Below are positions 1-64,000 of a stretch of DNA of 64,000 bases, piece after piece. Positions within the stretch are counted from its first letter, which is position 1; every line of letters starts with the position of its first letter. Source of the stretch: Marmoricola sp. (GTDB lineage Bacteria; Actinomycetota; Actinomycetes; Propionibacteriales; Nocardioidaceae); assembly GCA_025965195.1 (NCBI GenBank), contig JAOPXK010000086.1, forward strand, positions 1 to 64,000, read 5' to 3'. The position numbers and the translations under genes are program-made. Below the pieces are notes generated by a model, which saw nothing but the letters and a program-made list of their open reading frames with translations, did no database searches and was not told the origin of the DNA.

Positions 1-516
1 ATCCGGGTCGACGTACTCCTGGAGAAGGAGCGAACCCCGCGTCAGCCGGAGAAGACCGTTCGCGTCGAGCTGACCGCCCTGTCGAAGGGCCCGATCGTCC
101 GAGCCGAGGCAAGCGCCGAGGACAAGATGGCCGCTCTCGACCTGGCGCTGGACAAGATGGCCGCGCAGATGCGTCGGGCAGCGGATCGCCGCAAGGTGCA
201 CCGCGGGCAGCACACGCCCGAGTCGGTCGGCCACGCAATGGCCCGCGTCGCCGGTAGCGGCGAGGAGGACGGCGCCGCAGGCGGAGTGATCGCCGAGCAC
301 ATGGTCGGCCCGCTGTCGGTGACCGGCGACGGCCCGCTGGTCGTCCGCGAGAAGTCACACGCGGCCACCCCGATGACCCTGGAACAAGCCCTTTACGAGA
401 TGGAACTCGTCGGTCACGACTTCTATCTGTTCGTCGACAAGGAGAGTGACAAGCCTGCGGTGGTCTACCGCAGACGTGGCTACGACTACGGCGTGATCTC
501 ACTCGACCTCGGCTGA
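1..516 (+). CDS. hpf: Ribosome hibernation promoting factor, long form (5' truncated by window edge)
   Basis: Frame is open from base 1. The C-terminal domain (PMTLEQALYEMELVGHDFYLFVDKESDKPAVVYRRRGYDYGVISL) is typical of long HPF/RaiA. Confidence 0.9.
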   Translation: MRVDVLLEKERTPRQPEKTVRVELTALSKGPIVRAEASAEDKMAALDLALDKMAAQMRRAADRRKVHRGQHTPESVGHAMARVAGSGEEDGAAGGVIAEHMVGPLSVTGDGPLVVREKSHAATPMTLEQALYEMELVGHDFYLFVDKESDKPAVVYRRRGYDYGVISLDLG

Positions 517-634
517 GACTCGCTCCGGTGACCGGTTCGGGCCCTCGACCATGACCTGACCCGGGGTCGTCGATCGCGACACTGACTACCCCGGGGTAGG
601 CCAATTGGGTCATCAAGTCTGCGATGATCGACGG

Positions 635-1321
635 GTGGCAACTCAGGATGGTGCGGCGCCCGGACGTGAGCCGGTGCGCGTGATTGTTGTTGATGACCAG
701 GAGCTGTTCCGGCGCGGGTTGACGATGCTGCTCAGCGTCGAGCCGGACATTGAGGTCGTAGGAGAGGCCGGAGACGGCATCACCGCGACAGAGCTGGCTG
801 TTTCGACGGTTCCAGATGTGATCCTGCTGGACGTGCGAATGCCCAAGCGGTCGGGTCTCGAAGCCTGCGTGAAGATCAAGGAACAGGTGCCGTCGGCGAA
901 GATCATCATGCTCACCGTCAGCGACGAGGAGGGTGACCTCTACGAGTCGGTGAAGAATGGTGCGTCCGGGTATCTCCTCAAGGACTCCTCGATCGACGAG
1001 GTCGCTCAGGCGGTCCGCGTGGTGGCCGAGGGCCAGTCGCTGATCAGCCCGTCGATGGCCGTCAAGCTCATCGACGAGTTCAAGGAGATGTCGCGCACGG
1101 ACCGTGACCAGGTCCCGACGCCGCGACTCACCGACCGCGAGCTCGAGGTGCTGCGGCTGGTGGCGACTGGGCTGAACAACCGCGAGGTTGCCAAGCAGCT
1201 GTTCATCAGCGAGAACACCGTCAAGAACCACGTCCGCAACATTCTCGACAAGCTCCAGTTGCATTCGCGGATGGAAGCGGTCATGTACGCCGTACGAGAG
1301 AAGCTGCTCGACCTTCCGTGA
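635..1321 (+). CDS. NarL/FixJ-type response regulator (REC + LuxR HTH)
   Basis: REC motifs VIVVDDQELFRRGL and DVILLDVRMP; LuxR HTH LTDRELEVLRLVATGLNNREVAKQLFISENTVKNHV. GTG start at 635 preferred over TTG at 605. Confidence 0.9.
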   Translation: MATQDGAAPGREPVRVIVVDDQELFRRGLTMLLSVEPDIEVVGEAGDGITATELAVSTVPDVILLDVRMPKRSGLEACVKIKEQVPSAKIIMLTVSDEEGDLYESVKNGASGYLLKDSSIDEVAQAVRVVAEGQSLISPSMAVKLIDEFKEMSRTDRDQVPTPRLTDRELEVLRLVATGLNNREVAKQLFISENTVKNHVRNILDKLQLHSRMEAVMYAVREKLLDLP

Positions 1322-2529
1322 GCGCGGATCACCTCTCGAAGGCCCAGGCGCGCCGAATTGCCCTCGTTTCACAGGGCTTTCGCGACCCTCGGCACACCAC
1401 CCCGACGATGCGGACGTTCTCCCGCACGCTGGCCCGTACGGCGGTCCTGCAGGTCGACTCCGTCAACGTGCTGCAGCGCGCGCACTACATGCCGCTGTTC
1501 TCCAGGATGGGCAGCTACGACACCGAGCTGTTGCGGCGGGCCAGTTCGAACGCCGCGAGCAGGCCACGCAAGATCGTCGAGTACTGGGCCCACGTGCAGG
1601 CGTTCATGCCGGTCGAGCTCTGGCCGGTGATGCAGCACCGGATGGATCACTACCGCGACAAGCGCGGCAAGTGGTCGGTGATGGTGGCGCGGCCCGATCT
1701 CGAGGCATCGCTGCTCGAGGAGATCCGCCAGCGTGGCGCCTCGACCGCCCGGGAGCTCGACGAGGGTCACCCGCGCACCAAGGAGCACTGGGGCTGGAAC
1801 TGGTCCGATGCCCGCAAGGTGCTCGACTACCTGTTCCTGATCGGTGAGCTCTGCATCGCCGGCCGCAACTCGCAGTTCGAGTGCGTCTACGACCTGCCCG
1901 AGCGGGTGATCCCGGCCCAGTACCTGAACGCTCCGACCCCCTCGGTCGAGGAGGCCTCGCGCGAGCTGGTCCGGCGGGCGGCGCTGTCCCACGGTGTCGG
2001 GACCGAGCAGTGCCTCCGCGACTACTTCCGGATGTCGTCGGCCGGAGCGAAGGCCGCGATCAGCGACCTGGTCGAGGACGGCGAGCTGCTGCCCACGTCG
2101 ATCGACGGCTGGGGCCGCCCCGCCTATCTCCATCGCGACGCCGCCCGTCCACGTGCCGTGCAGGCGCGGGCGCTGCTCAGCCCGTTCGACCCCTTGGTCT
2201 GGGAGCGGAGACGAGCCGAGGAGCTGTTCGGGTTCCACTACCGGATCGAGATCTACGTGCCCGAGCCGCTGCGGCAGTACGGCTACTACGTGCTGCCGTT
2301 CCTCCTCGGCGAGCGCATCGTCGGCCGGGTCGACCTGAAGGCGGATCGCAAGGCGGGCGTCCTCCTGGTGAAGGCGGCGTACGCCGAGGAACACGCGCCC
2401 GAGGAGACCGCGGTCGAGCTCGCCGAGGAGCTCCGTGACCTGGCCGGCTGGCTGGGGCTCACAGACATCGTGGCGAGTCCGCGCGGCGATCTGGCACCGG
2501 CGTTGACCCTGGCGCTCGCGCGCGCGTGA
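1318..2529 (+). CDS. Winged-helix DNA-binding protein, YcaQ/AlkZ-like family
   Basis: ORF of 403 aa with ARRIALVSQGF, LQVDSVNVLQRAHYMPLFSR and LLSPFDPLVWERRRAEELFGFHYRIEIYVP motifs; overlaps the upstream stop by 4 nt. Confidence 0.8.
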   Translation: MSADHLSKAQARRIALVSQGFRDPRHTTPTMRTFSRTLARTAVLQVDSVNVLQRAHYMPLFSRMGSYDTELLRRASSNAASRPRKIVEYWAHVQAFMPVELWPVMQHRMDHYRDKRGKWSVMVARPDLEASLLEEIRQRGASTARELDEGHPRTKEHWGWNWSDARKVLDYLFLIGELCIAGRNSQFECVYDLPERVIPAQYLNAPTPSVEEASRELVRRAALSHGVGTEQCLRDYFRMSSAGAKAAISDLVEDGELLPTSIDGWGRPAYLHRDAARPRAVQARALLSPFDPLVWERRRAEELFGFHYRIEIYVPEPLRQYGYYVLPFLLGERIVGRVDLKADRKAGVLLVKAAYAEEHAPEETAVELAEELRDLAGWLGLTDIVASPRGDLAPALTLALARA

Positions 2530-2685
2530 GACGGCCCCGAGATTGACCCTGCGCCGAGGGTGGCCCCGGGCCGGGTGCGAGCGCGGTCTTGCGAACGCGG
2601 AACCCTGTTGCTCCGCCGACCGTTACGATGGTCGGCGGGGTTAATACCCCCATCAACCACACCCGCAATCAGGGAGTCAGCGCAC

Positions 2686-5484
<2,799 letters not shown>

Positions 5485-5496
5485 CCCGGCCCTGAC

Positions 5497-5536
5497 GTAG
5501 GAGGCGGTTGGTCCGAAAGGGTCAGCCGCCTGCTAC
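5497..5536. terminator. Stem-loop, likely bidirectional terminator between convergent genes
   Basis: gtaggaggcggttggtcc-gaaa-gggtcagccgcctgctac; long stem with a few mismatches/wobbles and a GAAA loop, between secA (+) and the minus-strand gene. Confidence 0.5.
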
Positions 5537-5568
5537 GAGGCGGCCGAGGCGGTGTCTCGGACCAGGCG

Positions 5569-6111
5569 TCAGCCGAACTGGAGCGCGGTGCAGCGCCAGC
5601 GCCCCTCGACCGTCTCGATGCGCGCCGCAATCGCGCGCGATCGTTGCCCGTGCCGGACGTGCACGCTCAGCTCGGCGGTCGATGAGCTCGGGCAGAACAG
5701 GTGCACGCTGCGCACCTGGGCCCGCAGCTGTCGCGTTCGCTGGTCGCCCGGCGTGGTCCGTTGCAGGGCCGACGTCCGGCGCAGCAGGTCGGAGTAGACG
5801 GCGTCGGTGGTCCACCGCATCAGCTGGTGCAGGCCGCGGTCGCCACCGATCACCTCGACGACGGCTTGCGCGAACCTGGCGGCGAACGCGTCCAGGTCGC
5901 CCTTGCCGCCCGTCACGACCCGCAGCTCCGGGGTCTGCGGAAGCCCCGGCAGCGGGTCGAGGTCGAGCGCCAGGGTGCCCTGCGTGCTGGCCAGCGGGAT
6001 CGGCTCGGGAGAGAGCGGGACGCTGACCAGCCGGGTCACCTGGGCGATGCCGGAGGGCGGCGACTGGCCCTGGCCGGTGGAGGTGGTGCGGGCGAGGGCG
6101 TGCTGGGTCAT
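5569..6111 (-). CDS. Rv3235-like/DUF6459-type hypothetical protein
   Basis: ORF from MTQHALARTTST to GRWRCTALQFG; resembles small actinobacterial proteins near secA. Confidence 0.6.
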   Translation of the reverse strand: MTQHALARTTSTGQGQSPPSGIAQVTRLVSVPLSPEPIPLASTQGTLALDLDPLPGLPQTPELRVVTGGKGDLDAFAARFAQAVVEVIGGDRGLHQLMRWTTDAVYSDLLRRTSALQRTTPGDQRTRQLRAQVRSVHLFCPSSSTAELSVHVRHGQRSRAIAARIETVEGRWRCTALQFG

Positions 6112-6638
6112 GAGCGTTCCTCCGAGTCGGACGTCGATGGCAACACAAGCCGTTGCCCTGGCTGGATCAGGTCGGGGTCTGGCCCGATGACGCTGCCGTT
6201 GCGGGCCGCGATGCGTCGCCACAGCTGGTCGATCCGGGCGGGGCCTGCCGTGGCAGGCAGGTCCCGTTCGGCGATGCGCCACAGCGAGTCGCCGGGTCGT
6301 ACGACGACCGTGCGGCGGGTGGGCTCGACGACTGCTCCGACGGTGCGCCCCGGGAGCGGCAGTCCGTCGACCTCGTTGGGGGAGGTCCCCTGCGAGGCGG
6401 CGTACGTCGGAGCGGCGGTGCCCGCGACGATCACCGCCCCGCAGACGCCGAGCAGCCAGCCGCGCCACGCGACCGGACAACCGGTGAACCGAAGCGCCCG
6501 GCTGTGACCGTGGGTGATCGCCTCGATGGCCGCGGCGATCACCAGCAGGGCCAACCAGCAGCACCCGAGCAGGACGACGGTCGCGGCACCCGAGGTGAGC
6601 AGCGTGCTGAAGCCGGGATGTTTCCCGAGACTGACCAT
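6108..6638 (-). CDS. LysM peptidoglycan-binding domain protein with N-terminal TM segments
   Basis: TM-rich N-terminus plus LysM motif VVVRPGDSLWRIAERDL...LIQPGQRLVLP; stop overlaps the downstream start. Confidence 0.75.
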   Translation of the reverse strand: MVSLGKHPGFSTLLTSGAATVVLLGCCWLALLVIAAAIEAITHGHSRALRFTGCPVAWRGWLLGVCGAVIVAGTAAPTYAASQGTSPNEVDGLPLPGRTVGAVVEPTRRTVVVRPGDSLWRIAERDLPATAGPARIDQLWRRIAARNGSVIGPDPDLIQPGQRLVLPSTSDSEERS

Positions 6639-6703
6639 GGCGAACCTTTGCGTTTGCGTCTGTTTACCTGTTGTAACGATTATTAGGCTACGATGTCAAA
6701 CGG

Positions 6704-6712
6704 TTGTCCACA
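6704..6712 (+). promoter_or_regulatory. Perfect DnaA-box-like 9-mer TTGTCCACA
   Basis: Sequence cggTTGTCCACAgatg in the upstream region of the gene at 6750. Confidence 0.4.
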
Positions 6713-6749
6713 GATGTTTGGGAGCCCCGCTCGCGTGGAAGAGAGAGTC

Positions 6750-7292
6750 ATGCGTTGGGAAGAGTCGGTACTGGCCTTGTTCGAGGACCTCGAGCAGCAG
6801 GCTGAGGGACTGCACCTTGCCGAGCGCGATGCGGAGATCGGTGAGCTCAGCGTCTCGGAGTACGCCCAGGTCTCCCTGGGGTCGCGGATCCATGCCTCGA
6901 CCAACCAGGTGGTCCGGGTCCGGCTGCTTGGCGGGCGCTCGATCACCGGGCGGCTCGCGCAGAGCGGCCGGGAGTGGCTGCTGCTCGAGGACGCTCCCGG
7001 TCACGAGTGGGTGGTCCCGCAGATCTCGGTCGCGACCGTCTCCGGACTCTCCACCAAGTCGCTGAACGAGGATGCCTGGCCGATCCACGTTCGGCTCAGC
7101 CTGCGATCGATCCTGCGCCGAATTGCCCAAGCCCGCAGCGAGATCGTGGTGCACCTGACGGATGGCAGCCAGTTCGAGGGACGCCTCGGCCGCGTCGGGA
7201 AGGACTTCGTCGAGGTCTACCCGGCGGCGGTCTCGGTCAGAGCGGCGGAGGCGGTCCCGAACATCGCGATTGCCGCGATCCAGGGCCGGTAG
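6750..7292 (+). CDS. Conserved hypothetical protein, possibly two Sm-like/beta-barrel repeats
   Basis: ORF with GAAGAGAGAG RBS before ATG 6750; two similar halves (VVRVRLLGGRSITGRLAQSGREWLLLED and EIVVHLTDGSQFEGRLGRVGKDFVEVY). Confidence 0.65.
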   Translation: MRWEESVLALFEDLEQQAEGLHLAERDAEIGELSVSEYAQVSLGSRIHASTNQVVRVRLLGGRSITGRLAQSGREWLLLEDAPGHEWVVPQISVATVSGLSTKSLNEDAWPIHVRLSLRSILRRIAQARSEIVVHLTDGSQFEGRLGRVGKDFVEVYPAAVSVRAAEAVPNIAIAAIQGR

Positions 7293-7312
7293 CGATGCGT
7301 GCGGGGAGGGAG

Positions 7313-7561
7313 TCAGTCGTCGATCGCGGCGCTTGCGCCCTCGACGTACGGGTGCATGCTGACGAACTTCGCGGTGTCCTTGTAGAGCCGCTGGATGTAG
7401 GACTCGAGCTCCGAGACCTCGACGCGCCACTGGCCACGTCCACCGATCTTGATGGCCGGCAAGTCGCCACGGCGGACCAGGGCGTAGACCTGCGCGCTCG
7501 ACGTCGCGAGAATTTCCGCAACGTCTGCCAACTGCAGAAATCTAGGAGGGTTGCTTGCCAT
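7313..7561 (-). CDS. Small excisionase/MerR-type HTH DNA-binding protein
   Basis: 82 aa: FLQLADVAEILATSSAQVYALVRRGDLPAIKIGGRGQWRVEVSELESYIQRLY, the HTH_17/excisionase-family pattern. Confidence 0.8.
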   Translation of the reverse strand: MASNPPRFLQLADVAEILATSSAQVYALVRRGDLPAIKIGGRGQWRVEVSELESYIQRLYKDTAKFVSMHPYVEGASAAIDD

Positions 7562-7673
7562 AGCGGAAAGTATCTCATCAGATCTGCTCGTTTGCGAATG
7601 CTTGACCACGGTTGCCTGTGGATTGGCACCTTTTAGCCCCAGCCCGCACCACCCCTCTCGGAAGACCACGCTG

Positions 7674-8339
7674 ATGACCACCACGACTGCTGCCTCCCGT
7701 ACGGCGCCTCCCGCCCTCCGCACCAGGACTCCCGGCTGGCGGGATCCGCGGATCGTGATCGGGGTGGTGATCGTCGCCGCGTCGGTCCTTCTCGGCGCGC
7801 GGCTGATGGCCTCGGCCGATGAGACGACCAGCGTCTGGTCGGTACGCCGTGACCTGCCGGCCGGGACGCAGCTCGGTCCGGCCGTGCTCGAACGCCGCCA
7901 GATCAGGTTCGCCGAGAGTGCGGATGCCGACCGCTACCTCTCGGGCACCGACGACCTTGCCGTCGGGCTGACCCTGGCCCGGCCGGTCGGCGCCGGCGAG
8001 CTGCTGCCGCGGTCGGCGCTGGCGAGCGGCGATGCCACGAAGCTGGTCGAGGTGCCGCTGAGCGTTGCCGTGGACGACGTTCCGACGACCGTCCGCCAGG
8101 GCTCGGTCGTCGATGTCTGGGTAGCGCCGAAGACGCCCGGCGCCGATGTCACCGGGCAACGAGCCGTGCTCGTCCTCGACGACGTGGTCGTGGTCTCCGC
8201 GCCCAGGGCCGCGGACAGCCTGGCTCCCGAGTCGACCCGCCAGATCATCGTCGGTGTCGACCCGGCAGCGTCGAACACACTCGGCAAGGCCCTCGGCAGC
8301 ACTGCGGCCGGACACGTCGTGATCACCCGGCAGGGCTGA
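7674..8339 (+). CDS. SAF domain protein (CpaB/RcpC-like)
   Basis: N-terminal TM segment followed by SAF-like RRDLPAGTQLGPAVLERRQIRF...ARPVGAGELLPRSAL. Confidence 0.75.
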   Translation: MTTTTAASRTAPPALRTRTPGWRDPRIVIGVVIVAASVLLGARLMASADETTSVWSVRRDLPAGTQLGPAVLERRQIRFAESADADRYLSGTDDLAVGLTLARPVGAGELLPRSALASGDATKLVEVPLSVAVDDVPTTVRQGSVVDVWVAPKTPGADVTGQRAVLVLDDVVVVSAPRAADSLAPESTRQIIVGVDPAASNTLGKALGSTAAGHVVITRQG

Positions 8340-8342
8340 GCA

Positions 8343-9530
8343 ATGACCGAGCGCGTGTGCGTGCTGGTGGCCGCAGCGGGTGCGGCCTGGGAGACGACGG
8401 CCCTTCCTGCGCTGGCGTCTGCCGGTGTCGTCGTCCTCAAACGTTGCGTGGATCTTCACGACCTGATGGCCACGGCGAGCTCCGGGCAGGCCGATGTCGC
8501 GCTGGTGGCCGCCGACCTCCCTGGTCTCGATGCCGATGCGGTCATGCACCTGCTGCGCTACGACGTCCGCACGCTGGCGGTTGCTGATGATCCGGCCAGC
8601 GCCGAGCGACTGGCCAGGATCGGCGTCGTCGCGACGGTCGCCCCGCGTGCTGACCACACGCTGGTCGAGGCGGTGACCCGCGCAGCCGAAGAGGGCGTGG
8701 TTGCGGATCCGGAGTCGGACGAGGAGGCGCTGCCGCCGCTGTCCGACGGCAGCCGCGGACGCATCATCGCGGTCTGGGGACCGGCCGGCGCTCCCGGTCG
8801 GACGACGGTCGCGATCGCCCTTGCCACCGAGCGAGCGAAGGCCGGACGGCAGACGATCCTCATCGACGCCGATGCGTACGGCGGAGCGGTGGCCCAGCAT
8901 CTCGGCGTACTCGACGAGGTCTCGGGCATCCTCGCCGCGGCCCGACTGGTCAACTCCGGCGCTCTCGAGCCCGATGCGTTCGCCGGGTGCCGGCGCAGGG
9001 TGGCCGACCGGTTCGACGTCCTCACCGGGCTGCCACGCGCGGACCGCTGGATCGAGATCCGGGCCGGCGTCCTGGACCGGGTGCTCGACCTGGCGGCCGA
9101 GGTCGCCGACGTGGTGGTCGACTGCGGGTTCTGTCTCGAGGACGAGTTCGATCCTGGTCGTCCCGGTGGGCGCAACCAGATGACGCTCGACGCGCTCGCG
9201 GCGGCCGACGAGGTGGTGGTGGTCGGCACCGCGGATCCGGTCGGCCTGGCCCGGCTGGCGCGGGGCCTGGTCGAGCTCCGGGAGACCGGCCCGGCCTCGG
9301 TGCGGGTGGTCGTCAACCGGATGCGCAGCACGCTCGGCTGGAGTGAACGGGACATCTCCGGGATGGTCGAGGGCTACCTCCGGCCACTGGGGATCCACTT
9401 CCTCCCCGACGACCGGCCGCTGCTGGACCGCGCGCTGGTCTCGGGGCGCTCGCTGGCCGAGCTCGGTGACTCACCGCTGCGCAAGGCCCTGGCCGGCGTA
9501 CAAACTGCTGCGTTCGGTGCGCCTGCCTGA
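8343..9530 (+). CDS. CpaE/MinD-like P-loop ATPase
   Basis: Receiver-like N-terminus, then IIAVWGPAGAPGRTTVAIALATERA (deviant Walker A) and ILIDADAYGGAVAQHLG. Confidence 0.8.
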   Translation: MTERVCVLVAAAGAAWETTALPALASAGVVVLKRCVDLHDLMATASSGQADVALVAADLPGLDADAVMHLLRYDVRTLAVADDPASAERLARIGVVATVAPRADHTLVEAVTRAAEEGVVADPESDEEALPPLSDGSRGRIIAVWGPAGAPGRTTVAIALATERAKAGRQTILIDADAYGGAVAQHLGVLDEVSGILAAARLVNSGALEPDAFAGCRRRVADRFDVLTGLPRADRWIEIRAGVLDRVLDLAAEVADVVVDCGFCLEDEFDPGRPGGRNQMTLDALAAADEVVVVGTADPVGLARLARGLVELRETGPASVRVVVNRMRSTLGWSERDISGMVEGYLRPLGIHFLPDDRPLLDRALVSGRSLAELGDSPLRKALAGVQTAAFGAPA

Positions 9531-9538
9531 CGCTTAGG

Positions 9539-10234
9539 GTGACCACCATGCCCCGGACCTTCGGAAAGTGCGTCACCCTGCTCGTGTCCGTGAGCCTCGG
9601 TCTCGCGATGTCGGCCTGTTCCGGCGGGTCCTCCACGGCCGCGGCGGACCCGGAATCGACGGCCGTGCCGACGACCGGGCCGACGACCGGGACACCGACG
9701 GCCACTCCGAGCAACACCTTCCCGCCGCAGCAGCCTGCGCCCAGGCCGGCTGCGGGAAGCATCGAGGTGAAGGGTTCGACATACACCTACGACGCGCCGA
9801 AGGGGTGGACCGACGGGACCGACCAGTTCAAGACCATCAACCCCAACATCGAGAACGGCTACCTCGACAAGCCGCGCAACAACTACTCCGACAACATCAA
9901 CGTCATCCGTGCCGACACCGAGCCGAAGATGGCGCCTGCCGAGGCCGAGAAGCAGTTCGCCAAGGAGCTCGACACGCTCGCGAACAACGTCCGTACGCTG
10001 CCACGGACGACGCTCGGGGGAGTGCTCGCGCTGCACCAGACCGCCGCGAAGACCTACCAGGCGAAGGGCAGGCCCGGGTCCTACAAGCTGACCTTCGACC
10101 AGTACACGACCTACGTCGATGACACCTGGTTCGCGATCACGTTCACCTACCTGGCCGACACTCCGAAGGCGAGGAAGAACGCCGAGATCAACGGGGTGCT
10201 GACGTCCTGGCGCTGGGTTGCCCCGAGCAGCTGA
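9539..10234 (+). CDS. Putative lipoprotein
   Basis: Signal peptide and lipobox-like SLGLAMSACSGG; Thr/Pro-rich linker. Confidence 0.65.
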   Translation: MTTMPRTFGKCVTLLVSVSLGLAMSACSGGSSTAAADPESTAVPTTGPTTGTPTATPSNTFPPQQPAPRPAAGSIEVKGSTYTYDAPKGWTDGTDQFKTINPNIENGYLDKPRNNYSDNINVIRADTEPKMAPAEAEKQFAKELDTLANNVRTLPRTTLGGVLALHQTAAKTYQAKGRPGSYKLTFDQYTTYVDDTWFAITFTYLADTPKARKNAEINGVLTSWRWVAPSS

Positions 10235-10246
10235 CCGCCTGCCGCA

Positions 10247-11563
10247 TCAGGTGCCGAACAGCAGGTAGAGCCCGGTCGCGGTGTAGGCGACCATGATGAT
10301 CAGCATCCCCAGCTGGCCACTGACCTGGTGCTTCTTCGGGAGCAGCTTGATCGCCCGGTCGTGCGCCGCGATCACTCCGACGATGTGACCTGCCACGACG
10401 GCAAGCACCTTCAGCGATGCGAGCAGCGACGGGTGGAAGGACAAGAAGTAGCTCACCGACAGGTTCGCCGTACCGAGCAGGATGTCGCCCTGGACCATCG
10501 GGTCGCTGAGCAGGATGACCGTCAGAAGGCCCAGCTCGACGAAGTAGCTCAGGTAGTGCGCGGTCATGTAGCCGACGATGATCGGGACGACCGAGTGGCC
10601 GAGCAGCAGTGGCAGCTGCGACCTCGGGGTGTCCTCGCCGACACCGGTGGTCATCGCCGCGACGGTGAACGTGCCGGCGATGATCGCGCAGAACGCCACC
10701 AGGGCAACGGTGTTGACGAGCAGCGGGTCGATGCCGAGCTTGTCGACGAAGCTCACCCAGCGGATCGAGTCCTTGTAGGAGTCGAACGCCGTCGACCCGA
10801 ACAGCACCGACACCGTGACGACCAGGCCGGGGCGTGCGACCAGGCCGTCGAGGTTCGCCAGCGGGCTGCGTACGACGAGCCGCCCGTCGGCGCGCCGGCC
10901 CCAGGGCGAGAGGTTCGCCAGCAGCGAGGAGTACACCTCGAACGGGTCGGCCCGTTCGAGCCACTCGTCGCCGAAGATGGCAGCGCCGATCAGCATGATC
11001 GCGAGATACACCGCCAGCCAGACCCGCAACGGCGCCAGGAAGGCCCCGTCGGGATTGACCAGCTCCTGCCAGACGAACGCGAAGAGGCCGAGGGCGGCGG
11101 GCCAGTAGCCGAGCCGTGCCGGGTACTGGCGCAGGCCGACCGACGGGTCACCGCCGGTGGCCTTCGCGATCAGCAGGTTGAGTGTCCGGACCGGGCTGAC
11201 CGCCCGGACGACCCGGCCGAAGAGCAGCGAGAACGGGACGATCCCGACCCAGACGAGCACGTAGAACGTGCCGAAGACCGGGTTGGTGGTCAGGTCCGGT
11301 CCGGCGACCAGCGCCCAGGTGAGATAGCCGAAGAACAGCAACCCGAGCAGGCGGAGCAGCCAGGCGAACCCGGCTGACTCGAGGATGGCCGCCATCGGCG
11401 CGGGAAGCGGATGGCCCTGGGTGCTCGCGTCGTACCGCGGGCGGCGCCATGCCAGCGCCAGCACGCAGAAGGAGATCACCAGGGCGGCCATGCCGCCGGC
11501 GATCGCGAGAGGAGCTGGAACGGGCAGGTCCTTCGCGCCGCCCAGCCCGTGGGCCCAGATCAA
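10247..11563 (-). CDS. Multi-pass integral membrane protein of unknown function
   Basis: 438 aa, many hydrophobic segments; overlaps the stop of the upstream lipoprotein gene. Confidence 0.7.
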   Translation of the reverse strand: MIWAHGLGGAKDLPVPAPLAIAGGMAALVISFCVLALAWRRPRYDASTQGHPLPAPMAAILESAGFAWLLRLLGLLFFGYLTWALVAGPDLTTNPVFGTFYVLVWVGIVPFSLLFGRVVRAVSPVRTLNLLIAKATGGDPSVGLRQYPARLGYWPAALGLFAFVWQELVNPDGAFLAPLRVWLAVYLAIMLIGAAIFGDEWLERADPFEVYSSLLANLSPWGRRADGRLVVRSPLANLDGLVARPGLVVTVSVLFGSTAFDSYKDSIRWVSFVDKLGIDPLLVNTVALVAFCAIIAGTFTVAAMTTGVGEDTPRSQLPLLLGHSVVPIIVGYMTAHYLSYFVELGLLTVILLSDPMVQGDILLGTANLSVSYFLSFHPSLLASLKVLAVVAGHIVGVIAAHDRAIKLLPKKHQVSGQLGMLIIMVAYTATGLYLLFGT

Positions 11564-11958
11564 CGGACTTCGAGCTGCACGATCAGCTTGTCGAGCGCGT
11601 GGTCCTCGACGTCAATGACGCCGGGCTGCGCGAACTTCAGCGTCAGCGCGGAGGCGCCCTTGGGGAACTCGATGTGCTGCTCGGGCGAGGAATGCACGTG
11701 CAGCTCGCCGGCCTTGTCGGACTGGATCTCCAGCACGACCGGGGCGTTCTTCGTCACCGGGACCCGGGTGCCGGCCGGGGTCACGGTGTTGCCGGAGATC
11801 TGGATCTTCACCACCGTGGCTCCGCTGGTGGACGGGGTCGCGTCGGCGGTGGCGTGGAGCTCGGGCTCGGTCACCGTCTTCGCCTTGCTTCCGCAGCCGG
11901 TGAGTGCAAGCAGCGCTGCGACGAGCAGGGTGGTGAGCCGCAGGGTGCGGGTGGACAT
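11560..11958 (-). CDS. Lipoprotein with cupredoxin-like domain
   Basis: Lipobox LLALTGCGS; VVKIQISGNTVTPAGTRVPVTKNAPVVLEIQSDKAGELHVHSSPEQHIEF. Confidence 0.65.
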   Translation of the reverse strand: MSTRTLRLTTLLVAALLALTGCGSKAKTVTEPELHATADATPSTSGATVVKIQISGNTVTPAGTRVPVTKNAPVVLEIQSDKAGELHVHSSPEQHIEFPKGASALTLKFAQPGVIDVEDHALDKLIVQLEVR

Positions 11959-12111
11959 CGAGCCTCCATCGACTGGACGAGCGCCGTCTGGATTCACGGC
12001 TCTGTCACAATCCCATGCAACACCTTGGCAATCGGAGCGATCTCGCCGTTGGGACGCTGTGATGTTCATTGGTTCTGATCCGGGGATCGGCGGCATGGAG
12101 AGGGTGGTGGT

Positions 12112-13557
12112 GTGATGAGTGACCGGCTGCGAGCGCGGGACCTGACCCTGCTCGCCGAGGAGACGCCGCGCACCCCGATGCAGAACGCGACGCTGGAGAT
12201 CTTCGAGCCGGGCGACTCCGGGTTCGACTACCACGCCCTGGTCGCGCACATCGACGACCGCATCGCCTTCGTCCCGCGCTACCGCCAGCACGTCCGCTTC
12301 GTGCCCGGTCGACTGGCCAACCCGGTGTGGCTCGACGACCCGGACTTCGACCTCGCCTATCACGTACGCCGCTCTGCCCTGCCTCGTCCGGGCACGATGG
12401 CGCAGCTGCGCGAGCTGACCGCCCGGATCATGTCCCGCCGACTCGATCCCGGTCGCCCGCTCTGGGAGATCTACTTCGTCGAGGGCCTGGAGGACGGCCG
12501 GGTGGCCGTGCTGTCCAAGTCGCACCAGATCCTGGTCGACGGCACCTCGACGGTGGATCTCGGCCAGGTGCTGCTCGATGTCGACAGTGGGCCGCGCACG
12601 ATCGTCCATGACGGCTGGACGCCGCGACCCGAGCCGACAGCGACCATGCTCGTCCTCGGAGCGGTCGCAGAGTCCGCGCGCAATCCCCGGGTGCTGTTCA
12701 ACGCCGCGCGCAGTCAGGCCCATCTTGCCGCCCGGGTGTCGCTGGCGACCGCCGGCCGGGTCGGTGCGGTTGCCGGCGCGCTGTCGAACCGGCGTACGGC
12801 ACCGGAGTCGCCGTTCAACGCCGAGCCCTCCGAACAGCGCCGGATCGTCTGTGTACGCACCTCCCTGAAGGACTACCGCAAGGTCCGTCGCGTCCATGGC
12901 GGCACCGTCAACGACGTCATCCTGGCCACCATCACCGGCGCGATCCGCGCCTGGCTGATGACTCGCGCGGAGTCGGTTGAGAGCACGCGCCGGCTGCGGG
13001 TGCTGGTGCCGATGAGTGTCATCGACGAGGAGATGGAACCGACCTCGCTGGGCTCGCAGGTGATCGGTCACCTGCTGAACCTGCCGATCGGCGAGGTGTC
13101 GCCGGTGGTTCGGCTGCACCAGGTTTCCTACGCCCTCCGTGCGCACAGCGAGACTGGTCGCGCAGTCGCCGCCGACCGGATCGCAGGCGTCGCCGGGTTC
13201 GCGCCGACGACCTTCCACGCGCTCGGCTCACGAGTGGCCTCCGAGCAGGCCAAGGGCAGCGTCAACCTGGTCATCACGAACGTGCCCGGGCCGCAGTTCC
13301 CGATGTTCCTGGCGGGTGCCGAGATGCTGGAGACCTACCCGGTTCCGCCGTTGCAACCGGGTTTCACCGCGGCGATCGGCGTGACGTCGTACGACGGCGG
13401 GGTCTACTACGGGATCACCGCGGACCGGGACGCGCTGCCGGACATCGAGGTGCTCGGCCAGTGCATCCGCGAGTCGCTCGACGAGCTCGTCGACAGCGCC
13501 AGTGATGCCCGTCCGCGTGCGGCGCGAGGCCGCCGGAAGCCGAGCGCAGAGAAATGA
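12112..13557 (+). CDS. Wax ester synthase/diacylglycerol acyltransferase (WS/DGAT) family protein
   Basis: VRRSALPRPGTMAQLRELTARIMSRRLDPGRPLWEIYFVEGL; NDVILATITGAIRAWL; LVITNVPGP. The catalytic region reads SHQILVDG in place of the usual HHxxxDG. Confidence 0.85.
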   Translation: MMSDRLRARDLTLLAEETPRTPMQNATLEIFEPGDSGFDYHALVAHIDDRIAFVPRYRQHVRFVPGRLANPVWLDDPDFDLAYHVRRSALPRPGTMAQLRELTARIMSRRLDPGRPLWEIYFVEGLEDGRVAVLSKSHQILVDGTSTVDLGQVLLDVDSGPRTIVHDGWTPRPEPTATMLVLGAVAESARNPRVLFNAARSQAHLAARVSLATAGRVGAVAGALSNRRTAPESPFNAEPSEQRRIVCVRTSLKDYRKVRRVHGGTVNDVILATITGAIRAWLMTRAESVESTRRLRVLVPMSVIDEEMEPTSLGSQVIGHLLNLPIGEVSPVVRLHQVSYALRAHSETGRAVAADRIAGVAGFAPTTFHALGSRVASEQAKGSVNLVITNVPGPQFPMFLAGAEMLETYPVPPLQPGFTAAIGVTSYDGGVYYGITADRDALPDIEVLGQCIRESLDELVDSASDARPRAARGRRKPSAEK

Positions 13558-13973
13558 GCACGCCCGTGCGCATCTACGTCCCGGCAACGCTCGCGCGGCT
13601 GGCGGGGTACGTCGCCGACGGTGGCATCGGTCCACCGCCCATCGCTGCTCATGCGGTGACCGAGGCGTTGCAGGAGGAGTGGGCAGACGGCTCCGAGGAT
13701 GAGTGGGAGTACGCCGCGCTGATGGCCGCCGCCGAGGACTCCGCTGCCCTGCTCGGGCCTGAGGACCGGCCGCGACGAGTCGTGCTGGCAGTGGATGTGC
13801 CTCGGGTGACTGCGGGAGAGCTCACTGCCGTGACGGTGGACGAGGCGATCGCGCTACGGCTGGTTGCGGCCGTGCACGTCGACACCGAGGACATCGATCC
13901 GGCGGCCGGCGATGGGCCCGACCTGGGCTGGTTCGCCACCCAGGAGATCGGAGATCTGCTCGCACTTGGGTGA
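13554..13973 (+). CDS. DUF6912-type hypothetical protein
   Basis: VRIYVPATLARLAGYV start; ATGA overlap with upstream ORF. Confidence 0.6.
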   Translation: MSTPVRIYVPATLARLAGYVADGGIGPPPIAAHAVTEALQEEWADGSEDEWEYAALMAAAEDSAALLGPEDRPRRVVLAVDVPRVTAGELTAVTVDEAIALRLVAAVHVDTEDIDPAAGDGPDLGWFATQEIGDLLALG

Positions 13974-13978
13974 GCCGC

Positions 13979-13995
13979 ACATTGTCTGACAATGT
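13979..13995. promoter_or_regulatory. Perfect palindrome ACATTGTC-T-GACAATGT, candidate FadR/GntR-type operator
   Basis: 8-bp perfect arms with 1-nt centre; core TTGTCTGACAA fits the FadR-subfamily pattern TnGTnnnACnA; 7 nt upstream of the pruA ATG. Confidence 0.6.
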
Positions 13996-14002
13996 AGCTG
14001 CC

Positions 14003-15634
14003 ATGGACGCCATCACCCATCCACCCGCTCCGATCAACGAGCCGAACCTGAACTACGCTCCCGGCAGCCCCGAACGGGCCACCGTCGAGGCGGAGCTCGC
14101 CCACCTCCAGGCCAGGGCCCCCTTCGACCTGACCGCCACGATCGGCGGTAGAAAGAAGATGGGCGGCGGAGCCGAGATCACGGTCGTGCAGCCACACGCG
14201 CACGCCTCGGTGCTCGGCGTGCTGAAGAACTCCACCAAGGCAGATGCCAGGGCTGCCGTCGCTGCAGCGGCCGCCGCCGCTCCGGGCTGGCGCGCGCTGC
14301 CGTTCGACGAGCGCGCCGCGATCATCCTCAAGGCGGCCGACCTGCTCGCCGGGCCCTGGCGGGCGCGGCTCAACGCGGCCACGATGCTCGGCCAGTCGAA
14401 GACCGTCTGGCAGGCGGAGATCGACGCGGCCTGTGAGCTGATCGACTTCTGGCGGTTCAACGTGCACTTCGCGAGGCAGATCCTGGAGGAGCAGCCGATC
14501 GCGAACAGCCCGGGCATCTGGAACCGCACCGACCATCGCCCGCTCGAGGGGTTCGTCTACGCGATCACGCCGTTCAACTTCACCGCGATCGCCGGCAACC
14601 TGCCGACGGCCCCGGCGCTGATGGGCAACACGGTGATCTGGAAGCCGTCGCCGACCCAGCAGCTCGCCGCTCACTTCACGATGGAACTGCTCGAGGAGGC
14701 AGGCCTGCCGCCGGGTGTGATCAACCTGCTCCCGGGTGACGGCATCGATGTCTCCGAGGTGGTGCTCAACCACCCCGACCTGGCAGGCATCCACTTCACC
14801 GGGTCGACACCGACCTTCCTGCACCTCTGGGCGGAGGTCGGCGCGAACCTGCCGAAGTACCGCTCCTACCCGCGGATCGTGGGGGAGACCGGAGGCAAGG
14901 ACTTCATCCTCGCGCACTCGTCGGCCGACATCGACGTGCTCCGGATCGCGATGCTCCGGGGCTCGTTCGAGTACCAGGGACAGAAGTGCTCGGCCGCATC
15001 GCGCGCCTACGTGCCGAAGTCACTGTGGAGGAAGCTCAAGCCGCAGCTGGTCGCGGAGACCGAGGGCCTCACGATGGGCAACGTCACCGACCTGTCGAAC
15101 TTCATGGGCGCGGTGATCGATGATCGTGCGTTTGCCAAGCACAGCAAGGCGATTGCGCGTGCAAAGCGATCCTCGAAGCTCACCGTGATCGCCGGCGGTC
15201 AGTGTGACGACGCGGTCGGTTACTTCGTCCGCCCCACGATCGTGGAGTCGACCGACCCGGCCGACGCGATGTTCAAGGACGAGTACTTCGGCCCGATCCT
15301 CGCGGTGCACGTCTACGACGACAAGGACTTCGAGAAGGTCGTCGCGCAGCTGGAGTCGTTCGCGCCGTACGCCCTGACGGGTGCGGTCATCGCGCAGGAC
15401 CGCAACGTGATCAACTGGGCGAGCGAGCAGCTCCGGTTCGCCGCCGGCAACTTCTACGTCAACGACAAGCCGACCGGTGCGGTCGTCGGCCAGCAGCCGT
15501 TCGGCGGCGCGCGGGCATCGGGTACGAATGACAAGGCGGGATCTGCGCAGAACCTGATGCGCTGGACCAGCCCCCGCTCGATCAAGGAGACCTTCGTCCC
15601 GCCGAAGGACCATCGTTACCCCCACATGGGCTGA
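14003..15634 (+). CDS. pruA: L-glutamate gamma-semialdehyde dehydrogenase (1-pyrroline-5-carboxylate dehydrogenase)
   Basis: NFTAIAGNLPTAPALMGNTVIWKPS, VGETGGKDF and FEYQGQKCSAASRAYVP motifs of PruA-type ALDH. ATG at 14003 (MDAITHPPAPINEPNLNYAPGSPER). Confidence 0.95.
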   Translation: MDAITHPPAPINEPNLNYAPGSPERATVEAELAHLQARAPFDLTATIGGRKKMGGGAEITVVQPHAHASVLGVLKNSTKADARAAVAAAAAAAPGWRALPFDERAAIILKAADLLAGPWRARLNAATMLGQSKTVWQAEIDAACELIDFWRFNVHFARQILEEQPIANSPGIWNRTDHRPLEGFVYAITPFNFTAIAGNLPTAPALMGNTVIWKPSPTQQLAAHFTMELLEEAGLPPGVINLLPGDGIDVSEVVLNHPDLAGIHFTGSTPTFLHLWAEVGANLPKYRSYPRIVGETGGKDFILAHSSADIDVLRIAMLRGSFEYQGQKCSAASRAYVPKSLWRKLKPQLVAETEGLTMGNVTDLSNFMGAVIDDRAFAKHSKAIARAKRSSKLTVIAGGQCDDAVGYFVRPTIVESTDPADAMFKDEYFGPILAVHVYDDKDFEKVVAQLESFAPYALTGAVIAQDRNVINWASEQLRFAAGNFYVNDKPTGAVVGQQPFGGARASGTNDKAGSAQNLMRWTSPRSIKETFVPPKDHRYPHMG

Positions 15635-15678
15635 CCCCGGTTGGTCGCGCTCGGTCGAGACCCGGGGAGAATGACCAG

Positions 15679-15807
15679 GTGACTCCTGAGCACCTCGGCT
15701 CGATGCATCCCTACGAGCATGCGCTCGTGTACCTGCTCGCGTTCGGGCCGTTCGTGGTGCTCGCGCTGGTCATCTGGATCTCGCACCGCCGCGCCGACGA
15801 GGACTGA
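15679..15807 (+). CDS. Small single-TM protein (42 aa)
   Basis: GTG start; VTPEHLGSMHPYEHALVYLLAFGPFVVLALVIWISHRRADED*. Hydrophobic core with positive-charged end; below the ORF track length cutoff. Confidence 0.6.
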   Translation: MTPEHLGSMHPYEHALVYLLAFGPFVVLALVIWISHRRADED

Positions 15808-15828
15808 GCGACCGATGACCGCTGAGTC

Positions 15829-16317
15829 TCAGCGTTCGCCGGCGAGCCACGCGATGCCGACCCGGTTCTCGGCCTTGAACGCCTTGAGCAGCAGGCCGGC
15901 GATGAGTTCCTCGAGCTTGCCGCCGACCAGCGGGATGCTCACCTTGACGGAGAGCCGCACGGTCTCGACAACGCCGTCGACGCTCTCGGTGAGGCGTGCG
16001 GTGCCCGTCATCTGGCCGGGCTTGCCTGGGATGGTGACGTGGATGTCGGCGTGGCTGGGGTCCGTCCAGTCCTCGAGCTGGACGATGTTGATCTCGCTGC
16101 CGACCAGCTTCTTGGCGATGGGCGGGACCCGGTCCGAGGCGTGGAACTGGTCGAGCCGGACCGACATGCCGTCGCCTTTCGGGGTGATCGTCACCGTCCG
16201 GCGTACGACGTGCTGGTAGTCGCACACCCGCTCGCGGAACGCCGGCGTCGAGAGCATCTCGTAGACCTGTTCGAGCGTCGCGCCGTCGTAGCGCAGCTCG
16301 TGGTCGATCGACCGCAT
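15829..16317 (-). CDS. DUF2505 domain protein (SRPBCC-like)
   Basis: LRYDGATLEQVYEMLSTPAFRERVC ... GVGWLAGER-type C-terminus; paralogue of next ORF. Confidence 0.75.
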   Translation of the reverse strand: MRSIDHELRYDGATLEQVYEMLSTPAFRERVCDYQHVVRRTVTITPKGDGMSVRLDQFHASDRVPPIAKKLVGSEINIVQLEDWTDPSHADIHVTIPGKPGQMTGTARLTESVDGVVETVRLSVKVSIPLVGGKLEELIAGLLLKAFKAENRVGIAWLAGER

Positions 16318-16799
16318 CAGCGTCCGCCCTTCAACCAGGCGGTGCCGACTGCCTGTTCCTTCTCGAACCCCGCGGCCGTGAGCTCGACCACCAGCTTCTC
16401 GAGTCTGCCGCCGATCAGGGGGACACTGGCCAAGACGTCGAGGTCGTAGACCTGCACGGTGCGGCCACCTCGGTCGTCGAGGGCGACCGTTCCCGAGATG
16501 GAGGTCGGCTTGCCGGGGGTCTCGATCGTGAGGCTTGCCGAGGTCCCGCCCGTCCAGGTCTCGCGCTGGATCGCATGCGTCGAGTCGCCGGCGATCTTCT
16601 TCGCGAAGCCCGGGACCCCCCGGACAGGCTGGATCTGGTCGATCAGCACGGTCGTCGTGTCTCCCTCGACCGAGACCGACGCGTTGCTCGAGACCGCCTC
16701 GGTGGCGATGGCGAGCTGGTCGCGGAAGGCCGGGTCGCTCAGCATCGCGAAGACCTCGGCAACGGGCGCGTCGTAGGTGAGTTCATGGCGCAGCTTCAT
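16317..16799 (-). CDS. DUF2505 domain protein, tandem paralogue
   Basis: MKLRHELTYDAPVAEVFAMLSDPAFRDQLA; ATGA overlap with 15829..16317. Confidence 0.75.
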   Translation of the reverse strand: MKLRHELTYDAPVAEVFAMLSDPAFRDQLAIATEAVSSNASVSVEGDTTTVLIDQIQPVRGVPGFAKKIAGDSTHAIQRETWTGGTSASLTIETPGKPTSISGTVALDDRGGRTVQVYDLDVLASVPLIGGRLEKLVVELTAAGFEKEQAVGTAWLKGGR

Positions 16800-16846
16800 G
16801 GGCCACATCATGAAGCATCGGGATGGGTGCGGCTACGGTGACAGGC

Positions 16847-17653
16847 GTGACCGATGCCCACTTTGGTGAAGAAGGTGGCCTGCTGACCTATGGCAGCTAC
16901 CTGCGGCTTCCGCAGCTGCTCGACAGCCAGCATCTCGAGTCTGACCCGCCCGCCCACGATGAGCTGCTGTTCATCACGATCCATCAGGTCTATGAGCTGT
17001 GGTTCAAGCAGCTGTTGCACGAGGCCGAGGCGACGCGCGACGCGTTGATGACGACGGCAGCGACCAGTGGCGGCCGCGACCTCTGGAAGGCGCGTCACAT
17101 GCTCACCCGGATGCACGTCATCGAGCGGGTGCTGGTCCAGCAGATCGACGTCCTCGAGACGATGACGCCGCAGGACTTTCTGGAGTTCCGTCAGCGCCTC
17201 GCACCGGCAAGTGGGTTCCAGTCGGTGCAGTTCCGCGAGCTGGAGTTCCTGTCGGGAGCCAAGGACGCCGGATACGTCGACCGCTTCCGTGGACTGACCG
17301 CGATCGAGACCGAACGGCTCGCGCGCCGGCTCGCCGAGCCGACGTTGTGGGACGGCTTCGTGCACGTCCTCGACCAGGCCGGGCTGGGGACGTCGTCGGA
17401 CGCGGCGATCACCGCCTCGCTGCGTTCGGTCGCGCACGACCGGTCGTCGTACGCCGACGTGTGGGGCCTCGCCGAAGCACTCCTCCAGCACGACGAGCTC
17501 GCGGCCTCGTGGCGCGCGAGGCATGTGGTGATGGTCGAGCGGATGATCGGCGTGAAGACCGGGACAGGCGGATCCAGTGGGGCGCCCTACCTCCGCAGCC
17601 GGCTGGAGCTGAAGTACTTCCCGCTGCTCTGGGATCTCCGCTCGGCTCTCTAG
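16847..17653 (+). CDS. kynA: Tryptophan 2,3-dioxygenase
   Basis: LTYGSYLRLPQLLDSQ, ITIHQVYELWFKQLLHE, GTGGSSGAPYLRS motifs. GTG 16847 is the likely start; the ORF is open from 16823. Confidence 0.93.
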   Translation: MTDAHFGEEGGLLTYGSYLRLPQLLDSQHLESDPPAHDELLFITIHQVYELWFKQLLHEAEATRDALMTTAATSGGRDLWKARHMLTRMHVIERVLVQQIDVLETMTPQDFLEFRQRLAPASGFQSVQFRELEFLSGAKDAGYVDRFRGLTAIETERLARRLAEPTLWDGFVHVLDQAGLGTSSDAAITASLRSVAHDRSSYADVWGLAEALLQHDELAASWRARHVVMVERMIGVKTGTGGSSGAPYLRSRLELKYFPLLWDLRSAL

Positions 17654-17769
17654 GCCGAGACCATGTCTCGGATACCAGACGACGCGACGGCTGGTTCGGG
17701 GGGTGGTTGTTGTGACGCGGGGGTGTCGGTCCTAATCTCTGGAGAGGCGACACAACGGCGTGTCGGCGC

Positions 17770-20700
17770 ATGCAACGAAGGTGGTCACCTGTGCCCACGA
17801 CGCTGGATGAGAGCAAATCGAAGCTTCTCGCCAAGTTGTCCAGTTACGCAGACAGTCAACCCGGGACCCATCCCGAAGGCCTGACGCAACTCCTGAAGTC
17901 CTACTACCGGCATGCCGCGCCCGAGGACGTCGTCGAGCGCAGCGAGGCCGACCTGTACGGCGCGGTGCTGCACCAGCTCCTTTCGGCCACGGACCGCCCA
18001 CAGGGCAAGGCGATCGTGTCGGTCTTCACCCCGACCCGCGAGACCGACGGCTGGTCGGCCGGCGGCCGGACCGTCGTCGAGGTCGTCACCGACGACATGC
18101 CATTCCTGGTCGACTCGGTGTCGATGGCGCTCGACCAGGCCCAGCACGACGTCGATCTGGTCGTCCACCCGCAACTCGTCGTCCGTCGCGACGTGGGCGG
18201 CCGGCTCCATGAGGTGCTCGACGAGCACTCCGACACCAGCGAGCACGACGTCTCCCGCGAGTCCTGGATGCACCTGGAGATCGACCGGATTCCGGACGAC
18301 GAGATCGCGAACGTCCAGCAGGTGCTGGAGAAAGTCCTCACCGACGTTCGCGAAGCCGTCGAGGACTGGCAGCGGATGCACGACCAGGTCGACAAGGTCA
18401 TCGCGGACCTCGAGGTGCACCCGCCGCCGTTGCCGGCCGATGAGGTCGAACAGGGCACGGCGCTGCTGCACTGGCTCGCGGAGGACCACTTCACCTTCCT
18501 CGGCTACCGCGAGTACCGCCTCGACACCGATGGAGAGCACGACATCCTCAGGGCAGTCCCCGGCACCGGCTTCGGCATCCTGCGGACCGACCCGACGGCA
18601 CCCACCGTGCTGCCCGCCAAGGTCGCGGCGCGGTCTCGCGAGAAGAAGCTGCTCGTCCTCGCGAAGGCCAACTCCCGTGCGACCGTGCACCGTCCGGTCT
18701 ATCTCGACTACGTCGGGGTGAAGACGTTCGGCGACGACGGCGAGGTGACCGGGGAGCGGCGGTTCCTCGGGCTGTTCTCCTCGACGGCCTATACCGAGTC
18801 GGTCAACCGGATCCCGCTGCTGCGCCAGAAAGCCCGCAGTGTGCTGGCCGAGGCCGGTTTCGATCCGATGAGCCACGCAGGCAAGGCCTTGATGGACGTC
18901 CTGGAGACCTACCCGCGCGACGAGCTCTTCCAGACTCCCGTCGAGGAGCTCGTGCCGATCGCGACCCAGGTGATGCACACCCGGGAGAAGCGTCAGCTGC
19001 GGCTGTTCGTCCGGCCCGACATCTACGGCCGGTTCCTGTCCTGCCTGGTCTATCTTCCGCGCGACCGCTACACGACGGCCGTGCGCGAGCGGATTGCCTC
19101 GATCCTCAAGGAGCAGCTGCACGGCGAGACCGTCGAGTACGCCGCCCGGGTCGGGGACTCGACCTCGGCGCGACTGCACTTCGTGATCCGTCCCAAGGCC
19201 GGTGAGCAGATCGGCACGTACGACGTACAGGACCTCGAGCGTCGCTGTGCCGAGGCTGCCCGGTCGTGGCGCGACGACTTCGCGGCCGCCGTCGTCAAGA
19301 AGTACGGCGACCAGGACGGCACCCGCCTCGCCAGGATCTACGGCGACTGCTTTCCCGAGGCCTACAAGGAGGACTACCCGCCGGCTTCGGCTTCGGTGGA
19401 CCTCGGCCGGCTCGAGGCGATCGAGGGTGACGGCATCGCGCTCTCCCTCGACCAGCCCGATGCCCGGCAGGGCGACCAGGGTGACGCTCGGCTGAAGATC
19501 TACCGGGTCGGCGCACCGCTGTCTCTTTCGGAAATCCTGCCTGTTCTCTCCATGATGGGCGTGGAGGTCGTCGACGAGCGCCCCTACGCGCTCGAGGGGC
19601 TGCCGCGGCCCTCGCACATCTACGACTTCGGGCTGCGCTACCCGCGCGCGGTGCCGGCCAAGGCACGAGAGCTCTTCCAGGACACGGTCGCCGCGGTCTG
19701 GGACGGCAGCAACGAGAGCGACGGGTTCAACGCGCTGGTGCTCGCCGTCGGGCTGACCTGGCGGCAGGCGACGGTGCTGCGTGCCTATGCCAAGCACATG
19801 CGTCAGGGCGGCACTCCGTTCGCGCAGGACTACATCGAGGACGCGCTCCGCAACAACGTCGACATCACCAGGTACCTCGTCGCGCTGTTCGAGGCCCGCT
19901 TCGACCCCGGGACGCGCGCCCTCCCGGCCGCCAACGACTCCCGGATCGCCCGGTGCGCCGACCTCGAGGGCCGGATCGAGCGTGCGCTCGACGACGTCTC
20001 GAGCCTCGACCACGACCGGATCCTGCGCTCCTACCTGACGGCGATCAAGGCGACGCTGCGGACGAACTTCTTCCAGTCCGAGGCTCCGACCGACGAAGGC
20101 TCGGACCCGAGACCGCATCCCTACCTGTCGCTCAAGCTCGACCCGTCGCAGATCCCCGATCTGCCCGAGCCCCGGCCGAAGTTCGAGATCTTCGTCTACT
20201 CGCCACGCGTCGAGGGAGTACACCTCCGCTTCGGAGCGGTTGCACGTGGCGGGCTGCGCTGGTCGGACCGGCGCGACGACTTCCGCACCGAGGTGCTCGG
20301 CCTGGTCAAGGCGCAGATGGTGAAGAACACCGTGATCGTGCCGGTCGGCGCGAAGGGCGGGTTCTTCGCCAAGATGCTGCCCGATCCGGGCGATCGTGAC
20401 GCGTACATGGCCGAGGGCATCGCCTGCTACAAGACGTTGATCTGTGGACTGCTCGACATCACCGACAACATGGTCGAGGGCGTGGTGGTGCCGCCACGGG
20501 ACGTCGTGCGCCACGACGGAGACGACGCCTACCTCGTCGTCGCGGCCGACAAGGGCACCGCGACGTTCAGCGACATCGCGAACGGCGTCGCCATCGACTA
20601 CGGCTTCTGGCTCGGTGACGCCTTCGCCTCGGGTGGCTCGGTCGGCTACGACCACAAGGTGATGGGCATCACGGCCCGAGGTGCCTGGGTCTCCGTACGC

Positions 20701-22644
20701 CGGCACTTCCGCGAGATGGGCGTCGACACCCAGTTGGAGGACTTCACCTGTGTCGGCATCGGTGACATGTCCGGCGACGTCTTCGGCAACGGGATGCTGT
20801 GCTCGCCGCACACCCGGCTGGTTGCGGCCTTCGACCACCGCGACATCTTCCTCGATCCGGACCCCGACGCGGCTCCGTCGTACGCCGAGCGCAAGCGGCT
20901 CTTCGACCTGCCGCGCAGTTCGTGGAAGGACTACGACGCCGACCTGATCTCCGAGGGCGGGGGAGTGTTCTCGCGCTCGCTGAAGGCGATCCCGGTCAGC
21001 CCCCAGGTCAGGCAGGCGTTGGGGATCGAAGCCGAGAAGCTGACTCCGGCAGAGCTGATGACCGCGATCCTGCGAGCGCCCGTCGACCTGCTCTGGAACG
21101 GCGGCATCGGTGTCTACGTCAAGGGTGAGTCGGAGTCGCACGCCGAGGCCGGGGACAAGTCCAACGACGCGATCCGGATCAACGGCAGTGAGCTTCGCGC
21201 AAAGTGCGTGGGCGAGGGCGGCAACCTCGGGCTCACCCAGACCGGTCGCATCGAGTACGCCCTCAGGGGCGGCCGGCTGAACACCGACTTCATCGACAAC
21301 TCTGCCGGCGTGGACACCTCCGACCACGAGGTGAACATCAAGATCCTGCTCGACCGGGTGATGGCCGACGGCGAGCTGACCCAGCAACAGCGCAACGAGC
21401 TGCTCGCGTCGATGACCGACGAGGTCGGCGACCAGGTGCTGGTCGACAACTACGAGCAGAACGTGGCGCTCGCCAACGCCAGTGCGCAGGCACCGGCGCT
21501 GCTGCACGTGCATGAGGACTGGATCCGGTCGCTCGAGCACGACGGTCTCCTCAACCGCGAGCTCGAGGCGCTGCCGACGCGGCGCGAGGTGGCCAACCGC
21601 CTCGAGAACCGGGAGGGCCTGACTGTTCCCGAGTTGTCGGTCCTGATGGCCTACACGAAGATCGTGCTCGCCGACGAGCTGTTGCGCAGCGACCTCGCCG
21701 ACGACCCGTTCCTGCGCAGCGACCTCTACTCGTACTTCCCGAGCAAGATGCGGCAGGGGTACCGCGCCCAGATGGAGCAGCACCCGCTGCGCCGCGAGAT
21801 CATCGTCACCCAGATCGTGAACCAGCTCGTCAACGCAGCCGGCATCACCTACTACCACCGCCTCGCGGGGGAGACCTCGGCCTCGGCGGCCGAGCTGACC
21901 CGGGCCAACTTCGTCGCCCGCGAGATCTTCGGCGCCGAGATGATGCATCGCGAGCTGGCCGCGTTCGACAACCAGATCGACGCCGCCGTGCAGACCCGGA
22001 TGCGGATCGAGTGCCGCACGCTGGTCGAGAGGGCGTCGCGCTGGCTGGTCAACAACCGCAGGCATCCGATGGACAGCGAGACCGTGGTCGACCAGTTCGA
22101 GATCGTGGTCGAGCAGGTGATGGCCGAGCTGCCGAACCTGCTGACCGGTCGCGAGCACGAGGCGTTCGAGAAGCGCCGGGACGACCTGGTCGCCCACGGT
22201 GTGCCGGAGGCTGTCGCGACGAAGGTGGCGGTCTGCCCGCCGGCGTACATGGTGCTCGGGATCGTCGAGACCAGCCGGCGGGACAACCTCGACCCGCTCG
22301 AAGTGGCCAGGGTGCACTTCGCGATCGGCGAGCGACTCGGTCTGCCCGCGCTGGTGTCCCGGATCCTTGCGCTTCCTCGGGAGGACCGCTGGCAGACGAT
22401 GGCCCGGGCGGCTTTGCGTGACGACCTGCACGGCGTCCACGCCCAGCTCACCGCGCTGATCCTCGCCACCACGAAGAGCGAGGACCCGGCACCGGTGCGG
22501 GTCGCTGAGTGGGAGGACGCCGACGAGGTGGTCGTCGGACGAGCCGTCGGCACGCTCGAGGAGATCTGCGCCGACGACAATGCCGACCTGGCTCGGGTCT
22601 CGGTCGGCCTGCGCGTCGTACGCAGCTTGCTCGCCACCCCGTAA
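17770..22644 (+). CDS. NAD-specific glutamate dehydrogenase (large GDH-180 class)
   Basis: 1624-aa ORF with [40 protein letters not shown], the bacterial NAD-GDH signature. Possible alternative GTG start at 17791. Confidence 0.95.
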   Translation: [1624 protein letters not shown]

Positions 22645-22686
22645 AGCCGTCAGTGGCGACCGATATCGGCCCACTAGGGTTGGCCC

Positions 22687-23415
22687 ATGGATCGTGTCGA
22701 ACGCCCGCTTGAACGCCGCGCCGCTGCCCGTACGGCGGTGGTGTGGGATGCGGTCGAGCAGTGCCTGGCCGGTACGTCGGACCAGCGGGTCGTCGACATC
22801 GGGGGCGGCACCGGCGGTTTCGCCGTCCGGGTCGCCGAGCTCGGCCACCGGGTCACCGTCATCGACCCGAGCCCGGATGCCCTTGCCGCGCTGGCAAGGC
22901 GGGCCCAGGAGCAGGGCGTCGCCGACCGGGTGACCGCCCAGCAGGGTGACCTCGCCGACCTGCCCGGACTGGTCGACCCGGGCACGGTCGACCTTGCGCT
23001 GTGCCATGGCGTGCTCGGCATCCTGGACGATCCTGCGGCCGGCCTGACCACCATCGGACAAGCGCTCCGGCCCGGTGGTGTCCTCAGCCTGCTGGTCAGC
23101 CAACGCCACGCGGCCGTACTCACCCGGGCGATGGCTGGGCACTTCGGCCAGGCCAAGGCACTCCTCGAGGGTGCTCAGCCCGACGGTGGCGAGCGTCGGT
23201 TCACTGCCGAGGAGACGGCCGGGCTGCTCACCGCCGCCGGTTTCGCGCCGACCGCCGTGCACGCGATCCGGGTCTTTGCCGACCTGGTGCCGTCGTCCTT
23301 GCTCGACCTCGAGCCCGGGGCGTCAGCCGCGCTTCTCGACCTCGAGCGGGCCGTCGCCTCGCGTCCGGAGTACCTCACCCTGGCGGCGCAGATCCACACG
23401 CTCGCCACTCACTAG
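22687..23415 (+). CDS. Class I SAM-dependent methyltransferase
   Basis: VVDIGGGTGGFAVRVAELGHRVTVIDPSPDAL motif I. Confidence 0.85.
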   Translation: MDRVERPLERRAAARTAVVWDAVEQCLAGTSDQRVVDIGGGTGGFAVRVAELGHRVTVIDPSPDALAALARRAQEQGVADRVTAQQGDLADLPGLVDPGTVDLALCHGVLGILDDPAAGLTTIGQALRPGGVLSLLVSQRHAAVLTRAMAGHFGQAKALLEGAQPDGGERRFTAEETAGLLTAAGFAPTAVHAIRVFADLVPSSLLDLEPGASAALLDLERAVASRPEYLTLAAQIHTLATH

Positions 23416-23424
23416 CGTCCTTCG

Positions 23425-24261
23425 TCAGTCCCAGGCGCCGTAGACGGTCACCGTGAGCTTGGCGTTGTGGGTCAGGTTCCAGAGCTGGCGTGCGTCCTCG
23501 ATGTAGAAGTTCACACAACCGTGGCTGTGTCCGTCGAACGGGTTGGTCATCAGCTCCGAACCGTGCAGCGCCTGTCCGCCGGAGAAGAACTGCGAGTAGG
23601 GCATCCCGCCGCCGTACTGGTGGCTGACGTGGGCGATGTCGCGCCAGTAGACGTTGAAGCTTCCCGTGCGGGTCTGCAAGGTGTACTGGCCGGTCCGCAC
23701 CAGCCAGGAGTTGTAGAGCGCGCCGTTCTTGAACAAGGACGCCTGGTGCCGCTTCCGGTCGACGCACATGTGCCAGCCCGGGCCGTCGCAGACCTTCGGC
23801 GCCACGCCGTACGTCGTGCGCGGGATCAACTTGGCCCACGTCACCGGATTCATGGCGCCCGTCTGGCGGAGCCCCCACCTGGCCTGGAACGCCTTGACGG
23901 CCTTCTCGGTGGACGCGCCGAAGACTCCGTCGATCGCGGACTTGTAGAGCCCGGTCCGGGCGAGCCGCAGCTGCACCTCGCGGACGTGCTGGATGTGCTG
24001 GGGCCCGTTGTCGCGGGTGCCTGTCTTGATGCCTTCACGGGTGAAGGGCTGGGCGAGGGACCACTTGGCGGCCACTGGGGCAACCGCTGGGCCAACCGCT
24101 GGGCCAACCGCTGGGGCGACCGCTGTGACAACCGCTGTGACAACCGCTGGGGCAACCACCTTGGCGGGTGTATCCGGCGTGGCTTCCGCCGGGGTCAGCA
24201 CCCCCGCCGCACTTCCGAGTAGCAGCGTGAGCGTGCCGATCAGGCCGATGGTCCTGCGCAT
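23425..24261 (-). CDS. L,D-transpeptidase with peptidoglycan-binding domain
   Basis: Signal peptide; LARTGLYKSAIDGVFGASTEKAVKAFQARWGL (PG-binding); HGSELMTNPFDGHSHGCVNFYIEDARQLW (YkuD HxxxxSHGC). Confidence 0.9.
   Translation of the reverse strand: MRRTIGLIGTLTLLLGSAAGVLTPAEATPDTPAKVVAPAVVTAVVTAVAPAVGPAVGPAVAPVAAKWSLAQPFTREGIKTGTRDNGPQHIQHVREVQLRLARTGLYKSAIDGVFGASTEKAVKAFQARWGLRQTGAMNPVTWAKLIPRTTYGVAPKVCDGPGWHMCVDRKRHQASLFKNGALYNSWLVRTGQYTLQTRTGSFNVYWRDIAHVSHQYGGGMPYSQFFSGGQALHGSELMTNPFDGHSHGCVNFYIEDARQLWNLTHNAKLTVTVYGAWD
24076..24159. repeat. 12-bp minisatellite, 7 units, inside the L,D-transpeptidase gene
   Basis: tggggcaaccgc/tgggccaaccgc/tgggccaaccgc/tggggcgaccgc/tgtgacaaccgc/tgtgacaaccgc/tggggcaaccac. 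Confidence 0.85.
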
Positions 24262-24277
24262 TGCGTCTCTCCTTGTG

Positions 24278-24317
24278 TTTCCCAGTGGTCCCGAGTGTTT
24301 CCCAGTGGTCCCGAGTG
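24278..24317. repeat. Exact 20-bp tandem duplication in the divergent intergenic region
   Basis: tttcccagtggtcccgagtg present twice in succession. Confidence 0.9.
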
Positions 24318-24484
24318 CTCCGAGTGTCCGGGTCTGTGTCTATATGACGCCATCGGACACACTTTCGTTGTATCGAGCCCGAAAATTCTGGACAGCGATT
24401 TTTGGTCCCGGGTTCCGACATTCCCTGAGCGTGCCTAGACTGAAAAGACCGAGTCAGAATCTCGCGTTCACCGTGGAGGAAGCC

Positions 24485-24940
24485 GTGCCGCTCTCGGATG
24501 AGGAGTTGCGTCTGCTGGAGCAGATGGAACGCGCCCTTGCCCAGGAGGACCCGAAGTTCGTCTCGGCGCTTCAGGGTCGTTCGTTGCACCACCGCAACCG
24601 GCTGCGCACCGCCGCCGCCGGCGTGGTCTTCCTCGTGGGAGTCGTGACCCTGATGGGTGGCGCCATCGCCCAGCTCATCTGGCTCGGAGTGCTCGGCTTC
24701 GTGGTCATGCTCACCTCCGCCGTCGTGGGGCTCACCGCCTGGCGAGGACGGAGTGCGCACCAGCAGCCGACCGGCAGCGACGCGCTCTTTGACTTCAACG
24801 ACAACGGTCACCCGTTCCAGGTGATCCAGGGTGGCCGGGCTGGTCGGCGTACGCGCCGCCCGAAGGCGAAGTCCGGCGAGTCCTTCATGCAGCGCATGGA
24901 GCAGCGCTGGCAGCGTCGTCGCGACAACGGCGGTTTCTAG
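24485..24940 (+). CDS. DUF3040 domain membrane protein
   Basis: VPLSDEELRLLEQMERALAQEDPKFVSALQ followed by two TM segments; GTG start with GGAGGAA RBS. Confidence 0.85.
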   Translation: MPLSDEELRLLEQMERALAQEDPKFVSALQGRSLHHRNRLRTAAAGVVFLVGVVTLMGGAIAQLIWLGVLGFVVMLTSAVVGLTAWRGRSAHQQPTGSDALFDFNDNGHPFQVIQGGRAGRRTRRPKAKSGESFMQRMEQRWQRRRDNGGF

Positions 24941-24953
24941 GAGCTCGGCTTCC

Positions 24954-27305
24954 TCAGACGCGCTCCGCGGCCTGACGTCCGATGGCCGCAGCCGGGGCCG
25001 GCGTCCGACGAGCCAGCACCGATCGCGGGAACACCCTCGCCAGGCGCTGGCCGGCTGGGCGCACCGAGCTCGCCAGCAGGGCCGACCAGGACTGCACGGC
25101 CGCCAGCACCTGCTGCTGGGTCGCATCATCGGTCCCGAACGGGCGCGCATAGCGAGCCCGCTCCACGAACTCCACGAAGTCATCGAGCTCGGCGAGCTGT
25201 TCCGGCGTCGGGTTCACCTGCTCGACGAGCAGCTGCCCGGTCGCCCGAGGTGACTTTGCCGCGGGCCAGGCGATGCCGAGGTCCGTGGCAGTCGCCTGCA
25301 GCTCGGCCCATGCGCCTGCCGCGAGCGACGGCGGGTCCTGGCCCGGGGCGAGCCACATCCGGCGCCGGGAGTCGCGGAGCAGCCGGGGCGCGGCCGAGAC
25401 CAGCAGCACCAGGATGATGAGCGCCAGCAGCGGGATCCAGGTGTGGTTGCCACCGGCACCAGTGGTCGTCGGGGCCGGGACGTTGTCGGTGGGCTTGGGC
25501 TTGTTGTTGGCGGTCGCCGGAGCCGTCGGACTCTCGGTCGCCGTGTTCGGGGCCACCACCCGTTCGCGGGTGTACGCCGGTGCGCGACCGCTCTGGACCG
25601 AGGGAGTGGGCTCGAAGTGGACCCAGCCGACGCCGGCGAAGTACATCTCCGGCCAGGCGTGCAGCTCGTCGCTGGTGAAGATGTAGTTGTCCGGGCTGTC
25701 GTTCACGTCGGGACTCCGGAACCCGACACTGACGCGTGACGGGATCCCGAGGGTGCGGCCCATCACCGCCATCGCCGCAGCGAACTGCTCGCAGTAGCCG
25801 ACCTTGTCGGTGGTGATGAACCTGGCCAGCTCGGACGTCCCGGATCCGGGACGCTGGGCGGTGGAGTAGGTGAATCCGCCGGTGCTGCGGAACCAGTCCT
25901 GCAGCGCGACGACCTTCGCGTACTCCGTGGTCGCGCCGCGGGTCACCTGCAGGGCGACGTCCTTGATCGTCTTGGGCAGGTTCGCCGGCAGCTTCGTCAT
26001 CGGGTCGACGATCGATGTCGGCGGGCTGAACGCGTCGTTCAACGACGTCGAGGTGATCCGGGGGTTGGCCGCCGCCGTTTGGTAGCTCATGCCCCGGCTG
26101 GTCGAGTCGGCGCCCGCATCGACGATGTCGAGGGTGGTGACGTCGTACCTCCAGTCGCCGGTGTCGACCGTGACGTCGCTGGCAGGGTACGGCGTGGGCA
26201 GCCAGCGCGTCTCGAAGGTCGAGGCGAGCCGGAGGTCCCAGGTGTGTGGGTCGTCCTTGGTCGAGGAGGTGCTTCCGGGCGCGGCCGGCATCGCGCCATG
26301 GACCTGGTTGGACTTGGGAATGTGGCGCGAGGAGGGCCGCCAGTCGGTGCCGGTGAACTCGTCGAGCACGGTCATCCGGAGGTACTCCGGGTCAGGTTGG
26401 TCGGTCGTCAGATAGACGAGGGGAGTGTGTGTCTGGGCGGCGAGGTCTCGGCGGAGATCCACCAGCGGGTTGACGATCTGGATGCCGGAGCTGGGGCCGT
26501 TGCCGGGCTTGTTGCCGTCGTGCAGCCCGAAGAGGTCGTGTCCCACCGGGATCGCGAGGGGGAGCATCAGCGCTCCGAGGGTCGTCACCATCCCGATCCG
26601 GACGGCGGCAGTGCGCACCGAGCCCCCGTTGACCATCTGGTCGAGCGAGTTCCACCGGGTGCCGTTGCCGACGACGGTCCGACCCCACCCGAGCACGCGC
26701 CGCGTCTCCTCGGTGCTCAGCAGCATCAGGAAGAGGAAGGCGGTCGCCACGAAGACCACCCACGACAGGCCCTGGACCAGGACGCTGATCGGGATGCTCA
26801 GCGTGAGCAGGATCGGCAGTCCCGCGAGGGGCACCCGGCCGAGCCCGCAGGCGAGCAGGTCGATCGCAAGCATGATCCCGATGGAGCAGACCAGCAGGTA
26901 GATGTAGGCCTCGTGCCGGTCTGCCGACACGGGTGCGGTGAACTTGTTGACGTCGACGGCGCCCAGATGGACCGCGTGCCAGACATGGCGCACCGAGGTG
27001 GGAGTCGGCACCCAGCGATGCCATGAGCTCGCGGCGTAGTAGTGGTGGTTGACGAACAGCGCACACACGACGACCTGGATCAGCGGCACGGCGTACCACG
27101 GAACGCGGAGCGCCCTGGCCCACGCGCCGACCGCTGCGAGCAGGAACCCGGCGACCAGGGCAGGCCCGAGGTAGTGCCGGGGGAGATCGATCAGCCCACG
27201 CCAGGACAGCAGGGCCACCCAGCCGGTGAACATCGCCAGCATCGACGTGCCCAAGGTGCGCGGAAGACGCGTCGGTGTGCGGGTCATCGGCCGAGTTCCC
27301 GCCAC
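24954..27305 (-). CDS. DUF3488/transglutaminase-like domain membrane protein
   Basis: N-terminal TM bundle; transglutaminase core KVGYCEQFAAAMAVMGRTLGIPSRVSVGF...DELHAWPEMYFAGVGWVHFEPTPS. Confidence 0.9.
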   Translation of the reverse strand: MAGTRPMTRTPTRLPRTLGTSMLAMFTGWVALLSWRGLIDLPRHYLGPALVAGFLLAAVGAWARALRVPWYAVPLIQVVVCALFVNHHYYAASSWHRWVPTPTSVRHVWHAVHLGAVDVNKFTAPVSADRHEAYIYLLVCSIGIMLAIDLLACGLGRVPLAGLPILLTLSIPISVLVQGLSWVVFVATAFLFLMLLSTEETRRVLGWGRTVVGNGTRWNSLDQMVNGGSVRTAAVRIGMVTTLGALMLPLAIPVGHDLFGLHDGNKPGNGPSSGIQIVNPLVDLRRDLAAQTHTPLVYLTTDQPDPEYLRMTVLDEFTGTDWRPSSRHIPKSNQVHGAMPAAPGSTSSTKDDPHTWDLRLASTFETRWLPTPYPASDVTVDTGDWRYDVTTLDIVDAGADSTSRGMSYQTAAANPRITSTSLNDAFSPPTSIVDPMTKLPANLPKTIKDVALQVTRGATTEYAKVVALQDWFRSTGGFTYSTAQRPGSGTSELARFITTDKVGYCEQFAAAMAVMGRTLGIPSRVSVGFRSPDVNDSPDNYIFTSDELHAWPEMYFAGVGWVHFEPTPSVQSGRAPAYTRERVVAPNTATESPTAPATANNKPKPTDNVPAPTTTGAGGNHTWIPLLALIILVLLVSAAPRLLRDSRRRMWLAPGQDPPSLAAGAWAELQATATDLGIAWPAAKSPRATGQLLVEQVNPTPEQLAELDDFVEFVERARYARPFGTDDATQQQVLAAVQSWSALLASSVRPAGQRLARVFPRSVLARRTPAPAAAIGRQAAERV

Positions 27306-28510
27306 GCGCTCGCCAACGGCGTACGCCGGTCCAGGGTGGTCGCCTTCCAGCCGTGCGACTGCAACCAGCTGGTGGCGGCCGGTTCCAGGAACGTCGTCTG
27401 TCGAGCGTTCCAGCTGGCGACATCGAGCACCAGGGCGTACGCCGGTCCGCTGGTGCTGTGGATCCGCGAGAAGAAGGCCCGGTCGCGGTCGTCGACCGCG
27501 CCGAGCACCGCCAGGAACATCCCGCCGGTGACGGTGTCGTCGACCCAGTCGGTCGCGAGGGTGCTGATGTCGACGGTCGGCAGCACGGCAAGCTGTTCGA
27601 GCAGCGGGCGCGAGTCGACCGACCCCGAGCCGTCGTGCCAGCCGCGGGTGAGGTCCTCGCCGGTCGCGCTGACGAGCCGGACCTGGTAGCCGAGTGCCGC
27701 GAGGTGCACGGCGATCGAGGCGGCCGCGACCACGGCTGCCTCGACCGACGAACCGGCGCCCTCACCGCGATGGGATGCCTTCCGGTTGTCGATCAACAGC
27801 GTGCACCGCGACTGCCACGGTTGCTCCTCGCGTCGCACCATCAGCTCGCCGGTGCGAGCCGTGCTGCGCCAGTGCACCCGACGCAGGTCGTCGCCGAGGC
27901 GGTACTCGCGCACCGTCACGTCGGCAGCGCTGCCACTCGAGAACGCCCGTGGCCGGTTGTCACCCGAGCCGGTCCACGCGCCGCGCAGACCGATCTGGGG
28001 CAGCTGTTCGACCCTGGGCGTGACGATGAGCGGAGAGGTCTTGGTGAACACCCGGGTCAGCTCGATCAGGCCGAACGGGTCCCCGACCCGGACGTGCAGC
28101 GGTCCCACGTCGTACTTGCCGCGCACGTCGGACCGCACGGGGTAGTCGATCTTCCGGTGCCAGCCCGGCGCCATCGAGTCGATCACGAAACGCGGCCGGG
28201 AGCCCAGCGCATAAGGGATGTGCTCCTCGATCAGCAGGACGCCGGTCGTCGGACCGACGTTGCTGAGCTCGAGTTTCACCTGAGCGGGCTGGCCGGCTTC
28301 GACCTGCCGCGAGCTCAGGGTGCGCACCAGCCCGAGGCGGTTGCCGGAACGCGCGATCCAGCCGGCGGTGATCAGCGGCAGCAACAGGACGAGTACGCCG
28401 ATCCGCACCAGGTCGCGTTCACCGACGAGGATCCCGCAGATGACCGCGGTGACTCCGCCCGCCAGGAAGCCCCGACCACGCAGCGTCAATGCTTGCAGGG
28501 CTTCACGCAC
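27284..28510 (-). CDS. DUF58 domain protein
   Basis: FGLIELTRVF, VREYRLGDDLRRVHWRSTARTGELMVRR motif. Confidence 0.9.
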   Translation of the reverse strand: MREALQALTLRGRGFLAGGVTAVICGILVGERDLVRIGVLVLLLPLITAGWIARSGNRLGLVRTLSSRQVEAGQPAQVKLELSNVGPTTGVLLIEEHIPYALGSRPRFVIDSMAPGWHRKIDYPVRSDVRGKYDVGPLHVRVGDPFGLIELTRVFTKTSPLIVTPRVEQLPQIGLRGAWTGSGDNRPRAFSSGSAADVTVREYRLGDDLRRVHWRSTARTGELMVRREEQPWQSRCTLLIDNRKASHRGEGAGSSVEAAVVAAASIAVHLAALGYQVRLVSATGEDLTRGWHDGSGSVDSRPLLEQLAVLPTVDISTLATDWVDDTVTGGMFLAVLGAVDDRDRAFFSRIHSTSGPAYALVLDVASWNARQTTFLEPAATSWLQSHGWKATTLDRRTPLASAWRELGR

Positions 28511-28513
28511 GGT

Positions 28514-29485
28514 TCAGGCTCCGAGCGCCGGTCCGGCTGTGGGCACCGGGACGGAGGCCAGCACGTCCGTCAGGATCTCGACGGAGCCGCGCCCGCTCAT
28601 CGCTGCCTCGATGGTCGGTAGCAGCCGGTGGGTGAGGACCTGGGGTGCGAGGTCATAGACGTCGTCGGGGATCACGTAGTCGCGGCCGGCCATCGCCGAC
28701 ATCGCCTTCGCAGCGCGGATCAGGTGGAGGGTCGCGCGTGGCGAGGCGCCCAGCCGGAGCTCGGGGGAGCGACGGGTCGCGGTGCTGAGCGCAACGGCGT
28801 AGCGCTGCACCGGCACCGAGACGTACACGCTGGCAACGACGCCGATCAGCTTGCTCATCTCGGCGGCGTCCGTGACCGGCTCGAGGTCATCGATCGGGCT
28901 GCGGGTGTTGCGCGCCGTCAGCATCGCGATCTCGGCGGCCTCGACCGGGTAGCCCATCGACACCCGGGCCATGAAGCGGTCCCGCTGGGCTTCGGGGAGG
29001 GCATAGGTGCCCTCCATCTCGATCGGGTTCTGGGTGGCGATCACCATGAACGGCGCGTCCAGTTCGTACGTCGTTCCGTCGACCGTGACCTGACGTTCCT
29101 CCATGCACTCGAGCATCGCGGACTGGGTCTTGGGGGAGGCCCGGTTGATCTCGTCGCCGACCACGATGTTGGCGAAGACCCCGCCGGGCCGGAACTCGAA
29201 CTCGCGGGTGTCCTGGTTGAACACCGAGACCCCGGTGACGTCGGAGGGAAGCAGGTCCGGGGTGAACTGGATCCGGCGGACCGAGCAGTCGATCGAGCGG
29301 GCCAGCGCCTTGCTGAGCATGGTCTTGCCGACGCCCGGCACGTCCTCGATGAGCAGATGGCCCTCGGCCAGCAGCACGCCGATCGCGGCGTTGGCGACCT
29401 CGCGCTTGCCCTCGATGACCTTCTCGATGTTGTTGCGGACACGGTCGGTGACCGCCTGCAGCGTGTCCAAATCGGCTGGACTCAC
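28514..29485 (-). CDS. MoxR family AAA+ ATPase
   Basis: HLLIEDVPGVGKTMLSKALA Walker A, GDEINRASPKTQSAMLECMEE, NPIEMEGTYALPEAQRDRF. Likely GTG start at 29485. Confidence 0.93.
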   Translation of the reverse strand: MSPADLDTLQAVTDRVRNNIEKVIEGKREVANAAIGVLLAEGHLLIEDVPGVGKTMLSKALARSIDCSVRRIQFTPDLLPSDVTGVSVFNQDTREFEFRPGGVFANIVVGDEINRASPKTQSAMLECMEERQVTVDGTTYELDAPFMVIATQNPIEMEGTYALPEAQRDRFMARVSMGYPVEAAEIAMLTARNTRSPIDDLEPVTDAAEMSKLIGVVASVYVSVPVQRYAVALSTATRRSPELRLGASPRATLHLIRAAKAMSAMAGRDYVIPDDVYDLAPQVLTHRLLPTIEAAMSGRGSVEILTDVLASVPVPTAGPALGA

Positions 29486-29750
29486 GAAACTCTCCCCACT
29501 TCTCCCCACAAGGAGCGCATTCCCGACCATCCGACGCGGTGCGCTGGTCCTAGTCAAGCGCATGTCGCCCAAAAATCACCGCTGTAACCACCGCCGGGAT
29601 CACCGCCGTGACCACCCCCGTTGGTGGGCCCGGTGGCCGAGTCGTCCCGGTTCTCGGGGTCGCCGGAGCGTCTGCGGGGGCCTCGAGGGCAGCAGCTGGG
29701 GTGAAAAGCGGCCGGAAAGAGCGGCGTTGTGGCGGAAACGGGGTTGACCG

Positions 29751-29790
29751 TGGAGGGATGTGGAGTAATGTGGAGCGCAGTGGAGGAAGG
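29751..29790 (+). promoter_or_regulatory. MraZ-box-like array: four TGGAG repeats at 10-bp spacing
   Basis: tggagggatg tggagtaatg tggagcgcag tggaggaagg, 20 bp upstream of the mraZ ATG. Confidence 0.75.
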
Positions 29791-29810
29791 CGGCGGAGAG
29801 GTGGCGCGGA

Positions 29811-30239
29811 ATGTTCAGCGGCACCTACACCCCGAAGCTCGATGAAAAGGGCCGGCTCTTCCTCCCGGCGAAGTTCCGGGAAGACATGAGGGGGGGGCTT
29901 GTGGTCACACGTGGTCAGGAACGCTCCCTCGACGTCCGCACCAAGGCCGACTTCGACGCCTTCGCCGAGAAGTTCAAGAACGCATCGCAGACCGACGCCC
30001 GGATGAGGGCCTACGGCCGGATGTTGTTCGCGCTCGCATCGGAGCAGACGCCCGACAAACAGGGCCGCATCACCATCACGCCGGAGCTGCGCAAGTACTC
30101 CGGCCTCGAGAAGGACGCCGTCGTCATCGGGGTCTACGACCGGATCGAGATCTGGGAGCCCCAGGCCTGGACGGCGTACTCCGAGGCGCAGGAGCAGGAG
30201 TTCTCGGACGTGCAGGAAGAGATCTTCCCGGGGTTCTGA
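29811..30239 (+). CDS. mraZ: Transcriptional regulator MraZ
   Basis: MFSGTYTPKLDEKGRLFLPAKFRE... and DKQGRITITPELRKYSGL AbrB-like duplicate. Confidence 0.97.
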   Translation: MFSGTYTPKLDEKGRLFLPAKFREDMRGGLVVTRGQERSLDVRTKADFDAFAEKFKNASQTDARMRAYGRMLFALASEQTPDKQGRITITPELRKYSGLEKDAVVIGVYDRIEIWEPQAWTAYSEAQEQEFSDVQEEIFPGF

Positions 30240-30453
30240 CGCAGAACTGGATCAACGGCTCGACCAACTTAAACAGCGGTGATCGCAGGACGAGGCTCGC
30301 GTCCGCTCTCTGTCTCGGCCAACTGGCGCACCTTCCCCGGTGCCAGAGGGCCGCTTCGCACGGAGAGCGGGCGGGAACCTGGTCAGGCGATCACCTCGGG
30401 CAAAGAAACCGATCAGCACACACGAGATCAGCAGACGTCAGGGGTCGAATCCG

Positions 30454-30597
30454 ATGAGTGGGGCCACAGGCACCGTCACACCCGCACGACGGGTGCGGCA
30501 CGAGGTGCGCGACGGCATCGCCGTGATGGCGTTCTCGCTGGCGGTCTCCTCCACTCTTGCGATCGTCCTGCTCCTGCTCACCCGGCTCGGCCGGTAG
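30454..30597 (+). CDS. Small single-TM protein (47 aa) in the dcw cluster
   Basis: [47 protein letters not shown]. Confidence 0.6.
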
Positions 30598-30610
30598 CGG
30601 GTCCGTAGCG

Positions 30611-31576
30611 ATGACGAAGCCTGCCCACGTCCCGGTTCTCCTTGACCGGGTCGTTGCTTTGGTGGCCCCGCCCCTCGATCGGCCTGGCTCGGTCCTCCTC
30701 GACGCAACCCTCGGTCTCGGAGGTCACGCCGAAGCCGTGCTGACCCGGTGTCCGGAGGCCCATGTCGTCGGTGTCGATCGCGACCTGCACGCGCTCGAGC
30801 TCGCGGGCGAACGGCTGGCTCCCTTCGGGGAACGGACCACGCTGGTGCACGCGGTCTACGACGAGATCCCCTCGGTACTCGCCGACCTCGGCATCGAGGC
30901 GGTCGACGGGGTCCTCTTCGACCTCGGCGTCTCCTCCATGCAGCTCGACGTGCGCTCGCGCGGTTTTGCCTACGCCGAGGACGCGCCACTCGACATGAGG
31001 ATGAACGACTCGGAGGGGCCGACCGCGGCCGACGTACTCAACACCTATGCGCCCGGCGACCTGGCCCGCATCCTCAAGACGTACGGCGAGGAGAAGTTCG
31101 CCCGCCCGATTGCGAATGCGATCGTCCGGGCCAGGGAGGTCGAGCCGTTCACGAACTCGGCGCGACTCGTCGAGCTGCTCTACTCCACGATTCCGGCGCC
31201 CGCCCGGCGCACCGGTGGGCATCCGGCGAAGCGCACGTTCCAGGCGCTCCGCATCGAGGTCAACGACGAGCTCGACGTGCTGCGTCGCGCGATCCCGGCA
31301 GCCATCGACTCGATCGGCGTCGGCGGCCGGGTGGTGGTGATGAGCTACCACTCCCTCGAGGACCGGATCACCAAGCAGGCCTTCACGGAGGTCACCCGCT
31401 CGAAGGTCCCGGTCGACATGCCGTTCGTGCCCGAGGGCCATGAGCCGGCGCTCAGGCTCGTCACCCGTGGGTCCGAGCAGGCCACCGATGCCGAGATCGC
31501 CCAGAACCCCCGCGCGGCCTCGGTCCGGTTGCGCGCGCTCGAACGAATCCGTCCCAGCACTGGAGCAGCAGCATGA
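30611..31576 (+). CDS. rsmH: 16S rRNA (cytosine(1402)-N(4))-methyltransferase
   Basis: [57 protein letters not shown]. Confidence 0.97.
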
Positions 31577-32220
31577 GCACCTTGATGAGCCAGGCCCGCA
31601 ACCGCGTCCCGCGCTTTGCCGAGGCCGCGGTCGAGCGAGCCCGGCTCTCCGTGGTGCCGCGTGGTCCCAGCCGGGCCAAGCGCACTCCGTTCGCAGTGCT
31701 GGTCCTGGTGCTGCTCGCCGGTGGTGTGGTCGGGCTGCTGGTGTTCAACACGAACATGCAGCAGAACTCGTTCTACGAGACCTCGCTGCAGACCCGGGCC
31801 AACGCCCTGGTGGCCCAGCAGGAGTCGCTCAACATGGACCTCGAAGCGCTGAGGAACCCTCAGCGGCTGGCCAGGGCCGCCAAGGCCGTCGGGATGGTCG
31901 CGCCGCCGAACCCGGCCTTCGTCCGGCTCTCGGACGGCAAGATCCTCGGCACGCCGATTCCCGCGACCACGGCCGACGCCGTCCGGATCAACTCGTTCCC
32001 GGCTGCCAAGCCGACCGACCTCGCGCCGCCGCCGCGGATCATCAAGGTGGTCGGCACCCCGAGGCTGACGCACGCGCAGAAGGTGGCGCTGCAGAAGGCC
32101 CAGCAGGCCGCCGACACGTTGGCCAACACGGCAGGCACCTCCACGAAGGGGACCACTGGCCCGGGTAGGAAGAACACAGGCACTCCGTCGAACACGAGCG
32201 GTCAGGGAGCGAACCGTTGA
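31573..32220 (+). CDS. FtsL-like division protein (single TM plus coiled coil)
   Basis: Position between rsmH and ftsI; TM segment [21 protein letters not shown] then coiled-coil [30 protein letters not shown]. Confidence 0.7.
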
Positions 32221-34040
32221 GCCGGGCACAGGCACGATCGCTCCGTGGGTCGTCGGTGATCCGGCTGCGCGCGGCCCTCATCGTGATGACGATGATCCTG
32301 TCGCTCTTCGGAGCCCGGCTCTTCCAGCTCCAGGGGGTTGACCCGAACGACTACGCGGCAGCGGCTGCGGCCACTGGACTGGTGACCCTCGACCTGCCGG
32401 CCACCCGCGGCCAGATCCTGGATCGCAACGGCACGCCGCTGGCGGAGTCGGTCGACGGGCTGATGATCGTGGCCGACCCGTCCAGGACCAAGGACCATGC
32501 CGAGGAGATCGCGAAGATCCTCGCCGACCGGCTGCACCTCGACTACTTCGACGTACTCGCCACCCTGCAGAAGGCCACCACGAAGTCGGGGAACCCGAAC
32601 CACTTCGCCTACATCGCGCGCCGCATCCCGTCGACGCTCGCCACCAGCGTCGTGGCCGAGATCGACAAGCCCAAGGACGCCCAGGGCCGGCCGTTGTACG
32701 CCGGTATCGACACCCGTCGCGACCCGCTGCGCAACTATCCGGCCGGCGACGTCGCGGCCAACCTGCTCGGCTTCATGGGCGCCAACGGCGACCTGAGTGC
32801 CGGCGGCGGCGGCCTGGAGCAGAGCTTCAACAAGATGCTCGCCGGCAAGGATGGCACCGAGACCTATGAGGTCGGTGGCAACAACCGGATCCCGCTCGGG
32901 GAGAACACCGAGGTCAAGCCGGTCAACGGCCAGAACCTGCATCTCACGATCGACCGGGACGTCCAGTGGTACGCCCAGCGTGCCGTCCGGACCGCTGTAC
33001 AGCACTCGGGGGCGGACTCCGGCGCCGCGATCGCAATGGACACCCAGACCGGCGAGATCCTCGCCCTGGCCGACTACCCGACGTTCGACGCCAACAACCC
33101 GGGTGCGTCGAAGAAGGACGACCTCGGCGCCCGCTCGCTCAGCGACGTCTACGAGCCCGGATCGGTCGAGAAGACGCTGACCACGTCGGCCCTGATCAAC
33201 CTGGGCCGGGTCAGCCCGAGGACCAAGATCGCGCTTCCAGCCAACCAGATCGGTGGCGCCGGGTTGACGGTCGCCGATCGGGTGATCCACGACTACTTCA
33301 ACCACCCCAAGATCCACCTGACGCTCGCCGGGGTGATCGCGCTGTCCTCCAACATCGGCACCGCCCTGGCTGCCACGAAGTTCAAGCCGGGTGAGCTGCC
33401 CACCTACCTCCACGACTTCGGGCTCGGCCAGCGCAGCAACATCGGCATCCCCGGGGAGACTGCCGGTCTGGTCCCCAGCGGCAACTGGTCCGACCTGACC
33501 CGGTCCGAGGTCGCGTTCGGGCAGGGCATCTCGGTGAACGCGTTGCAGATGGTCACCGCGGTCAACGCGATCGCCAACGGCGGACAGCTGGTCACGCCCA
33601 GCCTGATCGAGGGACGTGCCACGACGGGTGCTGGAGCCGCAGTCGGCACCGCCATGACCACCCGCCGCCAGGTCATCACTCCCGAGACGGCCCGAAAAGA
33701 AACCTCGATGATGGAGATGGTGACCACTCAGGGCGCCGGTACCGCGCCGGAGGCGAAGGTCCCCGGATATCGCACCGCCGGCAAGACCGGCACGGCCCAG
33801 GAGGTCGGCGCGACCTGCAAGTGCTACGACGGCAGCCTCGACGTGTCGTTCGCCGGGTTCGCGCCCGCCGACAAGCCGCGCTTCACCGTCTACGTGGTGA
33901 TCAAGAACCCCCGCTCTGCTGGCGCCGGTGGTGGCGTGACCGCCGGCCCGCCGTTCCGGGAGATTCTCAGCTACCTGCTCCAGAAGTACGCCGTTCCGCC
34001 CACCGAGACCCCGCCGGCCGCCCTGCCGATCGAATGGTGA
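32217..34040 (+). CDS. ftsI: Penicillin-binding protein 2 / FtsI-type transpeptidase
   Basis: DLPATRGQILDRNGTPLA, catalytic-site region EPGSVEKTLTTSA, SSNIGT, TAGKTGTAQE. Confidence 0.93.
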   Translation: MSRAQARSLRGSSVIRLRAALIVMTMILSLFGARLFQLQGVDPNDYAAAAAATGLVTLDLPATRGQILDRNGTPLAESVDGLMIVADPSRTKDHAEEIAKILADRLHLDYFDVLATLQKATTKSGNPNHFAYIARRIPSTLATSVVAEIDKPKDAQGRPLYAGIDTRRDPLRNYPAGDVAANLLGFMGANGDLSAGGGGLEQSFNKMLAGKDGTETYEVGGNNRIPLGENTEVKPVNGQNLHLTIDRDVQWYAQRAVRTAVQHSGADSGAAIAMDTQTGEILALADYPTFDANNPGASKKDDLGARSLSDVYEPGSVEKTLTTSALINLGRVSPRTKIALPANQIGGAGLTVADRVIHDYFNHPKIHLTLAGVIALSSNIGTALAATKFKPGELPTYLHDFGLGQRSNIGIPGETAGLVPSGNWSDLTRSEVAFGQGISVNALQMVTAVNAIANGGQLVTPSLIEGRATTGAGAAVGTAMTTRRQVITPETARKETSMMEMVTTQGAGTAPEAKVPGYRTAGKTGTAQEVGATCKCYDGSLDVSFAGFAPADKPRFTVYVVIKNPRSAGAGGGVTAGPPFREILSYLLQKYAVPPTETPPAALPIEW

Positions 34041-34056
34041 GCGGTAGCGTCAGCAT

Positions 34057-35571
34057 GTGGCCGTTGTGAGTCTGACCCGCCCGGCCTCGCCGGTGCGGAC
34101 CCCGCTGGACGCGGTCGTCTCACTGCTCGGCGCACGGGTGACCGGAGCCGTCTCCGGAGTCGTGGTGACCGGTCTCTCGCTCAGCACCGAGCGGGTGGCT
34201 CCGGGTGACCTGTACGCCGCCCTGCCCGGCGCCCGGGCCCATGGGGCGGCGTACGCCGACGACGCGGTCGCGGCCGGAGCGGTCGCGGTGCTCACCGATG
34301 CCGAAGGCGCGGCACTCGCCTCGTCGACCGGTGTGCCGGTGCTGGTCGTCGACCGCCCGCGCATCGTCCTCGGCGATCTGGCCGCTCAGCTGTACGGGAA
34401 CCCGGCGTCGGACCTGACCCTGCTGGCTGTCACCGGCACCCAGGGCAAGACCACGACCACCCGGTTGCTCGAAGCCGGCCTGGAGCAGGCGGGCATCCGT
34501 GCTGCGGTTGTCGGCACGGTCGGGACCCGGATCGCGGGCCGGGACGTCAAGACTGCGCTGACCACCCCGGAGGCGCCCGACCTGCACGCGCTCTTCGCCG
34601 TGATGCGCGAGCAGCACGTGGTCGCTTGCGCGATGGAGGTCTCCAGCCACGCACTCGTCCTCGGTCGGGTCGACGGGGTGGTCTTCGACGTTGCGGCGTT
34701 CATCAACCTCGGCCGTGACCACCTCGACTTCCACGCCACCGTCGAGGAGTACTTCGCAGCGAAGGCGTCGCTGTTCACTCCCGCGCGGGCGAAGCTCGGC
34801 CTGACCAACCTCGATGACGAGCACGGGCGGGCGCTTCTCGGCCTGGCCACCGTGCCGATGCGGACGTTCTCGCCGTCGGGGGAGGATGCCGACTGGCGCG
34901 CCGTCGACATCGCGTTGAAGCCCGAGGGATCGACCTTCACCGTGCTGACACCGACGGGCGGGTCGGTCGCCGCCGGGGTGCCGCTGACCGGATCCTTCAA
35001 CGTCGCGAACGCCCTGTGCGCGATTGCCCTGGCTGGTGAAGCCGGCTTCGACCCTGCCGTGGTGGCACAGGGGATTGCGGCTTCGGACGGCGTGCCGGGC
35101 CGTCTCGAGCGCATCGACGGTGGCCAGGACTTCCAAGTCGTCGTCGACTACGCCCACAAGCCCGATGCGGTCGAGGCTGCGCTCGCCGCGCTGCGTCCAC
35201 TGACGACCGGCCGGCTGATCCTGGTGATCGGCGCCGGCGGCGACCGTGACACCGGCAAGCGACCGGTGATGGGCGAGATCAGCGCCCGGCTCGCCGACGT
35301 GCTCATCGTCACCGACGACAACCCGCGCAGCGAGGACCCCTCGGCGATCCGGGCGGCCGTCCTCGCCGGAGCACGCGGTCGATCGAGCGCAGCCGAGATC
35401 ACTGAGATCGGCGATCGTCGTACCGCGATCCGGCAGGCGATTGCCCTTGCCCGCCGCGGCGATACCGTCCTGATCGCAGGCAAGGGCCACGAGACCGGAC
35501 AGGAGATCGACGGCGTGATCCATCCGTTCGATGATCGCGACGAGGTGCGCGCCGCACTGGAGGATCGATGA
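34057..35571 (+). CDS. murE: UDP-N-acetylmuramyl-tripeptide synthetase (MurE)
   Basis: AVTGTQGKTTTTRLLEAGL, AMEVSSHALVLGRVDGVVFDVAAFINLGRDHLDFH, VTDDNPRSEDP. Confidence 0.96.
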   Translation: MAVVSLTRPASPVRTPLDAVVSLLGARVTGAVSGVVVTGLSLSTERVAPGDLYAALPGARAHGAAYADDAVAAGAVAVLTDAEGAALASSTGVPVLVVDRPRIVLGDLAAQLYGNPASDLTLLAVTGTQGKTTTTRLLEAGLEQAGIRAAVVGTVGTRIAGRDVKTALTTPEAPDLHALFAVMREQHVVACAMEVSSHALVLGRVDGVVFDVAAFINLGRDHLDFHATVEEYFAAKASLFTPARAKLGLTNLDDEHGRALLGLATVPMRTFSPSGEDADWRAVDIALKPEGSTFTVLTPTGGSVAAGVPLTGSFNVANALCAIALAGEAGFDPAVVAQGIAASDGVPGRLERIDGGQDFQVVVDYAHKPDAVEAALAALRPLTTGRLILVIGAGGDRDTGKRPVMGEISARLADVLIVTDDNPRSEDPSAIRAAVLAGARGRSSAAEITEIGDRRTAIRQAIALARRGDTVLIAGKGHETGQEIDGVIHPFDDRDEVRAALEDR

Positions 35572-36959
35572 TTCCGCTGTCCCTGAAGGAGATCGCGGCC
35601 ATCGTCGGCGGCGAGGTGCACGGTGACGACGTCGTGGTCACCGGTGCGGCCTTCCTCGACAGCCGCAACCCGGTTCCGGGCGGACTCTTCGTCGCGATCG
35701 ACGGCGAACACGTCGACGGTCACGCGTACGCCGGGGGCGCGATCGCGGCGGGAGCGGCCGCCGTACTCGGCTCTCGACCGACCGGGGTTCCGACGGTCGT
35801 CGTCGCTGATCCTCAACAGGCGCTGGGCAAACTCGCACGAGCGGTGCTCGACCGGCTCGCCGTTCTGGTCGTTGCGCTTACCGGCTCCCAAGGCAAGACC
35901 GGCACCAAGGACCTGCTGGCGAGCCTGCTCGCCGACGCAGGAACGACGATCGCGACTGCCGGCAACCTCAACAACGAGCTCGGGGTGCCGCTGACGGTGC
36001 TGCGCGCCGATGAGTCGACGGACTACCTCGTGGTGGAGATGGGTGCGCGGGGCATCGGCCATATCGCGTATCTCTGCGAGATCGCGCCGCCCAACGTCGC
36101 GATGGCGCTGAACGTCGGCGTCGCGCACATCGGTGAGTTCGGTGGCAAGGCGGAGATCGCGCAGGCGAAGGGCGAGATCGTGGAAGCCCTCGCGAGCGAC
36201 GGGACCGCCGTACTCAATGCCGACGACCCGCTCGTCGACGCGATGGCGGGCCGTACGCAGGGGCAGGTGCTGCGTTTCGGGTACGCCGGCAGCGCCGACG
36301 TCCGGATCGAGAACCTCGTGCTCGACGACCTGGGCCGGGCCACCTTCGACCTCGTGCGCGGGCCGGAACGTGAGTCGGTCTCCCTGCAGGGGCTGGGCCG
36401 GCACCAGGCCAGCAACGCCGCCGCCGCGGCCACTGCTGCGATCGCCGTCGGTCTGCCCCTGAGGCGGATTGCCGCGAGCCTCAGCACGGCTCGGTCGGCG
36501 TCACGGTGGCGGATGGAGCTGCATGAGCGCGCCGATGGCCTGACCGTGATCAACGACGCCTACAACGCGAATCCCGACTCCATGCGCGCGGCGCTGGAGA
36601 CGCTGAGTGGCATCGGCAAGCGGAGCGGCCGCCGGACCGTCGCCGTACTCGGGGAGATGGGTGAGCTCGGCGCGGCGAGCCACGAGGCACACCGTGCCCT
36701 TGGGACACTGGCGCAGGAGCTGGCCATCGATGCGGTGGTCGTGGTGGGTGCCGGCTCTCGCCCGATCTTCGACGCGCTGGTCCAGGAGCGCGGTGACGAC
36801 GGATCGGCCGTTGCCGTGGAGACCACCGAGCAGGCCGAGACCTGGTTGCGCGAGAATGTCGCGGGCCCGGACGTGGTGCTGGTCAAGGCCTCCCGGGCAG
36901 CCGAGCTGGAAAGAGTTGCCGAGATATTCATCGACGAAGCGAAGGAGGCGAGCACGTGA
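35568..36959 (+). CDS. murF: UDP-N-acetylmuramoyl-tripeptide--D-alanyl-D-alanine ligase (MurF)
   Basis: LTGSQGKTGTKDLLASLL, NNELGVPLTVL, INDAYNANPDSMRAALETL. Confidence 0.96.
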   Translation: MIPLSLKEIAAIVGGEVHGDDVVVTGAAFLDSRNPVPGGLFVAIDGEHVDGHAYAGGAIAAGAAAVLGSRPTGVPTVVVADPQQALGKLARAVLDRLAVLVVALTGSQGKTGTKDLLASLLADAGTTIATAGNLNNELGVPLTVLRADESTDYLVVEMGARGIGHIAYLCEIAPPNVAMALNVGVAHIGEFGGKAEIAQAKGEIVEALASDGTAVLNADDPLVDAMAGRTQGQVLRFGYAGSADVRIENLVLDDLGRATFDLVRGPERESVSLQGLGRHQASNAAAAATAAIAVGLPLRRIAASLSTARSASRWRMELHERADGLTVINDAYNANPDSMRAALETLSGIGKRSGRRTVAVLGEMGELGAASHEAHRALGTLAQELAIDAVVVVGAGSRPIFDALVQERGDDGSAVAVETTEQAETWLRENVAGPDVVLVKASRAAELERVAEIFIDEAKEAST

Positions 36960-38026
36960 GAGCGATCCTGCTCGCCGGCGGTCTGTCGCTGATCTTCACG
37001 CTCGTCGGGACCCGGTTCGCCATTCAGGTGCTCGCCGCGCGCGGCTATGGCCAGCTGATCCGCGACGACGGGCCGACCTCGCACCACACCAAGCGCGGCA
37101 CACCCACGATGGGCGGGCTGGTGATCGTGCTCGCCACCGTGCTGAGCTACCTGATCGCCAAGCTGATCACCGGTCGCCAGCCGACGGCGTCGGCCTGGCT
37201 GGAGCTCGGTCTCTTCGTCGGGCTCGGAACGGTCGGATTCCTCGACGACTTCATCAAGATCTCCAAGCAGCGCAGCCTCGGCCTGCGGAGCAAGGCGAAG
37301 TTCATCGGCCAGACCGTGGCGGCGCTGGCCTTCGCCTGGCTGGCGCTGTCGCCCTGGCTCAAGGACTCCCGCGGCCAGACTCCGGCCGGGCACTCGATCT
37401 CGTTCATCCGCGACTCGGCGCACTGGGTGTGGCCGACGGCCCTGCTGATCATCTTCATGATGTTGCTGATCGCCGGCACCAGCAATGCGGTCAACCTCAC
37501 CGATGGACTCGACGGGCTGGCCACCGGTGCCTGCATGATGGTCTTCGGCGCCTACACCCTGGTGAACATCTGGCAGAACAACCAGTGGTGTGGCCGGTTC
37601 CCGAGCCAGACCTGTTATGAGGTGCGCGATCCGCTGGACCTCGCCGTCATCTCCGCAGCCATCACCGGATCCTGTTTCGGTTTCCTGTGGTGGAACGCCT
37701 CGCCCGCGAAGATCTTCATGGGTGACACCGGATCGCTCGCCCTCGGTGGCGCGCTGGCCGGCATGGCGATCCTCACCCGCACCGAGTTCCTGCTCGCGCT
37801 GCTCGGTGGCCTGTTCGTGATCCAGACCCTGTCGGTGATCCTGCAGGTCGGTTTCTTCAAGGCCACCAAGGGCAAACGACTCTTCCGGATGGCGCCGCTC
37901 CATCACCACTTCGAGATGCTCGGGTGGGAGGAGATCACGGTCGTGATCCGGTTCTGGATCATCACCGGCATCTTTGTCGCGGCGGGCCTCGGTGTCTTCT
38001 ACGCGCAGTGGGTCGCCGGAACATGA
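36956..38026 (+). CDS. mraY: Phospho-N-acetylmuramoyl-pentapeptide-transferase
   Basis: DDGPTSHHTKRGTPTMGGLVI, FLDDFIKISKQRSLGL, NAVNLTDGLDGLATG, APLHHHFEMLGWEE. Confidence 0.97.
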   Translation: MRAILLAGGLSLIFTLVGTRFAIQVLAARGYGQLIRDDGPTSHHTKRGTPTMGGLVIVLATVLSYLIAKLITGRQPTASAWLELGLFVGLGTVGFLDDFIKISKQRSLGLRSKAKFIGQTVAALAFAWLALSPWLKDSRGQTPAGHSISFIRDSAHWVWPTALLIIFMMLLIAGTSNAVNLTDGLDGLATGACMMVFGAYTLVNIWQNNQWCGRFPSQTCYEVRDPLDLAVISAAITGSCFGFLWWNASPAKIFMGDTGSLALGGALAGMAILTRTEFLLALLGGLFVIQTLSVILQVGFFKATKGKRLFRMAPLHHHFEMLGWEEITVVIRFWIITGIFVAAGLGVFYAQWVAGT

Positions 38027-38078
38027 GGTCCACCCCAGCCAGGCACCCGCGTCGCTCGCGCCTCGTCAAGGACTCCGG

Positions 38079-39548
38079 ATGAACCTGAACGACCTCGGCC
38101 GAGGTGACTCCTGGGAAGGCGTCCGGGCCGTCGTTGCCGGAATGGGCGTGTCCGGCTTCGCCGCCGCCGACAACCTGACGCACATGGGCGCCACCGTCAC
38201 CGCCCTGGACGACTCCGAAGCGGGGGAGCGTCCCGAGAAGGCCACCCTGCTCGAGATCCTCGGTGCCACCGTCCGACTCGGAGCGGGCTCGACCGCCCTC
38301 CTCCCTGACGATGTGGACGTGGTCGTCACCTCACCCGGCTGGTCACCCGGAGCCCCGCTGCTCGCTCAGGCGGTCGCTCGTGGCATTCCGGTCTGGGGTG
38401 AGGTCGAGCTCGCCTGGCGCCTGCGCGACCTGAACAATCCGGCGCCCTGGCTGGCGGTCACCGGCACCAACGGGAAGACCACGACCGTGCAGATGCTCGA
38501 GGCCATGCTCCGCGCCGGCGGGTTGCGAACGGTGGCTGCCGGCAACGTCGGGCTGCCGATCGTCGAAGCGGTGATGGACCCGACGCCGTACGACGTGATC
38601 GCGGTCGAGCTGTCCAGCTTCCAGCTTCACTACACGTCCTCGATGAAGGCCGAGTCGGCCGCCGTACTCAACGTCGCCGAGGACCATCTCGACTGGTACG
38701 CCTCCTTCGACCAGTACGTCGCCGACAAGGGCCGGATCTACCGAGGCGTCGAACGTGCCTGTGTCTACAACGTCTCCGACTCGGTGACCGAGCAGCTGGT
38801 CCGCGATGCCGACGTCCAGGACGGGGCCAGGGCGATCGGCTTCACGCTCGGTACGCCCGGCGCCGGGATGCTCGGTCTTGTCGGCGACGTACTCGCTGAC
38901 CGGGCCTTCATCGAGCAGCGGCAGTCGACCGCGGCGGAGATCTGCACACTGGCCGACCTGGCGACGCCGGCTCCGCACTACGTGGCGAACGCGCTCGCCG
39001 CAGCGGCCCTCGCGCGGTCCCACGGAGTCTCGACCGCCGCCATTCGCGACGCGCTGATCGCGTTCCGTCCCGACGGTCACCGGATCAGCGAGGTCGCCAG
39101 CTTCGGCGGCGTCACCTGGATCGATGACTCCAAGGCCACGAACCCGCACGCCGCGCTGGCCTCGCTGCGGGGCTACGACCCGGTCGTCTGGATCGCCGGT
39201 GGCCTCGCGAAGGGTGCCTCGTTCGACGAGCTGGTCCGGGCGGTCAAGGACCGGCTCCGCGGCGTGGTCCTGATCGGTCGTGATGCTGGAGTGATTCGTG
39301 AGGCGCTTTCGCGACACGCGCCCGATGTCCCGGTGTTCGAACTTGGCGCCGGAGAGACTGGCTCAACAGACAGGCCCATGGATCGCGTAGTGGCGCAAGC
39401 CGCTGCGCTCGCGCGGCCGGGCGACACGGTATTGCTGGCGCCCGGTTGTGCGTCGATGGACATGTTCGCCAACTACGGCGCTCGCGGAGACGCTTTCGCG
39501 GAGGCCGTGCTCAGCTGGCGACAGGAGCGCGACCAGGAGGATTCGTGA
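38079..39548 (+). CDS. murD: UDP-N-acetylmuramoylalanine--D-glutamate ligase
   Basis: VTGTNGKTTTVQMLEAML, VAGNVGLPI, LNVAEDHLDWY, WIDDSKATNPHAA. ATG at 38079. Confidence 0.95.
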   Translation: MNLNDLGRGDSWEGVRAVVAGMGVSGFAAADNLTHMGATVTALDDSEAGERPEKATLLEILGATVRLGAGSTALLPDDVDVVVTSPGWSPGAPLLAQAVARGIPVWGEVELAWRLRDLNNPAPWLAVTGTNGKTTTVQMLEAMLRAGGLRTVAAGNVGLPIVEAVMDPTPYDVIAVELSSFQLHYTSSMKAESAAVLNVAEDHLDWYASFDQYVADKGRIYRGVERACVYNVSDSVTEQLVRDADVQDGARAIGFTLGTPGAGMLGLVGDVLADRAFIEQRQSTAAEICTLADLATPAPHYVANALAAAALARSHGVSTAAIRDALIAFRPDGHRISEVASFGGVTWIDDSKATNPHAALASLRGYDPVVWIAGGLAKGASFDELVRAVKDRLRGVVLIGRDAGVIREALSRHAPDVPVFELGAGETGSTDRPMDRVVAQAAALARPGDTVLLAPGCASMDMFANYGARGDAFAEAVLSWRQERDQEDS

Positions 39549-40807
39549 GCGTCACCACCCAGGCCCGGGCCGGACAGCGGTCCCCGTCCGGGGTGGCGGG
39601 TTGGCTGAGCTCCTTCAAGCAGACCCTGGACCGCCCTCTCACGTCGTACTACCTGCTCTTCGGTGCCTCGTCGATGCTGCTCGCCATCGGGCTGATCATG
39701 GTGCTGAGCGCGTCGAGCGTCTACTCCTTCACGCAGTACCACAGCAGTTATCACATCTTCCTCAAGCAGCTGACCTGGGTGCTGCTCGCGCTGCCGCTGG
39801 CCTATGTCGCGACCCGGGTGCCCCGGATGGCGATCCGAAGGCTCTCCTGGGCGGCAGTCGGGGTGTCCATCGTGCTGCTCGCGCTGACCCAGACCGGCCT
39901 GGGCGTCGTGGTCAACGGCAACCGGAACTGGCTCTCGCTCGGCCCGGTCCTGATCCAGCCGTCGGAGATCGCCAAGCTGGCCATCATCATCTGGTCGGCC
40001 GATGTCTATGCCCGCAAGGAGAAGCTCCTCGACGACTGGCGGCACACCGTGCTCCCGGTCGTCCCTGTCGTGGGCCTGATCGCGGTGCTGGTGATCGTCG
40101 AGCACGACCTCGGCACCGCGCTCGTCCTGTTCGCGATCATGCTCGGCATGCTCTGGGTGGTCGGTGCCCCGGCGCGGCTGTTCGGGATCTCGTTCTCGAT
40201 CATCGGCGTCTCGGCGTTCTTCCTGGCCACCACCAGTCCCGAGCGGCGCTCCCGGCTGACCAGCTTCACCGACCCGATGAAGCACTTCCAGGACCAGGGC
40301 TGGCAGGCCGGCCACGGACTGCTCGGGATGGCCAGCGGTGGCATTTTCGGCAAGGGCCTCTCGGCCAGCCAGCAGAAGTGGGGCAACCTGCCCGAGGCGC
40401 ACACCGACTTCATCTACGCCGTCCTCGGCGAGGAGCTCGGACTGGTCGGCACGCTGCTGGTGCTGGCGCTGTTCCTGACGATCACCTATGCCGCGGTCCG
40501 GCTGGCGATGCAGACCCGCGACCCGTTCGTCCGCTACGTCACTGCCGGCATCACGATCTGGCTGATGGCCCAGATGATGATCAACATCGGAATGGTGCTG
40601 GCGCTGCTGCCCGTGATCGGCATCCCGCTACCGCTCGTGTCGTACGGCGGATCAGGGTTGCTGCCCTCGGTGATCGGGCTCGGCCTGATGATCGGGTTCG
40701 CCCGCTCCGAGCCCGAGGCCGCCGATGCGCTGCGCGACAAGCGTCGTGGCAGGAAGTCCGTCCGCCCGGGCATCAACGCGGGCGCCCGCCCGAGGCGAGG
40801 GCAGTGA
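39545..40807 (+). CDS. ftsW: SEDS glycosyltransferase FtsW
   Basis: LIQPSEIAKLAIIIW, EHDLGTALVLFAIM, LPEAHTDFIYAVLGEELGLVGTL, GIPLPLVSYGGSGLLP. Confidence 0.95.
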   Translation: MSVTTQARAGQRSPSGVAGWLSSFKQTLDRPLTSYYLLFGASSMLLAIGLIMVLSASSVYSFTQYHSSYHIFLKQLTWVLLALPLAYVATRVPRMAIRRLSWAAVGVSIVLLALTQTGLGVVVNGNRNWLSLGPVLIQPSEIAKLAIIIWSADVYARKEKLLDDWRHTVLPVVPVVGLIAVLVIVEHDLGTALVLFAIMLGMLWVVGAPARLFGISFSIIGVSAFFLATTSPERRSRLTSFTDPMKHFQDQGWQAGHGLLGMASGGIFGKGLSASQQKWGNLPEAHTDFIYAVLGEELGLVGTLLVLALFLTITYAAVRLAMQTRDPFVRYVTAGITIWLMAQMMINIGMVLALLPVIGIPLPLVSYGGSGLLPSVIGLGLMIGFARSEPEAADALRDKRRGRKSVRPGINAGARPRRGQ

Positions 40808-40844
40808 CAGTCGTCGGCGAGAGGCCCGTAGTCCGAGGCACACG

Positions 40845-41939
40845 ATGAAGCGAGTACTGCTCGCCGGTGGCGGGTCGGCCGGCCACACGTCGCCCCTGCT
40901 GGCAACGGCGGATGCGTTGAAGCGCCGCTACCCCGACATCGAGATCGTCGCGATGGGCACGCCACGCGGACTCGAGAACCGGGTGATCCCCGCCGCCGGC
41001 TACCCGCTGGAGCACGTGCCGCCGGTGCCGTTGCCCCGCAAGCCGAGTGTGGACCTGTTCCGGGTGCCGGGCCGGGTCCGCGCCGCACGCAGGGCAGCTC
41101 TCGAGATCGTCGACCGGATCCAGCCCGACGTCGTGGTCGGTTTCGGCGGCTACGTCTCGGTTCCGGCGTACCTCGCGGCGCGGAAGCGGAAGCTCCCTCT
41201 CGTCGTACACGAAGGAAACGCGTTGCCCGGCATCGCCAACAGGCTGGGCGCGCGCTTCACCCGCTACGTGGCCACCAGCTTCCCGGACACCCGACTGCGC
41301 AACGGCCGCTATCTCGGGCTGCCGATCCGGCGGATGATCTCGACGCTCGACCGGCCGGCGCTGCGAGACCGGGCGCGCGCCGAGTTCGGCCTCGACCCGC
41401 ACCTGCCTACGCTGCTCGTGACGGGTGGTTCACAAGGAGCGTGGATGCTCAATGAGTCGGTCTCCAAGGCGGCCCCGGCCTTCCTCGCGGCCGGAGTCCA
41501 GGTGCTGCACATCACCGGACCCAAGGGGTCGGCGTCGGTGACGCGCGAGCCGGGCGAACCGCCGTACGTGATCCTGCCGTACGTCGACCGGATGGATCTG
41601 GCCTACGCGGCCGCGGACGCGGTGCTGTGCCGGTCGGGCAGCAACACGGTGACGGAGGTGTCCGGGGTCGGACTGCCCGCGATCTACGTGCCGTTGCCGA
41701 TCGGCAACGGCGAGCAGGCGCTCAACGCCCGTCCCGTCATCGACGCCGGGGGAGGGCTGCTCGTCGACGACGCGGCGCTGACCCCGGAGTGGGTCGGCTC
41801 GGTCGTTCCGGACCTGCTCAACGACGCGCCCCGGCTGGCAGCGATGTCGGCCGCGGCGTCAAACCTCATCCCGCTCGACGCCGACGAGAAGGTCGCCGAC
41901 CTCATCGTCGAAGCCTTCGAGAAGGGAGCCGCGCGGTGA
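40845..41939 (+). CDS. murG: UDP-GlcNAc:MurNAc-pentapeptide-lipid I GlcNAc transferase
   Basis: MKRVLLAGGGSAGHTSPLLATADAL, VVGFGGYVSVPAYLAA, HEGNALPGIANR, LVTGGSQGAWMLNE. Confidence 0.96.
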   Translation: MKRVLLAGGGSAGHTSPLLATADALKRRYPDIEIVAMGTPRGLENRVIPAAGYPLEHVPPVPLPRKPSVDLFRVPGRVRAARRAALEIVDRIQPDVVVGFGGYVSVPAYLAARKRKLPLVVHEGNALPGIANRLGARFTRYVATSFPDTRLRNGRYLGLPIRRMISTLDRPALRDRARAEFGLDPHLPTLLVTGGSQGAWMLNESVSKAAPAFLAAGVQVLHITGPKGSASVTREPGEPPYVILPYVDRMDLAYAAADAVLCRSGSNTVTEVSGVGLPAIYVPLPIGNGEQALNARPVIDAGGGLLVDDAALTPEWVGSVVPDLLNDAPRLAAMSAAASNLIPLDADEKVADLIVEAFEKGAAR

Positions 41940-43384
41940 AGGTCCCAGTTCCCGACCAGCTCCTCGCTGCCGACCAGCTGGGCCGGGTGCACTTCGTCGG
42001 TATCGGTGGCGCCGGCCTGTCCGGCATCGCGCGGATCATGCTCGCCCGCGGTGTCACGGTCTCGGGCAGCGACGCGAAGGAGTCCCGCGTCATCGAGTCA
42101 TTGAGGGCGCTCGGCGCGACCTGCTACGTCGGTCATGACGCTGCGCACGTCCACGGCGTCGACACGGTGGTGATCTCGACCGCCGTCCGCGCCAACAACC
42201 CGGAGGTCGTCGAGGCGACCCGGCTGGGCCTTCGGTTGCTGCCGCGGTCGGCCGCACTCGAGTCGGTGATGCAGGGTCGGCGCGTTGTCGCGGTCGCCGG
42301 CACGCACGGCAAGACCACGACGACCTCGCTGCTCACGGTTGCCCTTCAGCACTGCGGGGCAGACCCGTCGTTCGCGATCGGCGGTGAGCTGAACGAGACC
42401 GGCTCCAACGCCCACGACGGCAGCGGCGACCTGTTCGTTGCGGAGGCCGACGAGTCCGACGGCGCGTTCCTCGTCTACTCGCCGTACGCCGCACTCGTCA
42501 CCAACGTCGAGGCCGACCACCTCGACAACTACGGCACCGAAGAGGCCTACAAGGCTGCCTTCGACATCTTCCTCGACCGGATCGACCGCGCCGGATTCCT
42601 GGTCGTCTGCGTCGACGATCCCGGAGCCGCCGCTCTCGCCCGGACCGCCCGCGGCCGCGGGCTGACGGTTGTCGGTGTGGGGGAGTCGGACGCGGCCGAC
42701 GTGCGTGCCGAGAACGTGAGCTTCCTGGGCACCAACTCGACGTTCACGGTCGTGGACCGTGGTCGCCGGCTCGGCGAGGTCACGTTGCGCATCCCGGGCC
42801 GCCACTATGTGCTGGATGCCCTTGCTGCGTTGACGTGTGGCCTCAGGCTCGGCTACAACTTCGCCGACCTCGCCCGCGGGCTCGCCGCCTTCAGCGGCAC
42901 CCGCCGGCGGATGGAGTTCAAGGGTGAGGTGCGCGGTGTCCGCGTCTACGACAGCTACGCGCATCACCCGAACGAGATCGCCGGCGACCTGCAGGCCGCT
43001 CGGTCGCTGGCCGGCGACGGCAGGGTGGTGGTCGCGTTCCAGCCGCACATGGTGTCGCGCACCCGGATCTTCGGCCACGACATGGGTGTCGCCCTGGGCG
43101 CGGCCGACGAGGTCGTCGTGATGGACATCTACGTGGCGCGTGAGGACCCGGAGCCCGGGGTGACCGGCGCTCTGGTGGCCGACGCTGTGCCACTCCCGGC
43201 CGACCATGTCGTCTTCGAGCCGTCCTGGTCGTCGACGGCCGGGCATCTGGTGTCGCGTGCGCGTGCTGGTGACGTCGTACTCACTCTCGGAGCGGGCGAC
43301 GTGACGCTGCTCGGCCCGGCGGTCCTGCAGCTGCTCAGCGACGACGCAGACAGCGCAGCAGGTGAGTCCGTTGACGATGCGTGA
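41936..43384 (+). CDS. murC: UDP-N-acetylmuramate--L-alanine ligase
   Basis: VHFVGIGGAGLSGIARIMLARG, VAGTHGKTTTTSLLTVAL, VYDSYAHHPNEIAGDL. GTG start at 41936, overlapping the murG stop. Confidence 0.96.
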   Translation: MKVPVPDQLLAADQLGRVHFVGIGGAGLSGIARIMLARGVTVSGSDAKESRVIESLRALGATCYVGHDAAHVHGVDTVVISTAVRANNPEVVEATRLGLRLLPRSAALESVMQGRRVVAVAGTHGKTTTTSLLTVALQHCGADPSFAIGGELNETGSNAHDGSGDLFVAEADESDGAFLVYSPYAALVTNVEADHLDNYGTEEAYKAAFDIFLDRIDRAGFLVVCVDDPGAAALARTARGRGLTVVGVGESDAADVRAENVSFLGTNSTFTVVDRGRRLGEVTLRIPGRHYVLDALAALTCGLRLGYNFADLARGLAAFSGTRRRMEFKGEVRGVRVYDSYAHHPNEIAGDLQAARSLAGDGRVVVAFQPHMVSRTRIFGHDMGVALGAADEVVVMDIYVAREDPEPGVTGALVADAVPLPADHVVFEPSWSSTAGHLVSRARAGDVVLTLGAGDVTLLGPAVLQLLSDDADSAAGESVDDA

Positions 43385-44138
43385 TCGTTGGCGGCAAAAG
43401 CGTGCGATGGCCGAGACCGAGGACACGGTTCGCCTTGCCCGCAAGGACTTCACCCGGCGTCGCTGGTCCCAGCGGCTCCGTCGAGGCAGGCCGGCGCTGC
43501 TCCTGCTGCTCGCCCTGGTGGTGGTCGGCGCCGGCGTCTGGCTGGTGTACTTCTCACCGGCCATCACCGCCCGGCAGGTGGATGTGACCGGCGCGACCAA
43601 CGTGCGCCAGTCGAAGGTCAGAACGGTTGCCGAGGTCCCCATCGGTACGCCGCTCGCGCGGATCAGTCTCAGCGCGATCCAGTCGCGGGTCGAGACGATC
43701 CCGGTGGTCAAGTCGGCCGAGGTCTCGCGCTCGTGGCCGCACGGCATCAGCATCCGGATCACCGAGCGCACCCCGCTCGCCGTGATCGACCAGGGTCATG
43801 GCCTGCAGGCACTCGACGGCGCCGGGGTGCTGTTCGGCTCCTACGCCCGCCGGCCCGCCGGTCTTCCCCTGGTCCACTCCGCGGCCGGCACCAAGGTCGA
43901 TGCGCTCTCCGAGGTGGCCAAGGTGGTCTCCTCGTTGCCGCCGAACATCTCGCGCAAGGTGGACTACGTCGAGGTCGCCACCGTCGACCAGATCGAGCTG
44001 GCGATGAAGGACGGCAAGACCGTCACCTGGGGGAGCTCGCAGGACTCCGGCGAGAAGGCCGAGGTGCTCGCCGTACTCCTCAAGCAGCACGCCACGAAGA
44101 TCGACGTCAGCGCTCCCGGTCGCCCGACGACCAGCTGA
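43362..44138 (+). CDS. ftsQ: Cell division protein FtsQ (POTRA)
   Basis: Single TM then VDVTGATNVRQSKVRTVAEVPIGTPLARI (POTRA); position murC-ftsQ-ftsZ. Confidence 0.9.
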   Translation: MSPLTMRDRWRQKRAMAETEDTVRLARKDFTRRRWSQRLRRGRPALLLLLALVVVGAGVWLVYFSPAITARQVDVTGATNVRQSKVRTVAEVPIGTPLARISLSAIQSRVETIPVVKSAEVSRSWPHGISIRITERTPLAVIDQGHGLQALDGAGVLFGSYARRPAGLPLVHSAAGTKVDALSEVAKVVSSLPPNISRKVDYVEVATVDQIELAMKDGKTVTWGSSQDSGEKAEVLAVLLKQHATKIDVSAPGRPTTS

Positions 44139-44153
44139 CTCGCCTTGGGTGGA

Positions 44154-44241
44154 GTTTTCACAGGGTATGAACCCATCACTCCTCTTCGCACACGTCGCTA
44201 CATGTGCGAAGAGGAGGTTTGACCTCACACCCTGAGAAAAC
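44154..44241. terminator. Nested inverted repeats between ftsQ and ftsZ
   Basis: Outer arms gttttcacagggt (44154-44166) and accctgagaaaac (44229-44241), one mismatch; inner perfect 14-bp arms ctcctcttcgcaca (44179-44192) and tgtgcgaagaggag (44203-44216), 10-nt loop. Confidence 0.65.
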
Positions 44242-44360
44242 GCGACCATCACCCGCGGACGGAACAAAACAAGAATCTCTCCGCGTGTCGCGCCGCTGAT
44301 GCGCTGAGTCGGGGCTCGCCTCGCCTACCTTGATTGAACTACCTCAGGTTGACATAACAT

Positions 44361-44381
44361 TAACCCTCCAGTTCAGGGTTA
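44361..44381. promoter_or_regulatory. Inverted repeat TAACCCT-N7-AGGGTTA in the ftsZ leader/promoter region
   Basis: taaccctccagttcagggtta; preceded by TTGACA at 44349-44354. Confidence 0.5.
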
Positions 44382-44476
44382 GAGTTCTGAAAGGCCAGAG
44401 GGTGGACTTTTCCGCATGATCCAGCCGTTCTGCAGCCGGGCAGGGCGACACGCAACCAGAGCGAGAGGCACCCGCC

Positions 44477-45700
44477 GTGGCAGCACCACAGAACTACCTG
44501 GCCGTGATCAAGGTCGTAGGTATCGGTGGAGGTGGAGTCAACGCCGTCAACCGGATGATCGAGGTCGGGCTGAGGGGCGTCGAGTTCATTGCCATCAACA
44601 CCGATGCGCAAGCTCTGCTGATGAGCGACGCCGATGTGAAGCTCGACATCGGTCGTGAGCTCACTCGTGGCCTGGGCGCCGGAGCGTTTCCCGCAGTGGG
44701 CGCCAAGGCAGCCGAGGACCACGCCGACGAGATCGAAGAGGTCATCAAGGGCGCCGACATGGTCTTCGTGACCGCCGGCGAGGGTGGCGGCACGGGCACG
44801 GGCGGCGCGCCGGTCGTGGCCAAGATCTCCCGCTCGCTCGGCGCGCTGACCATCGGTGTCGTGACCCGGCCGTTCTCCTTCGAGGGCCGCCGTCGTGCCA
44901 ACTCCGCGGAAGAGGGCATCGCCAACCTCCGCGAAGAGGTCGACACGCTGATCGTGATCCCCAACGACAAGCTGCTCTCGATCTCCGACCGCAGCGTGAG
45001 CATGCTCGACGCCTTCAAGCAGGCCGACCAGGTCCTCCTGCAAGGTGTCTCTGGCATCACCGACCTGATCACCACGCCGGGCCTGATCAACCTGGACTTC
45101 GCCGACGTCAAGGCGGTCATGTCCAACGCCGGGTCCGCGCTGATGGGCATCGGCTCGGCCCGCGGCGAGAACCGCGCGGTCGAGGCCGCCGAGCTCGCCG
45201 TCTCCAGTCCGCTGCTCGAGGAGTCGATCGACGGCGCCCAGGGCGTGCTGCTCTCGATCGCCGGCGGCTCCGACCTGGGACTGTTCGAGATCAACGAAGC
45301 CGCGGCGATGGTTGCCGAGGCCGTCCACCCCGAGGCCAACATCATCTTCGGCGCCACCATCGACGACGCGCTCGGCGACGAGGTCCGCGTGACAGTCATC
45401 GCGGCCGGGTTCGAAGGTGGCCGCCCGAAGCGTCGCGACGAGGGCACCGCCCTTCGCCGCAATCCGGCTCCCCAGTCGCAGGAGGAGACCAAGGCTGCCG
45501 CCCAGGCGGTCAGTCAGCAGCGCCAGCCCGACCAGTCCGCGGGAGCTCCACGCCGCGAGCCAGTGCCCGTCGGTGCGGCTCCGAGCGGTCCGGCCAACAC
45601 CGCACCCCGGACCCAGCAGGCGACCGCTCCGGCTCCAGCGCGTCCGCAGCGTCAGGTCGACTTCGATGACGACCTGGACGTGCCGGACTTCCTGAAGTAA
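44477..45700 (+). CDS. ftsZ: Cell division protein FtsZ
   Basis: [44 protein letters not shown]-terminal peptide [11 protein letters not shown]. Confidence 0.98.
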
Positions 45701-45710
45701 TCCGCCACGG

Positions 45711-46433
45711 GTGTACTCGCATCGCTCCACTCACGGCCCCGTCGACCTGGCCTTCACGGACAGGTACGGCGGGGTCAGTGGCGTTCCCTTCGACTCACTG
45801 AACCTGGCGCTCGAGGGTGATGACGACGCGGACCGCTGCGCCGAAAACCTCCGGATCGTCATCGACGACTTCGCACCCGGCGCGATGCCGGTCAACCTGC
45901 ATCAGGTGCACGGCTCCAGAGTGGTCCTGGTGGAGGACTGGCGCAGCTCGAGCCCACCCAGCGCAGACGGCCTGGTGGCCCGGGACCAGCCGGACATTGT
46001 CCTGGTCGTCCGAGCGGCCGACTGCGTACCGGTGCTGTTCGCCGACCCGGGTGCCCGGGTGATCGGGGTGGCCCACTCCGGTCGCCCCGGACTCGCGGCT
46101 GGCATCGTCCCCGCCACAGTCGAGCGGATGCGCGCGGTCGGCGCCAGCGAGATCACTGCCTGGATCGGACCGCACGTGTGCGGTGCCTGCTACGAGGTGC
46201 CCGAGAAGATGCAGGCCGAGGTGGGCGCGATCGAGCCGGCTGCGGTCGCCACGACGAGCTGGGGGACTCCGTCGCTCGACATCGGCGCCGGCGTGCGCGC
46301 ACAGCTCGAACGAGACGGCGTCAGGGTTGTCGACGTGTCCAGGTGCACCCGCGAGTCGGCGGATCTGTATTCGTATCGCCGCGACGGCCGCAGCTCCGGT
46401 CGGCTGGCCGGCTTGATCAGGCTCAACACGTGA
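45711..46433 (+). CDS. pgeF: Peptidoglycan editing factor PgeF / laccase-domain (YfiH) protein
   Basis: LHQVHGSRVV, RAADCVPVLFADPGARVIGVAHSGRPGL, IGPHVCGACYEVPEKM. Confidence 0.9.
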   Translation: MYSHRSTHGPVDLAFTDRYGGVSGVPFDSLNLALEGDDDADRCAENLRIVIDDFAPGAMPVNLHQVHGSRVVLVEDWRSSSPPSADGLVARDQPDIVLVVRAADCVPVLFADPGARVIGVAHSGRPGLAAGIVPATVERMRAVGASEITAWIGPHVCGACYEVPEKMQAEVGAIEPAAVATTSWGTPSLDIGAGVRAQLERDGVRVVDVSRCTRESADLYSYRRDGRSSGRLAGLIRLNT

Positions 46434-47128
46434 CCAGGCTGGACGAGATCGAGGCCAATCTGGCTGCCGTGCTCGCGCGGATCGCAGCTGCCTGCGCGTC
46501 GGCGGGTCGGGCGCCCGACGAGGTGTCCCTGGTCGTGGTGACGAAGTTCTTCCCGGCCTCCGACGTACGCCTGCTCGCGGGCCTGGGCATCACCGACGTG
46601 GGGGAGAACCGTCATCAGGAGGCCGAGGCAAAGGCCGCCGAGTGCTCCGACCTCGGCCTGCGCTGGCATTTCATCGGGTCGCTGCAGAGCAACAAGGCTG
46701 CGGCTGTCGCGTCCTACGCCGACGTGGTGGAGTCCATCGACCGGGCCAAGCTCCTCACCGGTCTGTCCAGCGGCGCCCAACAGCGTGACCGGCTCCTCGA
46801 CTGCCTCATCCAGGTCAGTCTCGACCCGGCCGACACCCACGGCAGAGCCGGAGCCGCGACTGCCGACGTAGCCGCCCTGGCGGCGCAGATCCGAGCCACC
46901 GAGGGACTCCGGCTGCGGGGTGTGATGGCCGTTGCACCACTCGGGGAGCCGCCCGGGCCAGCCTTCGAACGGCTTTCGGTCGTGGCCGATTCGGTCCGCG
47001 CGATCGACCCGTCGGCGACCGTGATCTCGGCCGGTATGAGCGGCGACCTCGAAGAGGCGATAAAAGCCGGTGCGACACACGTGCGTGTCGGGTCCGCGGT
47101 CCTCGGTCAGCGGCCTGTGATCAAGTAA
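46430..47128 (+). CDS. YggS/PLPBP-family pyridoxal phosphate homeostasis protein
   Basis: LVVVTKFFPASDVRLLAGLGITDVGENRHQEAEAKA, WHFIGSLQSNKA, SAGMSGDLEEAIKAGATHVRVGSAVLG. Confidence 0.92.
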   Translation: MTRLDEIEANLAAVLARIAAACASAGRAPDEVSLVVVTKFFPASDVRLLAGLGITDVGENRHQEAEAKAAECSDLGLRWHFIGSLQSNKAAAVASYADVVESIDRAKLLTGLSSGAQQRDRLLDCLIQVSLDPADTHGRAGAATADVAALAAQIRATEGLRLRGVMAVAPLGEPPGPAFERLSVVADSVRAIDPSATVISAGMSGDLEEAIKAGATHVRVGSAVLGQRPVIK

Positions 47129-47191
47129 TGTCCAAGTGACGGAAGTGAAACGCTCCACCCGGGGCGAATCGAGCGTAGAGGAAGAGATTTC

Positions 47192-47674
47192 ATGAGCGGC
47201 GCGATGCGGAAAATGGGCGTCTACCTCGGTCTGCTCGAGGACGTCGATGGTGAGTACGCCGACGGCGACCTGGCATACGACGAGCCTGCTCGTCGTACCG
47301 ATGTCGAGCCTGCGGCCCGTCCTGTCTCCAACCTCAACGAGCGCCGCCGTCCGGCGAGTACGCCGGCCCAGCATCCTGCCGGAGCGATTGCCCCGATGTC
47401 CCGCATCACCACGCTGCATCCGCGCACCTACAACGAGGCACGGGTGATCGGCGAGAACTTCCGCGACGGCGTCCCGGTCATCATGAACCTGTCCGAGATG
47501 GCTGACGGCGATGCCAAGCGCCTCGTCGACTTCGCGGCCGGACTGGTGTTCTCGGTGCACGGTTCGATCGAGCGAGTCACCAACAAGGTGTTCCTTCTCT
47601 CGCCGCCCAACGTCTCCGTGGCGGCTGAGGACAAGCAGCGCATCGCGGAGAGTGGCTTCTTCAATCAGAGTTGA
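47192..47674 (+). CDS. sepF: Cell division protein SepF
   Basis: [72 protein letters not shown]. Confidence 0.95.
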
Positions 47675-47677
47675 TCC

Positions 47678-47968
47678 GTGAAAACAACCGGCGAGACCAT
47701 CGGTCTGGTCATCGACATCTTCCTGCTGTTCATGCTGGTCCGGTTCGTCGTTGATTGCATCCAGCTCTTTGCCCGTTCCTGGCATCCGCGTGGACCGGTG
47801 CTGATGATCCTGGAGGTTGTCTTCTCGGTGACCGACCCGCCGATCAATGCGATGCGGCGGGTGATTCCTCCGCTTCGCCTCGGTGGGGCGGCGATCGATA
47901 TGGGATTCATCTCCGTCATCCTGATTTGCTATGTGCTTCAGTACGTCAATGGTGCGATTTTCTACTGA
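47678..47968 (+). CDS. YggT family membrane protein
   Basis: Hydrophobic protein; LVRFVVDCIQLFARSW, VFSVTDPPINAMRRVIPPLRLGGAAIDMGF. Confidence 0.9.
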   Translation: MKTTGETIGLVIDIFLLFMLVRFVVDCIQLFARSWHPRGPVLMILEVVFSVTDPPINAMRRVIPPLRLGGAAIDMGFISVILICYVLQYVNGAIFY

Positions 47969-48060
47969 CCGGCACGACCCGTGCGGTCCCGGGGGGCTCG
48001 TGGACGGGCTATCCTTCGAGGCGCACATCTTTGTAACCACTATCTGGATTGGGTGAGGTC

Positions 48061-48822
48061 ATGCCGCTGACGCCTGAGGACGTGAGCAACAAGCGTTTTA
48101 CTCCGGTGCGGCTCCGTGAGGGCTACGACATGGGTGAGGTCGACCAGTTCCTCGACGAGGTCGAGTCCGAACTGGCCAGCCTGATCAAGGAGAACGACGA
48201 CCTCCGCAGCAAGCTCAGCGCTGCCCAGAGGGGTGTCAGTTCCGCGCCCGCCGTACCCGCACCGGCTCCCATCGAGGAGAAGGCTCCCGAGCCGCCGAAG
48301 GTCGAGGCTCCGGCGCCTCCGCCTGTCGCCGCTCCCGCCCCCGTTCCCGAGGTGGTCAGGGTCCACACGGTGGCCGACGCGTCCAGCGCCGCCGCCCGAC
48401 TGCTCGAGATCGCCACGCGTAACGCCGACGAGCTCGTCGACGGCGCCAAGGAAGAGGCCGACAAGATCATCGGCGCGGCTCGCACCAAGGCGGAGCGGCT
48501 CGAGGCCGAGAGCAAGGTCAAGGCCGACCGTCTCGAGTCCGACGCCCGCACCCGCTCGCAGATGCTCGACTCCGAGACCGAGGCTCGCCGCAAGGACGTG
48601 TTCGGCGACATGGACAAGGAGAAGCTCAAGCTCGACGGCGAGATCGAGAACCTTCGCGCGTTCGAGCGGGAGTACCGCAGCCGCCTGAAGAGCTACTTCA
48701 GCCAGCAGCTCGAAGCTCTCGACGGCAACGGCGAAGGCGGCACCCTCGCGGGCGCCACCTCCGAGCACTCCCCGAAGCGGTTGAAGTCGATCCTCGGTGA
48801 CGAGGACCAGACAAAGCCCTGA
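48061..48822 (+). CDS. divIVA: DivIVA/Wag31 polar growth protein
   Basis: MPLTPEDVSNKRFTPVRLREGYDMGEVDQFLDEVESEL; long coiled coil. Confidence 0.95.
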   Translation: MPLTPEDVSNKRFTPVRLREGYDMGEVDQFLDEVESELASLIKENDDLRSKLSAAQRGVSSAPAVPAPAPIEEKAPEPPKVEAPAPPPVAAPAPVPEVVRVHTVADASSAAARLLEIATRNADELVDGAKEEADKIIGAARTKAERLEAESKVKADRLESDARTRSQMLDSETEARRKDVFGDMDKEKLKLDGEIENLRAFEREYRSRLKSYFSQQLEALDGNGEGGTLAGATSEHSPKRLKSILGDEDQTKP

Positions 48823-48837
48823 TCAGCTGATCAACGC

Positions 48838-48875
48838 AGAAGGGCGGCCATCCCACTCGGGATGACCGCCCTTCT
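48838..48875 (+). terminator. Strong stem-loop downstream of divIVA
   Basis: agaagggcggccatccc-actc-gggatgaccgcccttct; 17-bp arms with one G:T-type mismatch. Confidence 0.8.
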
Positions 48876-48999
48876 CCGTTGAGTTGGGCCCAAATCACAG
48901 TTCACTTGGGCCTCCGCTACATCAGGTCCGTAACCGAGGCCCAACTCGAGGGTGACGGAGGCCCAACTCAACAGCAACGGAGGCCCAACTCAACCGTCA
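48873..48999. repeat. 22-bp-periodic repeat array in opposed orientations (2 inverted + 3 direct units)
   Basis: Direct units 48934-48955, 48956-48977, 48978-48999; inverted units 48873-48894 and 48895-48916. Core GGCCCAACTCAAC is exact in three of the five units. Confidence 0.85.
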
Positions 49000-51900
49000 G
49001 ACGCGGAAGAGGGTGAAGGCGAAGCCGAGGTTGTTGTCGGTGTTGGTGAGGGTGTCGACGGACTCGGACTCGGCCATCGTGGAGGCGAGGACCTCTCCGG
49101 CGATCAGGTCGCGGTGCTCGGTGAATGCCTCGGCCACCTCACCGGATGCGTGCCAGGTAAGGGCAATCCGGTCGGAGACCTCGAAGCCACTGGTCTTCCG
49201 GGCCTCCTGGATCATCCGGATCACCTCACGGGCCAGGCCCGCCCGCTTGAGCTCGGGGGTCAGCTCGAGGTCGAGGGCAACGGTCTCGCCCTGCTCGTTG
49301 ACCACGGACCAGCCTTCGCGAGGTCGCTCGGCGATGATCACCTCGTCGGGCAGCACCTCGACCTCGGCACCGTCGACCGTGACGATGGCCCTGCTGTCCG
49401 CCTTGAGGGAAGCGGCGAGAGCACCGGCATCGGCTGCTGCGATGGCAGCGGCCACCTTCGGGGTCTCCTTGCCGAACCGCTTGCCCAGGGCGCGGAAGTT
49501 GCCCTTTGCGGAGTGGTCGACCAGGTCCGCGCCGGCGGCCGACAGCGGCTCGATCGCGCCGATGTTCAGCTCCTCGGCGATCTCGGCCCGGAGCTCGGGC
49601 GTGAGCCGGTCGTACGCGGCTGTCCCGATCAATGCACGTCCCAGCGGCTGACGGGTGCGGACCTTGGCCTCGGCCCGCGAAGCCCGCCCGAGCTCGACGA
49701 TCCGGCGCGCCAGAGCCACTGACGAAGAAAGCTCCTCGTCGACCGCGGCAGCGTCAGGGGTCGGCCAGGTCGAGAGGTGCACGGACTCGGGCGCGTCAGC
49801 CGTCACCGGTCGTACGACGTCCTGCCACACCCGCTCGGTGATGAACGGGGTCAGCGGAGCGAGCAGCTGGGTCACCGTGGACAAGGTGTCGTGCAGGGTG
49901 CGCAGCGCCGACGGGTCGCCGTCCCAGAAACGACGACGGGACCGACGCACATACCAGTTGGAGAGGTCGTCGACGAACTGCCCGAGGAGGCTGCCGATCC
50001 GCTGGGTGTCGAAGCGTTCGTACGCCGCCGTGACCTCGACGACAAGTCGGGCTGTCTCGGCGTGCAGCCACCGGTCGAGGACCGGTCGCTCGGCAACGGG
50101 AGGAGCCGCGACAGCTGGTGACCAGTCCGCCGTACGCGCATAGAGCACGTGGAAGGCGACGGTGTTCCAGTAGGTCAGCAGCACCTTGCGGACGGTCTCC
50201 TGGATGCTCGCGTGGCCCACCCGACGGGCTGCCCAGGGCGAGCCGGAGCACGCCATGAACCAGCGGACCGCATCGGCGCCGTGTTCGTCCATCAGGGAGA
50301 TCGGCTCGAGGATGTTGCCGAGGTGCTTGGACATCTTCCGGCCGTCCTCGGCCAGGATGTGGCCCAGGCAGACGACGTTCTTGTACGACGACTCGTCGAA
50401 GACCAGCGTCCCGATCGCCATCAGCGTGTAGAACCAGCCGCGGGTCTGGTCGATCGCCTCGCAGATGAAGTCGGCCGGGTACGCCGTTGCGAACTTCTCC
50501 GCCGAGCCCTCGGCGTGCGGGTAGCCCCACTGCGCGAACGGCATCGAGCCGGAGTCGAACCACGCGTCGATGACCTCCGGCACGCGGGTAGCCACGGACG
50601 AGCACGCCGTTGGACCAACCAGATGTGGGCAGCTGAACGTGATGTCGTCGACGAAGGGACGGTGCGGGTCGAGGGCGAGCTGGTCGGAGCCGGTCAGCTC
50701 GCCGAGCTCGGCCAGCGACCCGACACAGACCTGGTGCCCCTCCTCGCAACGCCAGATCGGCAGCGGCGTCCCCCAGTAGCGGCTGCGGGAGAGCGCCCAG
50801 TCGATGTTGTTGTGCAGCCAGTCGCCGTAGCGCCCCTCCTTGATCGTCTCGGGGAACCAGTTGGTCTTCTCGTTCTCCCGGAGCAGCGCGTCCTTGATCT
50901 GCGTGGTGCGGATGTACCAGGACGGCTGGGCGTAGTACATCAGCGCCGTGTGGCAGCGCCAGCAGTGCGGATAGCTGTGCTCGTAGGCCAGATGCCGGAA
51001 CAACCGGCCGCGGGCGTCGAGGTCCTTCACCAGGTCGGCGTCGGCGTGCTTGAAGAACTGTCCGCCCACGAGCGGCAGGTCGTCCTCGAAGTGGCCGTCC
51101 TTCCGTACGGGTACGACGACCGGCAGGCCATAGGCCTTGCAGACCGCCATGTCCTCCTCGCCGAACGCGGGGGACTGGTGCACTAGTCCGGTGCCGTCCT
51201 CGATCGTGACGTACTCGGCCAGCACCACGAAGTGGGCAGGCGAGGTGAACTCCACCAGCTCGAACGGCCGCTGATAGGTCCATCGCTCCATCTCGCGACC
51301 GATGAAGCGCTCGCTGACCGTCCAGCCCTCACCGAGGACCGACTCCCACAGCGGCTCGGCAACCACGACGGTCTCGTTGCCGTCCGTCGCGACGACGTAG
51401 GTGACGTCGGGGTGCACTGCGACCGCCGTGTTCGACACGAGCGTCCAGGGCGTCGTCGTCCAGACGAGGAGGCTGGCCCTGCCGGCAAGGGGTCCCGAGG
51501 TCAGCGGGAAGCGCACGTAGACCGAGGGATCGGTCACCGTCTCATAGCCCTGCGCGACCTCGTGGTCGGAGAGACCGGTGCCACAGCGCGGGCAGTACGG
51601 CGCAACGCGGTAGTCCTCGACGAGCAGTCCTTTCTGATGGATCTGCTTCAGCGCCCACCAGACCGACTCGACGTAGGACGCGTCCATCGTCCGGTAGGGG
51701 TGCTCGGTGTCGACCCAGTAGCCCATCCGCCGGGTCATCGCCTCGAACTCGCCAACGTTGCGCAGCACCGACTCGCGGCACTTCGCGTTGAACTCCGCGA
51801 TGCCGAAGGCTTCGATGTCCGGCTTGCCGGAGAAGCCGAGCTCCTTCTCGACGGCGAGCTCGACGGGCAGCCCGTGGCAGTCCCAGCCGCCCTTGCGTTC

Positions 51901-52143
51901 GACGTACCTGCCCCGCATGGTGTGGAAGCGCGGGAAGACGTCCTTGAAGACCCGTGCCTCGACGTGGTGGGTCCCCGGCATGCCGTTGGCGGTCGGTGGA
52001 CCCTCGTAGAACGTCCACGGCTCACCATCGCGGGTGCGCTCGGTGGACTTGGCGAAGGTCTGGTTCTCCGCCCAGAAGGTGAGCACGTCGCGCTCGAGGG
52101 CAGGCAGGTCGACCTGCGGCGGGACGGGGCGGTACTCGTTCAC
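48997..52143 (-). CDS. ileS: Isoleucyl-tRNA synthetase
   Basis: FYEGPPTANGMPGTHHVEARVFKDVFPRFHTMRG; CHGLPVELAVEKELG; ILAEDGRKMSKHLGNI. GTG start at 52143. Confidence 0.97.
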   Translation of the reverse strand: MNEYRPVPPQVDLPALERDVLTFWAENQTFAKSTERTRDGEPWTFYEGPPTANGMPGTHHVEARVFKDVFPRFHTMRGRYVERKGGWDCHGLPVELAVEKELGFSGKPDIEAFGIAEFNAKCRESVLRNVGEFEAMTRRMGYWVDTEHPYRTMDASYVESVWWALKQIHQKGLLVEDYRVAPYCPRCGTGLSDHEVAQGYETVTDPSVYVRFPLTSGPLAGRASLLVWTTTPWTLVSNTAVAVHPDVTYVVATDGNETVVVAEPLWESVLGEGWTVSERFIGREMERWTYQRPFELVEFTSPAHFVVLAEYVTIEDGTGLVHQSPAFGEEDMAVCKAYGLPVVVPVRKDGHFEDDLPLVGGQFFKHADADLVKDLDARGRLFRHLAYEHSYPHCWRCHTALMYYAQPSWYIRTTQIKDALLRENEKTNWFPETIKEGRYGDWLHNNIDWALSRSRYWGTPLPIWRCEEGHQVCVGSLAELGELTGSDQLALDPHRPFVDDITFSCPHLVGPTACSSVATRVPEVIDAWFDSGSMPFAQWGYPHAEGSAEKFATAYPADFICEAIDQTRGWFYTLMAIGTLVFDESSYKNVVCLGHILAEDGRKMSKHLGNILEPISLMDEHGADAVRWFMACSGSPWAARRVGHASIQETVRKVLLTYWNTVAFHVLYARTADWSPAVAAPPVAERPVLDRWLHAETARLVVEVTAAYERFDTQRIGSLLGQFVDDLSNWYVRRSRRRFWDGDPSALRTLHDTLSTVTQLLAPLTPFITERVWQDVVRPVTADAPESVHLSTWPTPDAAAVDEELSSSVALARRIVELGRASRAEAKVRTRQPLGRALIGTAAYDRLTPELRAEIAEELNIGAIEPLSAAGADLVDHSAKGNFRALGKRFGKETPKVAAAIAAADAGALAASLKADSRAIVTVDGAEVEVLPDEVIIAERPREGWSVVNEQGETVALDLELTPELKRAGLAREVIRMIQEARKTSGFEVSDRIALTWHASGEVAEAFTEHRDLIAGEVLASTMAESESVDTLTNTDNNLGFAFTLFRV

Positions 52144-52159
52144 GTCTGATCCTTCGTTT

Positions 52160-52375
52160 TCGAACTCAACCGGTGGCTGAGCGTGTCGAAACCGAGGGAC
52201 GAGAGCCGGAACTCCCGCGGTACCACCCTCCTTGGCCGGCGATGACGCTGTCGGCCCACTTCATCGGGTCTGTTGCTGCCGGTTCTAGTCCGCCCATGGC
52301 CGATCTGCCTGGACGTTTCTTCCGGCGACTCCGGGTTGATTGCCCATCGCTGCCCTGCAACCCCTCAAGTCTGCC
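52160..52375 (-). promoter_or_regulatory. T-box leader of ileS (boundaries approximate)
   Basis: Minus strand contains GGGTGGTACCGCGGGAGTTCCGGCTCTCGTCCCTC, the T-box consensus with UGGU bulge, about 75-85 nt before the GTG. Candidate ATC specifier on minus strand at 52340-52338 within gggcaATCaaccc. Confidence 0.85.
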
Positions 52376-52580
52376 AGAGGCGAGAGTCTTCTCACGAACT
52401 GGTTTCGCCCTCGGTCGCCCCAAGGCGCCGCCGTTGACCCCGAATACCCACTGGCAGGCTTCAATCGGCGGGCTTCGCCTCGGTCCGGCGAGTTGAAGGC
52501 CCGGCGTGTTGCACATATCCTCGCGGCCACACGTATGACGCAGGTCATACTCCCTCCTTCTGGAATTGGGGCCGTGAACC

Positions 52581-53651
52581 ATGGCTACTCCGAGCAGGAA
52601 ATCTCTCGCGAGCAGGGCAGGCGCCGCCGCGCGGCGGGTCGTCGTCCGGAAGTCGACCGCAGCGGGGCCGGCGAAGGCCGCCCCCAAGACGGCAGCTGCC
52701 AAGAAGGCCACTGCCAAGACGGCAGCCGCGACCAAGGCGCCGGCCAAGAAAGCCGCCGTGAAGGCCGCTGCCAAGAAGGCCCCGGCGAAGAAGGCTCCGG
52801 CCAAGGTCGTCGCCAAGAAGGCAGCCGTGACGAAGGCGCCAGCCAAGAAGACCCCGGTGAAGACACCAGTGAAGGCCGCAGTGAAGAAGGCTCCCACCAA
52901 GACAGCGGTCAAGAAGACTGCCGCGAAGAAGGCAGCTCCGGCCAAGGCCGCGGTCAAGAAGGCTCCCGCGAAGAAGGCAGCGCCTACGAAGCCGGCAGCC
53001 AAGACGACCGCGAAGACCACTGCGAAGACCACTGGTACGGCGAAGTCGACCACCTCCCGGGCATCCGCGACCGCCAAGAAGGCTTCCCCGGCGAAGGCCG
53101 GCACCGCCAAGCCGAGCAGTACGGCGAAGAAGGCCACCCCGACCGCGAAGCGCCCGGCCACCGCGGCCACCTCGGCGGCTCGGCAGGCGGCTGCCCCCGC
53201 CAAACAGGCTGCTGCGGCCGTCCAGAAGGCCGTCCCGGGGGCCCGGAAGGGCTCGCCGGGCGCGCTGGTGGTCCTCCCGTCCGAGACGCCGTGGACCAAG
53301 GATGAGCTCGGCGAGGTCCGCACCCACCTGCGAGGCGACATCAAGCGGCTCGAGATCGACCTCAACATCGCCGAGCGCGACCTGTCGACCCTGATGCGCG
53401 ACGCCGGTGAAGGCGCGGGCAACGACCAGGCCGACGTCGGCTCGGCGACTTTCGAGCGTGACCAGGAGATGACGATCGCCAACAATGCGCGCGACATGCT
53501 CACCCAGTCGGTGCATGCTCTCGAGCGGATTGCCGATGGTTCGTTCGGCGTGTGTGAGAGCTGTGGCTTGCCCATTGGCAAGAACAGATTGATGGCTTTC
53601 CCACGTGCGACAATGTGCATGTCATGCAAGCAGCGCGAGGAGCGTCGCTGA
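52581..53651 (+). CDS. DksA/TraR-type zinc-finger protein with long histone-H1-like Lys/Ala/Pro-rich N-terminus
   Basis: N-terminal AKKAPAKKAPAKV-type repeats; C-terminal [37 protein letters not shown]. Confidence 0.88.
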   Translation: MATPSRKSLASRAGAAARRVVVRKSTAAGPAKAAPKTAAAKKATAKTAAATKAPAKKAAVKAAAKKAPAKKAPAKVVAKKAAVTKAPAKKTPVKTPVKAAVKKAPTKTAVKKTAAKKAAPAKAAVKKAPAKKAAPTKPAAKTTAKTTAKTTGTAKSTTSRASATAKKASPAKAGTAKPSSTAKKATPTAKRPATAATSAARQAAAPAKQAAAAVQKAVPGARKGSPGALVVLPSETPWTKDELGEVRTHLRGDIKRLEIDLNIAERDLSTLMRDAGEGAGNDQADVGSATFERDQEMTIANNARDMLTQSVHALERIADGSFGVCESCGLPIGKNRLMAFPRATMCMSCKQREERR

Positions 53652-54265
53652 GCCCCAGCGGCCCGGCCGACCCAGGAGCCAACTCGGCTGAAGCGACCCC
53701 GCATCCCTCGCGGCTGGCCCTTTTGGTGACGGTTGCGGTGCTCGCCTGGCTCGTTGACCTCGGCGCCAAGATCCTCGCTGTCCAGAAGCTGACCGACCAC
53801 CCTCCCGTACGCGTGGTCGGTGACCTGTTCCAGCTCGAGCTGGCCCGCAACCCGGGAGCAGCGTTCAGCACCGGTACGTCGTACACGTTGTTGCTCTCGC
53901 TGGTCGCGATCGCCGCCGTCGTCGTCATCCTCTGGCTCGCCCCGCGGGTCCGGAGCACGCTGTGGGCGATCGCGCTCGGGGTACTGCTCGCCGGAGTGTG
54001 TGGCAACCTGACCGACCGGATCTTCCGTGAGCCGGGGCCCCTGCGCGGTCATGTCGTCGACTTCATGGCGCTGCCGCACTGGCCGATCTTCAACGTGGCG
54101 GATGTCTGCATCAACATCGCGGCCGTGCTGATCCTGATCCAGGCGGCCCGCGGCGTCCGACTCAACGGGACGGTCCCGACAAGCTCGACCACCGAGGGCA
54201 GCTCGACCACCGGGGACAGCTCGACCACCGGGGCATCCGACGACCAGTCTGACTTCCCGACGTGA
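53615..54265 (+). CDS. lspA: Lipoprotein signal peptidase
   Basis: [65 protein letters not shown]. Start uncertain; it may lie near 53645. Confidence 0.93.
54182..54235. repeat. 18-bp tandem repeat, 3 units, in lspA C-terminus
   Basis: agctcgaccaccgagggc / agctcgaccaccggggac / agctcgaccaccggggca encoding [18 protein letters not shown]. Confidence 0.85.
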
Positions 54266-55200
54266 GTGAAGCGGCTGAGCAGCGCACCGTACTGGTGCCT
54301 GAGGGGATGGCCGGCGAACGGGTGGACACGGCGCTGGCCAAGATGTTCGGCATCTCCCGCACCAGCGCCGCCGACCTCGTCAGCAGCGGCAACGTGCTGG
54401 TCGACGGCGCCTCGGCCATCAAGTCCGACCGGCTGATCCCGGGCTCGACGCTCGACGTGAGCATTCCGTCGATGGTGGACCCGCTCGAGGTCGTTGCCGA
54501 GGTCGTCGAGGGCATCAAGATCATCCATGACGACGACGCGATCGTGGTGGTGGACAAGCCCGTCGGGGTCGCCGTACACCCGTCGATGGGATGGACCGGC
54601 CCGACCGTCGTCGGACACCTCCGTGGTGCCGGGTTCCAGATCGCCACCAGTGGTGCCTCGGAGCGCCAGGGGATCGTGCAGCGCCTCGACGTCGGCACCA
54701 GCGGCGTGATGGTGATCTGCAAGAGCGAGCGCGCCTATTCGGTCCTGAAGAACGCGTTCCGGCACCGGGAGGTCGAGAAGACCTACCACGCGCTCGTGCA
54801 GGGTCATCCCGATCCGTCCCAGGGCACGATCGACGCACCGATCGGCCGGCACACGAGGTCGGACTGGAAGTTTGCGGTCCGCGAGGACGGCAAGCACAGC
54901 GTCACGCACTACGAGACGCTCGAGGCGCACCGCTTCGCGAGCCTGCTCGAGGTGCATCTCGAGACCGGCCGGACCCACCAGATCCGGGTGCACATGGCGG
55001 CGCTCAAGCACCCCTGTGTCGGCGACCTCACCTACGGCGCCGATCCGACATTGGCCAAGCGGGTCGGGCTGGAGCGCCAATGGCTGCACGCCGTGAAGCT
55101 CGGCTTCGTGCACCCCGAGTCAGGGGAGTACGTCGAGTACGAGTCTTCCTACCCGGAGGACCTCGCCGCCGCCCTGGAGACGATCCGCGATGCTCACTGA
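54262..55200 (+). CDS. RluA/RluD-family pseudouridine synthase (S4 domain)
   Basis: [32 protein letters not shown] (S4), [23 protein letters not shown] (HRLD-type active site), [13 protein letters not shown]. Confidence 0.93.
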
Positions 55201-55918
55201 GCTGGTCCTTCGCCCTGCCACAGCCGAGGACATGCCCGAGCTTGCCGAGGTCTACATCGCAACCCGGCGCGCAGCCGTGCCGGCGATGCCCCCGTCGATT
55301 CATGACGACGAGTCGGTGCGCCAGCACATGGCCACCATGCCGAGCCGCCGGGAGGTCTGGGTCGCCGAGGACGAGCAGCTGGTCGGCTTTGCGGCGCTCG
55401 ATGATGTCTGGCTCGACTCGCTGTACGTCGGACCGCAGCATCAGGGCTCCGGAGTGGGGTCCGCCCTCCTCGACCTGGCGAAGTCGCTGAGGCCCGACGG
55501 CTTCGCGCTCTGGGTGTTCGCGAGCAATGCGCCGGCCCGGGCGTTCTACCGGCGGCACGGCCTGATCGAGCTCGAGCACACCGACGGTTCGGCCAACGAG
55601 GAGCGCTCTCCCGACGTACGACTCGCCTGGCCGGGGCAGCAGCCGCTGAGCTTCCTGCGCAGCCAGATCGACCACGTCGACGACGACCTGGCGCTGCTGC
55701 TCGCCAGACGGCTCGCCCTCACCGCCGCCGTGCAGGGCTACAAGGACCGGCCCGGCCTCGAAGGCCGCGATCCGAGGCGCGAACAGGTCATCGTCGAGCG
55801 AATGGCGAAGCACGCGCCGGGCCTCGGCGCGAGCCGGATCCAGCGGGTGATGGACGCAGTGATCACCGAAAGTCTGAATGCCTGGGAGGCACGCCGAGAT
55901 GATGTCGGATCCGGCTGA
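55190..55918 (+). CDS. GNAT N-acetyltransferase fused to a chorismate-mutase-like (AroQ) domain
   Basis: [50 protein letters not shown]. AroQ-like: [50 protein letters not shown]. Confidence 0.8.
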
Positions 55919-56041
55919 GATGCTGAACTAGGCTGGCACCTCTTCCCCCAGATGAGGGCCAGCGGCGGTCGTCTTCTGAGCATTGTTCGGCGGCCGCAGC
56001 ACATTGGATCTCAAGCTCTTGGGAAGGGTTGATCGCGCCTC

Positions 56042-59000
56042 ATGGCAGCTGGTTCAGGCGGTTCCACGGATGGATTCGTCCACCTGCACAACCACACCGA
56101 GTACTCCATGCTCGACGGTGCTGCGCGGCTGACGGAGATGTTCGAACGCACTGCCGAGCTGGGCATGGAATCCATCGCGATGACCGACCACGGCAACGTG
56201 TTCGGGGCCTACGACTTCTATGCGAAGGCCAAGGCCGCGGGAGTCAAGCCGATCATCGGCCTCGAGGCGTACATGACGCCCAACACGCCGCGTGGCGAGC
56301 GCAAGCGGGTCCGCTGGAACGACGGTGGCAGTGACGACGTGTCGGGGTCGGGCGCCTACACCCACATGACGTTGCTGGCCGAGACGACGGCCGGGATGCA
56401 CAACCTGTTCCGGTTCTCCTCGCGCTCCTCGATCGAGGGCTTCTACTACAAGCCACGTGGCGACCGCGAGCTGCTCGCGGAGTACGCCACCGGCCTGATC
56501 GGCACCACTGGGTGTCCGTCGGGCGAGGTGCAGACCTGGCTGCGCATCGGTGACTACGAGAAGGCCCGCCAGTCGGCGGGCGATTTCCAGGACATCCTCG
56601 GCAGGGACAACTACTTCCTCGAGCTGATGGACCACGGTCTCTCCATCGAGAACCGGGTCCGCGCGGGCCTGCTCAAGCTCTCCAAGGACCTCGGCATCCC
56701 GCCGATCGCGACCAACGACTCGCACTACGTCAACCGCGAGGATGCCGGGTCCCACGAGCACCTGCTCTGCATCAACTCCGGCAGCACCATGCAGATCCCC
56801 AAGGGCGATGGCCCCGGCAAGCGGTTCGCCCTCGACGGCGACGGCTACTACATCAAGTCGCCAGCCGAGATGCGGGCGCTCTGGGTCGACAAGTACGACC
56901 TCCGCGAGGCCTGCGACAACACGCTGCTGATCGCCGAGCGCTGCAACGTCGAGTTCGACGAGAACGCCAACTACATGCCGGTCTTCGCCGTGCCCGAGGG
57001 CGACGACGAGAACTCCTGGTTCGTCAAGGAGGTCGAGAAGGGGCTCCGCTACCGCTACCCCGACGGTATCCCGGAGGATGTGCGCAAGCGGGCCGACTTC
57101 GAGGTCGGCGTGATCATCCAGATGGGCTTCCCGAGCTACTTCCTGGTGGTTGCCGACTTCATCAACTGGGCCAAGGACAACGGCATCCGGGTGGGTCCGG
57201 GCCGTGGGTCGGGTGCCGGCTCGATGTGCGCGTACGCGATGCGGATCACCGACCTCGACCCGCTCAGGCACGGCCTGATCTTCGAGCGGTTCCTGAACCC
57301 CGACCGGGTCTCGATGCCCGACTTCGACATCGACTTCGACGAGCGCCGGCGCAGCGAGGTGATCCGCTACGTCTCCGACAAGTACGGCGACGACCGGGTC
57401 TCGATGATCGTCACCTACGGCACCATCAAGGCCAAGCAGGCCGTCAAGGACTCCTCACGGATCCTGGGCTTCCCGTTCGCGATGGGTGACAGGGTCACCA
57501 AGGCGATGCCCGCGGCCGTGATGGGCAAGGACATCCCGCTCAAGGAGCTCTTCAACGGCGAGAACAAGAGGTACGGCGAGGCCGGCGAGTTCCGCTCGCT
57601 CTACGACAACGACAACGACGTCAAGACGGTCGTCGACACCGCGATCGGCATCGAGGGACTCAAACGCCAGTGGGGCGTGCACGCAGCCGGCGTGATCATG
57701 TCGAGCCACCCGCTGCTCGACGTCATCCCGATCATGAAGCGCGAGTCCGACGGCGCGATCATCACCCAGTTCGACTACCCCACCTGCGAGAAGCTCGGCC
57801 TGGTCAAGATGGACTTCCTCGGGTTGCGCAACCTGACGATCCTCGACGACGCGCTGCAGAACCTCGAGATGAACGGTCGCGGCAAGCTCGTCCTCGAAGA
57901 GCTCGCCCTCGATGACCCCGCGGCGTACGCCCTGCTCTCCCGCGGCGACAGCCTGGGCGTCTTCCAGCTCGACGGTGGCCCGATGCGGTCCCTGCTGCGG
58001 CTGATGAAGCCGGACAACTTCGAGGACATCTCCGCGCTCATCGCGCTCTACCGTCCCGGACCGATGGGCGCCGACTCCCACACCAACTACGCCCTGCGCA
58101 AGAACGCCAAGCAGGAGATCACCCCGATCCACCCGGAGCTCGAGGAGCCGCTCGCCGAGATCCTGTCGACCAGCTACGGCCTGATCATCTATCAGGAGCA
58201 GGTGATGGCGATCGCGCAGAAGGTCGCGGGATTCTCCCTCGGCCAGGCGGACATCCTCCGGCGTGCGATGGGCAAGAAGAAGAAGGAGGAGCTGGACAAG
58301 CAGTTCGCCGGCTTCTCCTCCGGGATGCAGGCCAACGGCTACTCGATGGCTGCCGTGACGAAGCTCTGGGACATCCTGCTGCCGTTCTCCGACTACGCGT
58401 TCAACAAGGCGCACTCCGCGGCCTACGGCCTGGTGTCCTACTGGACGGCGTACCTCAAGGCGCACTACCCGGCCGAGTACATGGCCGCGGTCCTGACGTC
58501 GGTGAAGGACGACAAGGACAAGATGGCGATCTACCTCAACGAGTGCCGCCGGATGAAGATCCAGGTGCTGCCGCCGGACGTCAATGAGTCCTCGGCGAAC
58601 TTCACGCCAGTCGGCGACGACATCCGGTTCGGCCTCACCGCGATCCGCAACGTCGGCCGCAACGTGGTCGACCAGCTGATCGAGGCACGCCGTGAGAAGA
58701 GCCGGTTCGAGGACTTCGCGGACTTCATGGACAAGGTGCCGCCGCAGGTCTGCAACAAGCGGGTGCTCGAGTCGCTGGTGAAGGCGGGCGCGTTCGACTC
58801 CCTGAAGCACCGCAGGCGTGCGCTCGTCGCGATCCACGAGGCGGCCGTCGACCAGTACATCGACATCAAGCGCAACGAGGCCATCGGCCAGGACTCCCTG
58901 TTCGGGGGGCTCGACGACGAGGCCGGCGGCTTCGGCGTCAACATCGACATCCCCGACATCCCCGAGTGGGACAAGCAGACCCTGCTCGCACACGAGCGCG

Positions 59001-59602
59001 ACATGCTCGGCCTCTACGTGTCCGACCATCCGCTCGCCGGCCTCGAGCACGTGCTGGCCAATACGGCCGACTGCAGCATCGGCCAGCTGCTGGCCGACGA
59101 GGAGCGAGCCGACGGCACGACCGTGACGATCTCCGGGCTGATCACCGGCGTACAACGCAAGATCACCAAGCGTGGAGACGCATGGGCGATGGTCACCGTC
59201 GAGGACCTCGAGGGTGCGATCGAGGTGTTGCTCTTCCCGAGCGCTTACCAGCTCGCCAGTACGTTGTTGCTCGAGGACACCATCGTGGTGGTCAAGGGCA
59301 GGTTGTCCCGGCAGAAGGAACAACCCGAGCTGCACGGCCTCGAGATCACCGCTCCCGACCTCACCGAGGGCACCGGCGGGCCCGTGACGATCTCGATGCC
59401 ACTCACCCGCTGCACCGGACCTGTCGTCGACCAGCTCAAGGAGGTGCTTGCCACGCATCCCGGGATGACCGAGGTGAGGCTTCGCCTGCGTGCGCGCGAG
59501 GCCACCACGCTGATGCGCCTCGACGACCGGCTGAGGGTGACGGCGTCGCCGGCGCTCTTCGCCGACCTCAAACAACTGTTGGGACCTGGATGTCTGACGT
59601 GA
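56042..59602 (+). CDS. dnaE: DNA polymerase III subunit alpha
   Basis: FVHLHNHTEYSMLDGAARL (PHP), VGPGRGSGAGSMCAYAM, MPDFDIDFDERRR, C-terminal OB fold. Confidence 0.97.
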   Translation: MAAGSGGSTDGFVHLHNHTEYSMLDGAARLTEMFERTAELGMESIAMTDHGNVFGAYDFYAKAKAAGVKPIIGLEAYMTPNTPRGERKRVRWNDGGSDDVSGSGAYTHMTLLAETTAGMHNLFRFSSRSSIEGFYYKPRGDRELLAEYATGLIGTTGCPSGEVQTWLRIGDYEKARQSAGDFQDILGRDNYFLELMDHGLSIENRVRAGLLKLSKDLGIPPIATNDSHYVNREDAGSHEHLLCINSGSTMQIPKGDGPGKRFALDGDGYYIKSPAEMRALWVDKYDLREACDNTLLIAERCNVEFDENANYMPVFAVPEGDDENSWFVKEVEKGLRYRYPDGIPEDVRKRADFEVGVIIQMGFPSYFLVVADFINWAKDNGIRVGPGRGSGAGSMCAYAMRITDLDPLRHGLIFERFLNPDRVSMPDFDIDFDERRRSEVIRYVSDKYGDDRVSMIVTYGTIKAKQAVKDSSRILGFPFAMGDRVTKAMPAAVMGKDIPLKELFNGENKRYGEAGEFRSLYDNDNDVKTVVDTAIGIEGLKRQWGVHAAGVIMSSHPLLDVIPIMKRESDGAIITQFDYPTCEKLGLVKMDFLGLRNLTILDDALQNLEMNGRGKLVLEELALDDPAAYALLSRGDSLGVFQLDGGPMRSLLRLMKPDNFEDISALIALYRPGPMGADSHTNYALRKNAKQEITPIHPELEEPLAEILSTSYGLIIYQEQVMAIAQKVAGFSLGQADILRRAMGKKKKEELDKQFAGFSSGMQANGYSMAAVTKLWDILLPFSDYAFNKAHSAAYGLVSYWTAYLKAHYPAEYMAAVLTSVKDDKDKMAIYLNECRRMKIQVLPPDVNESSANFTPVGDDIRFGLTAIRNVGRNVVDQLIEARREKSRFEDFADFMDKVPPQVCNKRVLESLVKAGAFDSLKHRRRALVAIHEAAVDQYIDIKRNEAIGQDSLFGGLDDEAGGFGVNIDIPDIPEWDKQTLLAHERDMLGLYVSDHPLAGLEHVLANTADCSIGQLLADEERADGTTVTISGLITGVQRKITKRGDAWAMVTVEDLEGAIEVLLFPSAYQLASTLLLEDTIVVVKGRLSRQKEQPELHGLEITAPDLTEGTGGPVTISMPLTRCTGPVVDQLKEVLATHPGMTEVRLRLRAREATTLMRLDDRLRVTASPALFADLKQLLGPGCLT

Positions 59603-60195
59603 CCACGCCGGCCGTGAAGGCCGGGCCGGATGTTCGCGCCGTGCTGGTCGATGCCGGCATCGTCCTCGGGACGTTTGCGCTGTTGGGCGTCATCGGGGCC
59701 TTCATCTGGCACCAGGTGACCCCGCTGGCGACGTACACCGCCACCAAGGACAACGCGCTGATGGACCAGCTCCAGCTGGCCAAGCAGGTCTCCACCGACG
59801 GCTGGTTCTTCATGATCGCGCTCGGCGGCGGACTGCTCGCCGGTGCCGGACTGATGTGGTGGCGTGGACGCGACCCGGTCGTCACGGTGGTGCTCATCGC
59901 ACTGGGGTCGGCCCTCGCCGCGTTCCTGATGGTTCGTGTCGGTCTGGATCTCGGTCCGGGTGACCTCAAGGCCGCGTTCGCGAAGGCCGCCGTCGGCGAG
60001 AAGGTGCCGATCCGGCTGGCTCCCCACGGCGGAGACGTGCGCCTGAACCTGCTCGGCGTGCACCTTTCGGCGCCGATCGTGTCCTTCATGTGGCCGATCG
60101 GTGCGGTGCTCGGGACCCTCGGAGTGCTCTTCTTGACCCCGCCGAGGGCAACCCAGCAAACTCCTGACAGGCAGCCTGCGGCCACGTTTGGATAG
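59590..60195 (+). CDS. Hypothetical membrane protein
   Basis: MSDVTTPAVKAGPDVRAVLVDAGIVLGTFALLGVIGAFIWHQ; about four TM segments; overlaps the dnaE end. Confidence 0.7.
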   Translation: MSDVTTPAVKAGPDVRAVLVDAGIVLGTFALLGVIGAFIWHQVTPLATYTATKDNALMDQLQLAKQVSTDGWFFMIALGGGLLAGAGLMWWRGRDPVVTVVLIALGSALAAFLMVRVGLDLGPGDLKAAFAKAAVGEKVPIRLAPHGGDVRLNLLGVHLSAPIVSFMWPIGAVLGTLGVLFLTPPRATQQTPDRQPAATFG

Positions 60196-60230
60196 CGGCA
60201 TGCTCATCCACCAACCAGCCGGGGGACGCC

Positions 60231-62003
60231 ATGTCTGACCTCACACCGCCCGATGGGCCAGAGGACACCGCGATCCTGACGACGCCCGAGCCGCTGCAGC
60301 CGCCTGCCGCACCGAAGAGCAGGCGCACCGCGATCATTGCGGCGGTCTCGGTGGGTGTCGCAGCGGTGCTCGGTGGTGGCGCCCTGGTTGCCTACAAGTT
60401 CATCGCCAGTGGTCCGCAGCCGTCGGAGGCGCTACCGGCCTCCGTGCTCGGCGTGCTGAGCATCGACCTGGACCCGGGTGCGAAGCAGAAGATCGAAGCG
60501 ATCAAGACGCTGCACAAGTTCCCCGGGCTGAAGAAGTCGCTGAATCTCGGGTCGACCGACGACCTCCGCCGGTACGTCTTCAAGGAGGCGACCAAGGACG
60601 GCACCTGCAAGAACCTCACCTACGACGCCGACATCTCGCCGTGGATCGGGAACCGGGCGGCCGTCGCCGCAGCCGAGCTGGGGGACCACAAGGTTGCCCC
60701 GGTCTTCGCGCTGGAAGTCTCCGACGTGGGCAAGGCCGAGACCGGCGTCAAGAAGATCATCAAGTGCGGTGGTGATGGCGACATCGGCTACGCGTTCAAC
60801 GACAAGTACCTGATCATCAGTGACAGCACCGCGCATGCGAAGGAGATCGTCGCGGACGCGAAGAAGGCGCCGCTCTCCGACGATGCGAAGTACCAGAAGT
60901 GGTCCGACGCCGCTGGCGACGCGGGCATCGTGAACTTCTACGTCTCGTCGAAGGCAGCGACGTATGTCGCGAACGAGGTCGGTGACCTCGCTGGAAGCCT
61001 CAGCGGCCTCAACGATCTCAGTGGCCTCGAGACCGGATCGTCCGACTCGGGTGGCCTTCCGTCCGGCTTCCCTACGGACTTCCCGGAGAACAACCTGCCC
61101 ACCCCGTCGGACAACGCGGCGGCCTTCCACTCCGGCGGCGGCGCTTCGGCTCCCAGGGCGGCGGACCCGACCGATCCGAGTGGCGCGATCAAGGATGCGC
61201 TGAAGAACTTCCAGGGACTGGCCGGCTCGATCCGGTTCGCCGGCGGCGGCATGGAGCTCGAGATCGTGTCCGGCGGCATCCAGAACGTTGCCGGCAGCGG
61301 CAAGGTGACCGACGAGGTGGAGAGCCTTCCGGCGGACACCGCACTCGCCTTGGGCGTCGCGTACCCGGGCGACGTCGCGAAGCGGATCATCGACAGCGTG
61401 AGGAGCCAGTTCGGCGCCGCTGCCGACGACCAGATCGCGCAGGCCGAGAGCATGTTCGGGATCAAGCTGCCCGATGACCTCCAGACCCTGCTGGGCAAGG
61501 CGATCACACTCTCGCTCGGTGGCGACGCCCCGGCGAGCCTTGATGACGTCAAGGGGCCCGCGGACCTGCCGGCCGGCATCAAGATCACCGGTGACGCCGA
61601 CAAGATCAAGGCGATCATCACCAGGCTCGAGGACCACTCGGGCCTCTCTCTGAACGACATCGGCGTGGTCGTCGAGTCGAGCGGCGACAAGGTCGCGCTG
61701 GTCCTGCAGTCCGCCTACGCCAAGAGGCTGCTCGCCGACGGCAAGCTCGGCGACACGGCCAGCTTCAAGAAGGTCGTCGAGAACGCCGACAAGGCGTCGG
61801 CGGTCCTGTACCTCAACTTCGACTCCGACTGGACCAGGACGATCGCCCAGGCAGCGGGCGACGCCGCCGACACCTTCGGCATCGACGGGCCGGGCTCGGT
61901 CGACTCGGTCGAGGCGAACCTGAAGCCGTTGCAGGCACTGGGCTTCACCACCTGGAGCGAGGGCAGCGAGTCCCACGTGCTGTTGAAGGTGACCACCGAC
62001 TGA
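60231..62003 (+). CDS. DUF3352 domain protein
   Basis: Single TM after N-terminal Pro-rich segment; LPASVLGVLSIDLDPGAKQKIEAIKTLHKFPGLK typical of DUF3352. Confidence 0.8.
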   Translation: MSDLTPPDGPEDTAILTTPEPLQPPAAPKSRRTAIIAAVSVGVAAVLGGGALVAYKFIASGPQPSEALPASVLGVLSIDLDPGAKQKIEAIKTLHKFPGLKKSLNLGSTDDLRRYVFKEATKDGTCKNLTYDADISPWIGNRAAVAAAELGDHKVAPVFALEVSDVGKAETGVKKIIKCGGDGDIGYAFNDKYLIISDSTAHAKEIVADAKKAPLSDDAKYQKWSDAAGDAGIVNFYVSSKAATYVANEVGDLAGSLSGLNDLSGLETGSSDSGGLPSGFPTDFPENNLPTPSDNAAAFHSGGGASAPRAADPTDPSGAIKDALKNFQGLAGSIRFAGGGMELEIVSGGIQNVAGSGKVTDEVESLPADTALALGVAYPGDVAKRIIDSVRSQFGAAADDQIAQAESMFGIKLPDDLQTLLGKAITLSLGGDAPASLDDVKGPADLPAGIKITGDADKIKAIITRLEDHSGLSLNDIGVVVESSGDKVALVLQSAYAKRLLADGKLGDTASFKKVVENADKASAVLYLNFDSDWTRTIAQAAGDAADTFGIDGPGSVDSVEANLKPLQALGFTTWSEGSESHVLLKVTTD

Positions 62004-62013
62004 GCTTCGCCGG

Positions 62014-62505
62014 TCAGCTCCGGCCGATCGGGCCCATGGTTGCGTCCAGCAGCCTGGCCAGGTCGGCCGGAGCAATTCCGAGATCGACGCCGCGCTTGCC
62101 CGCGGAGACGTAGATCGTGTCGAACAGCTCGGCGGTCTCGTCGATGACGCTCGGCAGTCGCCTCTTCTGGCCGATCGGGGAGATGCCGCCAACGACGTAC
62201 CCGGTGGCCCGCTCGGCGGCCGCGGGATCGGCCATCACCGCCTTCTTGCCGCCGATCGCGTGCGCGAGCGCCTTGAGGTCGAGCTGCCCGCTGACGGGCA
62301 CCACGGCGACCACCAGCCGGCCATCGACGTCGGCCAGCAAAGTCTTGAAGACGGTGTCGGGATCGAGGCCGAGCGCATCTGCCGCCTCGAGGCCGTACGA
62401 CGACGCGGCTGGATCGTGCGCGTAGGCATGGACGGTGAAGCTGATCCCGGCAGTGGTCAGCGCAACCGTCGCGGGGGTGCCGACGTGGTCCTTCGGTTTC
62501 GACAT
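62014..62505 (-). CDS. ybaK: Cys-tRNA(Pro)/Cys-tRNA(Cys) deacylase YbaK-type
   Basis: PATVALTTAGISFTVHAYAHDP, LGLDPDTVFKTLLADVDG, GKKAVMADPAAAERATGYVVGGISPIGQKRRLPSVID. Confidence 0.92.
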   Translation of the reverse strand: MSKPKDHVGTPATVALTTAGISFTVHAYAHDPAASSYGLEAADALGLDPDTVFKTLLADVDGRLVVAVVPVSGQLDLKALAHAIGGKKAVMADPAAAERATGYVVGGISPIGQKRRLPSVIDETAELFDTIYVSAGKRGVDLGIAPADLARLLDATMGPIGRS

Positions 62506-62516
62506 CTCCGGTGCGC

Positions 62517-63182
62517 CTAGTTGGGGGACCAGCGGGTACGCGCGACCTCGGTGGCGGGTAGCGAAGGGATCGCCCGCATCGCCCGCATCTCCTCCAGCAG
62601 CGCCCGGCGGAGCATGCCGAGCCGTTCCTGGGTGTCCTCGGCCTCGAGCAGAGCCTGCCGCTCGCGAAGGGTGAGCAGGCAGGTCGCGGACAGCGAGTAG
62701 GACAGGTACGCCGGATCGCTCGGCATCACTCCGGAGAGCACGGGTCCGCCGCGGAGCTCGGAGAGCTGCTCGCGGTAGACCTCGAACGTCGCGAGCGTCC
62801 GGATGGCCTCATCCACGGCTCCCGGCTCGTCGACGTCCTCGAGCAGCTCCACCTCGGCGGTGAAGTACTCCCCACTGGTGTCCAGGTCGTTCATCCGAAG
62901 TCGCTGGCGACCGGTGATCTCGATGTCGAACGTGCCGTCGTCGTACCGCTCGACGGTGGTGAGCTGGACGAGGGTGCCGATCCGGTGCGCCGACTGCATC
63001 CCGTGGTCGCCGACCTCGTAGCCCTCGCGGATCGCAACCACCCCGAAGATGCGGTCGGCAGGCTCCGGCTGGGCCATCAGGTCGCGCACCAGCACCCGGT
63101 AGCGGTCCTCGAAGATGTGCAGAGGCGTGACCACACCGGGGAACAACACAGCGTTGAGCGGGAACACCGGCACCGTCGTCAC
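62517..63182 (-). CDS. Lon N-terminal substrate-binding domain protein
   Basis: VPVFPLNAVLFPGVVTPLHIFEDRYRVLVRDLM. Confidence 0.9.
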   Translation of the reverse strand: MTTVPVFPLNAVLFPGVVTPLHIFEDRYRVLVRDLMAQPEPADRIFGVVAIREGYEVGDHGMQSAHRIGTLVQLTTVERYDDGTFDIEITGRQRLRMNDLDTSGEYFTAEVELLEDVDEPGAVDEAIRTLATFEVYREQLSELRGGPVLSGVMPSDPAYLSYSLSATCLLTLRERQALLEAEDTQERLGMLRRALLEEMRAMRAIPSLPATEVARTRWSPN

Positions 63183-63286
63183 GTGGCCAATCTATGACGG
63201 CCGCTCACAGCCGTTCGCACCCGCGCTCGTCCCGTCGCCTGAAATGTGGCCGGGGAGGGGCCGTTCGCCGCCCTAGACTTGAGGAC

Positions 63287-64000
63287 ATGATCTCGACAAG
63301 CTCGATCCAGCGGATTCGCCGGATCGACCTCAGGGGTGCCGCCGCGGCCTCTGACTACCGCACCCTCGTCCCGCGCGCCGACTTCGACGTCGAGGCCGCG
63401 GTCCATGTGGTGCGCCCGATCTGTGACGACGTACGCGACCGCGGCGTCGAGGCGATCTCGTCGTACTCGCTGAAGTTCGACGGCGTCACGCAGACCGACA
63501 TCGCCGTACCCGCCGCCGCCATCTCGGACGCCCTGACCCAGCTCGATCCCGCCGTTCGAGCCGGGCTGGAGGAGTCGATCCGCAGGCTCCGCGTGACGTG
63601 CGAGGCCGAGCTCGAGTCCGACACCGTGACCGATCTCGGTCCGGGTGCCCGGGTGACGGCGCGGATGGTGCCGGTCGACCGCGTCGGCCTCTACGTGCCC
63701 GGTGGCCTGGCTCCGCTGGTCTCCACGGTGGTGATGAACGTGGTACCCGCCCAGGTGGCCGGCGTCGGCTCGATCGCGCTCTCCAGCTCACCCCAGAAGG
63801 AGTTCGGCGGTCTGCCGCACCCGACGATCCTGGCGGCGTGCGCGCTGCTCGGCATCGACGAGGTGTACGCCGTCGGTGGCGCGCAGGCGATCGCGATGTT
63901 CGCCTACGGTGCCGGAGCCTGCCGTCGGGTCGACCTCGTCACGGGTCCTGGCAACATCTACGTCGTCGCGGCCAAGCGGTTGCTCAAGGGCGTGATCGGC
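63287..64000 (+). CDS. hisD: Histidinol dehydrogenase (3' truncated by window edge)
   Basis: Frame open from ATG 63287 to the window end; VGLYVPGGLAPLVSTVVMNVVPAQVAGV and VGGAQAIAMFAYGA...VDLVTGPGNIYV. Confidence 0.95.
   Translation, partial: MISTSSIQRIRRIDLRGAAAASDYRTLVPRADFDVEAAVHVVRPICDDVRDRGVEAISSYSLKFDGVTQTDIAVPAAAISDALTQLDPAVRAGLEESIRRLRVTCEAELESDTVTDLGPGARVTARMVPVDRVGLYVPGGLAPLVSTVVMNVVPAQVAGVGSIALSSSPQKEFGGLPHPTILAACALLGIDEVYAVGGAQAIAMFAYGAGACRRVDLVTGPGNIYVVAAKRLLKGVIG

Follow-up and report, generated by a model that had tools for sequence, protein, structure and literature searches.

The array of 22-bp repeats between divIVA and ileS in the window (the whole 64,000-nt stretch of Marmoricola sp. 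DNA that was analysed) looks like a selfish or mobile DNA element of an undescribed kind, in a small form that has no gene. It is probably a non-autonomous copy, of the MITE or REPIN kind, of an element that carries an AbiEi-nuclease gene between inverted ends made of 21/22-bp arrays. Elsewhere in the genome a gene of about 300 aa, coding for an AbiEi-type DNA-binding domain together with a Vsr-like endonuclease, lies between inverted copies of such arrays, a link for which we found no description in the open-access literature searched.

The window array consists of five 22-bp units, two facing three, between the terminator hairpin of divIVA and ileS and the ileS stop codon. The region is laid out as follows.

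48049..48822, + strand: divIVA-like gene, left neighbour (open reading frame; Pfam DivIVA 8.1e-18), stop codon TGA at 48820-48822
48831..48882, no strand: terminator-like hairpin common to divIVA and ileS, arms 48831-48854 and 48859-48882
48878..48899, - strand: left outer 22-bp unit, GTTGAGTTGGGCCCAAATCACA on the + strand
48900..48921, - strand: left inner 22-bp unit, GTTCACTTGGGCCTCCGCTACA on the + strand
48917..48933, no strand: tip between the facing arrays, inner 16-mers 35 nt apart start-to-start
48935..48950, + strand: right inner unit, CGAGGCCCAACTCGAG, 16-nt conserved part
48957..48972, + strand: right middle unit, GGAGGCCCAACTCAAC
48979..48994, + strand: right outer unit, GGAGGCCCAACTCAAC, ending 2 nt before the ileS stop codon
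48997..52143, - strand: ileS, native stop codon (TCA on the + strand) at 48997-48999, adjoining the array

The cores are GTTGAGTTGGGCC (48878-48890) and GTTCACTTGGGCC (48900-48912) in one orientation, and GGCCCAACTCGAG (48938-48950) and twice GGCCCAACTCAAC (48960-48972 and 48982-48994) in the facing one, with a phase of exactly 22 bp on either side of the tip. Allowing up to 2 mismatches, the 64-kb window holds 8 core matches compared to 1.14 expected, a count that 0 of 100 shuffles reach, and five of the eight fall inside the divIVA-ileS array. Core positions and shuffles thus bear out the sequence-only reading from which we started, namely five units at a 22-bp phase, inverted about a tip. 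That reading also had the array occupying nearly the whole gap; it does abut the ileS stop codon, but the gap holds the terminator-like hairpin as well (48831-48882, arms 92% complementary, 4-nt loop), which is an element distinct from the array. The unit is directional, so that reading outward from each gene one meets the stop codon and then GTTGAGTTGGGCCTCC-GTNACC, repeated. Elsewhere in the window (52581-53651, + strand) is a gene for a DksA/TraR-like zinc-finger protein in which the finger follows an Ala/Lys/Pro-rich, histone-H1-like tail of about 200 aa.

Had there been no other copies and no conservation of the phase, the array could have been taken for a local slippage product, a possibility ruled out by copies elsewhere in this genome and in other species. 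The sequence GGCCCAACTCAA occurs in 27 exact copies in the Marmoricola sp. genome (G000), compared to 0 in a reversed control, and sequence models place about 32 arrays there. In most of these, two to four units on one side of a tip face two to five on the other, making a palindrome; about ten are one-directional. When 12 of the palindromes were examined, the inner 16-mers were 35 nt apart (start-to-start) in 7 and 34-36 nt apart in 10; in the remaining 2 the distance was 57, which is 35+22. Arrays of exactly 22 bp are found in many Nocardioidaceae (21 bp in one clade) with species-specific unit sequences: the body of the unit varies by species and sometimes by locus, while the phase and a GTYGAG core are mostly kept. 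At low mismatch, 7 of 119 relatives have exact 22-bp dimers. A set of 84,980 named species genomes gave such dimers in no group other than Nocardioides, Nocardioidaceae MAGs and one Propionibacteriales MAG. The relaxed pattern CYCRAC every 22 nt matches 111 of 346 family genomes, though with an imperfect control, as the reversed pattern for these family-wide searches itself matches CCCAACTCAAC and the background is therefore not clean. For this reason a motif-free scan of one genome, G202, was used instead (649 kb, periods 8-79, with 589 genes called by a simple codon-usage caller). It gave 30 tandem segments at period 22, mostly intergenic, further segments at the multiples 44 and 66, and no intergenic segments at period 21 or 23. 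On contig C13 of the same genome (L233-L265) the arrays have two body types, GTGCTGAAGCTGGCGT and GCGTCATTCGCGCGCA, sometimes mixed within one gap, which suggests two co-resident element families.

The arrays are placed with respect to stop codons. The gene on the outer side of an array run presents its 3′ end to the run in 38 of 51 cases in G000 and 28 of 35 in G202, and the run then lies within -10 to +16 nt of the stop codon in 32 of the 38 and 16 of the 28, respectively. Most array-to-stop distances fall between -5 and +16 nt, and the mode is 2-3. At a distance of -5 the TGA of GTTGAG is the stop codon itself, as at a CRP gene whose protein ends ..RRAR both with and without the array. Two genes in G000 (L169:5044 and L158:5046) run into the array and gain the tails ..TVELGLRDR and ..TVELGLSDR before their stop codons, so arrays can become coding. 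Copies between convergent genes, for which the sequence-only reading had suggested looking, are common; they are not the rule, however, and arrays also lie behind stop codons between co-directional genes.

The likely partner of the arrays emerges from loci where they flank a gene, which is the decisive finding and one that the sequence-only reading, confined to the window, could not have made. At L074 and L163 the gene of about 300 aa, flanked by arrays, has the CRP gene on one side and the next host gene on the other, and the same array-nuclease-array layout is seen in many species and at several host loci (CRP/MBL, SpoU methylase/CysS, the RelA C-terminus and others; 30 loci inspected), the arrays on the two sides being inverted copies. 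We collected 36 distinct AbiEi-REase genes, of which 33 have adjoining 21/22-bp arrays, 27 of them on both sides. At 22 genes, arrays with a 22-bp period stand on both sides, and at 5 on one only; a 21-bp period is found at 6 more, 5 of them flanked on both sides and 1 on a single side; periods of 19, 20 and 23-26 beside the same 36 genes number about zero. Three of the genes lack arrays above threshold, and two of these three, L304 and L336, show degenerate 22-bp-like units by eye. As a null we took the 589 genes of the array-rich contig G202 C13, of which just 1 is flanked on both sides by 22-bp arrays no further than 300 nt away. Class-wide, all 7 homologs at E<=2.4e-100 have adjoining 21/22-bp arrays (5 on both sides); more remote homologs have arrays only sometimes, and many have none. 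The nuclease group at E<=1e-30 is found in 257 of the 346 Nocardioidaceae genomes searched, where not all members are array-linked, and some array-bearing genomes (e.g. G015) have no close nuclease match.

In another actinobacterial family, outside Nocardioidaceae (G418), inverted 22-bp arrays at L435:1240-1343 and 2390-2537 flank an AbiEi-nuclease homolog, with an unrelated, CCGGCCGCGATCATGCAGGTCC-like unit. A similar picture is found around a remote homolog at L428, where the inverted arrays (1208-1363 and 2415-2599) have a 26-bp period, so unit length varies between clades. We also considered the arrays as transposon ends with arbitrary cargo and rejected this: at L058, L067, L072 and L085 arrays about 1 kb apart enclose unrelated host genes, so flanking is meaningful only for the nuclease clade.

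Arrays and nuclease are also coupled in sequence. Units on the two flanks of a nuclease gene match one another at 0.79 compared to 0.55 between loci. Dispersed arrays have units that agree with the nuclease locus in their own genome at 0.86 compared to 0.68 for other genomes (permutation P<1e-4), with the own genome giving the best match in 7 of 9, in a comparison using about four hand-picked units per genome. The nuclease locus of the window's own genome (L163/L299) carries units identical in kind to its dispersed arrays, and the terminal inverted repeats are thus common to the enzyme-bearing element and the dispersed arrays, as in MITEs. Period follows the protein as well, with all six period-21 proteins in one 8-row clade (support 98/93) and 21-bp arrays dispersed in 5 of their 6 genomes (in G195, 48 compared to 0 in the control). 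Co-variation between the wHTH and the unit, though expected, was not seen (Mantel P=0.20 for the N-terminal part; 0.004 for the middle domain).

The protein has an N-terminal AbiEi_4-type wHTH, an AbiEi-like middle and a C-terminal MTES_1575/DUF559 nuclease. The supporting matches are to Pfam AbiEi_4 (to 7e-6), MTES_1575 and DUF559, and to PADLOC AbiEi (to 1.5e-15), those to AbiEi being weak but consistent. Residues D232, E243, D245 and H250 are invariant across 19 proteins, and from what is known of Vsr-like families we take them to be catalytic; the EDxHD nucleases are kin to Vsr. Variation is greatest in the N-terminal part (36% compared to 56% identity). Pfam gave no Y1_Tnp match in the gene between the arrays, and a sequence profile search gave no relative in the PDB; AlphaFold run on a single sequence with no alignment reached a pLDDT of 42 and no usable model. 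Among the gene-called neighbours, judged by eye, we recognised no AbiEii (DUF1814) toxin gene beside the nuclease gene, the neighbours being genes for CRP, MBL-fold proteins, SpoU methylase, CysS and similar host functions.

These observations would fit a full element consisting of a gene for an AbiEi-type wHTH and Vsr-like endonuclease enclosed by a pair of inverted arrays, of 21- or 22-bp units, which would be the ends of the element. A single unit probably serves the protein as one binding site, and we infer that the protein binds the arrays, nicks or cleaves DNA and drives a homing- or repair-like copying of them. Copies would land at the 3′ ends of genes, directly behind or overlapping the stop codon, where they may do least harm; at the window locus the native ileS stop codon would lie on one side of the insertion point and the terminator shared by ileS and divIVA on the other. 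Growth of arrays in 22-bp steps would probably proceed by unequal recombination or slippage. Several results count against this reading: no insertion was captured in a pair of near-identical strains and no target-site duplication was defined, some array-bearing genomes have no close nuclease match and many remote nuclease homologs no arrays, the wHTH and the unit do not co-vary as expected, and the element at the CRP locus looks mostly vertically inherited.

A different explanation is that the arrays belong to the host, with a domesticated AbiEi-REase coating them at gene ends to insulate, to block read-through or to organise the chromosome, and their spread being incidental. The precise placing behind stop codons and the strict phase would suit such a role, as would the DNA-binding domain of the protein and the element at the CRP locus, which looks mostly vertically inherited and is kept in several species. 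However, the positions of the arrays are not conserved between species. The ileS array is found in G000 only, with none in 18 genus relatives, in which IleS ends at about the same residue; disA, pheT and glgP have arrays in G000 and none at 21 orthologous sites read. Position is thus conserved at 0 of 39 orthologous sites, in a comparison between diverged species (IleS identity to the nearest relatives is about 78%, and they are too diverged for junction-level alignment). Moreover, the ileS gap retains its own terminator, and similar hairpins follow ileS in most of the array-free relatives; the protein keeps all its catalytic residues, for which a pure insulator would have no use; and presence across the family is patchy. 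Host ownership therefore seems to us unlikely.

Somewhat more doubtful still is the idea of a homing endonuclease acting on pre-existing repeats, in which arrays spread by other means and palindromic ones are the target, the gene inserting itself at their centre. Fixed-tip palindromic arrays do resemble the empty site of the nuclease-bearing form, and the nuclease is Vsr-like, a fold used by the EDxHD enzymes, which are one of six homing-enzyme families (PMC6083498). The site between the CRP gene and its neighbour is likewise filled in 9 of 24 genus members and unfilled in 15. Yet the unfilled CRP loci have no array at all, just a plain 3′ end, often with a terminator hairpin, so array and nuclease arrive together there. 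The period also tracks the protein clade, so arrays and protein are not independent. At the CRP loci of two species the nuclease genes (L163:5085-5991 and L074:1100-2011) lie in opposite orientations between the same inverted arrays, which suggests, from the arrangement of the sequences, an inversion by recombination between arrays.

The sequence-only reading had proposed that transcripts from either side could fold into a long hairpin, and among its roles were a structured ncRNA and a bidirectional terminator. The window region does fold well (-89 compared to -57 kcal/mol, z -6.9) and many arrays sit between convergent genes. Across 16 palindromes, however, the arms pair no better within elements (27.8/38) than between them (28.3/38; P=0.94), so the fold energy reflects the consensus sequence and the separate terminator hairpin, which contributes much of it, rather than selection on pairing. 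On this covariation test of the arms we rejected the long hairpin and the ncRNA, and one-directional arrays, which are common, cannot form such a hairpin. Nor is there a T-tract, the array region has no Rfam match above threshold, the gap already has a terminator hairpin of its own, and no conserved, co-varying hairpin was found per unit or doublet, where again many arrays are one-directional. A hairpin inside each 22-nt unit can be seen by eye in the units of a few species and is not general. A terminator or structured RNA made by a long hairpin is accordingly very improbable. The pairing result instead favours conservation of single units, as might be expected of DNA-binding sites; of the roles first listed, that of a binding array is the one favoured, single-unit sequence and period being conserved and a likely partner named, while those requiring a hairpin are not supported. 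We give least credence of all to a defence or self-marking role, in which arrays would tether the nuclease to the chromosome or serve as a mark of self while the enzyme attacks array-free DNA: AbiEi and MTES_1575/DUF559-type nuclease domains are found in defence proteins, but none of the loci read showed a recognisable modification enzyme or toxin partner next to the gene, the neighbours are ordinary host genes, and dispersal within a lineage is unnecessary for such a role.

We thus return to the window array as a gene-less copy of the AbiEi-nuclease element. A broader proposal, which we regard as evenly balanced, is that these elements form a new selfish class in Actinomycetes, in which an AbiEi-Vsr-like fusion recognises arrays of 21-26-bp units and places copies of them directly behind stop codons, sometimes along with its own gene and sometimes not, the repeats being species-specific and co-evolving; this would be a second invention of a REPIN/RAYT-like system from unrelated parts. 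If true, it would be a second answer, independent of the first, to a puzzle known mainly from REP/RAYT: how tiny repeats throughout a genome and a nuclease gene in one or a few copies persist together. It would also give a function-bearing context to the large uncharacterised AbiEi-nuclease (DUF559/MTES_1575) group, account for intergenic repeats in many actinobacterial genomes, and offer ready-made pairs of protein and DNA site, varied in sequence and period, for work on specificity.

Several known systems share parts of this picture. The AbiEi type IV antitoxins have the N-terminal wHTH and the AbiEi-like middle, and the inverted repeats that AbiEi of Streptococcus agalactiae binds (in its promoter), like those bound by Rv2827c of M. 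tuberculosis, are 23 bp long (PMC7319586), close in length to the 21-22-bp units here. However, the protein here is fused to a nuclease with no AbiEii toxin gene recognised adjacent, and its repeats are tandem arrays dispersed genome-wide, not just in a promoter. Free-standing EDxHD (Vsr-like) homing endonucleases likewise have a Vsr-like gene at an intergenic site that is filled or unfilled among relatives, but here the gene is flanked by its own dispersed repeat family and has an AbiEi DNA-binding domain, with no intron or intein and a cleavage that is putative. MITEs are similar in that gene-less inverted-repeat copies coexist with a complete copy in which the same ends enclose an enzyme gene, though the ends here are tandem arrays of variable length and there is no DDE transposase. 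The MIRUs of Mycobacterium tuberculosis are tandem, directional, intergenic units of about 46-101 bp that abut stop codons, and in this respect resemble the arrays here in an actinobacterium, whose unit is by contrast 22 bp and, by inspection, unrelated in sequence; we know of no nuclease partner of MIRUs.

The closest parallel is with REP/BIME/REPIN sequences and their RAYT (TnpA-REP), where a nuclease gene in one or a few copies has inverted repeats of its own alongside a population of inverted-repeat copies that lack the gene (PMC3116915). In both systems short extragenic repeats are present in many copies and in inverted pairs with a fixed tip, and the repeats are genome-specific, matching the ones that adjoin a nuclease gene of one or a few copies (PMC3116915). 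In contrast, the nuclease here is AbiEi plus Vsr-like whereas RAYT is an HUH Y1 transposase, the units are 21/22-bp tandem repeats whereas REPs are hairpins with a GTAG tag, and here the arms do not co-vary and the position is tied to stop codons. By this comparison the array-nuclease system behaves like REPIN/RAYT but is not a member of it, differing in nuclease fold, unit structure and tandem nature.
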